Source: Acidobacteriota bacterium (GTDB lineage: Bacteria; Acidobacteriota; Terriglobia; Acidiferrales; UBA7541). Taken from it: a DNA stretch of 53,224 nucleotides. The stretch spans positions 1-53,224 of the forward strand of contig QHYI01000156.1 of the NCBI GenBank assembly GCA_003223245.1, read 5' to 3'. The notes below the pieces were generated by a model. That model was not told the origin of the DNA. It saw nothing but the letters and a program-made list of their open reading frames with translations, and made no database searches. Both the position numbers and the translations under genes were made by a program. Numbering within the stretch: the first letter of the stretch is position 1; every line of letters begins with the position of its first letter. This document shows positions 1-53,224 of the stretch, in pieces.

Positions 1-2
1 TT

Positions 3-575
3 CCTTATTTCAACCCTATCGGCAACGACTGGACAGCGGGGGCTGCGATCATCGTTCGCACGGCTGGCGATCCTTCGTCGTTCTTGTCCGCGATTCGCAG
101 TGTGGTGAAGCAAGCGGCCCCTAATCTGCCTACGGTCGCCATGGAGACCATGAACCAGCGTCTCTCTGATTCGCTCGTCACCGATCGCATGATCGCCGAT
201 CTCTCCGGTGCATTCGGCATGCTGGCCGTCGTCCTCGTTTGCATCGGACTCTACGGAGTCATGGCGTACGCGACGTCTGGCCGCACCAACGAAATCGGCA
301 TCCGCATCGCTCTGGGTGCGCAGCGCAGCGGCATCCTATGGCTCATTCTTCGCGAATCGTTGCTGCTCGTGCTGATTGGAGCCGCCATTGGAGTGCCGCT
401 GGTTTTCGCCGCCGGCAAGTGGATTTCCAGCCTGCTCTTCGGCTTGCAACCAGCCGACCCGGTCGCGCTGGCCTTCGCGATTGCACTGATGTTCGTCATC
501 GGCGTGCTGGCCAGCTACATCCCGGCCCGCCGCGCTACCCGCGTCGATCCGATGGTCGCCCTGCGGCAGGAGTAG
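3..575 (+). CDS. ADOP/MacB-like ABC transporter permease, C-terminal end (partial)
   Basis: The reading frame is open from the first bases of the window, so only about the last 190 residues are present and the start lies outside. The visible part ends in a classic FtsX-like permease domain. A short periplasmic segment is followed by a helix near LSGAFGMLAVVLVCIGLYGV, then the conserved RTNEIGIRIALGA cytoplasmic loop, and two more helices ending in an ASYIPARRATRVDPMVALRQE tail. That tail is the signature C-terminus of MacB-type and acidobacterial ADOP permeases. These are inner-membrane proteins linked to macrolide or peptide export and often to PadR regulators; the substrate cannot be told here. 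The same family recurs at 27857-30496 and as a scrap near 51795. Family is certain; function is inference. Confidence 0.9.
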   Translation, partial: PYFNPIGNDWTAGAAIIVRTAGDPSSFLSAIRSVVKQAAPNLPTVAMETMNQRLSDSLVTDRMIADLSGAFGMLAVVLVCIGLYGVMAYATSGRTNEIGIRIALGAQRSGILWLILRESLLLVLIGAAIGVPLVFAAGKWISSLLFGLQPADPVALAFAIALMFVIGVLASYIPARRATRVDPMVALRQE

Positions 576-619
576 CTTGCGAACTATGTAGCACCTGAGA
601 AATCAGTGCGTTTGGACGA

Positions 620-689
620 TTAGTCGGCTACTTGAGGTTGGGCTTCCGGCGGAGAACTCACCTTCTCAATCTACGGTTAAGCCCGTAAC
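620..689 (+). repeat. Dispersed stem-loop repeat, copy A
   Basis: This stretch begins AGTCGGCTAC, continues TTGAGGTTGGGC, and ends with TTCTCAATCTACGG and GCCCGTAAC. The same order of blocks, with substitutions and small gaps, is seen at 34177-34245, 37991-38060 and 41542-41605. Short complementary ends (TTGAG near 632 and CTCAA near 665) could form a stem. It lies in the gene-free gap after the ADOP permease. Alignment was by eye. Confidence 0.5.
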
Positions 690-869
690 TCGATTTCCAA
701 TTCCTGTGGTTCTCCACCACTGCTGGCAGCACGCCGGACCTCTACGCTACAACCACCTGCGCCAGGAAGTCATGCAACGCGCTCATTACCGCTTGCCCGT
801 ATAGGTTCAAGGGGGGCAACCAGGGGCAAAGAAGCTCCGCGCAAGTGGCGGAACGACGAAACTGTCGCC

Positions 870-1190
870 CACCCTCCTCTGTCACACCACCCGGCATGCG
901 GGCCCGCACCCGGCGGTTCCGTAAGATTGAGCCCTTGCGGGCCGGAGGTTCGATTCGTCTTTCGCCACAAGGGCTTCGCCACTCGGCAGGTTACCGTTTC
1001 GGCTTCACCGTCTTCTGAACCCGCAAAGCTCAGCCGAAACTGATTGGCTGGCGCAATGCCACCTGTGAGTCCGTATCTTCCTCCACGCTTCCTTCAGACC
1101 CCACCTCGCGGTGACGCCCTTGCGCTTCGCTATCCTTCACCTCCATCAGGTTGGAAGGGGACTCTCACCCGTTAGCTGACGAACATGCGT
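870..1190 (-). mobile_element. Degraded ORF-less group II intron-like RNA
   Basis: Read on the minus strand, the gap between the permease and the peptidase resembles bacterial group II intron RNA. From about 1165 to 1090 it holds a GGGTGAGAGTCC block, GCGAAGCGCAAGGGCG, and GAGGTGGGGTCTGAAGGAAGC, which match the usual look of intron domain I. Near 886-920 is a long hairpin (GAACCGCC, then GCGGGCCCGC, then CCGGGTGGTGT), like the domain IV-V region just after an intron reverse transcriptase gene. No reverse transcriptase reading frame lies between, so this would be an internally deleted remnant. It starts directly after the peptidase terminator on the same strand, a location class C introns favour. 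Recognition is from memory of intron sequences, not a model search. Confidence 0.5.
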
Positions 1191-1200
1191 GGCGTCCAAG

Positions 1201-1233
1201 AAAAAGCCCGGACCGCAGGGGCCCGGGCTCTTT
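1201..1233 (-). terminator. Rho-independent terminator of the S53 peptidase gene
   Basis: On the minus strand AGCCCGG (1229-1223) and CCGGGCT (1211-1205) form a 7-bp GC-rich stem around an 11-nt loop, followed at once by a run of T (A at 1204-1201 on the plus strand). It lies about 30 bp past the peptidase stop codon. Confidence 0.8.
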
Positions 1234-1261
1234 GTCGACCATCGACGGCTGAACCGTCGTA

Positions 1262-3529
1262 TCACCTAATGGTAAGCGTGACAGTCGTGGTGTGCGTCAC
1301 ACCTCCGCCAGTGCCGGTTATGGTGATGGTGCGAGTCCCTGTCGAGGCGTAGCGGCTCACCCGGACGTTCATGGTTGCCGTCCCGGATCCCGGTGCCGCA
1401 ATCGTCGAGCTCGGGCTGAAGGTGATGTACACCCTACGCCCCCCTCCCGAAGCGGAGAGACTAATGGCCGAATCGAAGCCGCCGGAAATTGCCGTAGTGA
1501 TAGTGGAACTTCCGGTGGTCCCCCTGCGAACGCTGACGGATGTGGGCGATGCGCTAATGCCGAAGTCGGGCTGCCCTCCGGTCGTGGTCACGGTCAATGA
1601 GAAGCTGGTCGTGTGCGTAGTGCTGCCGGAGTTACCAGTCACTTCAATCCGGTATGTCCCAGTGGCTGTGGATGCGGCAACCATCAGCGTCATCGTCGAG
1701 GTTCCCGCTCCCGCAATCGAGCTTGGATTGAAGCTTATGGTCACGCCCGAGGGTTGGCCCGTCGCGGACAGGGAAATGGTCGAGTTGAACGCGCCGGTTA
1801 CCGTGCTGGTAATCGTGGCCGTTCCTGAACTGCCTTGCGCGACTGTAGCCGAAGCGGGTGACGCAGAAAGGCTGAAGTCAGAAGCCGACGAGCCCCCGGC
1901 AAGAGCGCTGATCAAACCACTTCTATTCGGACTGCCCCAGCCAGTCGCCAAATCGTACCCGCTGGTTGCCGAATAGCCATTGCCCCCGCTGGCGATGTCG
2001 TGAAAGTCGTTGCTATAGCTCGACCCTGCGCCAATAGAATAAAGACTCGGGTTGATAAAGCCCACGGTCTTACCGCCAGTGGCAACGGACTGTTGATTGA
2101 CCAGCGCCAGATAACCGGCCCACATGGGCGCCGCGAAACTTGTGCCACCATAACGGTTGGCCGTGCATCCGGACTGGTTGGCGCAGACATAAAACGTAAA
2201 ATTCGCGTTCGCGGACACGTCCGGACCATTTCTATAGGTCTTTGAACAGCTCGAGCAGGCGCTCGCCGCGGCCGTTTGCCAGGAAGGAATCGCATAGCGA
2301 TCCGGCGAAACTCCGCCTCCTCCATCGACCCAGGTGCTTTCCGAGCTCCAGGGCCCGCCAGCGCTGCCTGTGGTCAAGTCCGTCCCGCCAACCGAAGTGA
2401 CATAGGGGTCATCGGCCGGGAAGATCGTGGAGCTGGAATTCCACGCGCCGCTGTCACCGGAGGCTTGAAACAGATTTTGTCCTTGCGCCGCGAACGCCTT
2501 GAAGTAGGGGTCGTCGGTGCTGGGGTCCGGCGGGCTCCACGTCCAAGAAGAGCTCAACTGCGCGTTCAGCGGGCTAGCTGTAGCCATGGCGTTAAAGATG
2601 GCGGCATCACTCGACCCTACATACACCACCAGGTTCGCCAGACCTGGGGCCATGCCGAGCGCCTGCGTCATGTCCAAAGTCTGCTCCGTATCGTCGCAGA
2701 GGGGATAGAAGCAGCTCGTGCTCGTTCCGTCGGTGGACACCAGCGTAATGGGAACGTTGTTCGTTTGTCCGGCGTTGCTGAAGTATATGTCCAAGTCGTA
2801 CAAATTGGTTCCGTAATATTCCACCAGCCCGAGCGACTGGCCGGCACCTGTGAGCGCGGTTCCGCCGTAGTATGCCGCGCTCATGTCACTGCCCAAAAAC
2901 GAGTTTGAAGGGCCCGAGCCGATCGTGGCATTCGGCTTCGCGGTCAGGTCTCTTTGATGCAGGCCCGCCGGATGCGGGAGCGAATAGTTTTCCAGCCCGG
3001 CGATGCGCCATAGCCGGAACGATAGGCCAACCGCGGGCTCTCGGTCGGGCGCGAAAAAGGTGCGGTTTTCCGTGGGATGCATGTACAGCCGCATGTTCAA
3101 CTGGAAAGCATTCTCTATATTCGCCACCGTTCCTGTCACGTCCAGGTTCAGGCGATTGCGCGAAATACCGACTACCGTAAGGCCATTGGCTTCCGCGAAA
3201 CGAATCGCGGCATTGTAGTCTTCTTGAGTGGGGCCGAAGCGTGCGGTGAACTCATCCACGGTAAGGTAGTGGCGGTAAGACGGGCTGGAGGGATTGTAGA
3301 GTTCCTTGAGAAAGTCGTCCAGCGCTGCCTCATTACGCAGCGGCAGGACGAGCACAAGGCGCATGGTTTGTGTTGGGGACAGACGCCCGACAGACCGAGC
3401 CTGCCCATTCTGGGTAACGTCGCGGACATGGCGCGTTAGGGGCGACAAAGACTGCCCCTGGGAAACCACACTCCCGACCAACAGAAGTGTAGCGATTCGC
3501 AACAAAGACATAGTTAGCCTTCGGATCAT
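1262..3529 (-). CDS. Secreted S53 (sedolisin/kumamolisin-like) peptidase with Ig-like C-terminal repeats
   Basis: A secreted, probably acid-active serine-carboxyl endopeptidase. The chosen ATG (3529) follows an AAGGAG site at good spacing and opens a signal peptide (MIRRLTMSLLRIATLLL); an upstream in-frame start would add an unlikely tail. A pro-kumamolisin activation domain comes next (PLRNEAALDDFLKELYNPSS, YRHYLTVDEFTARFGP). The catalytic domain shows the EQTLD Glu/Asp pair, SGDSG, and GGTSFAAPMW with the nucleophile Ser. HDIASGGNGY and DLATGWGSP look like the calcium site. After that are two repeats of about 90 residues rich in Ser/Thr/Gly, each starting DF(S/G)(L/I)SASP, which resemble bacterial Ig-like or BACON-type domains. 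Domain order is pro, catalytic, repeat, repeat. The gene stands alone and has its own terminator. Confidence 0.92.
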   Translation of the reverse strand: MIRRLTMSLLRIATLLLVGSVVSQGQSLSPLTRHVRDVTQNGQARSVGRLSPTQTMRLVLVLPLRNEAALDDFLKELYNPSSPSYRHYLTVDEFTARFGPTQEDYNAAIRFAEANGLTVVGISRNRLNLDVTGTVANIENAFQLNMRLYMHPTENRTFFAPDREPAVGLSFRLWRIAGLENYSLPHPAGLHQRDLTAKPNATIGSGPSNSFLGSDMSAAYYGGTALTGAGQSLGLVEYYGTNLYDLDIYFSNAGQTNNVPITLVSTDGTSTSCFYPLCDDTEQTLDMTQALGMAPGLANLVVYVGSSDAAIFNAMATASPLNAQLSSSWTWSPPDPSTDDPYFKAFAAQGQNLFQASGDSGAWNSSSTIFPADDPYVTSVGGTDLTTGSAGGPWSSESTWVDGGGGVSPDRYAIPSWQTAAASACSSCSKTYRNGPDVSANANFTFYVCANQSGCTANRYGGTSFAAPMWAGYLALVNQQSVATGGKTVGFINPSLYSIGAGSSYSNDFHDIASGGNGYSATSGYDLATGWGSPNRSGLISALAGGSSASDFSLSASPASATVAQGSSGTATITSTVTGAFNSTISLSATGQPSGVTISFNPSSIAGAGTSTMTLMVAASTATGTYRIEVTGNSGSTTHTTSFSLTVTTTGGQPDFGISASPTSVSVRRGTTGSSTITTAISGGFDSAISLSASGGGRRVYITFSPSSTIAAPGSGTATMNVRVSRYASTGTRTITITGTGGGVTHTTTVTLTIR

Positions 3530-3628
3530 GAGAGCTCCTTTTTTTGTTCTCAGTGAAACTAGGACCGTGCTGTTGCGAGGGTAAAGTGCGGAACGGCCGG
3601 GCAATCCGTCCCACGTATGGGAGAAGGT

Positions 3629-4090
3629 TTAACACAGTTTGAGGGCCGGAACTTGGTACCCCTCACAGGGTGCAAAACTAACGAGGTGTATACCAGAAAG
3701 ATGATGCGTTAGCAAGAACGCGTATCGACGCGTGTCGACGCGTGTCGACGCGTATCGCGCCGTTCGGTCCCACGTCCACCAAATTCCCCATGCGCGTTTG
3801 CCCCACAAGGGGTCGGTTATCAGTCCAATCGTACAGCACACTACCCCGACTTCGGCGCCCGCAACGCCGAGCCAGTCGGATCGTTGTGAACGGATAGTCA
3901 GATAGGCGATATTGCCGAAGACCGATAAGAAAAATGCCACGAACATGGCGACCCAACTCGGCACATGGAAATAGAATATGCGCTGAGCGTCATGCATAGT
4001 TCGTTCATCCGGAGCAATGAACAGGGCGGCGTAGGTTGCGAGGCACATCAGGCCCGAAACAACCAGCGAGCTTGCAATTTTTCGACTCAT
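3629..4090 (-). pseudogene. ccmC: Truncated ccmC-like heme exporter/cytochrome c biogenesis gene
   Basis: The first about 107 residues match the CcmC/CcsA family. They include an N-terminal membrane helix, RIFYFHVPSWVAMFV with a histidine, a second helix, and the tryptophan-rich WGIWWTWD motif that binds heme in this family. Directly after WTWD the homology stops, inside a run of 10-bp repeats (3721-3760), and the frame runs on into unrelated residues. Normal CcmC proteins have six helices and about 220 or more residues, so roughly half the protein is missing, including the later membrane segments. No other cytochrome c maturation gene is nearby. It is best read as a broken copy, with breakage at or near the repeat array. 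Confidence 0.8.
3721..3760. repeat. Four tandem 10-bp palindromic units
   Basis: The sequence is four consecutive near-identical 10-mers of the form CGT(A/G)TCGACG, the last ending CGCGC. Consecutive units create CGACGCGTCG-like palindromes. The array sits exactly where homology of the ccmC fragment ends. Confidence 0.85.
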
Positions 4091-4330
4091 CCGATCCGAG
4101 GTCAGAGTGAGCGATTCAACGAGTTGGTGGTTGAGGTGGGCTGATCCTGACAGGCGGTCGGGCTCCTTCGAACTGCGTTGGGACTCGAAGCGGGCATTGT
4201 TGTTGGAATCAAAATAGGGAAAGGACAGCAGGTTTGGTTCGCGCTCAGCAGAAATCCGAGACGGCGGGCAACCATTCGTGGGATTCTTGACTTCATAGCC
4301 GGATATATACCGCGAGGAGGTTGTGCTGCC

Positions 4331-4732
4331 ATGACAATCCCGTCGAAGGCCGCGATTTCTGCTTCGATTTTCGTTCTAAGTGGACTTCTGCCCCTTATAG
4401 TCAGCGGGAATGACGCTGCCAAACCCCGAGTGAATGCTCAGGCAGAGCAGCCATCACCGCCATCTTGCCGATATTGTCCCAACCCCGAATACCCTCCTGA
4501 AGCGCGGAAGGCAAAGATTCCAGACGCCACAGTCTTACTTGAAATAGTTGTCTCGAAGAGCGGCGATGTGGATGTCCGTAATATCCGGGTTTTGAAGGAA
4601 AACCCTCCGGGTAAGGGCTTCGGAGACAAAGCGGCCGCCGCAGTCAAGAACTGGAAGTTCAACCCACCGACACTAAATGGAAAACCAGTCAAGGCAAAAA
4701 CTAAAGTCGAAGTTCGATTCCGGCTTTTTTGA
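4331..4732 (+). CDS. Exported protein with TonB C-terminal-type domain
   Basis: The start was chosen because ATG 4331 follows a GAGGAGG site and opens a hydrophobic N-terminus (SASIFVLSGLLPLIVSG). The upstream part of the open frame shows no coding character. After a short Pro/Cys-containing linker (PPSCRYCPNPEYPPEARKAK) comes a compact domain of about 90 residues. YPPEAR, VLLEIVVSKSGDVDVRNIRVL, AAAAVKNWKFNPPTLNGKPVKAK and a final VEVRF strand are the landmarks of the TonB C-terminal fold. There is no long proline-rich spacer, so this is not a classic TonB energy transducer. Acidobacteria have many such short TonB-C proteins of unknown role. No partner genes are adjacent. Confidence 0.85.
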   Translation: MTIPSKAAISASIFVLSGLLPLIVSGNDAAKPRVNAQAEQPSPPSCRYCPNPEYPPEARKAKIPDATVLLEIVVSKSGDVDVRNIRVLKENPPGKGFGDKAAAAVKNWKFNPPTLNGKPVKAKTKVEVRFRLF

Positions 4733-4984
4733 GTTCGGCGCGAACAGCTTAGCGACGCCTTTCAAGAGAGCGCCGGCAAGCTCACGTTGCAAGCACTCGT
4801 TTACGAGAGGAGCAGGAGCCGTCAGTCGGTCGGCGGGAAACCGAGTTGGACCGTCTCGACGCACTACAGGTCAAGGTTCTTGTTGTTGCCGATAATCGCT
4901 TCCGCCTATGCGCAAACGGCCACGTTCTCGGCTGTTACGGACTCCGGCAAGACCGAGCCCCGGACGCAATGAAAGCGCACGGGG

Positions 4985-5502
4985 TTAGTGCGGATTGTCG
5001 AGTTCCTTTTCCATTCGGTCCAAGCGGTCTTCGAGTGCACCGAGTTTCGCCTGTTCTGTACGCAGTTGTTCCTCAGCTTCCTGTTCGGCGGCTTGCCTTT
5101 GTTGCACTTCGGTGGGCAGCCATTCGAGGTCTGACTTGTTTGCGGCGATCCGCGATTGCAGTTGTTTCCGGGCTTCTGGAGACATTTCGGGGTTGTCTAG
5201 CGATTCTGACTGCTTCATGAAGGCCTCCACATCCCGTAGATGTCTCTGTATTTCGGCGAGCCGCGAACGCAAATCGTTAACGTGTTCCGAAACACGCGCA
5301 ACGGCTGCCTCCTGAAACTGCAAGCGATAGAGCAGAATTTTGCTTTGAGAGCATTTCCGTTGCTAGTCTCCAAATCCTTTCTCAGTTGCCGAACCTCCGC
5401 CACGAGAGCTTGCATGCCCTGCGATTCTGTTGCAGTGGATTGCCCCAAGCCGGACGCGCTTAGAAACAAAAAACAAAAAACGAAGAACCAAGAACGATGC
5501 AT
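4985..5502 (-). pseudogene. Exported coiled-coil protein, frameshifted
   Basis: The gene begins at ATG 5502 after GAGAGGTG, with a clear signal peptide (MHRSWFFVFCFLFLSASGLG) and the start of a heptad region (VAEVRQLRKDLETSNGNALK). At about 5340 the frame must change for the protein to continue. The next frame reads KILLYRLQFQEAAVARVSEHV and then a long charged coiled coil to the stop at 4985. Inserting one A into the AAAA run at the junction restores a single protein of about 170 residues. Acidobacteria commonly encode exported coiled-coil proteins of this kind; their role is unknown to me. Either a recent frameshift mutation or a base error in the assembly would explain it. Confidence 0.7.
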
Positions 5503-5713
5503 ATTTCACCTCTCCGAGACTTTTGCTGGAACCGCAATTATAGGTCCGTGCCTTGGGAAACCCCTTGAAAGCTGCGCCGAATGCCGCCATTTCCCTTGTG
5601 GTCTTCGTGAGGCAGGGTGAATTCAATTTCCATGATTCAGTCAATCTATCGTCGTGGCAGCAGCCCCGCAACTCTGTGGCACGCTCACGGGTTCACCGAA
5701 AGAGCGATAGAAT

Positions 5714-5851
5714 TCAGAGCCAATGCGTGTTCCAAGGGCGACCAGTAACAACGACGTTGGAGCGGCCTTTTGGTCCCGGCACGATCTCGAACTCGACGTA
5801 ACCGCCCTGCTTCAGTGTTCGGTAGCCTTCGCCCGCAATGTCCGTGAAGTG
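5714..5851 (-). pseudogene. Relic of a cold-shock domain protein (C-terminal half)
   Basis: On the minus strand a 46-codon stretch reads HFTDIAGEGYRTLKQGGYVE and then FEIVPGPKGRSNVVV, which is the second half of a CspA-type nucleic-acid-binding domain. The N-terminal half with the FGFI RNA-binding motif is missing, and a TAA in frame lies one codon before the homologous part (TAA-GAG-CAC). No start codon or ribosome site is available. This is a degraded fragment, not a functional gene. Confidence 0.6.
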
Positions 5852-6852
5852 CTCTTAAATGCTGGAGTGAGGTAAGGCTTTGCGGTCACGACAGTTGGCA
5901 TATCGGGTAGAACTACCGAACCAGCAAGAAATGGGACGCTGATCTAAGAGTGCCTCCCAAAGCGATGCGCGAAAGTAGGACCGTTGGCCGGACCGTATCG
6001 CGGCGTGAATGTGGAAGAGACTGCAAGCCGCACATTACAACAACGCGGGGGCCCATCCATTATGGGCATCCGGCGTTCGGTGATCGTTGTAACGACAATC
6101 GATCAGATCGCGAAATGCTGGTCATAATCTCTGCCTGTAGGCGATCGTCCTACGCAAGGACCATTGACGTCAAACGATCCGCGGGTACATCTTGGCACAA
6201 CTCCTCGGTCTGCCTTCCAGCCCCAGCCAGAAACGGGGGAATCCAGTGCTTCGAATCGTCCTCCATCGCGCTTGGCTCAATCTGAAATTTCCCGCCGTGG
6301 CGCAGCGGATAGTGCCACCGATCCAGTCCGGGTACGATCCTGATGCGCGGACACACGATGTGGGAGAAGAATTGGCGCGGCTAGAAAAAGAGTACAACCG
6401 ACACGACTCGCTGTGGACGCAGATTAAGCGTAAACAAGATGCTGCTGAGATCGACCTCTGGCCACCCCGCGATTCAAATTAGCGCCGCTAACATCATTGG
6501 TCGACCAGCTTCAGCGGAAAAAAATAAGGGTGCATCCGGCCCGTTAAAGCCGTCGCGGAAACCCTGCAGATTCATCATATTTAGTCGCGAAGCAAGCTTG
6601 GGCATTCGGACCAGCTCCCGGTCGCAGATAGCTCACCGAGTCGTGGGTCATATGGGTCATCAGGCGTTTCGGAAGTTTGACACGTGCCGGTTTGCCGCGC
6701 TCCTGTAAAACCGCCATGTTCTGCGGCTCCATACCCTTCGGTAGTACACTCCTATTTTCGCGTTCAGAAAAACAATTTGCTTTGTGCCAAACGTTTTCGA
6801 AGAAGGCATCTTTTCGTTGCCTGCGGAACCCGAGTTCTTTATGGGTGTGCGC
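5852..6852. other. About 1 kb without a recognisable gene
   Basis: Only short open frames without ribosome sites or family resemblance occur. One of them (6192-6482, plus strand) ends in a charged helix-like stretch, but I cannot support it as a gene. The region lies between the cold-shock relic and a conserved unknown gene and looks like decayed coding DNA. Confidence 0.5.
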
Positions 6853-7209
6853 TTACTGCGGATCATGCCAACGAGGCACCAAGTCTTGCTGGCTGAGAGT
6901 GCGGATGAGGTGGGAGCCTACGTCCTCATCGAAGAGCGTCTGGAGCAGCAGATAGGTCCGGTTGACGACATCGATCATCAGTGTCTTCATCTCCCCATCG
7001 CTGAGGCGCGAAAGCTTGGACCAAGGAATTTCACCCGCCGGGGTTTTCACAAAGACATCCGAGTAGTCGCCGGCTTCGGAATAGGGAGTGATTCCGGCGT
7101 GGTAGTCTTCCAGGACCGTGTTTCGGAAGCATTGCTGTGCCATATATTTGGCCAGGCGCTTCAGAACCTGTGGATTCTGGGTCAGAAGTCTTGCGCTGTT
7201 TCGATTCAT
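6853..7209 (-). CDS. Conserved hypothetical protein, 118 residues
   Basis: The start ATG 7209 follows GGAGG at 7-9 bases. The protein has balanced composition, with no signal peptide or membrane segment, so it is probably cytoplasmic. Recognisable stretches are VLKRLAKYMAQQCFRNTVLE, an acidic middle (SEAGDYSDVFVKTP) and IPWSKLSRLSDGEMKTLMID, followed by a helix-rich end. It has the feel of a small conserved protein from accessory or mobile-element regions, but I do not recognise a named domain and give no function. It is transcribed away from the adjacent IS607-type relic. Confidence 0.65.
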   Translation of the reverse strand: MNRNSARLLTQNPQVLKRLAKYMAQQCFRNTVLEDYHAGITPYSEAGDYSDVFVKTPAGEIPWSKLSRLSDGEMKTLMIDVVNRTYLLLQTLFDEDVGSHLIRTLSQQDLVPRWHDPQ

Positions 7210-7330
7210 TACCGCAAACCTCCGTCACGTTCTACGCCAGATGCCCGGGCGGTGCAAGGGGGTTGGCAACAGCTTTTGTTTTTAACGGCAGGTGATGTTT
7301 GTTAATACCTGTATACGGTATGTCTATCGC

Positions 7331-7483
7331 GTGAAGCTAGCAGAATGGGCGAGGATGGAGAGGGAGGATGATCTCGTTCCGGACATGATCGAGGTGCTGA
7401 CGAGCTTCTGTGCGCGGCGGTACGGGCGACGCTCTGCCAAGAACAAGGCGAAGAAGGCGATGGAGGCCATCGAGCATGAATGA
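7331..7483 (+). pseudogene. tnpA: IS607-type serine recombinase TnpA, internally deleted
   Basis: The 50-codon frame from GTG 7331 starts VKLAEWAR, like the MerR-type helix-turn-helix start of IS607 TnpA (typically MKLSEWA). It then jumps to EDDLVPDMIEVLTSFCARRY and GRRSAKNKAKKAMEAIE, which match the C-terminal end of the same recombinases. The whole catalytic serine domain is missing, so an in-frame internal deletion is inferred. Its TGA overlaps the ATG of the tnpB remnant (ATGA), the normal order in IS607 elements. It cannot be an active recombinase. Confidence 0.65.
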
Positions 7484-7880
7484 GATCCGCACGTATCAGA
7501 CGCGGCTGGATCTGAGCATCGAGCAGGCGGCTCTGCTCGATGCGTACGCCGCGCTGTACGGCAACGCGGAGCGATCGCTCTTCGCCCGGCTCTCGGCTGG
7601 CGAATCGCTCAGCGTGCTCAAGCGGGGGTTCATCGGCGGATGGGGCATCACGGCGCGGCAGTTCAACGCACTCGCGACCGGAGTGCGCGGGAAGATCGCA
7701 TCGGTCAAAGAAGTCCGCGGCCGGCTGATCGCTCGCGAAGATTACGGACAAGTGGAAGCGCCACCAGAAGAGACGTCGGCTCGCAACGCTTGAGGCCCGG
7801 CTGGCGAATCTGGAAACCAAGCGGGATGCCGGGAAGATGGGCATCTGCTTCGGCTCCCGGAAGCTGTTCCGCGAGCCCTG
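7478..7880 (+). pseudogene. tnpB: TnpB (IS605/IS607 accessory RNA-guided nuclease family), frameshifted and truncated
   Basis: From ATG 7478 the frame gives a typical TnpB N-terminus: YQTRLDLSIEQAALLDAYAA, RSLFARL, LKRGFIGGWGITARQFNAL and GKIASVKE. At about 7745 the frame is lost. The homology continues in another frame as DKWKRHQKRRRLATLEARLA and GKMGICFGSRKLFR, then stops near 7880. The RuvC-like catalytic residues and zinc ribbon of a full TnpB (about 400 residues) are absent. With the upstream tnpA piece this is a dead IS607-like element. No ends or guide-RNA region can be delimited by eye. Confidence 0.75.
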
Positions 7881-8137
7881 CCAGAGATCACCCTCGAACT
7901 CGAAGACATCCGTGGAGCGCTGCGACACGCAGCCGAAGCAATCCACGAACGAGAGCTCCCGGTGCGAACGAAGCTTCTGCTTAGTTGGGCGGGGACGTGG
8001 GCGTGAAGGTTTCTCTCATTCGACCTATCCCGCGACTTCGCCCGTTGAGTGAAAGGTCTCTAAAAACGTGTGCAGCAGCTGGGTAGCGCCGCATTCCGAG
8101 GACGACATTCATTCAATGAGCGAGATTGCCAACTCGC

Positions 8138-9034
8138 CTAGGTTTCCAGCGCCTTCCGGCAGTACTCAAAGCACTTCTTAACTTCGCTGACCGTATCCAG
8201 GCCCGGTCTGCCGTATTCGTATTCGATGTTTGCCGGGATCTTCCAGCGCTCATCGCGCAACATCCGCAGCACCTCGACGATCGGGACGTCTCCTTCGCCC
8301 CAAGCTACATTCGGCCCATGATTCTTCGTTCTGTCCTTGAGGTGCAGAGTGACCATGCGCTCATGATGGCGTCGCAGAAATTCCAGGGGGTCTCCTCCGG
8401 CGGCCACGAAATGCCCTAGGTCCAAGTTCACACCGATATATTTCGATGCGCCTTTCATCGCTTGTTCAAACGTCTCCGCCGTCGAGAACTCATCGGGATC
8501 GTTGGTGTTGTCATGGCCATGGAATCCAACCATCATCTTGTATTTTTGCGCAACCTTGTCCACGCGCCCCGCCATGCTCAATTTGGCCGAGGCCGTGATG
8601 CACTTCGCGCCGAGCTCTTGCGCCATGCGAAATCCGCGGTCCAGTTCCTCGTCACTCATTTCTTTGTCCATCCTGGCGTTGAACGCATAAACTAGGACGC
8701 CGGCGCGCTCGAACTTCTGCCGTGCTTCAGCAATCGTCTTCAAGGGCACCGTGAGCCGCCACTTCCGGGAAGCCTTGGCGTCTCGAACAATCTCGGGAGG
8801 GATCAGCGTTCCCTCCCACAGCTCGCACTCTCCGAGACCCACCAAGCGATACGCGTCGATGCAGCCATCGAGCGGCAGGTCCCGGAACGAATAGCTCTGT
8901 GCCCCGATTTGCACGCCGCGGATCACGGAGTTTATGGGCATTGTGGCCGTGGCAAGCCGAGGCGTGAGGGCACTGCCTGCAACCATCGCTAGAAGCCTCC
9001 CGGCTTCACGACGCGTCAAAATCGCCATTTTCAT
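8138..9034 (-). CDS. Sugar phosphate isomerase/epimerase-like protein (xylose isomerase-type TIM barrel), exported
   Basis: The protein of 298 residues starts with MKMAILTRREAGRLLAMVAG, a twin-arginine-like leader (RREAGRLL) followed by an alanine-rich hydrophobic stretch. Export in folded form by Tat is likely. The rest has the family's barrel landmarks: an early VQIGAQSYSFRDLP strand, LGAKCITASA, MVGFHGHDNTND, VNLDLGHFVAAGG, VTLHLKDR and a final ANIEYEY strand. These carry the His, Glu and Asp residues that bind a divalent metal in AP_endonuc_2/xylose-isomerase-like barrels. Such proteins act on sugars, often next to dehydrogenases; none is adjacent here and the substrate is unknown. It lies convergent with the TnpB relic. 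Confidence 0.85.
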   Translation of the reverse strand: MKMAILTRREAGRLLAMVAGSALTPRLATATMPINSVIRGVQIGAQSYSFRDLPLDGCIDAYRLVGLGECELWEGTLIPPEIVRDAKASRKWRLTVPLKTIAEARQKFERAGVLVYAFNARMDKEMSDEELDRGFRMAQELGAKCITASAKLSMAGRVDKVAQKYKMMVGFHGHDNTNDPDEFSTAETFEQAMKGASKYIGVNLDLGHFVAAGGDPLEFLRRHHERMVTLHLKDRTKNHGPNVAWGEGDVPIVEVLRMLRDERWKIPANIEYEYGRPGLDTVSEVKKCFEYCRKALET

Positions 9035-9121
9035 CTCCTATTATGAATCGACGTCCACAGCGAACTTTCCTGGAGTCTCGGTACCATAATCTGAAACCGG
9101 GGCCCGCGCCGAGTCAGGCAG

Positions 9122-9943
9122 TCACGCCCTGGGTTGGCGCTTTTGTAACCCAGGGATATAAGAGAGTGTCAGACTGTGGGCCTTGATGGGATCCTCCTGT
9201 CCCCCATCGACCTTCTCTTCCTCACCGACATGCTTGTACGTGAAGAACGGTGGCACGAACAGGGGTACGTCCGGGACGATGTCGCCCGAAGCGACGACGC
9301 GGTAGCAGGTAGCGATCAGGTTGTTGAAAAATCGATAGAACCTCAAGAGGCCGACGCGAGGTCCAGCGAAAGTCAGAAGCTCTGGCGTTCTTCCCGGAAG
9401 AATATTTTTCGTTATATCTGGCGCCGCCAGCAGCGCCAGTGCCGCTCCCAAGCTGTGCCCGGTCACCAGCAGCCGGTCACAGCCCTGGCATGCGGTCGCC
9501 AGCTCGGCGTTCACGCTGTCACGCAGAGCCTTGTACACGGTGAAAAACCCCTGGTGCACGTCGCCGGCGCCAGCTACGAATCCATAAGGCTCATACAAAC
9601 CGTCCAGGTCGTGCTTCCAATCGATAGCCGTTTGAGTCCCGCGGAAGGAAACGAACCCGATTTTGACGGCGGGATGGGAATCCACATTGTTCCCGACGAG
9701 CCCGAAGACATTGGAGTCCTTAACCATTGTGCTCAGCATGCGTGCGTGAAGACTGCCGGAAAGAGCCCTCAGGTCGCGAAGCATTTCGGCGCGAGTTTCG
9801 ATGATGCCAGTTTGTCTGTAACCTGTGGGTAGGTGCGCCGGAACTCCCGAAGTCTGCATTACGTCGTAAGCCGATTGCGCCAACGGCAGCGCAACATCGA
9901 GGGCGAAAACGGGATCGAAGCCCGCGGGAATCCTATTCCTCAT
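9122..9943 (-). CDS. Lipase, class 3 (fungal lipase-like) alpha/beta hydrolase
   Basis: This 273-residue protein has the class 3 lipase layout. VSFRGTQTAIDWKHDLD near residues 98-113 matches the oxyanion region, TGHSLGAALA gives the nucleophile Ser at about residue 164, and FAGPRVG follows. DIVPDVP and FTYKHVG supply candidate Asp (about 221/225) and His (about 238). It hydrolyses ester bonds in lipids or related esters. No obvious signal peptide is seen, so location is uncertain. It is on the same strand as the isomerase-like gene 88 bp downstream, but there is no sign that the two form a pathway. Confidence 0.85.
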   Translation of the reverse strand: MRNRIPAGFDPVFALDVALPLAQSAYDVMQTSGVPAHLPTGYRQTGIIETRAEMLRDLRALSGSLHARMLSTMVKDSNVFGLVGNNVDSHPAVKIGFVSFRGTQTAIDWKHDLDGLYEPYGFVAGAGDVHQGFFTVYKALRDSVNAELATACQGCDRLLVTGHSLGAALALLAAPDITKNILPGRTPELLTFAGPRVGLLRFYRFFNNLIATCYRVVASGDIVPDVPLFVPPFFTYKHVGEEEKVDGGQEDPIKAHSLTLSYIPGLQKRQPRA

Positions 9944-10550
9944 TTAAGTTCACGCCTGGAGTCTATGTTCATCGATGCGCTCCTGCAAGGCCAATCGTGT
10001 TACAGCAGGTGAATTTCCTTCGAGCTGCCCACGGGGGTCCCACTCGTGTCCGCAACAGGAGCAGGATCAGGCAGTATCAGGATCAAGATCCGAAGGATCC
10101 TTCGAAAGCATGCGGGCCGGGCAGCGCAATATGCGGCAACAAGTAAGCGCCGATACTGTCGACGTCGGAGTCAACCGTCGTCCTGCCAGAGGACTTGCCG
10201 AAATGCGTTTTGTAATTTTAGGTTCCCAGGAAGGCGCTCAAGCTTTTGAGTCGCGTGTCCCGTGGGTGCAGGGAACTGACGCGTTATCCTTATATATGCA
10301 CATATATGCAGCGCCGCGAGGCAAATCACAGAAAAGGCCGTGGACGGGGGGACCACCGCCGCGCGCTCGTGTCTCGACAGGGTTTGGGCTACCACCCGGG
10401 GCCTGTCTGAAATCCGCACTATCATCGCGCTCGGCAGTTTCACGGGCCCGTGGCCGTTGCTCTTTAGCCGATACCATTTTTCCCCGACATCTTTGATCTG
10501 CTGCTACCTTTCTTTGAGAAATGAGTATCACGCACTGCAAAGTTCCTGGT
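9944..10550. other. Gene-free stretch
   Basis: No frame with a ribosome site or family resemblance was found. An AT-rich island near 10288-10309 (TATATGCACATATATGCA) stands out against the surrounding GC-rich DNA and might be promoter-like, but nothing starts close to it. Confidence 0.5.
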
Positions 10551-10958
10551 TCAACCAGGCCGCCGATCATGAGTCATTTGCCTGCCGGAACTTAGCCCAG
10601 GTTGCCGATCTCGTGGCGCTAAACTCTTTCTCCGTTCCAGTGCCACGCCGTGGGCAACGATTTCAGAACTGTGCGGATTGGTCACCAGCGAAGACCACGC
10701 TTCGGCATATAGAAACACTAAGGCTCGGACTGGGCCTCCAGTCGCAAACAGCAGTGTTGCGTTGTACATCCTCTCCAGCAGCGACTTCTGAGAGGGCGTC
10801 AACTTTTCCCACGCCGGCGGCATCGGTTCACCAGCCTTCTGATTCTCGGCCGAAGATCAGGGCGCGGTTTGCGAGAACGCCAACGGACACGCCGGAAAGG
10901 TAGCGACTGCCACGCAGCAGCACGCCACGACGCGGCCAAGCTTCGTTTTTCCGTTCAC
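10551..10958 (-). pseudogene. Exported protein gene interrupted by one in-frame TGA
   Basis: A GTG at 10958 stands seven bases after a perfect AGGAGG and opens a 33-codon signal-peptide-like sequence (VNGKTKLGRVVACCCVAVAT, then PACPLAFSQTAP). The next codon is TGA (10859-10857). The same frame then continues without a break through SSAENQKAGEPMPPAWEKL and SQKSLLERMYNATLLFATGG to a stop at 10551. A single change from a Gly or Arg codon to TGA would explain it. The mature part is not a family I recognise. It is called a pseudogene because the stop directly follows the leader; selenocysteine use is possible in principle but unsupported. Confidence 0.6.
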
Positions 10959-11177
10959 CTGTTTCCTCCTGTCATTGTCTGGCTATTGAACATCAATTCG
11001 TACCTTCCGATGACGCTATAGTTGAGGGGCCATGAGGGCGCGCCCCGCGCCGCCCAGGTGGTGTAGCCGAATTTCCGCAAATGTGGAAATCGGAGTGCCC
11101 GTCTCATGTTCCTCTCTGGTTGGGAGGAGCGGTACACTTTTTCCAAGGCGGGCCGCATCATAGGAACGGTACGATCG

Positions 11178-12287
11178 ATGAGTAACGTAGTCGCAAAGCA
11201 CGATGCTCTCCTGCGCGAGCATAAGTTTGTTTTGGTGCGCGAGGACAAGCACAAGGTCTATCGAAATCCCGAAGGCAAAATCTATGTTACCGCCGCGACT
11301 CCATCCGACCGGCGGGCCGCGTTCAACATGATCAAAGCACTGAAGCGTTGCATCGCGGAGCCCGCGAAGCCGATGGTAATTGCTATCAGCGACTTCGAAA
11401 GGGAGCAAGCGGCGCAGCTAATCCAAGGTCACCAGAAGCAGCAACCCGCCCCGCGCGGGATGGGCCGTGGCAAACAGAGGCACAGCCGTGGCACCGGATT
11501 CATTTACGACGGGCCAAGGATTATGACGCCTGAGGAGCAGGTTATCCACGAAGCCCAGCGTCAACAAGCCCGGGAAAATGCTCGGCGTCGTGCAGAAGAG
11601 AAACTCCAGCGAAGTAGAGAGAAGAGAGCAGCGGCAGAAGCGGCGGCAAGAGAGTTCGAGGAAGCATACAGACCGTTTCTCAACGTGATTCGTCGTATCG
11701 TAGATAAACTTGAAGCACGTTTCATCGCGATGTGCCAGTCCTGCATTCGGCATCGCGCATGGTCGCCAGACCTGACGTTCTACGAATTCCCCGTCAAGGG
11801 TTCTGCTGAGGAAGAGGCCGAACGGTGGTCACACGAGCTGCTCACAGGCGGCGAAGAAGGAGCCCAAGAGCTGGGCGTAGAAACAATGGCTTACATGGAA
11901 TGCTTGATTGAAATCCTTGCTGCCGATTGTTCGAGGCATCTGGCTCGTTCCGAACAACGGGTCACCCAAGTCATGAAGTTTGTTGAGCGTCAGATGGCGA
12001 AATCGAACAGCATATGGGACTTGCAAGACGCTCTCAGCGACGAGATAGAACGACTGGACGACGCGTTGAGAGCCTGGGATAACGCACGGTTGTACGGTGA
12101 TTTAGAATTCGAACTTGACGACTGGCTTGAAGGGCTGGGAGTCGACATTTACGACGACTCGCTGATGGATGTCATCGTCCACAAAAACGAAGTGCGCGTT
12201 GTATGCGACCTGGGCGACGGACAGCCACCCCAGCACGAGCGGTACGGGTTCGACATTGCCGATGCAGAACATCAGCCGGGAGATTGA
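11178..12287 (+). CDS. HicA-like domain fused to a coiled-coil/helical protein, function unknown
   Basis: The start ATG 11178 (MSNVVAKHDALL) was preferred over 11106 because the domain begins there; AGGAA lies about 11 bases upstream. Residues 1-65 resemble a HicA/YcfA-type double-stranded-RNA-binding fold: LLREHKFVLVREDKHKVYRN, PEGKIYVT, then a helix. One histidine (in DKHKVYR) is at the place of the toxin's catalytic His, but the usual GSH motif is not conserved. A basic linker with RGMGRGKQRHSRG follows, then a long Arg/Glu/Ala-rich coiled coil (about residues 120-190) and a helical C-terminal half with many acidic residues. No antitoxin HicB is adjacent. The domain match is tentative and no function is claimed. 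Confidence 0.6.
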   Translation: MSNVVAKHDALLREHKFVLVREDKHKVYRNPEGKIYVTAATPSDRRAAFNMIKALKRCIAEPAKPMVIAISDFEREQAAQLIQGHQKQQPAPRGMGRGKQRHSRGTGFIYDGPRIMTPEEQVIHEAQRQQARENARRRAEEKLQRSREKRAAAEAAAREFEEAYRPFLNVIRRIVDKLEARFIAMCQSCIRHRAWSPDLTFYEFPVKGSAEEEAERWSHELLTGGEEGAQELGVETMAYMECLIEILAADCSRHLARSEQRVTQVMKFVERQMAKSNSIWDLQDALSDEIERLDDALRAWDNARLYGDLEFELDDWLEGLGVDIYDDSLMDVIVHKNEVRVVCDLGDGQPPQHERYGFDIADAEHQPGD

Positions 12288-12670
12288 TTGCGACCTTGGT
12301 CGCGAAGAACAACGTTCTGCATCTGGGCTTTAATTCCACCCGAACGAAAGCCGTATGGTGCGTCCGAGAAGGCAATCTGCAGGGTCTTGTGAAAAGGTGT
12401 CTGCTTCACAAGATTCGCAACAAGCAATTGAGACGCACCAAGTAGGACAATCACGTGGTGTTACAAACAAATCGCGGACTACGCCGGAAAACATCGTCGG
12501 TCGATTGTACGGAAAAAAACTGAAGAACTTGAGAAAGGGAAAGATTCGCCGCTACGTCGAACAGTCGCCGTGGTCTTTCGGGTCTGTTGATAGCCCCTTT
12601 TCTCGGAACCGATGTGCGGCAATGCAACGAGGCAAACAGAATCCCGGCGCATGCCCTGGGCGTATCATTC
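12288..12670. other. Gene-free stretch between convergent genes
   Basis: It lies between the HicA-like gene (plus) and the VWA gene (minus). Open frames here overlap one another and have no ribosome site or protein-family features. No convincing hairpin terminator was seen. Confidence 0.45.
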
Positions 12671-13741
12671 CTATTTCGTACCCGGTCCTGGCAACGACGA
12701 CGCCGAGGCGCTCTCCGAAGAGAATCTGGACGGCTGCGGACGATACCCGTCGCGCGTGCGTACATGGTACTTCTGGAACTGCTGGCCCACCAGTTTCACT
12801 TTGATGGTGCGCCAGCCGCGGTTGGGATTGGGTCGCGGGTAGTAGCTCAGAGAATAAAGATGTTCCAGGTCGTCCCGGATCGAGGCAAAGGCCTGTTTTT
12901 CATCTTTCCAAGTCCTAGCAAAATAGGCTTTGCCGCCGGTGGCCGCGGTCATGCGCTCAAAGACTGCAGTGGAGATCGGTTCGAGCTGGGCTTCCGCGGT
13001 GCTTACCATGTAGATGGCTGTTCCCGTCGACTCGGCCAACTCGGCCACGTCCTCGGGCGGCACCACGCTGGCGTTGTCGGGGCCGTTCGAGAAGACCACC
13101 ACGACTTTTCTTCCCGGGTATTGGGCCGCATCCTTTACCGCCAACAACAGGCAATTGTAGAGTGCGGCATCGTCGCCGGCCACCGTTGCACGTACACCGC
13201 GCAAAACCCGCGAACGGTCGGAGGTAAGTGGAGCGACCCGGGAAAGGTCGCGGCTGTAGGAATAGAAGGCCACCTTGTCCGCGTTTTCGAGCGAACGAAT
13301 GAAGTCGGCGATGGCATCCTGCGCGAAAACAAAGCCACGGTACATGTAGTTGCTGGTGTCAAAGAGGACCAGGACATTAGCGCCGGCAACCAGCATGCTC
13401 AAGTCTGCCGCGGACAAGCGTTGATCCTGCCGGTCGGCGGATGCGGCCAGCGGCTGATTGTCTGGCGGCGTGGTGTCGGCGACTCTCTGCGCAGGTGCGC
13501 TCCCTTCCTCAAACGTGGCGATTTTCTGCGGAATCCTGTCCTCGGTGATAGCGAAGTCGGAAGGATGAAGGCCGACAACGTAATTGCCCTTGCTGTCCGT
13601 CACCGCTACATTCAACTGCACCATGTCGACAACGATGCGAATGTGCCGCTCGGGGATCTGCTGAGCCACCGTTCTCGTTCCAGAGAAGAAAAAGAGACCA
13701 AGGGAAAAGTAGCAATATAGAAAAGCTCTTGTTGTTGACAT
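12671..13741 (-). CDS. Exported VWA-domain protein of the acidobacterial type
   Basis: An N-terminal membrane/signal segment (AFLYCYFSLGLFFFSG) precedes a beta-rich stretch typical of the acidobacterial VWFA-related family (VVDMVQLNVAVTDSKGNYVV, GLHPSDFAITEDRIPQKIAT). The von Willebrand A domain follows: VLVLFDTSNYMYRG gives a MIDAS-like DTSNY at residues 128-132, with Tyr where the last Ser of DxSxS is expected. KVVVVFSNGPDNAS and GTAIYMVST follow. The C-terminus (LYSLSYYPRPNPNRGWRTIK, VKL) is the standard family ending. VWA domains bind protein partners, usually through a metal ion. The gene is 89 bp downstream of a large exported protein on the same strand and is probably cotranscribed. 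Confidence 0.88.
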   Translation of the reverse strand: MSTTRAFLYCYFSLGLFFFSGTRTVAQQIPERHIRIVVDMVQLNVAVTDSKGNYVVGLHPSDFAITEDRIPQKIATFEEGSAPAQRVADTTPPDNQPLAASADRQDQRLSAADLSMLVAGANVLVLFDTSNYMYRGFVFAQDAIADFIRSLENADKVAFYSYSRDLSRVAPLTSDRSRVLRGVRATVAGDDAALYNCLLLAVKDAAQYPGRKVVVVFSNGPDNASVVPPEDVAELAESTGTAIYMVSTAEAQLEPISTAVFERMTAATGGKAYFARTWKDEKQAFASIRDDLEHLYSLSYYPRPNPNRGWRTIKVKLVGQQFQKYHVRTRDGYRPQPSRFSSESASASSLPGPGTK

Positions 13742-13830
13742 AATGCTTCCTCGCCTGCCCCTCCGGCAGATCTTTTATCGGACCGGGCAGTCCAATTTCT
13801 GATTTGGGCCGTTTCCAACTCTTAAGCGGC

Positions 13831-16800
13831 CTATGGCTGGGAAGTAGCCTCCTTCGTTGGCAGCAAGGCAATCTTGCCCTGCCGGAACTCTTCGCCTGTT
13901 TCGCGCATGGCTCGCAGGATGGCTGGCCAGTCTTCGAGGTCGGTGGCGAAAATCTTTTCCACCATTCGACGCGTCAACTCCGGGACCAGCCAGTTTAGGG
14001 TCACCGGTGCGTAGTCCAATTCGTCCGCCAACCGTGCCCAGTACAGATTGTTTGAATCCCAGGACTCCGCCATCAAGCGGCTGCCGTTGCCCGCTAATGC
14101 CGGAAATGGCTTCACATTCAACAATTCACGGGCGTAACTCTGCGCCAACACGGCATGGGGCACGCCAAAGTCTCGCGACAACCGTTCCCAGCTCACCTCG
14201 GCGGGATACAAGCGAGAAAGACTCTCCAACTCTTTCCCAGCCGGCCCCCAGGAAGCGGCATCGGAAGGAAATCTTTGCCGAAACTCCGCTGCCAGGTAAA
14301 AGGTGTCTGCCGGCACTAGTTGAGCGAAGACCTCATCGAGCTGCCGTTGGCGTAGCGCCTGCTCCACGCGACTCAAGTTTTGCGGCATCATGCGGTCAGA
14401 AAGAATCGGCATCACCTTGTCGTACAGCTCTTGGTTGTCCGCCGAGGCCGCCAAAAGCTCCTCTCCCGCCCGCTGATAAAGCGCCACGGCATGGAGCTCA
14501 TTCCGGCTTACGTCCCACCAGCGCGGCACGGTTGCGTCGGTCAAAAGCGTTGGCACCAACTGCTTCCAAATCAAGGCTTGCACGCTTTGCGGAGCGAGAA
14601 AATCCTCCTCCACCTCGGATAGGACATAGGCGAGGTCAGCGAGCGAGCCGACCAAGTGAGCTCCTCCACCAGCCGGATAGCCTGCGCCGAACACCTGAGG
14701 GGCTTGCCAGAGCCGCTCGATGCCCATGACGCTTTCTCCCGAGAAGTCATGCGAGCGAACGAAAAGCGGGTTGTGGTGTAGAGCCTGGGCCCCGGGTGGC
14801 TCGTAATACGCATAGTTCAAACCCACCAGCGTGTCCCTCAGGAAGGGAGCGACTTGCCCGCGAGCCGCCTCCAATTCCGCACGGGAGCGGGGCGACTTGA
14901 TCAGTTTTGCCAGATCGGTCCGCATCTGCAGTTCCGTGTGACGATTGTTGTAAGTTCCTTCAGCCCAGCGGGTCCTCTCGCTGCCGGTAAAGATCGGGCG
15001 AGGCATCTCGAACTCGCGAAGTTCTCCAGCTGCGGCAGCCAGCGAAGCGCTTACGTCGATCCCGCGCGTCATTTCCTGCAAACCTTCTCCGAGCGCCAAC
15101 AGTGTATCGAGAGAAACAAGGCGCTGACCGTCCAGTACCGAGCGAATTTTGCTGGCCACTTCCTGGTGCATCCGCTGGCCTTCCAAACTGGTTTGGTGAG
15201 GGCCGGCGAGCAAATCGATGATGGCATCCTGAGAGGCGTTGGATTTGCCAGTCGCAAAGCGCAGGAGTTGCCCGAGCGAATTGCGTCCCGCGTCAAAGAG
15301 CTGAGCGGCTGAAGAGATCTTCGCGAAAGGCTCGATCACTTCCCGCCAGGAATTGTCGAGGTCGGTGTTGGCAATCTGTCCCTGGCGCGCCAAGATTTGC
15401 CAAAGCCCCACGTTGGCCTGGAACATTCCCATGGCATTGCCGCGCAGCGTGTGGTTCGGAATTTTGCCAAGCGACTCGGCCAGGCCAAGAAAGCGAGCAA
15501 TCGATGCGTCGGTCAAATCCGGAAACTCGGAAAAGATCAAATATTGGTCGCTGAACTCGGAGAACTTGTCAGCCAGTAAAAGCACCGTTTGCGGGCTCAA
15601 TCGCTCTCCCGGAGATCGCCTGCTGTCCAACTCACAAAGGAATACGTAGGCTTGCAATGGTCCGAGCTCTGTTTCCACTCTAGATAATGCAAACATCGCT
15701 TCCACGAGCTGATCGGGATGCTGCCAGCCGCTCGAGCGCTTGCCCCAGCCGCGCACAACTTTCCCGTCGGCTCTCTGCTGCAAGATCTCTCCCCAGGTTT
15801 GCAGATTCCCTGGGACATGGGGTTCGCCGGTCGGGTCCCACGATAGCCGCGTCACCAGAAGCAAGAGCGCCGGCGCCTGCCGAAACACGAGCCGCGATGC
15901 CGCGTCGCCGGAGACACCCGGTGATCGGAAGCCCTCGTAGAAGCGCTTCAGCCGATGCGCCTCGCTGAAGTGTTCCTGTTGCGTTTGATTGGCGTGTGAC
16001 AAGGCATCGAAGTAGGCGGCCAGCCAACCGTGGTCTTTCTTCAGCAGTTCGAGAACAAATTCTGCTGGCGAGTCGGGGCTCGCTCCCACCAAATCCTTCC
16101 AATCCGATTCTGCACGCTTTCCCCCTGGGACAATTACACGCCCGGACTGAACGCAGATCTGACCTCCATACATGTCGAGGACGGCTGCGAAGGGAAGCAG
16201 CTTCCGCAATCCCAGGTTTCGTGCCAATTCCGCGCGGGATCCGGGATCCATGCGAGACAGCGCCCAGTAAAGACGTGCCAAGTTGGGGTTACGCAAAATC
16301 GTGTCCAGGAAGTCCTGGGCATGTGCGCCGCTCTTTTTATTCTCTGTTGTCCAATCGCGTTGGTTGAACAGCACGGGTACCGGAGACGCCGCAAACGAAT
16401 AGGTGAACGGGCCGCCTCGCTGGAGCGCCTCTTCAAGCTCCGACAAAGGGAAGCCCGAATCGATGGTAGAAAACGCCCTCTGCGGGTCAGCGGTCACCAA
16501 AGAGGTGCTGCTTTGACCACAGTTTTGCCGCACTCGGTAACCCAGGATCCGAAGCAGCGGCTTGACGTCATCGCAGTTGGAGATGCGAATCATTCCGCCA
16601 TCGCCCGCCAGAGTCGCCAGCTCTTCCGCCTGACGCACATACCGGCTGAGAAGAATGAGAAACTCCGTCGGTCTGCCGCTCTGGTAACCGTGCAGCACGA
16701 CGTTGCGAGCGAGCAACGGCAGCACTTCATCCGGCGAGACCTGCTGGCTGATGCCAGCCATGCGCAGAAATGATCTGAGCGGGCCAGGGATCAGGACCTC

Positions 16801-16962
16801 GTCCTCGGATGGCGAACTACGGTCTCCGGAGAATTCTGTGCCACTATCCCCGGATTGAAAATGGGCGGGCGCAGGCGCGGCCCACGTATGGGCACGGGTA
16901 TAGGAACCCAGGCATAAAGAAATCCCCGAAAGAAAAATGAGCAGGCAGAAACGAGGTTTCAT
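13831..16962 (-). CDS. Large exported protein of unknown function, 1043 residues
   Basis: The ATG at 16962 opens a clean signal peptide (MKPRFCLLIFLSGISLCLGS), so the product is exported; no later membrane helix is obvious. The long mature region is helix-rich with many Leu/Ala/Glu/Arg and no repeat or catalytic motif that I recognise. Notable pieces are LLARNVVLHGYQSGRPTEFL, a two-Cys segment (residues about 128-148: SNCDD and RQNCGQ), and DTFYLAAEFRQRFP near the C-terminus. I cannot assign a family. Context is the best hint: it precedes the VWA protein gene by 89 bp on the same strand, suggesting the two act together at the cell envelope. The frame is intact along its whole length. Confidence 0.75.
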   Translation of the reverse strand: MKPRFCLLIFLSGISLCLGSYTRAHTWAAPAPAHFQSGDSGTEFSGDRSSPSEDEVLIPGPLRSFLRMAGISQQVSPDEVLPLLARNVVLHGYQSGRPTEFLILLSRYVRQAEELATLAGDGGMIRISNCDDVKPLLRILGYRVRQNCGQSSTSLVTADPQRAFSTIDSGFPLSELEEALQRGGPFTYSFAASPVPVLFNQRDWTTENKKSGAHAQDFLDTILRNPNLARLYWALSRMDPGSRAELARNLGLRKLLPFAAVLDMYGGQICVQSGRVIVPGGKRAESDWKDLVGASPDSPAEFVLELLKKDHGWLAAYFDALSHANQTQQEHFSEAHRLKRFYEGFRSPGVSGDAASRLVFRQAPALLLLVTRLSWDPTGEPHVPGNLQTWGEILQQRADGKVVRGWGKRSSGWQHPDQLVEAMFALSRVETELGPLQAYVFLCELDSRRSPGERLSPQTVLLLADKFSEFSDQYLIFSEFPDLTDASIARFLGLAESLGKIPNHTLRGNAMGMFQANVGLWQILARQGQIANTDLDNSWREVIEPFAKISSAAQLFDAGRNSLGQLLRFATGKSNASQDAIIDLLAGPHQTSLEGQRMHQEVASKIRSVLDGQRLVSLDTLLALGEGLQEMTRGIDVSASLAAAAGELREFEMPRPIFTGSERTRWAEGTYNNRHTELQMRTDLAKLIKSPRSRAELEAARGQVAPFLRDTLVGLNYAYYEPPGAQALHHNPLFVRSHDFSGESVMGIERLWQAPQVFGAGYPAGGGAHLVGSLADLAYVLSEVEEDFLAPQSVQALIWKQLVPTLLTDATVPRWWDVSRNELHAVALYQRAGEELLAASADNQELYDKVMPILSDRMMPQNLSRVEQALRQRQLDEVFAQLVPADTFYLAAEFRQRFPSDAASWGPAGKELESLSRLYPAEVSWERLSRDFGVPHAVLAQSYARELLNVKPFPALAGNGSRLMAESWDSNNLYWARLADELDYAPVTLNWLVPELTRRMVEKIFATDLEDWPAILRAMRETGEEFRQGKIALLPTKEATSQP

Positions 16963-17415
16963 GATCGGAGCCCCACCGAATGTTCGCGAAATGCCGTCAC
17001 CTTAGGCCGGGCGGCATTGGGGAAAGGAATATCTGTCGCTTCAGGTTGAACGTTTTCCTAGACCCGCGTCTCGAGACAAGCGAATCGGTGGTCGTGCACG
17101 CTCGAATCGGTGTCGGATCCTGTGCTTTTAATCTGCCGACCGTACTAGCACGGCCAAAGATAAATCATCCCTCGCGCTAATCCAAGTCTTTTTGTAAGCT
17201 TCGGCAAGACCGAAATGCCCACGGCGCCGTACGGGTATTTACCGGATTGACAAGGAAGTATTTCGGGAGAACGTTCGAGCGCGCGTCGGAAGGTTCGACA
17301 AGGTCCTGCGTCGGGCTATTCCGTGATGGTTTAGTGTCACTTCTTAAGGAGCGTAAAGCCGCCTCGCCGCGTCTCGGTCACGTCTGATTCGCTCCTTTCA
17401 CAATAGAAAAAAATC

Positions 17416-17441
17416 GGGGAGAAAGCCTGAGCCTTCTCTCC
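17416..17441. terminator. Hairpin terminator, possibly bidirectional
   Basis: GGGGAGAA (17416-17423) pairs with TTCTCTCC (17434-17441), one G-T pair included, around a 10-nt loop. It is preceded by a run of A and followed by CGCTTTTATTT, so T-rich tails exist on both strands. Confidence 0.55.
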
Positions 17442-17640
17442 GCTTTTATTTCTACTTGAATTCATTGGGGATACCGACCGCTAGCCACGCCTGCGGTTTT
17501 CCGTGATAGAAGGGAGGGGAAAAAATTTACCGACCTCCCTTTGGGAGGCGCCTACAAGGTTCTTTGCAGCTCCGGCTCGATAGGGACTTCCCCGATGGCG
17601 CGCTACCGTCGTTCTCCTGTTTCGTCAACGCGTGCCAGAA

Positions 17641-17668
17641 CGAATCGTAATTTGCGAATCGTAATTTG
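17641..17668. repeat. 14-bp tandem duplication
   Basis: CGAATCGTAATTTG occurs twice in a row, with the last base of the second copy intact, just downstream of the GH79-like stop codon. It may be a replication slip. Confidence 0.8.
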
Positions 17669-17676
17669 AAATGTCC

Positions 17677-19275
17677 CTAGCGTTGCTTCGGTGAGGGAAC
17701 CACGAGCAGGGCGGCAGCGGCGTTAGGAAGGTTAAATTGGTAATTGCCATTGGGATCGGGCTCGATCTGCTCGAGGTGCGGTGTCGGGATATGACCTTCG
17801 CTGTCAAACTGGACCCCTCCGTAAGTGACCTCGGAAGACAACGAATCGAGTTTCGGCGCTTCCAGGAAAAGCAGCTCTGCTCGACGGGTCCGATTGGAAA
17901 CATGAACGCTCACGCGCCCCGAGGCCGAGACGTCCTTGTTGATGAGGACTACATTGACCGCGCAACTCGCACACTCGCTCGTCGCGTAAGAACGGAGGTC
18001 AGCGGCCGAATTTGTGGTTAGAGAGAGAAGATGTTTCCCCGACGCGCTCTGCCGAAAAAGATACATCGCATAGTAAAGCGGTTTCGCAACGTTCTGGTAG
18101 CCTTGCTGTTTTCTGCGGGCGTCAACCGCTTTGTACGTGTCCACGGGATTGTAGGAGCTTCCCCCGGGGCGATAGCTAAAATGGAAATTGATGCCGCTGA
18201 AGCCATCCTCGGCAGCGGAAAAAAGTGAATCTAGGCCCCAAAGCGCCGCAGCAAATGCATCGCTCACACCGGGCATACCACCGCAGGAGGCAGAGTTTGT
18301 CTCGGCAAGCGCAATCGGAACTTTACGCGCCCGCGCGCTCGCGACCAGGCTCTCGGCTTCTTTGTTAAAGCGTGTCATGAGCTCAGGAGCGAGCAGCTCT
18401 GCGATGGTAACCTGTTTGCCTCCGCAAGTCGTTAGGAGGTAGCTGTGCACGGTGACGAGTTTCAGCTTGGAGGCTCCGACGCCGTCGATGAAAGTGCCAA
18501 GGTCTTGCGCATTCCGCCATTTGCAACAGGTGGCTGGGCCTACCAATGCATATCTTTTAGCGATCGAATTCTGCCGGAACGCCTCTGCATAAGCGAGAAA
18601 GTCTTTCACGTGGTCGGCGGGTGAATACGGCCCGGGCCGGCTGCCGGCGCGGGAAAAAAGATCCGGCTCGTTCCCCAGCTCCAAGCCTAGGATCTCGTCC
18701 GGCTTGATTTCCTTCGCCACGGCGTGGGTGAGTTCGTCGAGAGCCCATTGGCTCGAATTCTGCTTTAGATTCAAACCTAAAATGAGCCGCCAACCCGAGG
18801 CTCGCGCTGCCTCGGAATAAAGACGAAAGTCGCCAATGCGGAGCTCCCCCTTACACCAGTCTGGATGCGGCGCGGCAGTGGCATTCCAACACGTATTGTC
18901 CTGGCTGTTGCCTCCGAGACGGAGAATCCCCGGGCCAAGATTGCGCATGAATTGAAAGAAACCTTTGTTCGGCGCTTCGGGTGTGCCCAGCGCATATTCG
19001 GCGACTCTAGCCCTCGACTCGGAAGTGCTTCCGCCAAAGGCTCCGATTCCCTGCCCTGCGGTCGAAACCTCCAGGCTGAATCCGACAAAGTCTTCCGGGA
19101 TCCTAGCGCCGAGTTGCTCGGTTTGAACCGAAACGGTTGCGAGCGGCGCTTGCGCGCTCGCAACCAAACTCCCCGGAATGGCGCTTAGGAAACACCCCGC
19201 TACAACACAGAATGCCAAGCGATGCGCACGGCGTTCCTTCGAGTCACTCTGAATTCCTAAAGATCCGAGCCTCAC
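17677..19275 (-). CDS. Exported glycoside hydrolase, GH79 (heparanase/beta-glucuronidase)-like
   Basis: The 532-residue product has a basic N-terminus and a hydrophobic segment (LAFCVVAGCFLSAIPGSLVA), so it is exported. The fold is a clan GH-A type barrel: LRLGGNSQDNTCWN near residue 119, LILGLNL, then ELGNEPDLF with the expected acid/base Glu at about residue 203. ALAETNS supplies the nucleophile Glu at about residue 325. GINFHFSYRPGG and an all-beta C-terminal domain ending in LPNAAAALLVVP match GH79 C-terminal domains. It should cleave glucuronides or similar uronic-acid-containing glycans outside the cytoplasm. The gene stands alone, so its induction cannot be inferred. GH79 is favoured over GH39 or GH30 by the C-terminal domain; that choice is from memory. 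Confidence 0.8.
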   Translation of the reverse strand: MRLGSLGIQSDSKERRAHRLAFCVVAGCFLSAIPGSLVASAQAPLATVSVQTEQLGARIPEDFVGFSLEVSTAGQGIGAFGGSTSESRARVAEYALGTPEAPNKGFFQFMRNLGPGILRLGGNSQDNTCWNATAAPHPDWCKGELRIGDFRLYSEAARASGWRLILGLNLKQNSSQWALDELTHAVAKEIKPDEILGLELGNEPDLFSRAGSRPGPYSPADHVKDFLAYAEAFRQNSIAKRYALVGPATCCKWRNAQDLGTFIDGVGASKLKLVTVHSYLLTTCGGKQVTIAELLAPELMTRFNKEAESLVASARARKVPIALAETNSASCGGMPGVSDAFAAALWGLDSLFSAAEDGFSGINFHFSYRPGGSSYNPVDTYKAVDARRKQQGYQNVAKPLYYAMYLFRQSASGKHLLSLTTNSAADLRSYATSECASCAVNVVLINKDVSASGRVSVHVSNRTRRAELLFLEAPKLDSLSSEVTYGGVQFDSEGHIPTPHLEQIEPDPNGNYQFNLPNAAAALLVVPSPKQR

Positions 19276-19816
19276 GCTTCGATATTACCACCGAGGCCCC
19301 TTGCACTCGTGTCGCGGTCGAACCGATCCCTGCGAGGAGCCCATCGCGGAAAGCAGGTCTCCAAGCTCGTTGTAGCACTTGGTGAGAAACATGTGCTAGA
19401 TGGCAACCAAGATTTTGTGGGCCACCGCCGCGCGCTTGTATCCGCGTCGGGCTTTAAGAGGGAAAAATTTGTCGCGCAGAATAGGTGCCCTTGGCACAAG
19501 CCGCCGACTCTACCGGGAGAAATTCCTGCTAGGACCGAGATCCCCGATTTGTGCGTTCATCAAGCATAGCTTATAGTTTCACCACCCTTGTATGTCGCTC
19601 AAATGGAAGAGTTTGAAGGACCCAGCAGCGAGGCTTCGCATCCTATAATAGGGTAGTCATGACCAGGACTCATCCCGTGACCCCTAGTCGTCTGTTGGCC
19701 AAGTCTCGCGGAGGTGAAGAGAAACTAATTTCTTCGGATGGTGTTGGGCTTTACAGAACAGGTTTGTCGCCCGCGACAGGCGTCCTGTGACGACTACAGC
19801 TTTGGGGGGCCGAATC
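19276..19816. other. Divergent intergenic region, about 540 bp
   Basis: It lies between two divergently transcribed genes (GH79-like on minus, TonB-like on plus) and should hold both promoters. I see no palindromic operator or RNA element with confidence. Confidence 0.45.
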
Positions 19817-21622
19817 ATGAGATTGCGTAAGGCCAACTTTGCTGGACTCACCTCTCCTCTGCAACAGGCGGAGATGAAATCCATCCTGGCCGGTACGTGG
19901 CCACCGCTCAAACCATTGCCGGTATTCAAGTACGAAACATTTGAGTATCGCGCCACGATTGAGTTCGACAAGAAGCGAGGAGAGTGGGTGTGTCGAAAAA
20001 CATCTCTACCATCCAACAAGCTTCAGGAACTGCGCGGTGGACTGAGAGAAATCACCATGGCGTTGCCCCATGGCGACGCACAAATATTCACCGAAGCCGC
20101 GGAACAGCAGGAACAGGAATTGGAGAAGGACGCCAATCGTCGTCTTCAGGCCATCCATGAATGGAGAGAGAACTATGAGAACGGCGCACTGTACTTTGAA
20201 CTACGAGACTATCTCTCGGAAAGCCAGCGAATCGAAATGGATGACAGCCTTCGGCTGTCTCTTACTGCCCGGCAACTTCAGTTTAACGCGAAGAACGTCG
20301 CGTATGTTTTTGACGCTCTTTCGACGGCGGGGGGTAGGTTTGCGAGGTTCACTGAATTCGCGAAGCGGAATAAGGCGAAGCAGGCAACTGACCCTCAAGC
20401 ACTAGGGGAAGGAGCTGAGTTTCCGGACGTTTCGATCAAGGATGTTTTACCAGAGCAAGAACAAGCCTCCTTCGCAAAACAAACGGCCCACGCAGCGGCT
20501 CAACCGTTTGAGATCGAGACCGCTGAGGTTGCCGAAGCTGATTCTCCATCGCTCATCGCGCACCCTCACCAAGAAGCCCGCCACTCCCCCGCAGTTGCCG
20601 GTTTTGCGGCGCAAGTTCGATCGGACCCGTCGTCCGCGGATCGCACCGAAGGTCTGTCATCCGGCTTTCCTGCTCTTGAAATATCCGCATTTCAAGTCAC
20701 TTTATTCGCACTAACGTCTTTATTCGCGGTGATCGCTTTCGCCGTTGGGCTCAAAGTGGGACGCGCGGCGCTTGGGAGACACCTCCGAGAAGTCTCGAAA
20801 TCATTCGTTGCTATAGATGCCAAGTCGCAGACACCGTCTCATCAAGCGGACAAATCGACTTCGCAAACTCAAGCGCCGCCCGTGGCAAGCTCCAGTGACT
20901 CCCCGAGCACACATGGCCTCGACGACGCTACGCCTTCCGAAGGAAAGTCTAAGGAGAACACCCGACGCTCAGAATACTTCGCACAACTGCGTTCCACGGA
21001 TTCAGATTCATCTCCGACAACAGAATCTAAACCATCGGTTAAGCTCGGAGTCAATTCTGAGCACAGAGGCGCGATCGGGCTAATTGCGCCGAGAAGTCCC
21101 GCCCCACACAGGCTAGCCCCTGCGATGGCCGCAGCGCCGCACTTGCCAAGATCTTCCGCGATCCTGGTCACTCTGCCACGCGGTAGAAGCCAACCGTTCA
21201 GGGTTAGTTTGCCGGAAAAAGCGATCGCCGCCACCTCTTCGTTCGCGATGACCTCGCAGCTTTCTGTTCTCGTTTCTCCGGAGCCCGGGCCTCCGTTGGC
21301 TTACAAACCCGCTCGATTAGAATCTGGCGAGCTAGTCTCCTTCGTTTGGCCTCGTTATCCAAGGTCGCGGAATCGATATGGACGTGCCGAAACAATAAGG
21401 GTCCGCACCACGATCGGGCAGCTTGGCCAAGTGCTGGGGGTAAAGTTCTTGAGTGGCTCGGTCTCTCTTTTTCCTGCCACAGTGCGAGCCATTCGCCAGT
21501 GGCGTTACAGGCCCACTCTGTTAGACAAAAGACCGCTCGAAGCTCAGCAGGACGTCACGATTGAATTCCGGCCGCCACAATATTCGTCACAGGTGTCAAC
21601 TCGGCAGCCATCCCACAACTAG
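19817..21622 (+). CDS. Single-pass membrane protein with TonB-like C-terminal domain
   Basis: ATG 19817 follows a GGGGGG stretch at about eight bases; an upstream GTG (19787) is possible. The first about 290 residues are cytoplasmic in character, with a charged helical segment (TEAAEQQEQELEKDANRRLQ) and an acidic Ala/Glu-rich stretch. One membrane helix follows (FQVTLFALTSLFAVIAFAVG). After it is a long Ser/Pro/Thr-rich, poorly conserved linker, as in periplasm-spanning TonB proteins. The last about 75 residues (YPRSRNRYGRAETIRVRTTI, then ATVRAIRQWRYRPTLLDKRP and VTIEFRP) have the TonB C-terminal fold. The N-terminal half is larger than in a normal TonB, so a sensory or coupling role is possible. 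No receptor or ExbBD genes are adjacent. Confidence 0.7.
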   Translation: MRLRKANFAGLTSPLQQAEMKSILAGTWPPLKPLPVFKYETFEYRATIEFDKKRGEWVCRKTSLPSNKLQELRGGLREITMALPHGDAQIFTEAAEQQEQELEKDANRRLQAIHEWRENYENGALYFELRDYLSESQRIEMDDSLRLSLTARQLQFNAKNVAYVFDALSTAGGRFARFTEFAKRNKAKQATDPQALGEGAEFPDVSIKDVLPEQEQASFAKQTAHAAAQPFEIETAEVAEADSPSLIAHPHQEARHSPAVAGFAAQVRSDPSSADRTEGLSSGFPALEISAFQVTLFALTSLFAVIAFAVGLKVGRAALGRHLREVSKSFVAIDAKSQTPSHQADKSTSQTQAPPVASSSDSPSTHGLDDATPSEGKSKENTRRSEYFAQLRSTDSDSSPTTESKPSVKLGVNSEHRGAIGLIAPRSPAPHRLAPAMAAAPHLPRSSAILVTLPRGRSQPFRVSLPEKAIAATSSFAMTSQLSVLVSPEPGPPLAYKPARLESGELVSFVWPRYPRSRNRYGRAETIRVRTTIGQLGQVLGVKFLSGSVSLFPATVRAIRQWRYRPTLLDKRPLEAQQDVTIEFRPPQYSSQVSTRQPSHN

Positions 21623-21679
21623 TGGCAGACAAATGAGTGGTCTACTTCGAGCTGCCTGATGATTCGAATTGCCGCTAGT

Positions 21680-21716
21680 CGAACTACTGGAACTTTTCTC
21701 AGATTTTCGGATTCTT
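21680..21716 (+). pseudogene. Scrap of a SAM methyltransferase gene, repeated at 32544-32580
   Basis: Thirty-seven bases are identical, except for one A/G difference, to 32544-32580 inside the methyltransferase gene at 32040-32751. Both encode ELL(E/G)LFSDFRIL. Flanking sequence resembles the same gene only weakly and no intact frame exists, so this is taken as the remains of a related gene. Confidence 0.55.
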
Positions 21717-21760
21717 GGTGGATGGTCGGCAAATCCGAACCTCGATCGGGGAGGATCCGG

Positions 21761-21898
21761 TCATTGCTGCTTACTTGCGGGCGCGAGGCGGGCCACGTCG
21801 CGGCCGAGGCGAGAATCGGTGGCGCGATACACTTCACCCATTCCGCCGGCGCCAATCTTTGCCTGAATGCGATAGTGCGCGACGATTTGCGCAATCAT
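21761..21898 (-). pseudogene. N-terminal relic of a serine/threonine protein kinase
   Basis: From ATG 21898 the first codons read [20 protein letters not shown] and then [16 protein letters not shown], the glycine-rich ATP loop (GAGGMGEVY) and the beginning of the kinase N-lobe typical of Pkn-type bacterial kinases. The usual lysine-bearing strand (VAxK) that should follow is lost; the frame ends at a TGA (21761) after 45 codons. A real kinase has about 270 residues in this domain. Only the start of the gene remains. Confidence 0.75.
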
Positions 21899-22088
21899 GG
21901 CCTGCCTTTGCGAGCCATACTATGACGGGTTATGTCACACGTCAATTAAAAGCCGATACGCTCGATACGCTCTCTAGCGATTGCGAAGCCCTTCCCGCTG
22001 CCTACGGATCGAGAGTGAATAACGGGTTTTGAGGCAATAACACCTCGATCAGGCCGCCGGAATTCCCGAATGGAAAAAGGAGGGACTT

Positions 22089-22649
22089 ATGTCTAAGCAT
22101 CGTATTGCGCTTGCGCTATTATCATTCGCCGTTTTGACGGGCCTGATCCCATTAGCAAATGCCCAGTCAGCAGTTGAGAATCCTCCGACGCCACCCCCGC
22201 CGCACGAAAAGCAAAGTCCTTCCGTAGAGAAAAACCTCAAGGTATTCGACACTCTCGATTTTGAGGTGTTCAGCAATCAGAAATGGGACCGGCTCAAGGA
22301 AAGTCACGCCCTGGATATCGTTGTCACTTGGCCCGACGGGCATGAGACTAAAGGCATCGAAAAGCACATTGGGGATCTGAAGGCGTTGTTCGTCTTTGCG
22401 CCTGACCTGAAAATCAAGGTGCATCCTATTCGCTTTGGCTCCGGCACATGGACCGCCGTCACTGGCATAATGTCAGGCACATTTACAAAGCCCATGCCCA
22501 CGTCTGACAACAAGTCGATCCCACCCACCGGCAAACACTTCGCGCTTAGCATGGTGACGATTGGACATTGGAAAGGTGCCACAATGGATCACGAATGGCT
22601 GTTCTGGGACAACCAGGACTTTATGAACCAGATCGGATTGGGGAAATAG
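22089..22649 (+). CDS. Exported SnoaL/NTF2-like protein
   Basis: The ATG follows AAGGAGG at seven bases. A signal peptide (MSKHRIALALLSFAVLTGLI, then a cleavage-like NAQ) precedes a proline-rich linker (PPTPPPPHEKQ) and a domain of about 125 residues. KVFDTLDFEVFSNQKWDRLK, VVTWPDGHETKG, IKVHPIRFGSGTWTAVTGIM, SGTFTKPMP and a final DHEWLFWDNQDFMNQIGL are the landmarks of the SnoaL-like ester-cyclase branch of the NTF2 fold. Such domains bind small hydrophobic ligands; the reaction is unknown here. It is 95 bp upstream of the dioxygenase gene and may share its transcript. Confidence 0.8.
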   Translation: MSKHRIALALLSFAVLTGLIPLANAQSAVENPPTPPPPHEKQSPSVEKNLKVFDTLDFEVFSNQKWDRLKESHALDIVVTWPDGHETKGIEKHIGDLKALFVFAPDLKIKVHPIRFGSGTWTAVTGIMSGTFTKPMPTSDNKSIPPTGKHFALSMVTIGHWKGATMDHEWLFWDNQDFMNQIGLGK

Positions 22650-22744
22650 GCACTCCGATGAAGGTCACTGGTGCTGAAGACGCGGATCTCTTTCTTCGGC
22701 GGCCAGAGCAATCGCGACGGTTGGAGAACGAGGCTATTTGAACG

Positions 22745-23527
22745 ATGTCAGAACGCATCCCAGCGCTGTTCATTGGGCACGGAAATCCAATGAATGCGCT
22801 GCTCGTGAATCCATATACAGAGCGGTGGGCGGCGCTTGGAACAGCGTTCCCCAAGCCGAAAGGAATTCTCGCTGTGTCTGCTCACTGGTACATTCAGGAT
22901 GCTGCCGTTACCGTAAGCACTGCACCGAGAACGATCCATGACTTCGGTGGGTTCCCGCGTGAGCTGTACGAGGTGCAATACCCCGCGCCGGGCGATCCTG
23001 ACCTAGCAGCTCACGTCCAGAAGCTCCTTGCACCGTTGTCAGTGAGGCGCGACGAGCGCTGGGGGCTGGATCATGGAACCTGGTCGGTCCTTTGCCATAT
23101 GTATCCGCATGCCGACGTTCCTGTGGTTCAACTGAGCATCGACGAAAAACAGCCGCCCTTGTTTCACTACGATATTGGTAAGCGACTTGCTCCACTTCGC
23201 GAGCAAGGCGTTCTTATTTTGGGCAGCGGCAACGTAGTGCACAACCTGCACGCGTATGCTTGGGGTAGACACGCGCAAGAGCCTTACGATTGGACGATTT
23301 CATTCGAAACGAGAGTGCGTGAGCTGCTTCTCGCTGAGGAATACAAGCCATTGATTAACTATGAGAATCAGCTCGGCAATGAAGCTGATCTGGCCGTTCC
23401 AACCCCCGATCATTACCTGCCGTTGCTCTACATTGCTGGCACTCGCACGCGGTCGGAGTCTCTTGCATTCCCGGTTGAAGGAGTGGATGGCGGTTCGGTT
23501 TCCATGCTTGCAGTACGGGTTGGATGA
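22745..23527 (+). CDS. ygiD: 4,5-DOPA-extradiol-type dioxygenase (YgiD/LigB superfamily)
   Basis: The 260-residue protein matches YgiD along its length. The metal-binding histidines expected in this family are visible: FIGHGNP (His12), VSAHWY (His47), GNVVHNLHAYAWG (His166) and PTPDHYLPLLY (His223). Family members use a divalent metal to open catechol rings; the plant homologue makes betalamic acid from DOPA, and the bacterial substrate is not firmly known. It is probably a cytoplasmic enzyme. The intact length agrees with the family's usual about 260-270 residues. Confidence 0.93.
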   Translation: MSERIPALFIGHGNPMNALLVNPYTERWAALGTAFPKPKGILAVSAHWYIQDAAVTVSTAPRTIHDFGGFPRELYEVQYPAPGDPDLAAHVQKLLAPLSVRRDERWGLDHGTWSVLCHMYPHADVPVVQLSIDEKQPPLFHYDIGKRLAPLREQGVLILGSGNVVHNLHAYAWGRHAQEPYDWTISFETRVRELLLAEEYKPLINYENQLGNEADLAVPTPDHYLPLLYIAGTRTRSESLAFPVEGVDGGSVSMLAVRVG

Positions 23528-24064
23528 AGATTGCCTAGCTGATGCGGCTTCCTGATTCCCCCGTCGATGGCCGGCACCTCGATAGTCCATTGAGCGTTTC
23601 AGCACTGCGACTTCGGCCGGAAGCGAGCGCATGGACGTTCTGGACGAGTCGTCGGGGAAACAAGAAATTGAGAATCTGGCCCAATTACTTCCGGTTGCCC
23701 ATCAGAACGAAGCCGCTTGTGCGGCAGGCACCGCGCCCCTAACGCCGTAGTGCTGGCCGAACCGATCGTTTCCCGATATTCGGCAACACTTCTTTAACCG
23801 CATTGGCGAAGGTTTGCCCGTGACCCGCCAACGGTCGCACCGCAATTGCTCGGTCGGCGAAGAGAAAGCGCGAGCTTTGGACAATTCAATTTCACGACAA
23901 TCATTCGATACCCGCGTCACGGCCAAGCCGGTGTACCATTCACGCACCCGGGTGCCCCACTCGGTTCCTTCCTGTTTGCCCGTCACCCGCCAGCAATCCT
24001 GGCATGTGCCGACGAGCATGGGATATACTGCGCGCCGAAAAGAAATCCGTCGAGGTTAGTCCAC
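23528..24064. other. Gene-free stretch of about 540 bp with a 19-bp direct repeat
   Basis: No supported gene. GTTTGCCCGTGACCCGCCA (23812-23830) recurs at 23974-23992 with one difference (GTTTGCCCGTCACCCGCCA). The same tail GCCCGTCACCCGCC also ends the dispersed repeat copy at 41542-41605. The promoter of the downstream serine hydrolase should be here. Confidence 0.5.
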
Positions 24065-25384
24065 ATGCAAGGTCAGCATACGAAAAGCACCTCACCGTCC
24101 GGAGTTTATGTTTTGCGCGGCATACTGGCCGCGGCACTTGCGCTGACAGCGCTGATTGTCACGCTGTTCCCGAACAGTTCGGCCAATTCCGGAAATCCCA
24201 TTGACCAGGTCTTGCGAGAAGCGGTTGGCGAGAAGAAAGTTCCAGGAGTTGTAGCAATGGTTGCCGTGGAAGATCATGTGACTTATCAAGGCGCGTCAGG
24301 CAAGCGGGACACGATTAAGAACATCCCGATGAGCATCGATTCGATTTTCCGCATCGCGTCGATGACCAAACCGATCACCTCGGTGGCCGTAATGCAGCTT
24401 GTCGAGAATGGACGCGTGAAATTGGATGAACCCGGGGCAACTTACCTACCGGACCTTTCGCAGGTTCAAGTACTCGAGGAATTTGACGCAGGAACGGGAA
24501 ACGCAAAACTGAGACCTCCCAAGTCGCCGCCCACGGTTCGGCAGTTGCTGACGCACACATCGGGATACGTGTACGAGTTTTTCGATCCAAAGATGCAAGC
24601 GTACGCGGCGAGCGGAGCGGTTCCGTCCATTCGGCAGGGAGACGGTGGCTTTCTGAAAGCGCCTATTCTGTTCGATCCCGGAACGCGATGGGAATATGGA
24701 ATTAGTACGGACGTGCTCGGCAGGCTGGTCGAGAAAGTCAGCGGGCAAACTCTGGAGGAGTACTTTCGTCGGCATATTTTTCAGCCTCTCGGCATGACCG
24801 ACACATTTTTCGACGTGCCACCAGACAAGCAAACGCGCGTTGTAGCTCTTGATATGCGTCAAGAGGATGGCAGCTTCGTAGAACCCCCGCCGCAGCCCTT
24901 CCAACCTGTACGATTTTACAGCGGTGGCGGCGGACTCTACTCAACGGCGAGCGATTATCTAAAGTTCGAGCGCATGGTGCTCGGTGGCGGAAAACTCGAC
25001 AACAAACGGATCCTTCAATCCGACACGGTCAACGAGATGACTCGGAATCAGATTGGCGATTTGACGCTACCAGAAATGAGGAGCTTTGTGCCTCAATTCG
25101 CCAAGGATCCCATCCACGTGCCCGGCTCGCTCGACAAGTTTGCGCTGGGATTCGCCATTAACACCAAGCCTGTGGAAGGCGGCCGTTCCGGCGGATCTCT
25201 GGCGTGGGCGGGTATCTACAACACCTTTTTCTGGATTGACCCACCGCGGAAAACGTGTGCAGTAATCCTAATGCAGATACTTCCCTTCGGCGATGATGGA
25301 GCAAACTCGGTAGTCGAGCACTTTGAGCGCGCCGTTTATGCGAGTCCTGCTAGCGCGGTTGCTGCGGGTGGACGCAGCCATTGA
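24065..25384 (+). CDS. Serine hydrolase, beta-lactamase class C-like (DUF/EstB-type)
   Basis: ATG 24065 opens a signal peptide or anchor (VYVLRGILAAALALTALIVT); the longer open frame upstream lacks coding features. The beta-lactamase/penicillin-binding-type domain shows the SxxK motif as SMTK (residues 99-102) and WEYGIST at the place of the Tyr-x-Asn motif. A Gly-rich SGGGGLYSTASDYLKF segment and a C-terminal GGSLAWAGIYNTFFWIDP loop follow. Length (439) suits class C-like esterases and peptidases. It probably acts in the periplasm on esters, lactams or peptides; the substrate is unknown. A second enzyme of this superfamily lies at 48102-49181. Confidence 0.88.
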   Translation: MQGQHTKSTSPSGVYVLRGILAAALALTALIVTLFPNSSANSGNPIDQVLREAVGEKKVPGVVAMVAVEDHVTYQGASGKRDTIKNIPMSIDSIFRIASMTKPITSVAVMQLVENGRVKLDEPGATYLPDLSQVQVLEEFDAGTGNAKLRPPKSPPTVRQLLTHTSGYVYEFFDPKMQAYAASGAVPSIRQGDGGFLKAPILFDPGTRWEYGISTDVLGRLVEKVSGQTLEEYFRRHIFQPLGMTDTFFDVPPDKQTRVVALDMRQEDGSFVEPPPQPFQPVRFYSGGGGLYSTASDYLKFERMVLGGGKLDNKRILQSDTVNEMTRNQIGDLTLPEMRSFVPQFAKDPIHVPGSLDKFALGFAINTKPVEGGRSGGSLAWAGIYNTFFWIDPPRKTCAVILMQILPFGDDGANSVVEHFERAVYASPASAVAAGGRSH

Positions 25385-25529
25385 AGTGTGCGAGATAATT
25401 CGTCCCAGGGCTTGAGCGACAACTATCCACAGGGATCTGTCTAGAAGCATCCGCCGTCTACGTGGCAAGTAGGATCCAAAGCTACCTACTACGGCAGCCG
25501 AGCGCGGGTGCTTCGACTGGGCCGCTCCC

Positions 25530-25570
25530 AGTCGGCTACTCGGAGACTGACTCCGCTGCAGGCGGAACTA
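25530..25570 (+). repeat. Possible partial copy of the dispersed stem-loop repeat
   Basis: AGTCGGCTACTCGGAGACTGACTCC resembles the first half of copy A (620-689). The second half is not recognisable. It lies just past the TetR stop codon. Confidence 0.3.
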
Positions 25571-25588
25571 ACCATAGTGATACCAGGA

Positions 25589-26260
25589 TTAGTGCTGGGG
25601 GCGTCGGGTCGCTGGCGCGTCATTCTGTAGCGGATGAAGTTGTAGGAAGGCGGCTGCGGCGTCGCGGGCACGGCGCGCGCTTTCGCGCGGCTTCGGTCGC
25701 TTGGCGACACCGAGCAGCAGGCTGACGATCAAATCGCGCCAGAGTAGCCCGGCGAACTGCCCGGCGAGTTCCGCAGGGCGGCCTGTGAGCAGCCCAGACG
25801 CCTGGGCCTGGGCCATGATTTTACGCAGGGCGGCGCGGCTTGCCTCGCGTCCTGTAGAGTCGAGGGCACGCGCCACCTCGGGGGCGTTGGCCGCCTCGGC
25901 GATTGCCAGTCGGAATACCCCCATGACCGTGGGATCGCTTATCTCGCGGATGAGCTTTGTCCCGAAAGAAGCCAGCACGCGGGCTAGGGTCTCACGATCG
26001 CGCAGCTCGGGCAGGTGAGCGAGCACCTCCAGTCGCTTTGCGCGCTCGCGGATGCAGGCGATCAGCATTTTCTGTTTGTTGCCAACTAGCGCGTAAAGTT
26101 CTCGCTTCGAAACGCGCGCGCGTGTCGCGATCTCAAGCGTGCTGGCCGCTGCGTGGCCGCTCTTCATGAACGCCGCAAAGGCCGCCTCAAGGATGCGCTT
26201 GCGCACCGCGGTTTCGTCACCGCTTTCCTGTCGGCGCTTCGACATCTTTGCCCTAGCCAT
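25589..26260 (-). CDS. TetR/AcrR-family transcriptional regulator
   Basis: The N-terminal part is a standard TetR DNA-binding domain: RKRILEAAFAAFMKSGHAAA, STLEIATRARVSKRELY and ALVGNKQKMLIACI, covering the three helices and the turn. The C-terminal part is a ligand-binding helical domain (AGQFAGLLWRDLIVSLLLGV). TetR proteins usually repress neighbouring genes until a small molecule binds. It is divergent from the YCII-like gene, and the 229-bp gap holds two similar palindromes around GGTACC (26311-26328 and 26403-26420) that are likely its operators. This suggests it represses both itself and the operon at 26490-27707. Confidence 0.88.
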   Translation of the reverse strand: MARAKMSKRRQESGDETAVRKRILEAAFAAFMKSGHAAASTLEIATRARVSKRELYALVGNKQKMLIACIRERAKRLEVLAHLPELRDRETLARVLASFGTKLIREISDPTVMGVFRLAIAEAANAPEVARALDSTGREASRAALRKIMAQAQASGLLTGRPAELAGQFAGLLWRDLIVSLLLGVAKRPKPRESARRARDAAAAFLQLHPLQNDAPATRRPQH

Positions 26261-26310
26261 TCACCTCTCCTTGACGACGCCGGTACCCCATAGCACCATC
26301 ATAAGCATCG

Positions 26311-26328
26311 TGGTACCCACTGGTACCA
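26311..26328. promoter_or_regulatory. Candidate TetR operator 1
   Basis: TGGTACCCACTGGTACCA is an imperfect 18-bp palindrome about 50 bp upstream of the tetR-type start. It shares half-sites TGGTACC and GGTACCA with the perfect palindrome at 26403-26420. A further GGTACC half-site is at 26282-26287. Confidence 0.65.
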
Positions 26329-26402
26329 GTATAGTCTGACTCCGTGGCCCAGGCTGAATTTCTTTGTAACCATCGGTAAGATGGCGCGTCTAAGTTAAGG
26401 TG

Positions 26403-26420
26403 TGGTACCAGCTGGTACCA
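26403..26420. promoter_or_regulatory. Candidate TetR operator 2
   Basis: TGGTACCAGCTGGTACCA is a perfect 18-bp palindrome located 70 bp upstream of the YCII-like start codon. It has the same half-sites as operator 1, with a centre-to-centre distance of 92 bp. Confidence 0.7.
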
Positions 26421-26489
26421 ACCAAGAAAGAGGACGGTCGTACTCTTTTTAGGATTGACGAAACCAGACTGAATCGAAAGGATAACCCG

Positions 26490-26879
26490 ATGAACCCAGT
26501 GATTCCCGCAACGTCGGTAGCGCAATCACAGTCCGGGGGCGCCTCAGGCGTGCCCAGCGCGGCTGTACCTAAAACCACCGCAGTGCTTGTCATTGAGACC
26601 CGCACGCAGGGCGTAACTCCTCAACAAATCTTGGCCGTTATACCGGAAGAGATTCGGGCAACTGTGAAGCTCTACCTCGACGGGAAAATCCGCCGGTGGT
26701 ATTCACGCGGCGATGGCAAAGGCGTCATCTTCCTGGTCGACGCGAAGAGCGAGGACGAGGCACGAGCCATTGTGGAAACGCTGCCGCTCGCGAAGGAACA
26801 GTTGATGGATCACCAGTACGTTCCCGTCGGACCGTTCATGCCGCTGAGAGCCTTGATGGGCCCGGGAGCGCAGCAGTGA
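26490..26879 (+). CDS. YCII-like/muconolactone isomerase-fold small protein
   Basis: ATG 26490 (MNPVIPATSV) follows AAAGGA; the longer open frame upstream runs through the operator and is not used. After a Ser/Gly/Ala-rich N-terminus comes a ferredoxin-like alpha-beta domain: TTAVLVIETRTQGVTPQQIL, VKLYLDGKIRRWYSRGDGKG, VIFLVDAKSEDEARAIVETL and PLAKEQLMDHQYVPVGPF. This pattern (strand, helix, RxWYxRxDGKG strand, VDxxSxxEA helix) is common in the YCII/muconolactone isomerase-like family in oxidoreductase operons. The reaction is unknown. It is first in a three-gene operon regulated by the divergent TetR protein. Confidence 0.75.
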   Translation: MNPVIPATSVAQSQSGGASGVPSAAVPKTTAVLVIETRTQGVTPQQILAVIPEEIRATVKLYLDGKIRRWYSRGDGKGVIFLVDAKSEDEARAIVETLPLAKEQLMDHQYVPVGPFMPLRALMGPGAQQ

Positions 26880-26910
26880 CGCTCGATCGATTCGGCGAAA
26901 GTAGGCCGCA

Positions 26911-27136
26911 ATGTCACTCATTCTTATTATGACCATCGTCCAGGCGGTGGCCTCGACGGTGGCCTGGCTAGGCTCTGGCGCTCGGCACGCTCACCAACGG
27001 CGGCGGGGGCGGTATGGTCTTCCCGATCGCGCTCGTCCCGGTCTACGGCATGCCGCGCGGGTTCCTTCTTCACTCCTATGCACTGATCGGCCTGCTGCGC
27101 AGAACCTCGCAACGGCCGCGGCGCGGCGTGTTTTGA
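26911..27136 (+). pseudogene. Small membrane protein, frameshifted
   Basis: The frame from ATG 26911 reads MSLILIMTIVQAVASTVAWL and then loses hydrophobic character. Removing one G near 26971 continues it in the neighbouring frame as ALALGTLTNGGGGGMVFPIA, then VPVYGMPRGFLLHSYALIGL and a basic end, stopping at 27136. The result is a two-helix protein of about 74 residues. It lies between the two other genes of the TetR-controlled operon. It is likely a recent single-base insertion or a sequence error; the function is unknown. Confidence 0.6.
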
Positions 27137-27194
27137 GAAGCATTGGCAACGTCACTGGGTGAAATTCTAAAAGTCTAAAAAGGAGATATCTACC

Positions 27195-27707
27195 GTGCCA
27201 CAACAAATGATCTGGTTTTTCGTAGGCATCGCATTCAGCTTCATCGCGTGGGGGATAGTCACCGCTCGATATATCTGGGCGGAACTCCGCCTCCGGGCGC
27301 GAGCCGAAGCCTTGCGGCCCCTGCTCATGCTGCACAGCTTCCGCTTCATCGGGCTGGCATTTCTGGTTCCCGGAGTCGTGTCACCCGGTCTGCCGCCTGC
27401 CTTCGCGCATTCCGCAGCGTATGGGGACATCGTTGCGGCGATACTTGCGTTGCTTTCGCTGCTATGGCTGCCCAGCGCGGCTGGCGTTGCTGCCGCATGG
27501 GTCTTCAGCCTGTGGGGTTTCGCCGATATCCTCAACGCTTTCTACCAGGCCAATCACGCCGGACTATTGGCAGGGCAGCTGGGAGCCGCATTCTTCCTCC
27601 CGACTTTGGTAGTGCCGCTGCTGCTGATTACGCACGGACTCGCTTTCCGAATTCTTCTGCAACATCAACCTGAACCCGCGATGCAAGAAAGCCGGCACCT
27701 GGCATAA
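27195..27707 (+). CDS. Integral membrane protein, 170 residues, unknown function
   Basis: GTG 27195 follows an AAAAGGAG site. Four or five membrane helices are evident: MIWFFVGIAFSFIAWGIVTA, FIGLAFLVPGVV, IVAAILALLSLLWLPSAAGV, a following AAWVFSLWGFADIL, and AAFFLPTLVVPLLLITHGLA. A basic loop (RARAEALRPLLMLHSFRFIG) lies between helices one and two. The protein has no transporter motif that I recognise. As last gene of the operon behind the YCII-like gene and the small membrane gene, it is probably induced with them when TetR releases its operator. Confidence 0.75.
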   Translation: MPQQMIWFFVGIAFSFIAWGIVTARYIWAELRLRARAEALRPLLMLHSFRFIGLAFLVPGVVSPGLPPAFAHSAAYGDIVAAILALLSLLWLPSAAGVAAAWVFSLWGFADILNAFYQANHAGLLAGQLGAAFFLPTLVVPLLLITHGLAFRILLQHQPEPAMQESRHLA

Positions 27708-27856
27708 GGCTCCTCGGCCATCGCGGTGAATGCTATTGCGCCGCAGCGCCCGTTCGATAGCAGTCGAATTGACCTGTCCACGAATCGTGTCCCGTTCGTC
27801 TGTATTCGGAAACTGACGGTTGCGACAGGTCGCAGGAGTTCCCCGTCGCAGGCCCG

Positions 27857-30496
27857 CTACTCAATGCGGAGGGCGGAAGCGGGGTCAGTTTGGATGGCGC
27901 GGCGGCCAGGGATGTAGCAGGCGAGAGCCGCGGTGGCGAGGAGGAGAGTCGCTACGGCGAGGTAGGTGACGGCGTCGAAGGGTTTTACGCCGAAGAGAAG
28001 AGTAGCCAAGTAACGGGAGAGCCAGAAGGCGCCGATGGCTCCGAGGAGCACGCCGATGAGAGCAGGACGCAAGCCCTCCCGAATGGTCATGCCCAGGATA
28101 TTGGAGCGAGTAGCGCCGAGTGCCACGCGGAGACCGATTTCGGGCGTGCGCCGCGTGATGGAGTAGGAGAGTACGCCGTAAATGCCGGTTGTGGCGAGCA
28201 GAAGAGCCAGCACGCTGAAGATGGACAGGAGAATGGCATTGAGGCGTTGTGGAGCGACGGAACGGTACACGACCTGGTCGAAGGAGCGCACGTCGGAAAT
28301 GGGAAGATTGGGATCGAGTTGGCCGACGAGCGAGCGAATGGTCGGAACCAGCGCAAGCGGATTGTCGCGCGTGTGAACGACGAACTCGCTGGTCAGGGCG
28401 TTCGTTCCGTAGGGAAGATAGACGGTGAGCGTCGGATTTTCGGCGAGACCGCGCTCGCGACTATCCCCCACAACACCCACAACTTCGGCGAGGCCGCTGC
28501 TTTGGCCCTTCCAGAGAACCACTTTCTTTCCGATGGGATCCTCGTTCTTGAAAATTTGTTTGGCGAGACGATCACTGAGGATTACCCGGCGAGGATAGGG
28601 CGGCACGTCTTTGGGAATCCAGACGGGCTTGTCGTTTTCATCGAAGAGTCTGCCGCGGACCAGGGGAAGACCGACCGCGGCGAAATAACCCGGCGTAACG
28701 ATGCGCCATCCGGCCCAAGGGGGTGGCGCCGAAGATTGCGGCGTGTCGATGCCCATGCCGGGATCGCCGCCTTCGACGGGGCGCTGATTGACGGCGCCGG
28801 CTGCCAGAACTTGCGGGTTCGTCTTCAGGCGCTCGAAGAAGCGATCGAGAAACTGTTTGCCGATTCCTTTTTCCCAATAAGAACCGGGCATGCTGACGGT
28901 AAACATTAGGCGATTTTCGGTGTGAAAGCCACGGTCCACGGTCATGAGTTCTTTGAAGCTGCGGATGAGGAGACCCGCACCGACGAGCAGAAGAAACGAC
29001 AGCGCCACTTCACCGGTGACCAGAACGTTGCGAAGCCGGCCTTGTCCGCGGCTGCTGGTTTGGCGATCGCCATCGCGAAGAGCGGCAGCAATGCCGGAAG
29101 CGGGCGCCTGCAGCGCGGGGGCGAGGCCCGACAGAACGCCAGTCACCAGGGCGATGAAAACCGCGAAGGCAAGCACCCAGGTATTGAGCCCGGCGTCAGC
29201 AAGGCGCGGTATGCCGCGAATTTCGACAGATTGGATGAGGCCGATGCCGAGGTAGGCGACGAACAATCCTGCCGCCGCGCCGAGGCCGTTCAGCAAAAGC
29301 GACTCCATCATCACGAAGCGAGTGAGGCGGGCGCGGCTGGCGCCGAGAGCGGTGCGCACGGCGATTTCGCGCATGCGCGCGGTACCACGAGCGAGGAGAA
29401 GATTGGCGATATTCAGACAAGCGATGAGAAGAAGAAAGGTGACGGCACCGAGGAGAACCCAGAGGGCGCGGCGCGTGGTATCACTCGCAACCCAAGTACT
29501 CGAAGGCGTGAAGACAAAGCCGATGCCCTTGTCCTCTTTGGGAAAGGACTGCGCCAGGGAAGCTGCGATTTGAGCGAGATCGGCTTGCGCGGCTTCCCCG
29601 GTTACGCCAGGCTTGAGGCGGCCCATGACTTGAAATTCCCAACTGGTACGGTCGGCGTCGGGGCGATAACCGAAAGGCATGTAAAGCTGATCGTCGATCC
29701 AGGGCTCGCCGGGAGGAAGAACGCCGATGACGACGTAGGCCTTGTCATTGAGCCGAAGAGTTTTACCGAGAACTCTTGGATCGCCGCCAAAGCGCGTCTT
29801 CCAGAATTTGTTGCCAACCATCACAACCGAATTTCGGAATCCGCCGCGGTCATCGTCGTAGGAAAAATCGCGGCCGAGAACCGGAGAGACGCCGAGTGTG
29901 CGGAAGAAGCCGGCGCTGACTTCACAAGCGACGACCTTCTCAGCGGGGCCAAAGCCGGTTAGGTTGGCTTCGTCATAGTGATAAGCCCCGACTTCGCTGA
30001 AAGAGTGATTGTACGACCGAACGTCCCAGAAATTGGCTTCGGAAAAGGATGCGTGATCGATGCCGCGGTCGACGCGGGTTTCCGAGATGGTGAGCAGGCG
30101 ATTCGCCTCGCGGAACGGCAAAGGTTTGAGCAGCACGGATTGGAAGATGCTGAAGACAACAATGCAGGCGCCCATGCCGAGGGAGAGCATGGTTGTGCCG
30201 AGGACGGTTAGCGAAGGATTGCGGCGAAGACCGCGCAACGATTGCCGAAGTTCTGCGCCCAGGACGTCAAAAGCAGCTCCGCGGCGCACGTCCCGAACTT
30301 CTTCCTTGAGCTTTTCGGCGCCGCCGAGTTCGATCGAGGCTTCCCGCCGAGCTGTGACCGGATCAGCGCCTTCGCGGATCTTTTGTTCTTCGAGCAATTC
30401 GCGGTAGGAGCGTATTTCGTTGGCGAGATCCGCTTCCACTTTCTGCCTCTCGGTCAGATTGCGCCAGAGAGAGTTGAGTTTTGGCCAAAAGAGCAT
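27857..30496 (-). CDS. ADOP-type ABC transporter permease (MacB-like)
   Basis: ATG 30496 was chosen because a GAGGTGG site precedes it; a TTG further upstream would overlap padR. The N-terminal about 80 residues carry the acidobacterial ADOP domain (LNSLWRNLTERQKVEADLAN, EIRSYRELLEEQKIREGADP). A first helix (SLTVLGTTMLSLGMGACIVV), a large periplasmic MacB-type domain and three helices follow. A second half repeats the layout, ending in the loop RTPEIGLRVALGATRSNILG and a PGRRAIQTDPASALRIE tail. The total of about 879 residues matches full-length ADOP proteins. No ATPase gene is beside it, as is usual for these orphan permeases. The padR gene directly upstream probably controls it. Confidence 0.95.
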   Translation of the reverse strand: MLFWPKLNSLWRNLTERQKVEADLANEIRSYRELLEEQKIREGADPVTARREASIELGGAEKLKEEVRDVRRGAAFDVLGAELRQSLRGLRRNPSLTVLGTTMLSLGMGACIVVFSIFQSVLLKPLPFREANRLLTISETRVDRGIDHASFSEANFWDVRSYNHSFSEVGAYHYDEANLTGFGPAEKVVACEVSAGFFRTLGVSPVLGRDFSYDDDRGGFRNSVVMVGNKFWKTRFGGDPRVLGKTLRLNDKAYVVIGVLPPGEPWIDDQLYMPFGYRPDADRTSWEFQVMGRLKPGVTGEAAQADLAQIAASLAQSFPKEDKGIGFVFTPSSTWVASDTTRRALWVLLGAVTFLLLIACLNIANLLLARGTARMREIAVRTALGASRARLTRFVMMESLLLNGLGAAAGLFVAYLGIGLIQSVEIRGIPRLADAGLNTWVLAFAVFIALVTGVLSGLAPALQAPASGIAAALRDGDRQTSSRGQGRLRNVLVTGEVALSFLLLVGAGLLIRSFKELMTVDRGFHTENRLMFTVSMPGSYWEKGIGKQFLDRFFERLKTNPQVLAAGAVNQRPVEGGDPGMGIDTPQSSAPPPWAGWRIVTPGYFAAVGLPLVRGRLFDENDKPVWIPKDVPPYPRRVILSDRLAKQIFKNEDPIGKKVVLWKGQSSGLAEVVGVVGDSRERGLAENPTLTVYLPYGTNALTSEFVVHTRDNPLALVPTIRSLVGQLDPNLPISDVRSFDQVVYRSVAPQRLNAILLSIFSVLALLLATTGIYGVLSYSITRRTPEIGLRVALGATRSNILGMTIREGLRPALIGVLLGAIGAFWLSRYLATLLFGVKPFDAVTYLAVATLLLATAALACYIPGRRAIQTDPASALRIE

Positions 30497-30522
30497 AGTC
30501 CACCTCGAAGAGCTGCTCGTTC

Positions 30523-30855
30523 TCAAGTTGCTTTAAGAGCGCGGGCCATGGCGGCGGAAATGCGCGCCCAGAGATCGGTTTCCTGTTTGAGCTGTCGGCG
30601 GCCGGCGGCGGTGAGACGGTAGAACTTCGCGCGACGGTTGTTTTCGGATTCGCCCCAGGTGGACGTGAGCCAGCCGGCTTCCTCCATGCGGTGAAGGGCG
30701 GGAAAGAGTGAGCCCGGCTTGACGACAAAGGTGTTCGAGGTGACCTGCGCGATGCGGTTGGAGATTCCTAGGCCGTGCATTGGCTGGAGCGCAAGAACTT
30801 TAAGGATGAGCACATCCAGGGTGCCCTGGAGGAGATTGGTGTTGGAAGGCGACAT
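30523..30855 (-). CDS. PadR-family transcriptional regulator
   Basis: The 110-residue protein is a typical small PadR winged-helix protein: LLQGTLDVLILKVLALQPMH, GLGISNRIAQVTSNTFVVKP, GSLFPALHRMEEAGWL, and a Trp-Gly-Glu wing (STWGESENNRRAKFYRLTAA). The C-terminal helix (QLKQETDLWARISAAMARAL) forms the dimer. It is transcribed immediately before the ADOP permease gene, with about 26 bp between them. The promoter region just upstream holds two copies of a CTATAG-N5-C(T/C)ATAG site, the likely operator. It should repress its own operon and release it on a signal such as a toxic compound. Confidence 0.93.
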   Translation of the reverse strand: MSPSNTNLLQGTLDVLILKVLALQPMHGLGISNRIAQVTSNTFVVKPGSLFPALHRMEEAGWLTSTWGESENNRRAKFYRLTAAGRRQLKQETDLWARISAAMARALKAT

Positions 30856-30865
30856 TTGTCCTGTC

Positions 30866-30905
30866 CTATAGAGATTCCATAGGAGTTGCTATAGAAACTC
30901 TATAG
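30866..30905. promoter_or_regulatory. Duplicated PadR-type operator
   Basis: CTATAG-AGATT-CCATAG (30866-30882) and CTATAG-AAACT-CTATAG (30889-30905) are two inverted-repeat sites, 23 bp apart and therefore on about the same face of the DNA. They lie directly upstream of the padR start (30855). Confidence 0.75.
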
Positions 30906-31190
30906 GAGAGAAATGGAAAAAGCAAGATCCGAGCGGAGCGGGTTGACCGGACTAGATTTCAGCGGTGCAGCCTCCCTTGGTAAGCCACAACGGCGTAAAC
31001 GGCGGCCGATGGCCTTGAGAAGGGCCCCCGTCACTCGGGCGTCCGAGACTCCTTGTACTGCCAGAAGCAGATTGCATAATCCAAACGTCTTCGAGGCGCT
31101 CCGAAGGTTTTACTTTCCACTTTTACGCTCTTATCGTCTTCCACCCTCTTACTGGTACTCTTCTACCGTCTTAGTCTTGAGGAGTTCACC

Positions 31191-31970
31191 ATGCCACAAG
31201 CGACAGACTATCCGCGGTTCGATTTAACCGGAGAAATCGCCTTGGTGACCGGCGCCGCTCGCGGCCTGGGACGCGCCATTTCCCTCGCGCTGGCTCACGC
31301 CGGCGCGGATATCGCCCTCGGCTTGCGCGACGTGAACGCCAATGCGGACCTCCCCGCCGAAATCCTCAAACTGGGCCGGCGCGTGCTGCCCTTGCAGATG
31401 GACATGAGCCACATGCCGCAGATTTTTCGCGCCATCGACGATACCGTGAAAGAATTCGGTCGCATCGACATTCTCGTGAACAACGCCGGAATAGCCCCGG
31501 AGAATCCCGCCGAGAAGGTCCGCGAAGAAGATTTCGACGCCACCCTCGCCGTCAATCTGAAAGGCACGTTTTTCGCCAGCCAAGCCGCGGGCCGCGTGAT
31601 GATCAAGCAGAAGAAAGGCGCTATCATCAACATGAGCTCGCAGGCGGGATTCGCTGCACTTCCCACCGAATCGGTTTACTGCATGACCAAAGCCGGCATC
31701 GCTCATTTGACGAAATGCCTGGCTGTCGAATGGGGCAAACATGGAATCCGCGTGAACGCCGTCGCCCCCACTTTTATTCGCACGCCAGGCACGGAAGAGT
31801 ATCTCTCCGACCTGCGCCATCTGACCGACACCATTGACCGCATCGCCGCCCTCCACCGCATCGGCGAGCCCATGGAAGTGGCTGGCGCCGTGGTCTTTCT
31901 CGCCTCGTCCGCAGCCTCGCTGATCACCGGCGAAACGCTTCTCATCGACGGCGGCTGGACCGCCCGTTAG
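31191..31970 (+). CDS. Short-chain dehydrogenase/reductase (SDR)
   Basis: ATG 31191 follows GAGGAG. The classical SDR pattern is complete: NAD(P)-binding TGAARGLG (residues 20-27), NNAG (97-100), catalytic Ser in INMSS (about 149-150), and YCMTK with Tyr163 and Lys167. The VNAVAPTFIRTPG and LLIDGG segments that end these enzymes are present. Length 259 is standard. It interconverts an alcohol and a carbonyl group, likely on a sugar or acyl substrate; RAIDD-like and GLRDVN residues at the adenine-binding strand do not settle NAD versus NADP. It is a stand-alone cytoplasmic enzyme with its own promoter region. Confidence 0.92.
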   Translation: MPQATDYPRFDLTGEIALVTGAARGLGRAISLALAHAGADIALGLRDVNANADLPAEILKLGRRVLPLQMDMSHMPQIFRAIDDTVKEFGRIDILVNNAGIAPENPAEKVREEDFDATLAVNLKGTFFASQAAGRVMIKQKKGAIINMSSQAGFAALPTESVYCMTKAGIAHLTKCLAVEWGKHGIRVNAVAPTFIRTPGTEEYLSDLRHLTDTIDRIAALHRIGEPMEVAGAVVFLASSAASLITGETLLIDGGWTAR

Positions 31971-32039
31971 CGACTGGACTTTGTAGGATCCGCGGGTGCC
32001 CCGGGCACTTCCACGTTTCCTGCTGCAAGGAGAGCGCCA

Positions 32040-32751
32040 ATGAAGCATTGTCTTCCGTTTCTCCTATTCGTCACTGTCTGTGTTTACGCACGGGATGCTT
32101 CAAAACCAGCCGTTCAACAATCGGAACCGGGCGGGGCCGGTGTTCAACCACAATCCAAATGCATTTCTTGTTGAATGTGTTCGCAATCGAAGACCGGGCA
32201 AAGCGCTGGATGTGGGCATGGGTTCAGGCAGAAATTCCCTCTTCCTAGCTTCTCGCGGATGGGACGTCACTGGCTTCGATATAGCCTATGTTGCAGTGGC
32301 ACAAGCGCGGAACCGGGCGAAGAAGCTCGGGGTCAAGCTTAACGCAATCGTAAAACGTGACGCTGATTTTGATTTTGGAACAGAGCAGTGGGATTTGATT
32401 GTACTTACCTACCAGCCCTTTCGGGACTTGTTGCCCAAACTTAAGCCCAGCTTGAAAGCGGGCGGTGTCGTCGTCATCGAGAACTTTCATAGGGACACGA
32501 TGAGAGAGCGGCTCTTGGATGAGGACGCCACCTATCGTAATAACGAACTACTGGGACTTTTCTCAGATTTTCGGATTCTTCGATATGAAGACACGGCTGC
32601 GAAACCCGACTGGGGGATCGAGTTTCCTAAGAACCGTCTCGTACGACTTGAAGCGCAGAAAGGCGACATTCAGCATCCCGGGTGCGATTGGAAAGGTGTT
32701 GCCAAGCCCACAACGGCGAACGTCCACTGGGGAGTGATGACGCTATTATAG
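32040..32751 (+). pseudogene. Exported-type SAM methyltransferase with frameshift after its leader
   Basis: ATG 32040, after AAGGAG, opens a signal peptide (MKHCLPFLLFVTVCVYARDA) and linker (KPAVQQSEPGGAGVQP), but that frame ends soon after at a TGA. The neighbouring frame carries an uninterrupted class I methyltransferase: PVFNHNPNAFLVECVRNRRP, ALDVGMGSGRNS (SAM-binding motif I), GWDVTGFDIAY, DLIVLTYQPF and GGVVVIENFH, ending at 32751. Joining the two near 32130 by one inserted base gives a typical acidobacterial exported-type methyltransferase. An internal start (ATG 32095) could still yield an uncleaved version of the enzyme. The function is methyl transfer to an unknown small molecule. 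Confidence 0.75.
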
Positions 32752-32975
32752 TGTGTACTGATTCAGGCTGGGTTCGGGTGGAGAAATGAGAAAGAAAGTA
32801 AACGCATAGTTGGTGAAAAATCTCAATTACACTCGCGACCCTGGCCTCTCCGCGTTCATTGGTCCATCGCTAGCGGCTCAGAAGTAATCGCCAGATCCTG
32901 GTAAACGACAAAATCGTACGATTGCATGCTGGAGTCCGTGACGGCAGCGGCCACTCAGGAGTTTGAAACTTCTGC

Positions 32976-33530
32976 TCAAGAAGCGGCCAGAATGGAATCA
33001 AAATAAGCGTTCATTGCTGCGGAGTCCCATTGCTGCGGACCAATAACCTTTCGCACAATGCGTCCTTCACGGTCGATGATATAGGTTTCGGGAATCTGGC
33101 CATCATCCAAAGGGCCGGAGTAGAGGTAGTGCGACGGAACTTTGTTCGTCGGCTCGCAGGCAGTCGAAAATCGTACAGGATAATTCTTCAGGAAGTCTTC
33201 GTAGTTACCACAGTTCTCATCCACACTAACGGCTAGGACAATACCACCACGTGAGCGGATCCGCGCTTGAAGACGGTCCAAGTCTGGCATCTCTTCCACG
33301 CAGGAACCGCACCAAGATGCCCAAAAGTTGAGAACAACGACTTTTCCTCTAAACGCGGAGAGTCGAGTCTGCTTTCCTGCAACGGTGAGGGGAAAGTCTT
33401 CGGCATTCTTGCCAGGAATAGACGGTTCGCCCTGTCGATACCACGGCGTGATGAAGACGTATAGGGCAGCCGCAACAAATGCCATGACCACCCAACTTGC
33501 AAGTGTTCGTCGGATGTTCTTCGCGGACAT
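32976..33530 (-). CDS. TlpA/ResA-like membrane-anchored thioredoxin
   Basis: An N-terminal anchor (LASWVVMAFVAAALYVFITP) leads to a periplasmic thioredoxin fold: GKVVVLNFWASWCGSCVEEM carries the redox-active WCGSC at residues 73-77. VSVDENCGNYEDFLKNYP gives the family insertion with a Cys, and GQIPETYIIDREGRIVRKVI has the cis-proline. Length 184 is normal. Such proteins reduce disulfides in apocytochromes or other envelope proteins. The only cytochrome maturation gene seen in the window, the ccmC piece, is broken and 29 kb away, so partners are unknown. Confidence 0.9.
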   Translation of the reverse strand: MSAKNIRRTLASWVVMAFVAAALYVFITPWYRQGEPSIPGKNAEDFPLTVAGKQTRLSAFRGKVVVLNFWASWCGSCVEEMPDLDRLQARIRSRGGIVLAVSVDENCGNYEDFLKNYPVRFSTACEPTNKVPSHYLYSGPLDDGQIPETYIIDREGRIVRKVIGPQQWDSAAMNAYFDSILAAS

Positions 33531-33735
33531 AAATGAACTCCGTTGATACCGCTCGAACGCGTTAAATCTTAAGCCTTCCCCAGGTCAGGAGCAAGCCTAG
33601 CGGCACGCTGTGCGGCACGCTGAGCACGCTGATTATCAGCAGCTCCAAACTTCCTATTTAAGCCACTTTCGAAGAGCCTTAGCACACTCTTCTCCGCGTC
33701 TACCACTTCGAGCGAGGGACGTAGCTGGTTCGTCG

Positions 33736-34118
33736 CTACGCATGCTCTGAAATATGCCCTTGCCACATTGATCCAAGGTGTCGCCGGCATTTTGTCATCA
33801 ACTTCTTGAGCAACCCCCGCACTGTTTTAATTCCATTCATTAGATGCTCCAACTCTGCGAGCTTTCTTTGAGAGAGCGTCCGCCAGCGTTCCGACGCGCG
33901 GGTAACATCGCGGAAGCCAAAAAACAAGCATCGGATTTCAGCCAATGTAAAACCGAGTTGACGAGCAAACTGAATTATTGCCAGGCGGTAAAGCACCCTT
34001 GGATCGTAACGTCTCTGCCCGCTGAGCCGCTGCGCAGGGGGAGCAGGCCAATCCGCTCGTAACAGCGAATCGCCGACGATCGAAGTCGAATTTGCCGTGC
34101 CACCCGCGAGATGGTCAA
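33736..34118 (-). pseudogene. MerR-family regulator, frameshifted
   Basis: Reading from a TTG at 34118 the first frame encodes the MerR helix-turn-helix start: LTISRVARQIRLRSSAIRCY, then ERIGLLP. At a run of five C on the minus strand (34041-34037) the frame changes. The protein continues in the other frame as PAQRLSGQRRYDPRVLYRLA, IIQFARQLGFTLAEIRCLFF and a dimer helix ending at 33736. One extra C restores one protein. Typical MerR effector residues (Cys pairs) at the C-terminus are not clear. It is likely a homopolymer-length change, either real or an assembly error. Confidence 0.7.
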
Positions 34119-34176
34119 TTGAGGTATGCTGCATTCTAACGCTCTCTTCGTCACTCACTCGGCTGCTAGCCGCCAA

Positions 34177-34245
34177 ATTATTAACTCTGAAGTTGGACTT
34201 ACCGCATAGGACTTAGCTTTCTCAATCTTCGGTTTGCTCGTCATC
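34177..34245 (+). repeat. Dispersed stem-loop repeat, copy B
   Basis: ATTATTAACTCTGAAGTTGG is followed by CCGCATAGGACTTAG, TTCTCAATCTTCGG and TTGCTCGTCATC. The order of blocks matches 37991-38060 and 41542-41605. GAAGTTG and CAATCTTC can pair with one bulge. It lies just upstream of the MerR pseudogene. Confidence 0.5.
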
Positions 34246-34599
34246 TGGCCACAAGCAGAAATGGAATGCGTCGGTTTTTTGAGACCGCCTCGGCAAAATA
34301 TGTAATGGGCCGAAGTCAAATTATGCGTTTGCCATTCCATCGCGCACACCGCAGTCTCAAAGACAGATCGTGACGGAGGCAACTCGCAAAGCGCTTAAAG
34401 ATTTTTAGCCATTGCGAGGATGCCCCGTTCGCCAAACTGTGGGTCAAAAGAGCCGTGCTATTTGGTCGATTCGGTCGCCAAATACCGGGTCGTGGTTGGA
34501 GTTTGCTACTACGCTATGTTGTTGCCCCTACTCGAAAAAGCAAAAGAACAGACTGCCCACCCTTTGTTGACCCCCAAAATCGGGTCGCGTTCTAGCGGC

Positions 34600-34990
34600 G
34601 CACCGCAGTGCGGGACGCCCTTCGCTACTGCGGTAGCGCGCATCCCGCAGCCTCCTCTTTTGCCGGGAGAGCAGTATCGGTTTCACTTCGACATGACCAA
34701 ATCTATCGGCTGCAAGTGCTGCGTTGTGGCTTGCAACGAGCAGAACGGCAATCCCGCAGAAATCAACTGGCGAAGGGTGGGAGAGATCGAAGGCGGCCGG
34801 TACCCGAATACCCACCGCTCCCTATCTTTCGATGGGCTGCAATCACTGTATCGAGCCGACATGTCTGCAAGGCTGTCCGGTGGACGCCTACTCCAAGGAT
34901 CCGGTCACCGGCGTCGTGTTGCATAGCGCGGAGACCTGCATCGGGGCCCGTCGGCGGGTGCCTCTCGGCGCTATCAAGCAGCGAACCCCT
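34600..34990 (+). pseudogene. 4Fe-4S iron-sulfur subunit gene, frameshifted and truncated
   Basis: The frame through 34600-34815 reads PPLLPGEQYRFHFDMTKSIG and CKCCVVACNEQNGNPAEINW, a ferredoxin-type start with a CxxCxxxC cluster ligand set. At about 34815 it shifts. Another frame continues as LSMGCNHCIEPTCLQGCPVD and AYSKDPVTGVVLHSAETCIG, the second cluster set of DmsB/NrfC-like electron-transfer subunits of molybdopterin oxidoreductases. The third set is lost: CIGC becomes CIGARR and homology ends. No catalytic subunit or membrane anchor is nearby. It is the remains of a respiratory iron-sulfur gene. Confidence 0.75.
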
Positions 34991-35211
34991 CAGTATTCGG
35001 GAGGGCGCTTTCTTTTCGCCCGCGCTTTCCTTGCGGCTACCTTGATCTTGCTGCAGCTCGGCACGCAGTGTGATCTACGTTTGGCATCAAGCTTCCGTCG
35101 CTCGCGCTGGAATTTTCTCGTACCAAAAGCTTTTCCCGGCTCCGGCTCCAGAAGCAGCGGAATCGTTCGCGCACGCGCGCAACTGGGTGTATGCAGAAAG
35201 GAAGATAGAGA

Positions 35212-36759
35212 ATGATTTATACAAAACTCCCTCGAATTGTATTTCTAGCACTCGCGATGCTCTTCGCTGGCGCCGCCTCCGCACAAGAACTCGTCGCGGT
35301 CACGAATTCGAACGAACCGGCCTCGGCTGCCCGCGGACCCGAAGCGAGCCCGCAACCGGCTTCGCAAGCTTCATCTCACCACAAGCTCGGTCCGCTCGAC
35401 CTCAGCGTCAACTGGCGCTTCCGCACGGAAGCCTGGGATTGGTTCCAAGCGCCCACTCCAGCGCAAAACACCCAGGCCTTCGAACACTCTCTGCTCCGCG
35501 TCGGCCTCGGTCAAAAATCCGAGCGCTTCGAATGGTTCGTCGAAGGCGCACAAGACGCGATTCTCGACCTGCCCACCGGCGCGATTCTGGCCGGGCGTCC
35601 CGGACAGCTCGGCCTCGGCGGTACTTACTTCGCCGCAAACGGGCGCGGCCAGAATAACGCCAATGGCTTCGTCCGTCAGGCGTATGTGGCCTTTGTGCTG
35701 CCTTCAGACGGCAAGCTCAAACTCGGCCGCTTCACCTTTCTCGACGGAGCGGAAGTCAGTCCGAAGGATAAATCGCTCGCCACGCTCGTCAATACGCGTA
35801 TCACGCAGCGCCTCATAGGCGATCTCGACTTTTCCGCTGTCGGCCGCAGCTTTGACGGAGCACAACTGGCCTTCGATACGCACGCCGGAAATTTCACTCT
35901 GCTCGGCGCGCGTCCTACGCGCGGTGTGTACCAAATTGACGCAATGGGCGAACTCGATGTCGACCTTTTTTATGGTGCGTACACGGTGCTTGTCAATTCC
36001 GCCAAATCGTCCGGCGAATTTCGCCTCTTCAGTCTCGGCTACATCGATGAACGCGCCTCGGTTCTGAAAACCGACAATCGCGCCACGGCGTTACGCGCAG
36101 CCGACCACAATCACATTCGCATCGGCACTTACGGCGCCGACTACATTCATGTTTTTCGTACACAAAATCACGGTCAATTCGACGTCTTATTTTGGGGCGC
36201 TTTGCAGAACGGCAGTTGGGGCGTTCTCACGCAGCGAGCCGGTGCCTTCGTCGGCGAAGCGGGTTGGCAGCCGGTCATCCACGTCCTCAACCCCTTTTTT
36301 CGCGCGGGCTACTCCTTCGGCAGCGGCGATAACGACCCCGCCGACGGCCGCCATGGCACATTCTTCCAGGTACTTCCCACACCTCGTCCCTACGCCCGTT
36401 TTCCGTTCTACAATATGATGAACAATGAGGATTTCTTCGGATCGGCAACGTTTCGTCTGCCGCGTTCGTTCGTCATCAAAAGCGAATTGCACGCCCTGCG
36501 CCTGGCCAATGCGAACGATCTATGGTACGGCGGTGGCGGCGCATTTCAGCCGCACACCTTCGGTTACACGGGCCGCGCCAGCGGCGGTAACCGCGCCCTG
36601 GCCAACGTCTGGGACGTCAGTATGGACGTGCCATTGCGCTACGGTTTTTCGTTCACGACGTACTACGCACGCGCCTGGGGCAAGAGCGTAGTGGCGAGCA
36701 TTTATCCAGCGGGTACAAATGCCCAGTTTGGATATCTGGAGACCAACTTCCGCTTCTAG
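35212..36759 (+). CDS. Outer-membrane beta-barrel, alginate-export/porin-like
   Basis: ATG 35212 follows GGAAG and starts a signal peptide (PRIVFLALAMLFAGAASAQE). A linker of about 35 residues precedes the barrel: LDLSVNWRFRTEAWDWFQAP is the usual first strand of alginate_exp-type barrels in acidobacteria. RQAYVAFVLPSDGKLKLGRF, FLDGAEVSP, DFSAVGRSFDGAQLAFDTHA and repeated alternating aromatic strands follow, ending in FGYLETNFRF with a terminal Phe as expected for outer-membrane insertion. Length 515 is normal. It probably lets a small solute across the outer membrane. The broken iron-sulfur gene upstream once may have been its operon partner. Confidence 0.85.
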   Translation: MIYTKLPRIVFLALAMLFAGAASAQELVAVTNSNEPASAARGPEASPQPASQASSHHKLGPLDLSVNWRFRTEAWDWFQAPTPAQNTQAFEHSLLRVGLGQKSERFEWFVEGAQDAILDLPTGAILAGRPGQLGLGGTYFAANGRGQNNANGFVRQAYVAFVLPSDGKLKLGRFTFLDGAEVSPKDKSLATLVNTRITQRLIGDLDFSAVGRSFDGAQLAFDTHAGNFTLLGARPTRGVYQIDAMGELDVDLFYGAYTVLVNSAKSSGEFRLFSLGYIDERASVLKTDNRATALRAADHNHIRIGTYGADYIHVFRTQNHGQFDVLFWGALQNGSWGVLTQRAGAFVGEAGWQPVIHVLNPFFRAGYSFGSGDNDPADGRHGTFFQVLPTPRPYARFPFYNMMNNEDFFGSATFRLPRSFVIKSELHALRLANANDLWYGGGGAFQPHTFGYTGRASGGNRALANVWDVSMDVPLRYGFSFTTYYARAWGKSVVASIYPAGTNAQFGYLETNFRF

Positions 36760-37023
36760 CGGAAATACTCCTTTCGATTCCATTCCGGCGCGGATTGCGG
36801 CTTGGTGGTTTTTCTTGCCTTTTCTTCTCGGCGCATGACGCGTCTGCCGACAGACGTGGCCGCACTCAGCATTTCAATTCGGGCCGGCGCGCTATAACTC
36901 CCGGATGGCAAACAAGAAGTAATCCGCTTCTTCCCGAGTTGCCGTAAACCTTCATTCTTGCCCGGGTGTTATACACTTTCGCCGCCGCTCAAACTCAATT
37001 GATTTTGTTGCCCGGAGGAACAA

Positions 37024-37965
37024 ATGAGAGTCGGATTTTCGGCCGCGTCGGTCTCCACATTGCTCCTTGCGTTCAGCGGAGGCTTTCATGCCCGTGACGC
37101 AAGCGGCCAACAGGTTCCGCCGAAGGCTCGAATCACGATTTTGTACGATGCCTTTGGCAAAAACTCGCCGATGCAAAAAGATTGGGGCTATGCCGCTTTC
37201 ATCGAATATCGCGGAAAACGGATTTTGTTCGATACCGGGAATAATCCGCGCGTCCTGGCGGAGAATTCCAAGGCGAAAGGAATCGATTTAACCAAATTGG
37301 ACTATGTTGTGATGTCGCACCGCCACGGCGATCACATGGGTGGATTGAGCCACGTCTTAAGTGTGAATCCCAAAGTCACTATCTACGCACCCAAAGAGGG
37401 ATTTGGAGTTTACGGCGCAGATTTGCCCAGCACCTTCTATCGCAGGGACCCATCACTCCCGCAGGAGAAGCGCTATTACAACGGTGCGCCTCCCGAAATT
37501 ATGCGGTTTGGTTCTGCCTGGCCTGATGCCAACTTCCAGTTGCTGGATAAAAATACCGAGATTGCGCCGGACATACGCCTATTGACGCTGGTTTCTGAGA
37601 AGCCGGGTACGCTCGAATTGCGTGAGCTATCGCTTGCCATCAATACACCAGATGGGCTGATTATCATTGTGGGTTGTTCTCATCCTGGCATCGACAGAAT
37701 CGTCGAACTGGCAATGACGATCAATCCCCACATTCACCTCATAGTCGGGGGCTTTCACCTGGTAGTGGCGCCCGATGCAGAGATCGAGAAGATCGTCACT
37801 GCGCTGCACGACCATTTCAAAGTAGACTTCATCGCTCCTGGTCATTGCACGGGAGAGCCAGCGTTCACAGCCCTTCAGAAGGCCTTCGGCGATCACTACG
37901 CTTATGCGGGCTTGGGCGCAACTCTGACAATAGACGGTTCTCATGAAATCGTGCAGACGGAATGA
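37024..37965 (+). CDS. Exported metallo-beta-lactamase-fold hydrolase
   Basis: ATG 37024 stands after GGAGGAA. A signal-like N-terminus (AASVSTLLLAFSGGFHARDA) precedes the MBL fold: ILFDTGNNP, then MSHRHGDHMGG with the HxHxDH metal ligands at residues 99-104, VGCSHPGID and GGFHLV, then a final APGHCTGEPAF. The layout, with a short N-terminal strand and a late GHCTGE motif, is that of the RFA-P synthase-like branch of the superfamily. These are metal-dependent hydrolases with diverse substrates. The function here is not known. No gene in the same direction follows; the next gene is convergent. Confidence 0.85.
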   Translation: MRVGFSAASVSTLLLAFSGGFHARDASGQQVPPKARITILYDAFGKNSPMQKDWGYAAFIEYRGKRILFDTGNNPRVLAENSKAKGIDLTKLDYVVMSHRHGDHMGGLSHVLSVNPKVTIYAPKEGFGVYGADLPSTFYRRDPSLPQEKRYYNGAPPEIMRFGSAWPDANFQLLDKNTEIAPDIRLLTLVSEKPGTLELRELSLAINTPDGLIIIVGCSHPGIDRIVELAMTINPHIHLIVGGFHLVVAPDAEIEKIVTALHDHFKVDFIAPGHCTGEPAFTALQKAFGDHYAYAGLGATLTIDGSHEIVQTE

Positions 37966-37990
37966 CAACGTGCCCAGCGCTCTGGAACGT

Positions 37991-38060
37991 ATTGTCAGCA
38001 ACTCTGAAGTTGAGCCTCCCGCCGGGGAGCTCAAATCTCAACTTACGGATTGCCCCTCAC
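37991..38060 (+). repeat. Dispersed stem-loop repeat, copy C (best conserved)
   Basis: ATTGTCAGCAACTCTGAAGT starts the copy. AAGTTGAG (38007-38014) and CTCAACTT (38037-38044) are perfectly complementary, and GGGGAGCT lies in the middle. It ends with TTACGGATTGCCCCTCAC. It is placed between the convergent MBL and ABC-permease genes and could form a stable hairpin in RNA from either strand. Confidence 0.65.
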
Positions 38061-38119
38061 TCAGTAGCCTTCTGATCGGCTGCCCAGCTAAGGCGAGCTC
38101 TCCCTCTCGTCCTGTGTTG

Positions 38120-39961
38120 TCAGCGCTTACCGCAGGATGCCGATGTCCCTCCGGAACGGACAACCGTCAGCCTGCACTCCAGACCGCTGGCCAGATGGAT
38201 CATGGCGAGATAACCCGGCAAATGCGATTGAGTGGGAGCAACAACAATCTTCGAGCCTCTTAGCCAGCGCCACGTCAACCCACTGAAGGAGGAGCTTCTG
38301 GCCAGATCATCGCCGTTGAGTTCGAGCTTTCCTGTATCCAGATAGAACTTATCGAGCGCTCGCCGGGCTTCTTGGAAGGGCTCCCAGTGCGAGGAGAGGA
38401 ACCCCACAGAGGCGGAAAAACTCCACAGAAGCGTGACGGCGACCAGCGGCAGCAGGCAACGCAACATCCACAAGGCGCTATTTTGGGGCGGCGTGCGGAA
38501 GAGCCGGTAACTTTGCAACAGAGCGACGAGCAAAGTCGGGACAAACAGCCACAGCACGTGGGTATCGGCATAGTCGATAATGTTGGCGAACGCCATTGGG
38601 CTGAGGTGGAAAGAAGAAACGACGTGATCCTTGAGCGTGCCCGTGGCGTTCGCCAATTCCCGGCCGAGCCATAGGCCGCCGGCCGTTGTAAAGGGAACTG
38701 CCGCAATCGCTGGCATCGCCCAGGTTGCCGCGCGCACCGTGCCGTTTGCGGCGCACGCGCACCAGAAGCACGCAAGAATCAGGATGGGCATGAAGATGAG
38801 ATCTTCCCGCACGGCGCCAGCGTGAACAAATAGGAAGGGCGACCCATAGATGGAACCGCCTGCCATCAAAGTCAGCACAGGTAGCAGAACGGAGCAGGCC
38901 AGCCCCGAGAACATCGCGACAAGGAGCTTGATCAGCCATTGGCGGCGCGCCGAAATTGGAAGAGTCATGTACCAAGCGAAGGTTCCGGAGGTCCGCTCCT
39001 CGCCCAGAGAAAGGATTCCGGCGAGTCCGGCCAAACCTAAACCGGTCATTGCGACCGGGCCCAATACGATCCACTCAAACAGAGTCTCCGGGAGAAACAC
39101 CGGCGGGACGGGCAAGAGCCGGAAGAACGCCAGGAAGGCCAGGTAAACCACGACGAACGACTCAATCACCCAGATCGGCCGGAGCAGGCAAAACTCCTTG
39201 CGGATCAGGTTGAGAGTAGCGCCGGACGGCTGGCTGCGGAACCATCTGGCCCATATTTCCGGTATCACTGACGGACCGGCCGTCAGCAGATCTTCGCTGC
39301 TGCCTCCGGTGACCTGGAAGCGGACCAATCTCCGCGCGCCGAGCCAAAGCATCAGGGCGGAGAAGCAGATAGCGAACGAGAAAATGGCCATCGTGGCCGC
39401 GATGGGTGGAGGCGCGGCATAAAACAAGCCGTCCCGCTGAGGCAGGTTCTGGATTTCTCCAAGGAATATATAAAAAATCCAGAAGATGCAACCGATCAGA
39501 ATGAAGCCGCCAGCCGTGGAGCGAGCCGCCAGCGTCCAGTACGTGGCCGAAGCCATGGTGACGAGGATGTAGGCAACGGCCGCCGCTTTGTTATACGTGA
39601 GGTTCATCTCCGGTAGGGCGAAGAAGAACATCCCGGCCATCGTAACGGCTCCCGCAGAAAGGACCGCGGCGCACATGACGCTCATCTTTTCTCCCCAGAG
39701 TCGCATGCGGCCGGCGGGCTGGCTGAGCCAGAGAGAAAATGTCCGGTGATAAAACTCGTTGCCAAGCGAGAGAGTCGCGAGCAGCGGAATCCCAAAGAAA
39801 AAGCCCAGCACGGCCAGGTCCGCCGCAGAACGGGAGTGAGGAAAGAAAACCACCAGCACGCCGGCGATCATGGTGCCGCACCAGGGCCAGAACAGCGCCC
39901 GCGCTTCTTTTTTTAACCGGATGGCTTGTGGGTTCCGCGTTACGGCAATCGTTGTGTCCAC
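38120..39961 (-). CDS. ABC-2-type transporter permease, 613 residues
   Basis: The protein has about twelve membrane helices in two groups separated by a hydrophilic stretch. A cytoplasmic N-terminus (RNPQAIRLKKEARALFWPWC) precedes the first group (MIAGVLVVFFPHSRSAADLA). SLGNEFYHRTFSLWLSQPAG and GILSLGEERTSGTFAWYMTL-like loops, typical of ABC-2 permeases, occur twice. The C-terminal about 90 residues are polar and probably extracytoplasmic. It lies nine bases after the ATPase gene and is clearly cotranscribed with it. Together with the YtrA-type regulator it forms a Ytr-like operon, in Gram-positives linked to cell-wall antibiotics; here the substrate is unknown. Confidence 0.88.
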   Translation of the reverse strand: MDTTIAVTRNPQAIRLKKEARALFWPWCGTMIAGVLVVFFPHSRSAADLAVLGFFFGIPLLATLSLGNEFYHRTFSLWLSQPAGRMRLWGEKMSVMCAAVLSAGAVTMAGMFFFALPEMNLTYNKAAAVAYILVTMASATYWTLAARSTAGGFILIGCIFWIFYIFLGEIQNLPQRDGLFYAAPPPIAATMAIFSFAICFSALMLWLGARRLVRFQVTGGSSEDLLTAGPSVIPEIWARWFRSQPSGATLNLIRKEFCLLRPIWVIESFVVVYLAFLAFFRLLPVPPVFLPETLFEWIVLGPVAMTGLGLAGLAGILSLGEERTSGTFAWYMTLPISARRQWLIKLLVAMFSGLACSVLLPVLTLMAGGSIYGSPFLFVHAGAVREDLIFMPILILACFWCACAANGTVRAATWAMPAIAAVPFTTAGGLWLGRELANATGTLKDHVVSSFHLSPMAFANIIDYADTHVLWLFVPTLLVALLQSYRLFRTPPQNSALWMLRCLLPLVAVTLLWSFSASVGFLSSHWEPFQEARRALDKFYLDTGKLELNGDDLARSSSFSGLTWRWLRGSKIVVAPTQSHLPGYLAMIHLASGLECRLTVVRSGGTSASCGKR

Positions 39962-39970
39962 GGAAGCCTC

Positions 39971-40864
39971 CTAGGATTTCAGGGCCGCGACAAAGATTTC
40001 TTCCAACGTCAGCGCCTCGGTCGTGAGCGTTTCAGGATTGTGTTTACGCAGGCTTTCCATTAAAGGAGGGCCACCGCCATTGGCGATCAGCTCCAGTTCG
40101 CGGCCTTCGCGGCGGACGCGCAGCGCGCCCTTCAGCTCCATTTCCGGCGGAGCTTGAGAGAAACGCGCGCGGATGCGCTGATAGCGTTCGCGTGCGGTGT
40201 CGGCTTCGAGCGTCAGGACAGCAGCGCCCTGGTCGATGATCGTGAATTCGTCGATCAAACCTTCGAATTCCGCGATGAGGTGGGTGGAGACGAGAATGGT
40301 GCGGGAGCCCGGATGGCCCTCCTGATATGCGCCGATCACGGTCTCGATGAATTCGCGGCGGACGATGGGGTCGAGGCCGGAGGTAGGTTCATCGAGCACC
40401 AGCAGTTCCGGCTCGGGGCAAATGGCGGCGATGAGCGCGAGCTGCGTGCGCTGGCCCTTCGAGAGCGCATCAGTGCGTTTGGACGGATGGAGCCCGAAGC
40501 GGTCAAACAATTCCTGCTCTTTCTTCTGGTTCCAGTGTTCGCGGAAGGAAGCCAGATAGTCGAGCGTCTCGCGGACAGTCATCCAGGGATAGAACGCCAA
40601 CTGGTCCGGGACGTAGGCGAGGCGGCGCTTTACTTCAACCTCGGCTTTGCCCGGCTCAAGGCCGAACACGCGCGCCAGGCCTCGCTGAGGACGCAGCAGA
40701 TTCAACAGGCACTTCATGGTGGTGGTCTTACCTGCGCCATTGCGGCCAAAAAGCCCGTAACAGCGGCCGGGCTGCACGCGGAAACTCAAATCATGGACAG
40801 CTTCGGCCTTGCGGTAGGCGTAAGCGAGATTCTTGATTTCGATGGCTGGTGTGGGTGAGTTCAT
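39971..40864 (-). CDS. ABC transporter ATP-binding protein
   Basis: The 297-residue ATPase is complete. Walker A GRNGAGKTT (about residues 40-48), a Q-loop region, signature LSKGQ (134-138), Walker B ELLVLDEP (153-160) and the H-loop Thr/His in VSTHLIAEFE are all present. The C-terminal about 80 residues are a regulatory extension. It energises the ABC-2 permease encoded nine bases downstream. The start lies three bases after the regulator stop codon, so translation is probably coupled. The SKGQ signature replaces SGGQ, which is common in this exporter group. Confidence 0.95.
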   Translation of the reverse strand: MNSPTPAIEIKNLAYAYRKAEAVHDLSFRVQPGRCYGLFGRNGAGKTTTMKCLLNLLRPQRGLARVFGLEPGKAEVEVKRRLAYVPDQLAFYPWMTVRETLDYLASFREHWNQKKEQELFDRFGLHPSKRTDALSKGQRTQLALIAAICPEPELLVLDEPTSGLDPIVRREFIETVIGAYQEGHPGSRTILVSTHLIAEFEGLIDEFTIIDQGAAVLTLEADTARERYQRIRARFSQAPPEMELKGALRVRREGRELELIANGGGPPLMESLRKHNPETLTTEALTLEEIFVAALKS

Positions 40865-40867
40865 CGA

Positions 40868-41281
40868 TCATTTCTCCTTATGCTCTTCGTTGGCGCGCCG
40901 CTTGTGTTCGAACGAATCCATGCGCTGTTGGATTAGTTCCAAAAATTCCCGGCCGGGCACCTGTAAATGGTGGGCCATGACAATGGCCTGGTCGATTTCC
41001 TCGATGAGCAGCTTGCGGCGGATTTCTTTGCGCAACGGCGAGTGATTCTGCTTAAGGAAGCATCCTTTGCCGGGCAGGCTTTCGATTACGCCCAAGCTTT
41101 CGAGTTCGGCATAGGCCTTCGCAACGGTGTTACGGTTGAGACGAAGCTCTTCGGCAAGCGGACGGATGGAGGGAAGCGCCTCGCCGGGCTTCAGCTCGCC
41201 GGAGGCGGCAGCGGCCTTGACCTGATCAACGAGCTGGAGATAGACGGGCATGCCGGATTTGAAGTTGATCTGAAAGAGCAA
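40868..41281 (-). CDS. GntR-family regulator, YtrA subfamily
   Basis: The 137-residue protein has the winged-helix GntR DNA-binding domain: VYLQLVDQVKAAAASGELKP, GEALPSIRPLAEELRLNRNT, VAKAYAELESLGVIESLPGK and GCFLKQN. A short C-terminal helical extension of about 50 residues, as in YtrA-type regulators, follows. It heads an operon with an ABC ATPase and a permease. An inverted repeat (41294-41315) just upstream of its start is the likely operator, so it should repress itself and the transporter until an inducer, in known cases a cell-wall-active compound, is present. Confidence 0.93.
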   Translation of the reverse strand: MLFQINFKSGMPVYLQLVDQVKAAAASGELKPGEALPSIRPLAEELRLNRNTVAKAYAELESLGVIESLPGKGCFLKQNHSPLRKEIRRKLLIEEIDQAIVMAHHLQVPGREFLELIQQRMDSFEHKRRANEEHKEK

Positions 41282-41293
41282 GGGGTAGGCCTT

Positions 41294-41315
41294 CTGTCAT
41301 AGGACAGTATGACAG
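41294..41315. promoter_or_regulatory. Candidate YtrA-type operator
   Basis: CTGTCATA (41294-41301) and TATGACAG (41308-41315) form a perfect 8-bp inverted repeat around GGACAG, 13 bases upstream of the GntR start codon. The position covers the likely promoter of the operon. Confidence 0.75.
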
Positions 41316-41541
41316 TAGCCCACAGAATGCAAGGAGCATTTTTCCAGAGTGTGTGCGAAAAGGTAACGATCCAGCCTTGAAGCAATCTCGAACGATTTTA
41401 ATGCCCCATTCTCGCTCGCATCGCCAAAAGAATCTTCTTCGGTATGCCAGCCCGCTTGTCAGTGGCCCTAGAACGCGCTTTCAACGAAATGATCGCAAGG
41501 AGGGTTTTTTATTCCAGTTGCCCAGCGAAGATCGCTGCTGA

Positions 41542-41605
41542 ATTGTCGGCCACTGTGAATTTGAGCATCTTGGGGGAGCTTCTCAACTTACGGATCGCCC
41601 GTCAC
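41542..41605 (+). repeat. Dispersed stem-loop repeat, copy D
   Basis: ATTGTCGGCCACTGTGAATT is followed by TTGAGC, GGGGGAGCT, TCTCAACTTACGGAT and CGCCCGTCAC. TTGAG (41561-41565) can pair with CTCAA (41582-41586). With copy C it flanks the GntR-ABC operon as a direct repeat. It is located upstream of the O-methyltransferase pseudogene. Confidence 0.6.
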
Positions 41606-41703
41606 CCGCCCATGATCGACGGCAAAACGCCAACGGAGCTCCCCCCTTCCCACAACCGGCCCCCATAGGAACCACGGGACATTTCAGACTTATTTGAGCA
41701 GAA

Positions 41704-42693
41704 ATGAATGTATACTCGCTCCCGCTTTTTGAAGTCAAAAAAGAGACGCTGGTTTGCACCCAAGTGATGATCTTGATGGACGCGCTGTATGCAGTGTGCG
41801 GAACTACCGCATTGCTGGTTGCCCATGAAATCGGCATGTTCGGAGCCGTCGGCGACAGCGAAAAGAGCATTCAGGAACTTGCCGCCTCGCTGGCAATACC
41901 CGTCAGGTCCGTAGACGCCCTTCTCACCGCCGCCGCTCGGGCGTGACTACTTGCTGGACAGTGGTCCCTTTTCGCGGAAAGGAATGCTGGACTTCGCGCG
42001 GGCGACTACCATGCTGGTCTCGCCTGATAACTTGAAGAAAGCCGTGCTGAGCGGCCATCCTTTCGGTTACGGCGAGGGAGAAATGTTCGGAGCGCACGAG
42101 GCGCAAGCCGTGTCTTTACTCGGGCTATGCACAGCCAAAGCACGGCAGCGGCGTGTGCTTGGCCCCGCCAACTCGACCTCTCTCGCAACAGATCTCTGCT
42201 CGATGTAGGTGGTGGCTCAGGAGCGCATGCTATTGGCGCGGTTCGGCAATGGCCGAACCTTCGTGCCATCGTCTTCGACATGGCTGCCGTTTGTGAACTT
42301 GCCAGTGAATACGCCAAAGAGGCAGGATATGCCAATCGCGTGACCGCACAAGCCGGCGACATGTGGAAAGATCGTTTTCCGGATGCGGACCTGCATTTTT
42401 ATTCGCTGGTGTTTCACGACTGGCCGGAAGATAAATGCAGGTTTCTTGCGAAAAAGTCATTTGACTTATTGCCTCGCAGCGGACGCATTATCATTCACGA
42501 GCCATTGGTAAACGATGATCGAATCGGGCCGCTGGCTCCAGCGCTGTTCTCGGCGGTCATGTTGCTCTGGACAGAAGGTCGCCAGTACTCAGGCCGGGAG
42601 CTGAACGAGATTGTTTCCGGGGCCGGATTCGCCAATATCGAAGTCATTGAAACCTTCGGTTACTGGGGCATTGTGACCGGCATAAAGGTGTAA
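41704..42693 (+). pseudogene. O-methyltransferase (family 2, SAM-dependent), two frameshifts
   Basis: Three consecutive frames encode one protein. First frame, 41704 to about 41940: a dimerisation domain (MDALYAVCGTTALLVAHEIG, KSIQELAASLAIPVRSVDAL). Second frame, about 41945 to 42115: DYLLDSGPFSRKGMLDFARA and LSGHPFGYGEGEMFGAHEAQ. Back in the first frame, from about 42120: RSLLDVGGGSGAHAIGAVRQ, the SAM-binding motif, then YSLVFHDWPEDKCRFLAKKS and the C-terminus. The two single-base changes cancel, so the rest of the gene is in the original frame. The protein would methylate a hydroxyl on a small molecule. As written, no full product can be made. Confidence 0.8.
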
Positions 42694-42712
42694 CGCCTGG
42701 CAGGGAAGGGCT

Positions 42713-43450
42713 ATGACGGAACAGGACAAGGTGCGTGAGGTAATTCGCTTGAAGGAGCAAGCGCCGTTTGCTTTCGACACGCAACATGCTGTACTCGTGG
42801 TCGTCGACATGCAGCGCTATTTTGTTCGCTGCGATTATCCGCTTGCGCAGGTCTTCGAAAAACTTGTGCCCGGCGTTACCAGCGGCTACTTTGAACGGGT
42901 GCGGCAGCTGGTGGTCCCGAATGTGCAACGGCTGCCGGCGTGTTTTCGCGAGCGAAAGTTGCCGATATTCTTTACAGCCACGGGGTGCTGGATGCTCGAC
43001 GGGCGCGACCTTCCTGGCTGGTTGAAGGACCTCGACAAGCTGGGCTTGGCGGTGCTTGGCGAACGCGTATTCCCGGTTGTAAACGATCCCAGTTGGGAAA
43101 TTGATGAAGCTGTTGCTCCCATGACGGGCGAGGTCCTCAATAAGGTTTCTAGTGGGCCGTTCAGCTCTACGAGGTTGGACCAGATACTGCGTAACGCGGG
43201 TGTGCAAACGCTCTTCGTTGTCGGGCTGACGACGGATGTCTGCGTCGGGTTAACCGCACGCGAGGCTGCCGATTGTGACTTTCAGGCGGTGATTGTCGGT
43301 GACGCGTGCACCGGCTGGTCTGAGGAGATGCATCGTGTGGGCCTAGAGGCGTTCAGCTTCGCGTTCGGGCGCGTGGTCAGAACTGATGACGCGATCCGCC
43401 TACTAGGGTCGCGCGTATATGCGGGTGCCGTGGCAACCCCCACAGTGTAA
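42713..43450 (+). CDS. Isochorismatase-family cysteine hydrolase
   Basis: ATG 42713 follows GGAAGGG. The catalytic triad of the family is complete: Asp32 in LVVVDMQ, Lys144 in VLNKVSSGPF, and Cys177 in GLTTDVCVGLTAREA. The cis-peptide region before the Cys is intact. Length 245 is at the upper end of the family, with an additional N-terminal helix (KVREVIRLKEQAPFAFD). These enzymes hydrolyse amides or vinyl ethers such as N-carbamoylsarcosine, nicotinamide or isochorismate; the specificity is unknown. It starts 20 bp after the O-methyltransferase pseudogene and probably once shared its transcript. Confidence 0.92.
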   Translation: MTEQDKVREVIRLKEQAPFAFDTQHAVLVVVDMQRYFVRCDYPLAQVFEKLVPGVTSGYFERVRQLVVPNVQRLPACFRERKLPIFFTATGCWMLDGRDLPGWLKDLDKLGLAVLGERVFPVVNDPSWEIDEAVAPMTGEVLNKVSSGPFSSTRLDQILRNAGVQTLFVVGLTTDVCVGLTAREAADCDFQAVIVGDACTGWSEEMHRVGLEAFSFAFGRVVRTDDAIRLLGSRVYAGAVATPTV

Positions 43451-43476
43451 GCGCAAAAAAACGAAGTTCTGGGTGT

Positions 43477-43510
43477 ATAGTCGGCTACCCTGAGATTGAG
43501 CCTTTTTTCC
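43477..43510 (+). repeat. Partial copy of the dispersed stem-loop repeat
   Basis: ATAGTCGGCTACCCTGAGAT followed by TGAGCCTTTTTTCC resembles the first half of copies A and D. The T-run that follows could serve as terminator for the isochorismatase-type gene. The second half is absent. Confidence 0.4.
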
Positions 43511-43551
43511 GTCATCCAGAAACGATCATCCTTTTTGGAGTTCTTCTTAAG

Positions 43552-44145
43552 TCAGCTCTGGGTCTGCCGAAGGGCATGCTCGATGCGCCGGTCAGGAATT
43601 AGCCAGAGCAGCGCGACGAAGACGTAGATCGCCTGTGCCATCCAGGACGAGAAAAGGCTGCTGATTATCCCGGCCACATACAATAGCGGCGAAACCTTTC
43701 CCTTCCAATCCCTGCCAATCGCCTTGCGGAGCACCGAGGTTGGCCCCTGCGAGACAATGATGGCCTGCTGCAAGATGAAATATGCGATGCCTGCCATTAG
43801 CAAGACGAAACCGTACAGTGCAGAGGGCGGAAGCGCAAAATGATTCTGGCCCATCCAACCGGTCGCAAATGGGAATAGTGACAGCCAGAACAGCAAGTGC
43901 AAATTAGCCCACAGAATCGACCCGGTGACGCGAGTCGTGGTGTGCAGCATGTGGTGGTGATTGTTCCAATAGATGCCGACATACAAAAAGCTCAGCACGT
44001 AGCTGAGGAAAACGGGCAGCAGCGGCCGCAAGGCAGCAAAGCTCTCGCCGCGCGGCACCTTCATTTCCAGCACCATAATCGTGATGATAATCGCGATCAC
44101 GCCATCGCTGAATGCTTCTAGGCGACCCTTGCCCATGCCCGGCAT
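43552..44145 (-). CDS. TMEM175-family (DUF1211) potassium-channel-like membrane protein
   Basis: The N-terminus RLEAFSDGVIAIIITIMVLE carries the RxxxFSDxxxAxxxTL-type motif that marks the TMEM175 family and lines the ion path in characterised members. Further helices follow: LPVFLSYVLSFLYVGIYWNN, a HHHM segment, ILWANLHLLFWLSLFPFATG, ALYGFVLLMAGIAYFIL, and two more to the end (about six in all). Length 197 is standard for the bacterial protein, which works as a tetramer in the inner membrane and conducts K+. It is single, with no regulator beside it. Confidence 0.9.
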   Translation of the reverse strand: MPGMGKGRLEAFSDGVIAIIITIMVLEMKVPRGESFAALRPLLPVFLSYVLSFLYVGIYWNNHHHMLHTTTRVTGSILWANLHLLFWLSLFPFATGWMGQNHFALPPSALYGFVLLMAGIAYFILQQAIIVSQGPTSVLRKAIGRDWKGKVSPLLYVAGIISSLFSSWMAQAIYVFVALLWLIPDRRIEHALRQTQS

Positions 44146-44501
44146 GGTACAGGAGCCAGCGGTAAATTGTTAATTGCTACTGCAAAGAAGGTTGGCTACA
44201 GGTGCTCAAACTCGCATTGAACTGATCCCCGGTTTGCGTCGCCAATAGTGAAGTTGGACCTCACGTCGCGAGTCGCAACTAACTGACGGCCTGCTTCAAA
44301 TGCATGCATTCTCTGCGGGGCACACAGCGAGAAAATTTCAGGGCTTCCCTGAGATCGAAAGCGCCTTCGCCTTGCGGGCGGGATTGCTTTCGCAGGACTT
44401 GTGCGCTCGGGCATACTCGTCGGCCACTGCTGCAGCTCCCTCCGGTCCGCTACTGCAAGTTCGGCAATCCCTACTCCCGTACACACCTGATCAGCGCGAG
44501 T

Positions 44502-44804
44502 TTTCTTGCCCGGATCTAAAGTGATGCTCGCAATGCCGATTCCCTCTTTGTCGTCCATCGACTGAAGGACGGTTCCATCGGAGTCAACTATCGCGGAACG
44601 ACCCGGGAAGACTCCATTGATCTCATTTGGCGGCGGTTTGTACGAGCGGCCAACTTTATTGACCATCGCAACGGGCACGCCAAGCTTTTTCGCATACCAC
44701 GAAGCAATATGCGTTCCCAGCGGTGAAGGCAAGCCACCGCCATTGCTCATGTCAGGCGACGAATGCGGCATCACGGTAAAATCCGCCGAATCCTTCAGGA
44801 ATTG
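44502..44804 (-). pseudogene. Carbon-nitrogen hydrolase (nitrilase-like), fragment
   Basis: The minus strand encodes SQFLKDSADFTVMPHSSPDM and PLGTHIASWYAKKLGVPVAM, then VNKVGRSYKPP, NGVFPGRSAIVDSDGTVLQS and MDDKEGIGIASITLDPG. This is the C-terminal half of a nitrilase/amidase-type enzyme. The catalytic Glu and Lys in the N-terminal half are absent and the usual start cannot be found. Beyond about 44502 the frame runs into unrelated residues, while the family would continue. Only about 100 of 270-300 residues remain. It lies divergent to the proline-racemase-like gene. Confidence 0.75.
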
Positions 44805-44908
44805 AGAGGCCGCAAAGCAAGTTCTCCGGAGGGACCGTCCCCTCGAAGCGATTACGGTCTTGTCCAAGGGTCGGCCGCCGAAGTGAGGTAATTTGTTCTT
44901 GCCGCCTA

Positions 44909-45995
44909 ATGAGCGGTACGGAGTCGCTAATGAAATTCACACGAATGATTTCTGCGGTGGACGCGCATGCCTGTGGAGAGCCCGGGCGCGTGATTATAGG
45001 TGGTGTGCGAGATGTTCCCGGTAGGACTATGTTAGAGAAAATGAAATACTTTCAAACATGTGAGGACAATCTTCGAAAATTAATGCTAAGAGAGCCCAGA
45101 GGACATCCGGCATCCAATCGCAATCTGATTCTGCCGCCAACCGATCCCAAAGCGGACGCGGGCTTTGTCATCATGGAGCAGGTTGAGTACCCCGCGATGT
45201 CCGGCACAAACACAATTTGCGTCGCAACCGTACTTCTAGAAACCGGCATGGTTCCGATTCGAGGTCAAGTGACGAAGCTCACCTTGGACACTCCTGCTGG
45301 ACTCGTCGAAGTAGAAGCGGAAACTACGAACGGGAAGGTGAACCGGGTCACGTTTCAAAACGTTCCCGCGTTCGCCGTTCATATCTCGAAACCAATCGAC
45401 GTGCCTACGTTAGGAACCGTAGTTGTGGATGTCGCGTATGGAGGGATGTTTTATGTGATCGCGGAGGCCGAACCTCTTGGTTTGGAACTGAAACCGAACC
45501 AAGCGCGCGACATCGTCCGCATTGGGGAAATGATCAAAGCCGCAGCCGCGGAGCAGTTACCGGTCGAGCATCCAGAGCATCCCGGGATCTCCGGAATTAC
45601 CATCGCACAGCTATCGGGCCCAGCAATTAACCCAAAGGCTGCTAGAAGAAATGCGGTAATAGTGTCCACGGGAAAGCTCGATTGGGATAAACCGGCGTCG
45701 TGGACGGGCGCGCTCGATCGCTCGCCTTGCGGCACAGGCACGTCCGCGAAGATGGCAACACTGTACGCGAAGGGACAACTGCCCTTGGCTCCAAGACTTT
45801 GTCCACGAAGGAGTTCTGGGCACGACATTTACTGGGAGGTTGATTGCCGAGACGCGTGTTGGGCCTTATGCCGCCGTGGTTCCGGTAATCAGCGGGCAAG
45901 CTTGGATCACGGGGTTCGCGAACTATGTTATCGAGGAGGATGATCCCTTTCCGACAGGCTACACCGTTGGCGACATTTGGAGTGCCTCCAGTTGA
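44909..45995 (+). pseudogene. Proline racemase-like enzyme (hydroxyproline epimerase/dehydratase family), frameshifted near the end
   Basis: Residues from MISAVDAHACGEPGRVIIGG onward are the proline racemase family, with RGHPASNRNLILPPT and MSGTNTICVATVLLETG. Ser98 stands where racemases have their first catalytic Cys, while the second motif DRSPCGTGTSAKMA keeps Cys274. One-Cys variants are known among hydroxyproline dehydratases, so dehydratase or related activity is more likely than racemase. At about 45793 a single base shifts the frame. The true C-terminus continues in another frame as QDFVHEGVLGTTFTGRLIAE and ITGFANYVIEEDDPFPTGYT to a stop at 45993-45995. ATG 44930 is an alternative start. 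Confidence 0.8.
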
Positions 45996-46187
45996 TGTGA
46001 ACGAGTCCGATAGGGTGGATTTCGAGAAGCTGTGCGGCTGTACGACACGTCGTTTGGTGCCAACGACCTCAGCGGCTTCGACTCGCAGCCGCGTGGCGTG
46101 TCAGTCTCCGAGTAGCCCGTGATTCGCTCGGGGCTGCACAAAAACCAAATCCGCCGGCAACTAGCTGTCACCTCGGCGGTGCCACCA

Positions 46188-46619
46188 CTATGCCCAGCCG
46201 AGGTCTTTGAGCGCCAGGCCAGCGTTCCATACTTTGGTCATGTGGGCGATCCTGTCGCCGTCGAACTGCATGATGTAAACGTAATCCGTGCTGATCTTTC
46301 GGCCGGTGGGAGGAACCGGCCCACCCTGGCCGGTATGCGTCCCATAGAAAACTCCGTAGGCGGCGACATTGTTCCGAGCGTTGTCCGTCGCAAATGATTT
46401 CACCTCGTAGCGGGTGTCCGGCAGGACGGTTACCATGCCTTTCATCCAGTTTGTGTATTGCGCGAGCGTTTTTACGTCCAGCAATGGTTCGGCCTGTGCC
46501 GAGAATGTCGCATTCGGCATGCAATAGGGGCGGCAGGCTTCCCATCCCTTGCCTGTCTCGCATGCTTCGAAGAAGGCTTCCGCTACGTCCGTGATCGATG
46601 TTGTTTTCGGCGTCATCAT
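46188..46619 (-). CDS. SnoaL-like/ester-cyclase family protein
   Basis: A 143-residue NTF2-fold protein with ITDVAEAFFEACETGKGWEA, YCMPNATFSAQ, YTNWMKGMVTVLPDTRYEVK, VFYGTHTGQGGPVPPTGRKI and YVYIMQFDGDRIAHMTKVWN. This is the standard pattern of cytoplasmic SnoaL/ester-cyclase proteins. The start ATG has AGGAG at the right distance. There is no leader, in contrast to the related protein at 22089-22649. The function is probably binding or turnover of a small hydrophobic molecule. It is divergent from the A9-frameshifted gene. Confidence 0.85.
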   Translation of the reverse strand: MMTPKTTSITDVAEAFFEACETGKGWEACRPYCMPNATFSAQAEPLLDVKTLAQYTNWMKGMVTVLPDTRYEVKSFATDNARNNVAAYGVFYGTHTGQGGPVPPTGRKISTDYVYIMQFDGDRIAHMTKVWNAGLALKDLGWA

Positions 46620-46715
46620 GATCTCCTTCTGAGCGACACTTCGGACAACCTTTTGTTCTGGGAAAATACCACAACTCGCTCGCCGATTACGAGCAGATGG
46701 TCGGCGACCCTTCCC

Positions 46716-47787
46716 TTATCCGATTACGGAAGAGTCGTTCGTGAACTCGCGAAGGGACCAAAACGCGAACTGATCCTTCGTCCCGCTGTCGATTCCAGCG
46801 TCTGCATGTCCCTCGATGAGCGAGGGACGGCTTCGATGAGTGATCCTAGATTGATTTCGGATGGGTATGTCGGCGCCGCGCGCGCTTGGTCCTGGTTGAT
46901 TGACCCGGAACAATGGGACAGGCAGCGCACCAAGGAGATTCGCAAAGAACTGACGCGGCTGTTGGGGCGGGACTTTTCTTCTTACCAGGAGCTCGAGACG
47001 TGGTGGAAAAAAAAATGACCGGAATCTTGTCTGGTCCGGAACGGACGAACGGTTAGAGGTTCGCGACCGGAACGTCGGGATCCCTGCAGACCAGGACGTT
47101 TACCAACGCCGTCAACTCCACACGTTGCGCTTTGTTGTCCACCAGCCCGGCCTTTACGAACTTTGGGTTTTTGGTCCGGAACCCATCGGAGATATTTCCA
47201 ACCACCCTGAGGTCAATGCGCTTTATTTTGACGACGAAGCGCGCTCCTGGGAAATGAGGTTGGACGTTGCCGATCTCATCGCAATCGCATCCGGGGAGCA
47301 GCAGCGCCGTATCGATGAATATTTGCACGGCCAGTTCAACAAAGATTTCTCGACCAAGGAGGAATGGCAGAAATTCTTCGCCCAGATTCCGCGCCCGCAC
47401 CCATGGCGCTTGACTCGTTCTAAGGCTGAGGAGTGGGTCAGCTTGCTCAAGGTATGGGGGGATAAGCCTTTCTTTAGAGATCAATCTGTGAGGAACCTCC
47501 AGGCAGAAACAGGACTGAGTTATTCGAGTCTGGAGGATTTTATGATTTGGCTTCAGAACCCTGAAAACGCACTCGGCGAGGAGTGGGCGAAGGGAGAGAA
47601 AGTTGTCCGTGCTGCTTACGACACCCCGGAGCCTTTTTCGACCAAGCGCATTGCCTTGGGCTGGCTAAACCTGATGACCGATCAGACCTTCGATTCGCCT
47701 GAACAGTGGGTTCAGTGGTGGCAGGTGAACCACAAAAATCTTATCCTCTCGGCGGATGGACGAAAGCTCGTAAGCAAAAGCAAATGA
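46716..47787 (+). pseudogene. Unknown protein with tryptophan-rich repeats, split by a run of nine A
   Basis: The frame up to 47018 ends LIDPEQWDRQRTKEIRKELT and LLGRDFSSYQELETWWKKK. The frame that follows starts NDRNLVWSGTDERLEVRD and runs to 47787. They join at the A9 run (47007-47015); with eight A the two are one frame. The second part contains NKDFSTKEEWQKFFAQI and DQTFDSPEQWVQWWQVNHKN, which resemble DFSSYQELETWWKK, so a motif of about 20 residues (D-F-x-S-x-x-x-W/L-x-x-W-W) recurs. I do not recognise the family. The exact start upstream of 46716 is unclear because another frame there also looks coding. Slippage at A9 could give some full product. Confidence 0.6.
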
Positions 47788-48101
47788 ACCGGTCAGGGCG
47801 CTAGGTCCAGGTAGGTAGGGCTTATCGTGTGAGCCCGCTTGTCGCCAGTTGTCCAGCACGCACGTTTTCCTCCAAGCGCGGTTTGTTTCCGAGTACGACA
47901 TATCCGTTTCATACAGGCACACCGTTTGCGTTTTGAGCAAGGAGTTCGGCGGCGCGCGAAGGCCCTATCGGCGAAGGACGGGACGGAATTGAGTCTCTTG
48001 CCGTAATCATCGGAACTTGGGCCCCGGTTGAGGAATCCCAACTTCCCCATTGCTCGGCACTCGTCCGGTGTCCGATCGGCACAATTATGCCTAGTATCGG
48101 T
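47788..48101. other. Gene-free gap between convergent genes
   Basis: About 310 bp lie between the A9-split gene (plus) and the serine hydrolase (minus). No supported frame, hairpin with T-run or repeat was seen. Confidence 0.45.
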
Positions 48102-49181
48102 TTAGCGGACGACCAAGAGGATATAGTCGGAGAGGAGACGTTCCGTCTGCTCGTGCATACCGTGCGCATTGTAATTTGTGCTGGTGATCACCACGGCCAT
48201 GTCCAGCGTTGGGAAGCCAACGACCTTATTGCCGCCGTTGCCGCTCATGAAGAACGCGGGATATGAAGCGTCACGCGCTTTGAATGATTGCAGCCACCAC
48301 AAGTAGCCATATTCCTGGTGATCGTTGGTCTCTGCGTGAGGCGTGATCGATTTTTGAATCCAGTCTTCGTCAGTGATTCGCTTGCCGTTCCATTTCCCGC
48401 CGTTGAGATAAAGCTGGGCAATTTTGAGAAGATCCAGACTGCTCAGACGCAGCCCTCCCCCGGTTTGCGGGATATCCAAGGGGGAGTAGACCCACGTCGC
48501 GTTCCGGATACCCAACGGGCCAAATAGTTTTTCCTCGGCGTACTTGTCTGCGCGTAGTCCAGTGGCCTTCGAGAGCACCTCGCTCAAGACGAATACACCG
48601 CCTGTGCAGTAGCTAAAATTACGCCCGTACCTGGGAGTCTCTTTCGCTTCCCCCACTCTCATCCGTCCTCGGATAGGCAGATCGAGAATGAACTGCGCCC
48701 AGTCTTCGATGAGGTACATGCGCTCTTCATTGCCGCGCGAAGCATCGTTCCAGTCATCGCACTCCAACGGCGATGACATCGTCAGTAGATCTTCTACCGT
48801 GATGTTTTCCTTGCGCGGGTCGGCGTTCTGCAGTTTGCGTCGGCGCTCAGGCAACAGATCGAGAATTTTCGCGTCCACGCTGCTGAGCTTCTTGTCCTGA
48901 ATGGCCAGCCCGAGCAGAAGGCTTGTGATGCTTTTGGTTGCGGACCGGGTGTCGCGAAGCGTCGCGGCGTCACCCTCAAAGTACCTTTCATAGGCAAGCC
49001 GCCCGTGACGAGCGACCAGAACGCTCCCGATTTTCTTGAATTCACCGGCTTTGATCGCTGTTTCCATAGCGTCGAGCCGGTTGGCGTCAAGACCGGCCGA
49101 TTCGGGCGTAATGCGTTGCCAGTCACTCTGGCCGAACGCGGCCGGCGCTAGTAATAGAACGACAACAATTGAGCGCAGCAT
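48102..49181 (-). CDS. Exported serine hydrolase, beta-lactamase superfamily
   Basis: A signal peptide (MLRSIVVVLLLAPAAFGQSD) is followed by a beta-lactamase/PBP-like domain: the SxxK motif is SATK at residues 80-83. YCTGGVFVLSEVLSKATGLR supplies the Tyr motif, and FFMSGNGGNKVVGFPTLDMA is the C-terminal Gly-rich segment near the KTG position. Length 359 is typical of class C-like hydrolases acting as esterases, peptidases or 6-aminohexanoate hydrolases. It is probably periplasmic. The substrate cannot be told. It is intact, unlike many neighbours. Confidence 0.9.
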   Translation of the reverse strand: MLRSIVVVLLLAPAAFGQSDWQRITPESAGLDANRLDAMETAIKAGEFKKIGSVLVARHGRLAYERYFEGDAATLRDTRSATKSITSLLLGLAIQDKKLSSVDAKILDLLPERRRKLQNADPRKENITVEDLLTMSSPLECDDWNDASRGNEERMYLIEDWAQFILDLPIRGRMRVGEAKETPRYGRNFSYCTGGVFVLSEVLSKATGLRADKYAEEKLFGPLGIRNATWVYSPLDIPQTGGGLRLSSLDLLKIAQLYLNGGKWNGKRITDEDWIQKSITPHAETNDHQEYGYLWWLQSFKARDASYPAFFMSGNGGNKVVGFPTLDMAVVITSTNYNAHGMHEQTERLLSDYILLVVR

Positions 49182-49248
49182 GCGAGCTAGATTGACACAG
49201 GGAGCCGAAAGCCGTCTTGCGCGAACGCAACATTTGTACGCTTGGAGC

Positions 49249-49434
49249 TCAGGCCCGATGCAGTCGCCGATAAGCCGCTGGCGTCATTGCAGTTTCGCGC
49301 CTGAATGCGTGCGTGAGATGGCTTTGATCAGAAAACCCCATCTCCATGGCAATTTCGACGAGGTCCAGAGCAGAGGTAACGAGCAGTTCGCGGGCACGGC
49401 AGATCCGACATCGGCTGCAGTGCATCTCGAGCAC
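49249..49434 (-). pseudogene. C-terminal relic of an AraC-family regulator
   Basis: The fragment CRARELLVTSALDLVEIAMEM, then GFSDQSHLTHAFRRETAMTP and AAYRRLHR, is the second helix-turn-helix of an AraC-type DNA-binding domain. The first helix-turn-helix and the ligand-binding part are missing and there is no ribosome site. About 60 of roughly 280 residues remain. It is divergent from the arsR-type gene. Confidence 0.8.
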
Positions 49435-49521
49435 TTAGGGGCCTCCTGATCCAAAGCGACTCTGCGGCCAAAGTGAAGATTGTGCTTTACAATAAGCCTA
49501 TACTTATATAAGGTGTTGCTT

Positions 49522-49875
49522 ATGGTGGCAGCAATGAATCTGGATATGACGTTTGCCGCGCTGGCCGATCCCACGCGGCGGGCGATTCTGGCACGGTTGG
49601 CGAAGGGCGAAGCGACGGTGATGGAACTGGCGGCGCCGTTCAAGATGACGCAACCGGCGATCTCGCAGCACTTAAAGGCGCTCGAAGATGCGGGACTCGT
49701 GGTGAGCCGCGTGGATGGAACCAGGCGTCCGCGACGGCTGGCGAAGGCGGGTATTGAAGCAATGGACCAATGGCTGGAAATGCTTCGAAAAGCTTTGGAG
49801 AAGAATTACAACCGACTGGACAAGGTGCTGGCCAATATGGAAGCTCCGACGACCAGAACAGGAGAGAAGCGATGA
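49522..49875 (+). CDS. ArsR-family transcriptional regulator
   Basis: ATG 49522 follows AAGGTG. The winged-helix domain is complete: MTFAALADPTRRAILARLAK, VMELAAPFKMTQPAISQHLK, ALEDAGLVVSRVDGTRRPRR. The C-terminal helical part is short (WLEMLRKALEKNYNRLDKVL). Metal-binding Cys residues of true ArsR are absent, as in the subgroup that pairs with AHSA1-type genes. Its TGA overlaps the ATG of that gene (ATGA), so the two are translationally coupled and the regulator probably represses its own operon. Confidence 0.93.
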   Translation: MVAAMNLDMTFAALADPTRRAILARLAKGEATVMELAAPFKMTQPAISQHLKALEDAGLVVSRVDGTRRPRRLAKAGIEAMDQWLEMLRKALEKNYNRLDKVLANMEAPTTRTGEKR

Positions 49876-50336
49876 GCAAGCTAACCGTGAAGACAGAAGG
49901 TGACACACATGTGGTCGTGACGAGGCGGTTTGCCGCTCCTCCGGAGGCGGTTTACCGAGCGCACACCGATCCGAAGCTGCTACAGAAGTGGCTGCTGGGT
50001 CCGGAAGGGTGGTCCATGCCGGTATGCATCAGCGAGGCAAAACCGGGCGGCAAGATTCGATACGAATGGACCAACAGGAAGGGCGGAGGATTCCATCTCA
50101 CGGGAGAGTACGTAGAACTCGAGCCCTACAGCAGGATCGTGCATGTCGAGCGGATGTTCTTGCCAGACCGAACGCCAGACAACCATGTGGAAACGCGATT
50201 TGATGCGGACGGCACGGGCACGTTGATGACCGTGCGCATGACACTGTCTGACGCCAAGACGCGGGCGGCCATGCTGTCAACGGGCATGGAGAAGGGAATG
50301 GAGGCGAGCTATGTACGACTCGAAGGGATGCTCTAG
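49872..50336 (+). CDS. AHSA1/SRPBCC-domain protein
   Basis: The start is fixed by the ATGA overlap with the ArsR-type gene. The 154-residue product has the SRPBCC fold: VVVTRRFAAPPEAVYRAHTD, PKLLQKWLLGPEGWSMP, GGKIRYEWTNRKGGGFHLTG, YVELEPYSRIVHVERMF, LMTVRMTLSDAKTRAAML. The C-terminal helix has the Gly-Met-Glu pattern (TGMEKGMEASYVRLEGM) of the AHSA1 branch. Such proteins bind hydrophobic ligands; the molecular role is unknown. The ArsR-AHSA1 pair is a very common two-gene unit. Confidence 0.92.
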   Translation: MSKLTVKTEGDTHVVVTRRFAAPPEAVYRAHTDPKLLQKWLLGPEGWSMPVCISEAKPGGKIRYEWTNRKGGGFHLTGEYVELEPYSRIVHVERMFLPDRTPDNHVETRFDADGTGTLMTVRMTLSDAKTRAAMLSTGMEKGMEASYVRLEGML

Positions 50337-50391
50337 GCCGCTAATGGCGGGCGAAGTTTTGCCGCAAGGAATAGCTGACCTGGAAGGCGCG

Positions 50392-51114
50392 ATGAACAAG
50401 GCGGCAACAAAATCATTCCCGGGTACGAGCAGTGCCTCGCAGTTCAGAGAGTTTGCAGCCTGGTTGGCCGTTTTGTTGATTGGTGCGACGATCTTGCTGC
50501 TGGCGGCTTTGCATGTATTGAGCCCGGAGTTTTCACCCTCGTGGCGCGTGATCAGCGAATATGCATTCGGCCACTATGCCTGGGTGCTGTCGTTGATGTT
50601 TTTGTGCATGGGCTCAAGTTCCTGGGCGTTGGCGGCCGCCATCTGGTCCGAGGTCCATACGAGTGGCGGAAAGGTGGGCTTGTGGTTGCTGCTCATCGCC
50701 GGCCTTGGCGGGGCGATGGCTTCGTTTTTTAATATCACGCACGAGATCGGACATGCCATAGCCGGCTTTCTTGGGGTTATCGGGTTTCCGATCGCAGCCT
50801 TGCTGCTGAGTGTAGCGCTTGGCCGCAACGAAAACTGGCGTGCGGCGCGAACCCGGTTGTTATGCGTCGCGAACCTGAGCTGGATTCAGTGTCCTGCTGC
50901 TGGTGGCGACGCTAGCCATCATGACCATGCAAGTGTCGAGGCTCAATGGGGGCCACTTGCCGCAACACGCGCCAAAGGCTTTGCCGCCGGTGTACTGGCA
51001 TTGGATGGGTGGGCAGATCGATTGATCGTGTTGTGCAACTGCTCGTGGGTACTCCTTGCCGCGTGGCAAGCGATTCAGGGGCACCGCAACCATCCGGACG
51101 CCGGCAGCCATTGA
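50392..51114 (+). pseudogene. DUF998-type membrane protein with two compensating frameshifts
   Basis: The gene starts a short distance after the AHSA1 gene (ATG 50392; 50344 is possible) and encodes helices EFAAWLAVLLIGATILLLAA, HYAWVLSLMFLCMGSSSWAL, LWLLLIAGLGGAMASFFNIT and FLGVIGFPIAALLLSVALG, the DUF998 pattern. At about 50887 the open frame leaves the coding sequence; the proper helix continues in the next frame as SVLLLVATLAIMTMQVSRL. It returns near 50992 to the first frame as GVLALDGWADRLIVL, a DUF998 landmark, and ends normally. The written frame therefore stays open but has about 35 wrong residues. It is likely damaged, or two base errors exist. Confidence 0.65.
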
Positions 51115-51266
51115 TTTCGTGCAGAAAACGGCACCCGATTCGCGAACTAACCCTACGCCTCCACTCCTAGCGCCTGGTTTCGTCCACTTGCCGTGGTCGC
51201 TATTGACGCAGTGGCGCTCTTAAGGCATCCTCCCCTCGTCTTCCTGACGATGAAATACCGAATCAG

Positions 51267-51698
51267 ATGATTGCTCGCCGCACGGTGTCGCGCACATTGG
51301 TAACGTTGGGTTGCGTTGTGCTGCTTGTGGCTGCCACCTTGCATTGCCTCGCGTATCTAAAGTTCTCCGCCCCGGTGGTGCATGGGTCGAATCTGCCGAT
51401 TGCCCTGCAATCTGTTTTCGAGATTGCCTTTCTCTCGATGGCGTGGAGTTGGATCGTCCTTGCACTGATTGTGCTGGTCGTCACGTTCGGGGAGGCGCGT
51501 TTGGGCAAGCCTATCGCCCTGATCTGCGGCTTCGCTGTGTTGATTCAGGCTGTATTCACTGTTCCGATGGTAGGGTTCTTCATCGGAAACGAAATGATCG
51601 GTGCCGCATCCTTGCTAATCATTATCGGCTGCTTTTTACATTGCCAAAGCCATGCTGCGGCCGAAAAGATAAACGTGATTTCGAATCAAAACGACTGA
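51267..51698 (+). CDS. Four-helix membrane protein, unknown function
   Basis: The 143-residue product shows four helices: VSRTLVTLGCVVLLVAATLH, AFLSMAWSWIVLALIVLVVT, PIALICGFAVLIQAVFTVPM and IGAASLLIIIGCFLHCQSHA. The ribosome site is weak. There is no motif known to me; small proteins of this shape are common in soil bacteria. It has no clear operon partner. Confidence 0.65.
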   Translation: MIARRTVSRTLVTLGCVVLLVAATLHCLAYLKFSAPVVHGSNLPIALQSVFEIAFLSMAWSWIVLALIVLVVTFGEARLGKPIALICGFAVLIQAVFTVPMVGFFIGNEMIGAASLLIIIGCFLHCQSHAAAEKINVISNQND

Positions 51699-51794
51699 CT
51701 AAACCCGTAAGAGCATCTCTGGAGCTCCACGTCATGCTACGCCGAGCCCCAAAACCACATCTGGAGGAGTCAACGCCTGGGAACCGACGCCATC

Positions 51795-51960
51795 ATGGAA
51801 GGAGAAGTTAATTCAGACAAGAAGTCGGGGCACGTTGTGGACAAGCAGGTTGTCACTCCCGGCTACTTTTCTGCTCTTGGCACGTCGCTCTTGCCGCTCT
51901 TGCGGAGCCGTTTCTTTTCGCCTGTGGGGCTTCAGGGAGATCACTGGCGATGTTCTCGAA
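51795..51960 (+). pseudogene. Scrap of an ADOP/MacB-like permease
   Basis: The short stretch VDKQVVTPGYFSALGTSLLP, then LLRSRFF, matches the periplasmic part of ADOP permeases (VVTPGYFxALGxPLLRGR). The same motif occurs in the intact permease as IVTPGYFAAVGLPLVRGRLF. No further homology follows. Only about 40 codons of a gene of about 2.6 kb remain. Confidence 0.65.
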
Positions 51961-52355
51961 CGGGAGTTCTGGGGAGCCAGGGCCGCTATCCCTTGCCTCG
52001 TACGGTCGTTTTGCAAGTTACGGAGAATGGATGGGCGTAAGTCCGGTTACCAGCAAAGTTATTCAGATCTTCGCTTTTGTCACAGGGGAAGAGCTGAAGC
52101 TGCCGGTCGATCTCGTTCAGGGGCAAAGCAGGGGTGGTCACCGACATCTCGGCTCATCGCCAAGGCCGTTTCGAATCTCCCTTGAAAGAAGGCTGGGGTG
52201 CGGTGTTGGGTTGGGCTCGACCGTTACAGGCCACAACAAGAGGCAATTTCAAAACTGAGAAGTTCCGCCGACCAAATTGCCTCCGAATTCAGATTGTGTG
52301 TTAAGAAGTTTCTAGCTATCGCGTCTTAGGCGGTAGAAGAGCCGAGGAGGGATGC
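51961..52355. other. Gene-free stretch upstream of the sigma-factor gene
   Basis: No supported frame was found in about 395 bp. The promoter of the sigma/anti-sigma operon should be here; I see no certain promoter elements. Confidence 0.4.
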
Positions 52356-52904
52356 TTGGCGGCCGCGATAGAAAACATCATGGTGACGCAGGTGTTCGTC
52401 CAGCTTGAGGAGGTCTTTCGCGCACACCAAGCCTGTGTCCTCAAGGCGGCGTACCGCCTGACCGGCAACATGGCGGACGCTGAAGACGTCTTACAATCCG
52501 TCTTCCTCCGGTTAGCCCGCGGGACTGTCGACGCAAGCCGTATCTCCAATCTACAGAGCTACTTACACAGGTCGGCAGTCAACGCCGCACTGGATCTAAT
52601 CCGCTCAAGGGGCGGTCGAGAGAACATGCCCGTGGAAGCAGCCGATGAGCTGGAATTGAATCCCGGCATTTCCCCGGAACGGGCGCTCTCCTCCTTGGAA
52701 ATCAAGAATTGGCTTCGGCGGGCGCTGGCCACGCTGAATCCCCGAGCTGCGGAAATGTTTGTCCTGCGCTATCTCGAAGGGCTGGATAACCCCGAAATTG
52801 CGCGGACCATGAACACATCTCAGGCCGTTGTGGCGGTCACCCTGCATCGGGCTCGCGCACAACTAAAGAAAGGCCTTCGTGGCTTTATGAAAGGTGCATC
52901 ATGA
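52356..52904 (+). CDS. ECF-type RNA polymerase sigma factor
   Basis: A GAGGAGG site suits TTG 52356 better than ATG 52380, and both are in frame. Region 2 is visible as VFRAHQACVLKAAYRLTGNM, then ADAEDVLQSVFLRLAR, with promoter -10 recognition residues. Region 4 is LATLNPRAAEMFVLRYLEGL and NPEIARTMNTSQAVVAVTLH, the -35-binding helix-turn-helix. There is no sigma 1.1 or 3 domain. Length 182 is typical of ECF sigma factors. Its TGA overlaps the ATG of the next gene, which looks like its anti-sigma factor, so regulation by sequestration is likely. Confidence 0.92.
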   Translation: MAAAIENIMVTQVFVQLEEVFRAHQACVLKAAYRLTGNMADAEDVLQSVFLRLARGTVDASRISNLQSYLHRSAVNAALDLIRSRGGRENMPVEAADELELNPGISPERALSSLEIKNWLRRALATLNPRAAEMFVLRYLEGLDNPEIARTMNTSQAVVAVTLHRARAQLKKGLRGFMKGAS

Positions 52905-53224
52905 AATTATTTCGATCCAAACAAGACGCCCAGCTTGACCGGGCGATTTCCGAACTTCGCGGCGAACAGCCCGACGCCAAAACTCTGTCCGCGTCAGCAG
53001 AGCGGGTGTGGCAGCTGTTACAAACTAGCGAAGGCCAGGAGGCCGCTACCAATGCTCTGCAGCCTATCCGTGGCTGCGCCGATATTCGTTCTCTGCTGCC
53101 TGCTTTTCATCGGCACGAGCTTCCGCCGGCTCGCGCGCTCATCGTGGAAGATCACTTGAGGGAATGTGTCTCGTGCCGTTCTTATGCTTCTGGCCGTGCG
53201 GTTAATGACGCGACGGGCGTGGGA
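52901..53224 (+). CDS. Anti-sigma factor-like zinc-finger protein, 5' part (partial)
   Basis: The gene starts at ATG 52901, overlapping the sigma-factor stop (ATGA), and runs off the window with the frame still open after 108 codons. The N-terminal part is charged (KQDAQLDRAISELRGEQPDA). Near residues 87-94 lies HLRECVSCR, a HxxxCxxC zinc-binding motif as in zinc-containing anti-sigma domains (ZAS). A membrane helix, if present, lies beyond the window. It should bind and inhibit the upstream sigma factor and release it on an envelope signal. Confidence 0.8.
   Translation, partial: MKLFRSKQDAQLDRAISELRGEQPDAKTLSASAERVWQLLQTSEGQEAATNALQPIRGCADIRSLLPAFHRHELPPARALIVEDHLRECVSCRSYASGRAVNDATGVG

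Follow-up and report, generated by a model that had tools for sequence, protein, structure and literature searches.

The padR gene of the window, by which we mean the whole stretch of 53,224 nucleotides of acidobacterial DNA that was analysed, is preceded by two inverted repeats in tandem. We interpret this tandem dyad, with a probability of roughly 0.87, as the autorepression operator of the adjacent PadR, written in one of the spellings of a co-diverged family of tandem 7-N5-7 operators. Its two CTATAG repeats are very probably docking sites at which the small repressor would shut off its own gene and the adjacent membrane-protein gene. The PadR fold of the encoded protein is not in doubt from its sequence, which scores 76.6 bits against PF03551 (cut-off 27). 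Residues 7–102 align with residues 7–102 of the LmrR chain, and a tryptophan at column 96, the position of the a4 tryptophan of the LmrR multidrug pocket, is found in the class consensuses of PadR. An ADOP gene lies downstream on the same strand at 238 of the 247 padR genes examined, and at 81 of 85 in the window subfamily.

The original prediction had placed two copies of an inverted site, 23 bp apart, directly upstream of padR, and they are found there: CTATAG-N5-CCATAG at 30866–30882 and CTATAG-N5-CTATAG at 30889–30905, 23 bp from start to start. Allowing one mismatch, the window contains four strand-matches, all at the padR promoter; none of 100 shuffles reached four (mean 0.06). The pattern CTATRG-N5-CYATAG occurs in the 6.3-Mb genome at the two window sites only, and its mirrored control has no match. 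Each arm extends by one further base per side, giving 19-bp dyads of the type CCTATNG-N5-CNATAGG, to which the proximal dyad (operator 2) is an exact match and the distal dyad (operator 1) a match with one mismatch. They end 9 bp and 32 bp, respectively, before the padR ATG (30855). The proximal dyad lies within the ribosome-binding region of padR, a placement absent from the original prediction. With a pair of 7-N5-7 dyads so spelled, set at one of the distances that define the class (23–24 or 31–37 bp), the window promoter belongs to the CCTATNG class described below.

The promoter is conserved in the orthologues L049 and L078 (96% protein identity to the window PadR), which do not differ from one another over the aligned promoter and therefore count as one. 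Candidate promoter elements overlap or flank the dyads (Table 1), and two further relatives, L079 and L083, have promoters reading TTGCAT-N15-TATAGA. A consensus sigma-70 scan of the window promoter gave no match. That the site differs from the ATGT-N8-ACAT operator of other PadR proteins is borne out: both dyads read CCTATRG-N5-CTATAG, and visual inspection of the 81-bp conserved block showed no ATGT/ACAT pair.

Table 1. Features of the padR-ADOP locus, in window coordinates.
Feature	Position	Strand	Remarks
padR, 110 aa, TIGR03433 padR_acidobact, a3 helix GSLFPALHRME	30523..30855	(-)	140 bits, cut-off 101.8
ADOP permease, TIGR03434	27857..30526	(-)	870.7 bits, cut-off 622.3; overlaps padR end; start codon tentative
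Operator 1 (distal), CCTATAG-AGTTT-CTATAGC in padR sense	30888..30906	(-)	conserved in orthologues L049, L078
Operator 2 (proximal), CCTATGG-AATCT-CTATAGG in padR sense	30865..30883	(-)	ends 9 bp before ATG
Candidate -10 hexamer TATAGA inside operator 1	30899..30904	(-)	inferred; also in L049, L078, L079, L083
Candidate -35 hexamer TTGCTT	30920..30925	(-)	inferred; 15 nt from TATAGA, a short spacer; identical in L049, L078
Probable Shine-Dalgarno region (AGGACAGGA)	30858..30867	(-)	read from sequence; overlaps operator 2 end
Conserved promoter block	30856..30936	(-)	75/81 bases identical in L049/L078; alignment poor beyond

Within its own genome, the spelling lies mostly upstream of padR genes. 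CCTATNG-N5-CNATAGG with up to one mismatch occurs at 12 places, compared with 6 for the mirrored control; nine lie upstream of six padR genes and three inside long open frames, and the three exact places are all at the window padR and its C223 paralogue. The window PadR has its spelling class in common with the paralogues C187 and C223 (70% and 65% identical), so cross-talk among these three is plausible. The genome contains 40 PF03551 matches (39 above the cut-off) and about 67 ADOP genes, and rows of ADOPs stand on several contigs (C115, C170, C211 and C80) of genome G000; many ADOPs therefore lack an immediately preceding padR of their own. When the 110 bp before each of the 40 PadR matches were scored for tandem dyads, only 15 beat all 60 shuffles, with a spelling that varies from gene to gene. 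A whole-genome search with the fixed tandem pattern CCTNNNG-N5-CNNNAGG-N14-(same) at up to three mismatches was not selective enough: it found 46 places where the mirrored control gave 93, although its three best matches (0, 1 and 2 mismatches) are padR promoters. One truncated padR frame (73 aa; locus L039, contig C218 of G000) still has upstream tandem dyads and is perhaps a decaying paralogue.

Relatives were collected by a protein search of 61 genomes and a GTDB contig scan (best 80 of 371 loci). The window subfamily, defined by the PadR helix GSLFP(A/C)LHRM, comprised 83 promoters, or 70 once proteins at least 90% identical had been removed. Dyads resembling CCTATTGACATTCTATAGG are visible by eye in these promoters, usually in two copies. 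De novo EM on the 70 non-redundant promoters, run without a palindrome constraint, returned TCCTATTGACAtTCTATAgGA at 29.5 bits, compared with 8.3 bits for shuffled sequences. In summary form, the motif reads TCCTATTGACATTCTATAGGA and is present in 34 of 35 held-out promoters, which scored above the 99th percentile of shuffles with a matrix trained on the other half; these held-out promoters are related to those used for training. The refuting test chosen beforehand, motif discovery at padR-ADOP operons of relatives, thus recovers a CTATAG-like site. The subfamily matrix also matches 58 of 166 promoters of other subfamilies, partly through the shared TTGACA and CC/GG. Record titles with subfamily promoters include Gemmatimonadetes/Gemmatimonadales and Chthoniobacterales/Verrucomicrobia; most are MAGs, in which mis-binning is possible.

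The double dyad extends well beyond this subfamily. Starting from 305 loci, 261 padR genes had at least 90 bp upstream, and 254 were kept after removal of seven with a profile score below 130. A scan of all distances from 15 to 59 bp in this redundant set found 13 tandem pairs at 23–24 bp, 95 at 31–36 bp and none at 25–30 bp; a few occur at 39–47 bp, and shuffles gave near zero. Among 77 proteins less than 85% identical, for which only chosen distances were scanned, 14 pairs fell at 22–24 bp and 60 at 31–37 bp. One turn of B-DNA takes about 10–11 bp. Since the two preferred spacings differ by about this much, the sequences suggest that two PadR dimers sit on one face of the helix. A four-half-site score of at least 30 was reached by 148 of 254 promoters and by none of the 254 shuffled ones; at a score of at least 28, the counts were 156 and 3. 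A further 82 of the 254 score below 26. Some of these low scorers belong to the window subfamily and have a wrongly assigned start codon or a second dyad that is weak, but a large group with the helix GSLYPALHRLE mostly has other arrangements, such as the nested CTCCTTGACAATCTACACAT...ATGTGTAGAACGTCTAGGAG. The double 7-N5-7 dyad is thus common, not universal. In L008, L248–L256 and similar members of the GSLYPALHRLE group, the nested inverted repeat has outer arms CTCCTTG/CTAGGAG and inner arms CTACAYAT/ATGTGTAG, which by sequence is closer to the ATGT-type PadR site.

Arm spelling goes with PadR subfamily. In the 156 promoters with a score of at least 28, CCTATnG accompanies the helix GSLFPALHRME (n = 65), and six sister subfamilies carry tandem 7-N5-7 dyads with other arms: CTCCTAr with GSLYPALYRLE (n = 21), CCTCyTG with GSLF.A(F/I)(Q/R)RL (n = 19), CCTGTTG with GTLYPALLRLE (n = 13), nnTGTAG with GSLYPALHRLE (n = 8), CCTGTGG with GTIYASLVRL (n = 5) and CCTTTGG with GTVY(A/T)SLLRL (n = 5); small classes together account for 20. 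At least seven arm spellings rule out a single spelling for all ADOP-linked PadRs. The proposal that CTATAG is the site of the ADOP-linked subgroup is therefore upheld in that the site is operator-like and recovered by motif discovery, but it applies to one subfamily only (helix GSLFPALHRME). As a marker of the whole ADOP-linked group CTATAG fails: elsewhere in the group, in part within the same genome, the double architecture comes with arms spelled differently, and certain members have sites outside that architecture.

For 80 further padR loci, rules from helix to spelling were fixed before the upstream regions were inspected. A rule applied to 44 and none to 36, and the spelling was as predicted in 40 of the 44 (two of the four misses were ties), compared with 8.7 on average and at most 16 for shuffled predictions. 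Only 8 of the 44 proteins were less than 85% identical to a training protein (7 of these were right), so the predictions mostly probe known subfamilies. When the a3 columns are left out of the tree, spelling needs 11 changes, compared with 69.5 for shuffled labels. Operators have most likely co-diverged with their repressors across the PadR paralogues.

Which residues read the spelling is answered differently by the three approaches used. In sliding-window partial correlation over 105 non-redundant proteins, a2 (residues 29–38; 0.47) and the wing (about 66–80; up to 0.39) lead, with values of about -0.07 to 0.06 where the window lies over a3; a simple code in which the a3 helix is the sole reader of the arms was rejected. 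Mutual information ranks H55 of a3 first (0.74), followed by I99 in a4 (0.73), a column not expected to contact DNA. Independent pairs on the tree without a3, which number only five for TATnG and so have no statistical power, gave H55 1.0 concordant and 3.9 without difference, and F51 0.0 concordant. Because H55 is found with TATnG (57) and TGTAG (7/8), and L55 with TATnG (8), TGTTG and TTTGG, residue 55 alone is not decisive. A natural H55R variant (L310 and L311, helix GSLFPALRRM) has half-sites that mostly read CCNGTNG and not CCTATNG; arm position 4 is G in 3/4 and 4/4 of them, respectively. This represents one event, and G at this position is already present in about 22% of right arms of H55 promoters in the EM matrix; the variant is a lead only.

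The dyads are placed consistently with respect to the promoter. In all 53 subfamily promoters with a spacing of at least 30 bp, TTGAC lies in operator 1 and never in operator 2; across all classes, the counts are 115 of 132 and 3. Of 64 subfamily promoters, 51 have operator 2 ending 6–11 bp ahead of the start codon (34 at 8–9 bp), and 50 have AGGA or GGAG at the right end of this operator. One palindrome therefore lies over the -35 box, and its partner over the ribosome site and the start region. Short spacing occurs in 11 subfamily cases, including the window; TTGAC lies in operator 1 in five of the 11, the window not among them. From these computed features, we infer binding, repression, co-occupancy of one DNA face and effector release, as follows. 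The tandem dyad would be the operator of the adjacent PadR, with one dimer per 19-bp palindrome. Two dimers, about two helical turns apart, would cover the padR promoter core and the start region, blocking RNA polymerase, and polymerase would be excluded in the long- and the short-spacing layout alike. The padR-ADOP operon would thereby repress itself until an effector releases the repressor. The effector would presumably bind at the a4 dimer interface with W96, whose conservation and alignment with W96 of LmrR suggest release by a small molecule.

Part of the conservation is surely explained by promoter and ribosome-binding elements (TTGACA, TATA and AGGAG), as the regular positions of TTGAC and AGGA/GGAG in the subfamily indicate. 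That these elements explain all of it, leaving the palindrome incidental, is nevertheless very improbable. Promoter elements need no complementarity, yet arm positions 1, 3, 4 and 7 are complementary in 85–100% of long-spacing subfamily dyads at both operators, whereas at arm position 6 of operator 1, which must be T for TTGACA, complementarity drops to 4%. The arms also differ in their middle bases from one PadR subfamily to another, which -35 boxes and ribosome sites do not, and an incidental palindrome would not be expected in two copies at a turn-related spacing.

A leader RNA hairpin acting by Shine-Dalgarno sequestration or attenuation would have a basis in operator 2, for which a hairpin spanning the ribosome site is predicted (-7.4 kcal/mol for operator 2 by itself; -26.7 kcal/mol for the last 60 nt plus ATG). 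But operator 1, carrying the -35 box in the long-spacing promoters, would be untranscribed from that promoter and still has the same palindrome, and the spacing follows the DNA turn; we regard this explanation as extremely unlikely. Equally remote is binding by another regulator, either of padR-ADOP or of the divergent SDR gene (31191–31970), which lies 285 bp away and shares the intergenic region with padR. Spelling tracks the PadR subfamily, in the blind predictions as on the tree, and in orthologue L049 the conserved block reaches only some 81 bp upstream of the ATG, with a second padR upstream and not an SDR gene. That second padR is divergent and of another subfamily, and the shared block gives the impression of a padR-ADOP unit that travels as a cassette. 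In the window, one terminator-like hairpin with a T-rich tail lies before the SDR gene at 31087–31108 (shuffle average 0.5).

Autorepression by the adjacent PadR also agrees with characterized members of the family. cdPadR1 of Clostridioides difficile, a PadR-s2 protein, is an autoregulator that binds its own promoter at two non-ATGT inverted repeats (PMC5050560), so that non-ATGT tandem sites and PadR autoregulation already have precedent; the predicted binding at the window would resemble it in both respects. In contrast to its TACT-N11/12-AGTA sites, with an AT-rich core, loose spacing and about 200 motif matches in the genome (PMC5050560), the window subfamily has rigid N5 dyads at a fixed turn-related spacing, with the -35 box and Shine-Dalgarno sequence inside the operators, and the window spelling has no intergenic match elsewhere in its own genome. 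LmrR of Lactococcus lactis, likewise a repressor at its own promoter, shares the PadR-s2 fold and aligns its W96 with that of the window PadR without a gap; multiple dimers are reported on its promoter, and its targets are its own gene and the operon of a transporter, both of which it represses (PMC5428041, PMC4534193). Unlike the window PadR, it uses ATGT-N8/10-ACAT operators and controls an ATP-driven exporter, not an ADOP (PMC5428041, PMC4534193). bcPadR1 and bcPadR2 are small PadR-s2 proteins with the same three conserved regions as the window PadR; from their conserved a3 motif, EGT(L/I)YPxLxRLE, a common ATGT/ACAT operator was inferred (PMC3506622). Further PadR literature includes PMC4235314, PMC6624303 and PMC3174227. 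In the open-licence PMC literature, none of the matches listed deals with operators of TIGR03433 or ADOP-linked PadRs.

The diversity of arm spellings among the ADOP-linked paralogues argues against one common operator deduced from the conserved PadR-s2 helix (PMC3506622). We give even odds to a broader proposal: ADOP-linked PadRs may have radiated as near-orthogonal autorepressors, in which repressor and tandem-operator specificity changed together at each duplication and left a readable protein–DNA code (a2, a3 and wing against arm positions 3–6), while the architecture of two 19-bp palindromes on one DNA face, with built-in -35 box and Shine-Dalgarno sequence, stayed fixed. A predictable operator for each paralogue would make each padR-ADOP unit assayable and would supply ready-made orthogonal repressor–operator pairs. 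It would also provide a natural data set on how duplicated winged-helix repressors avoid cross-talk.
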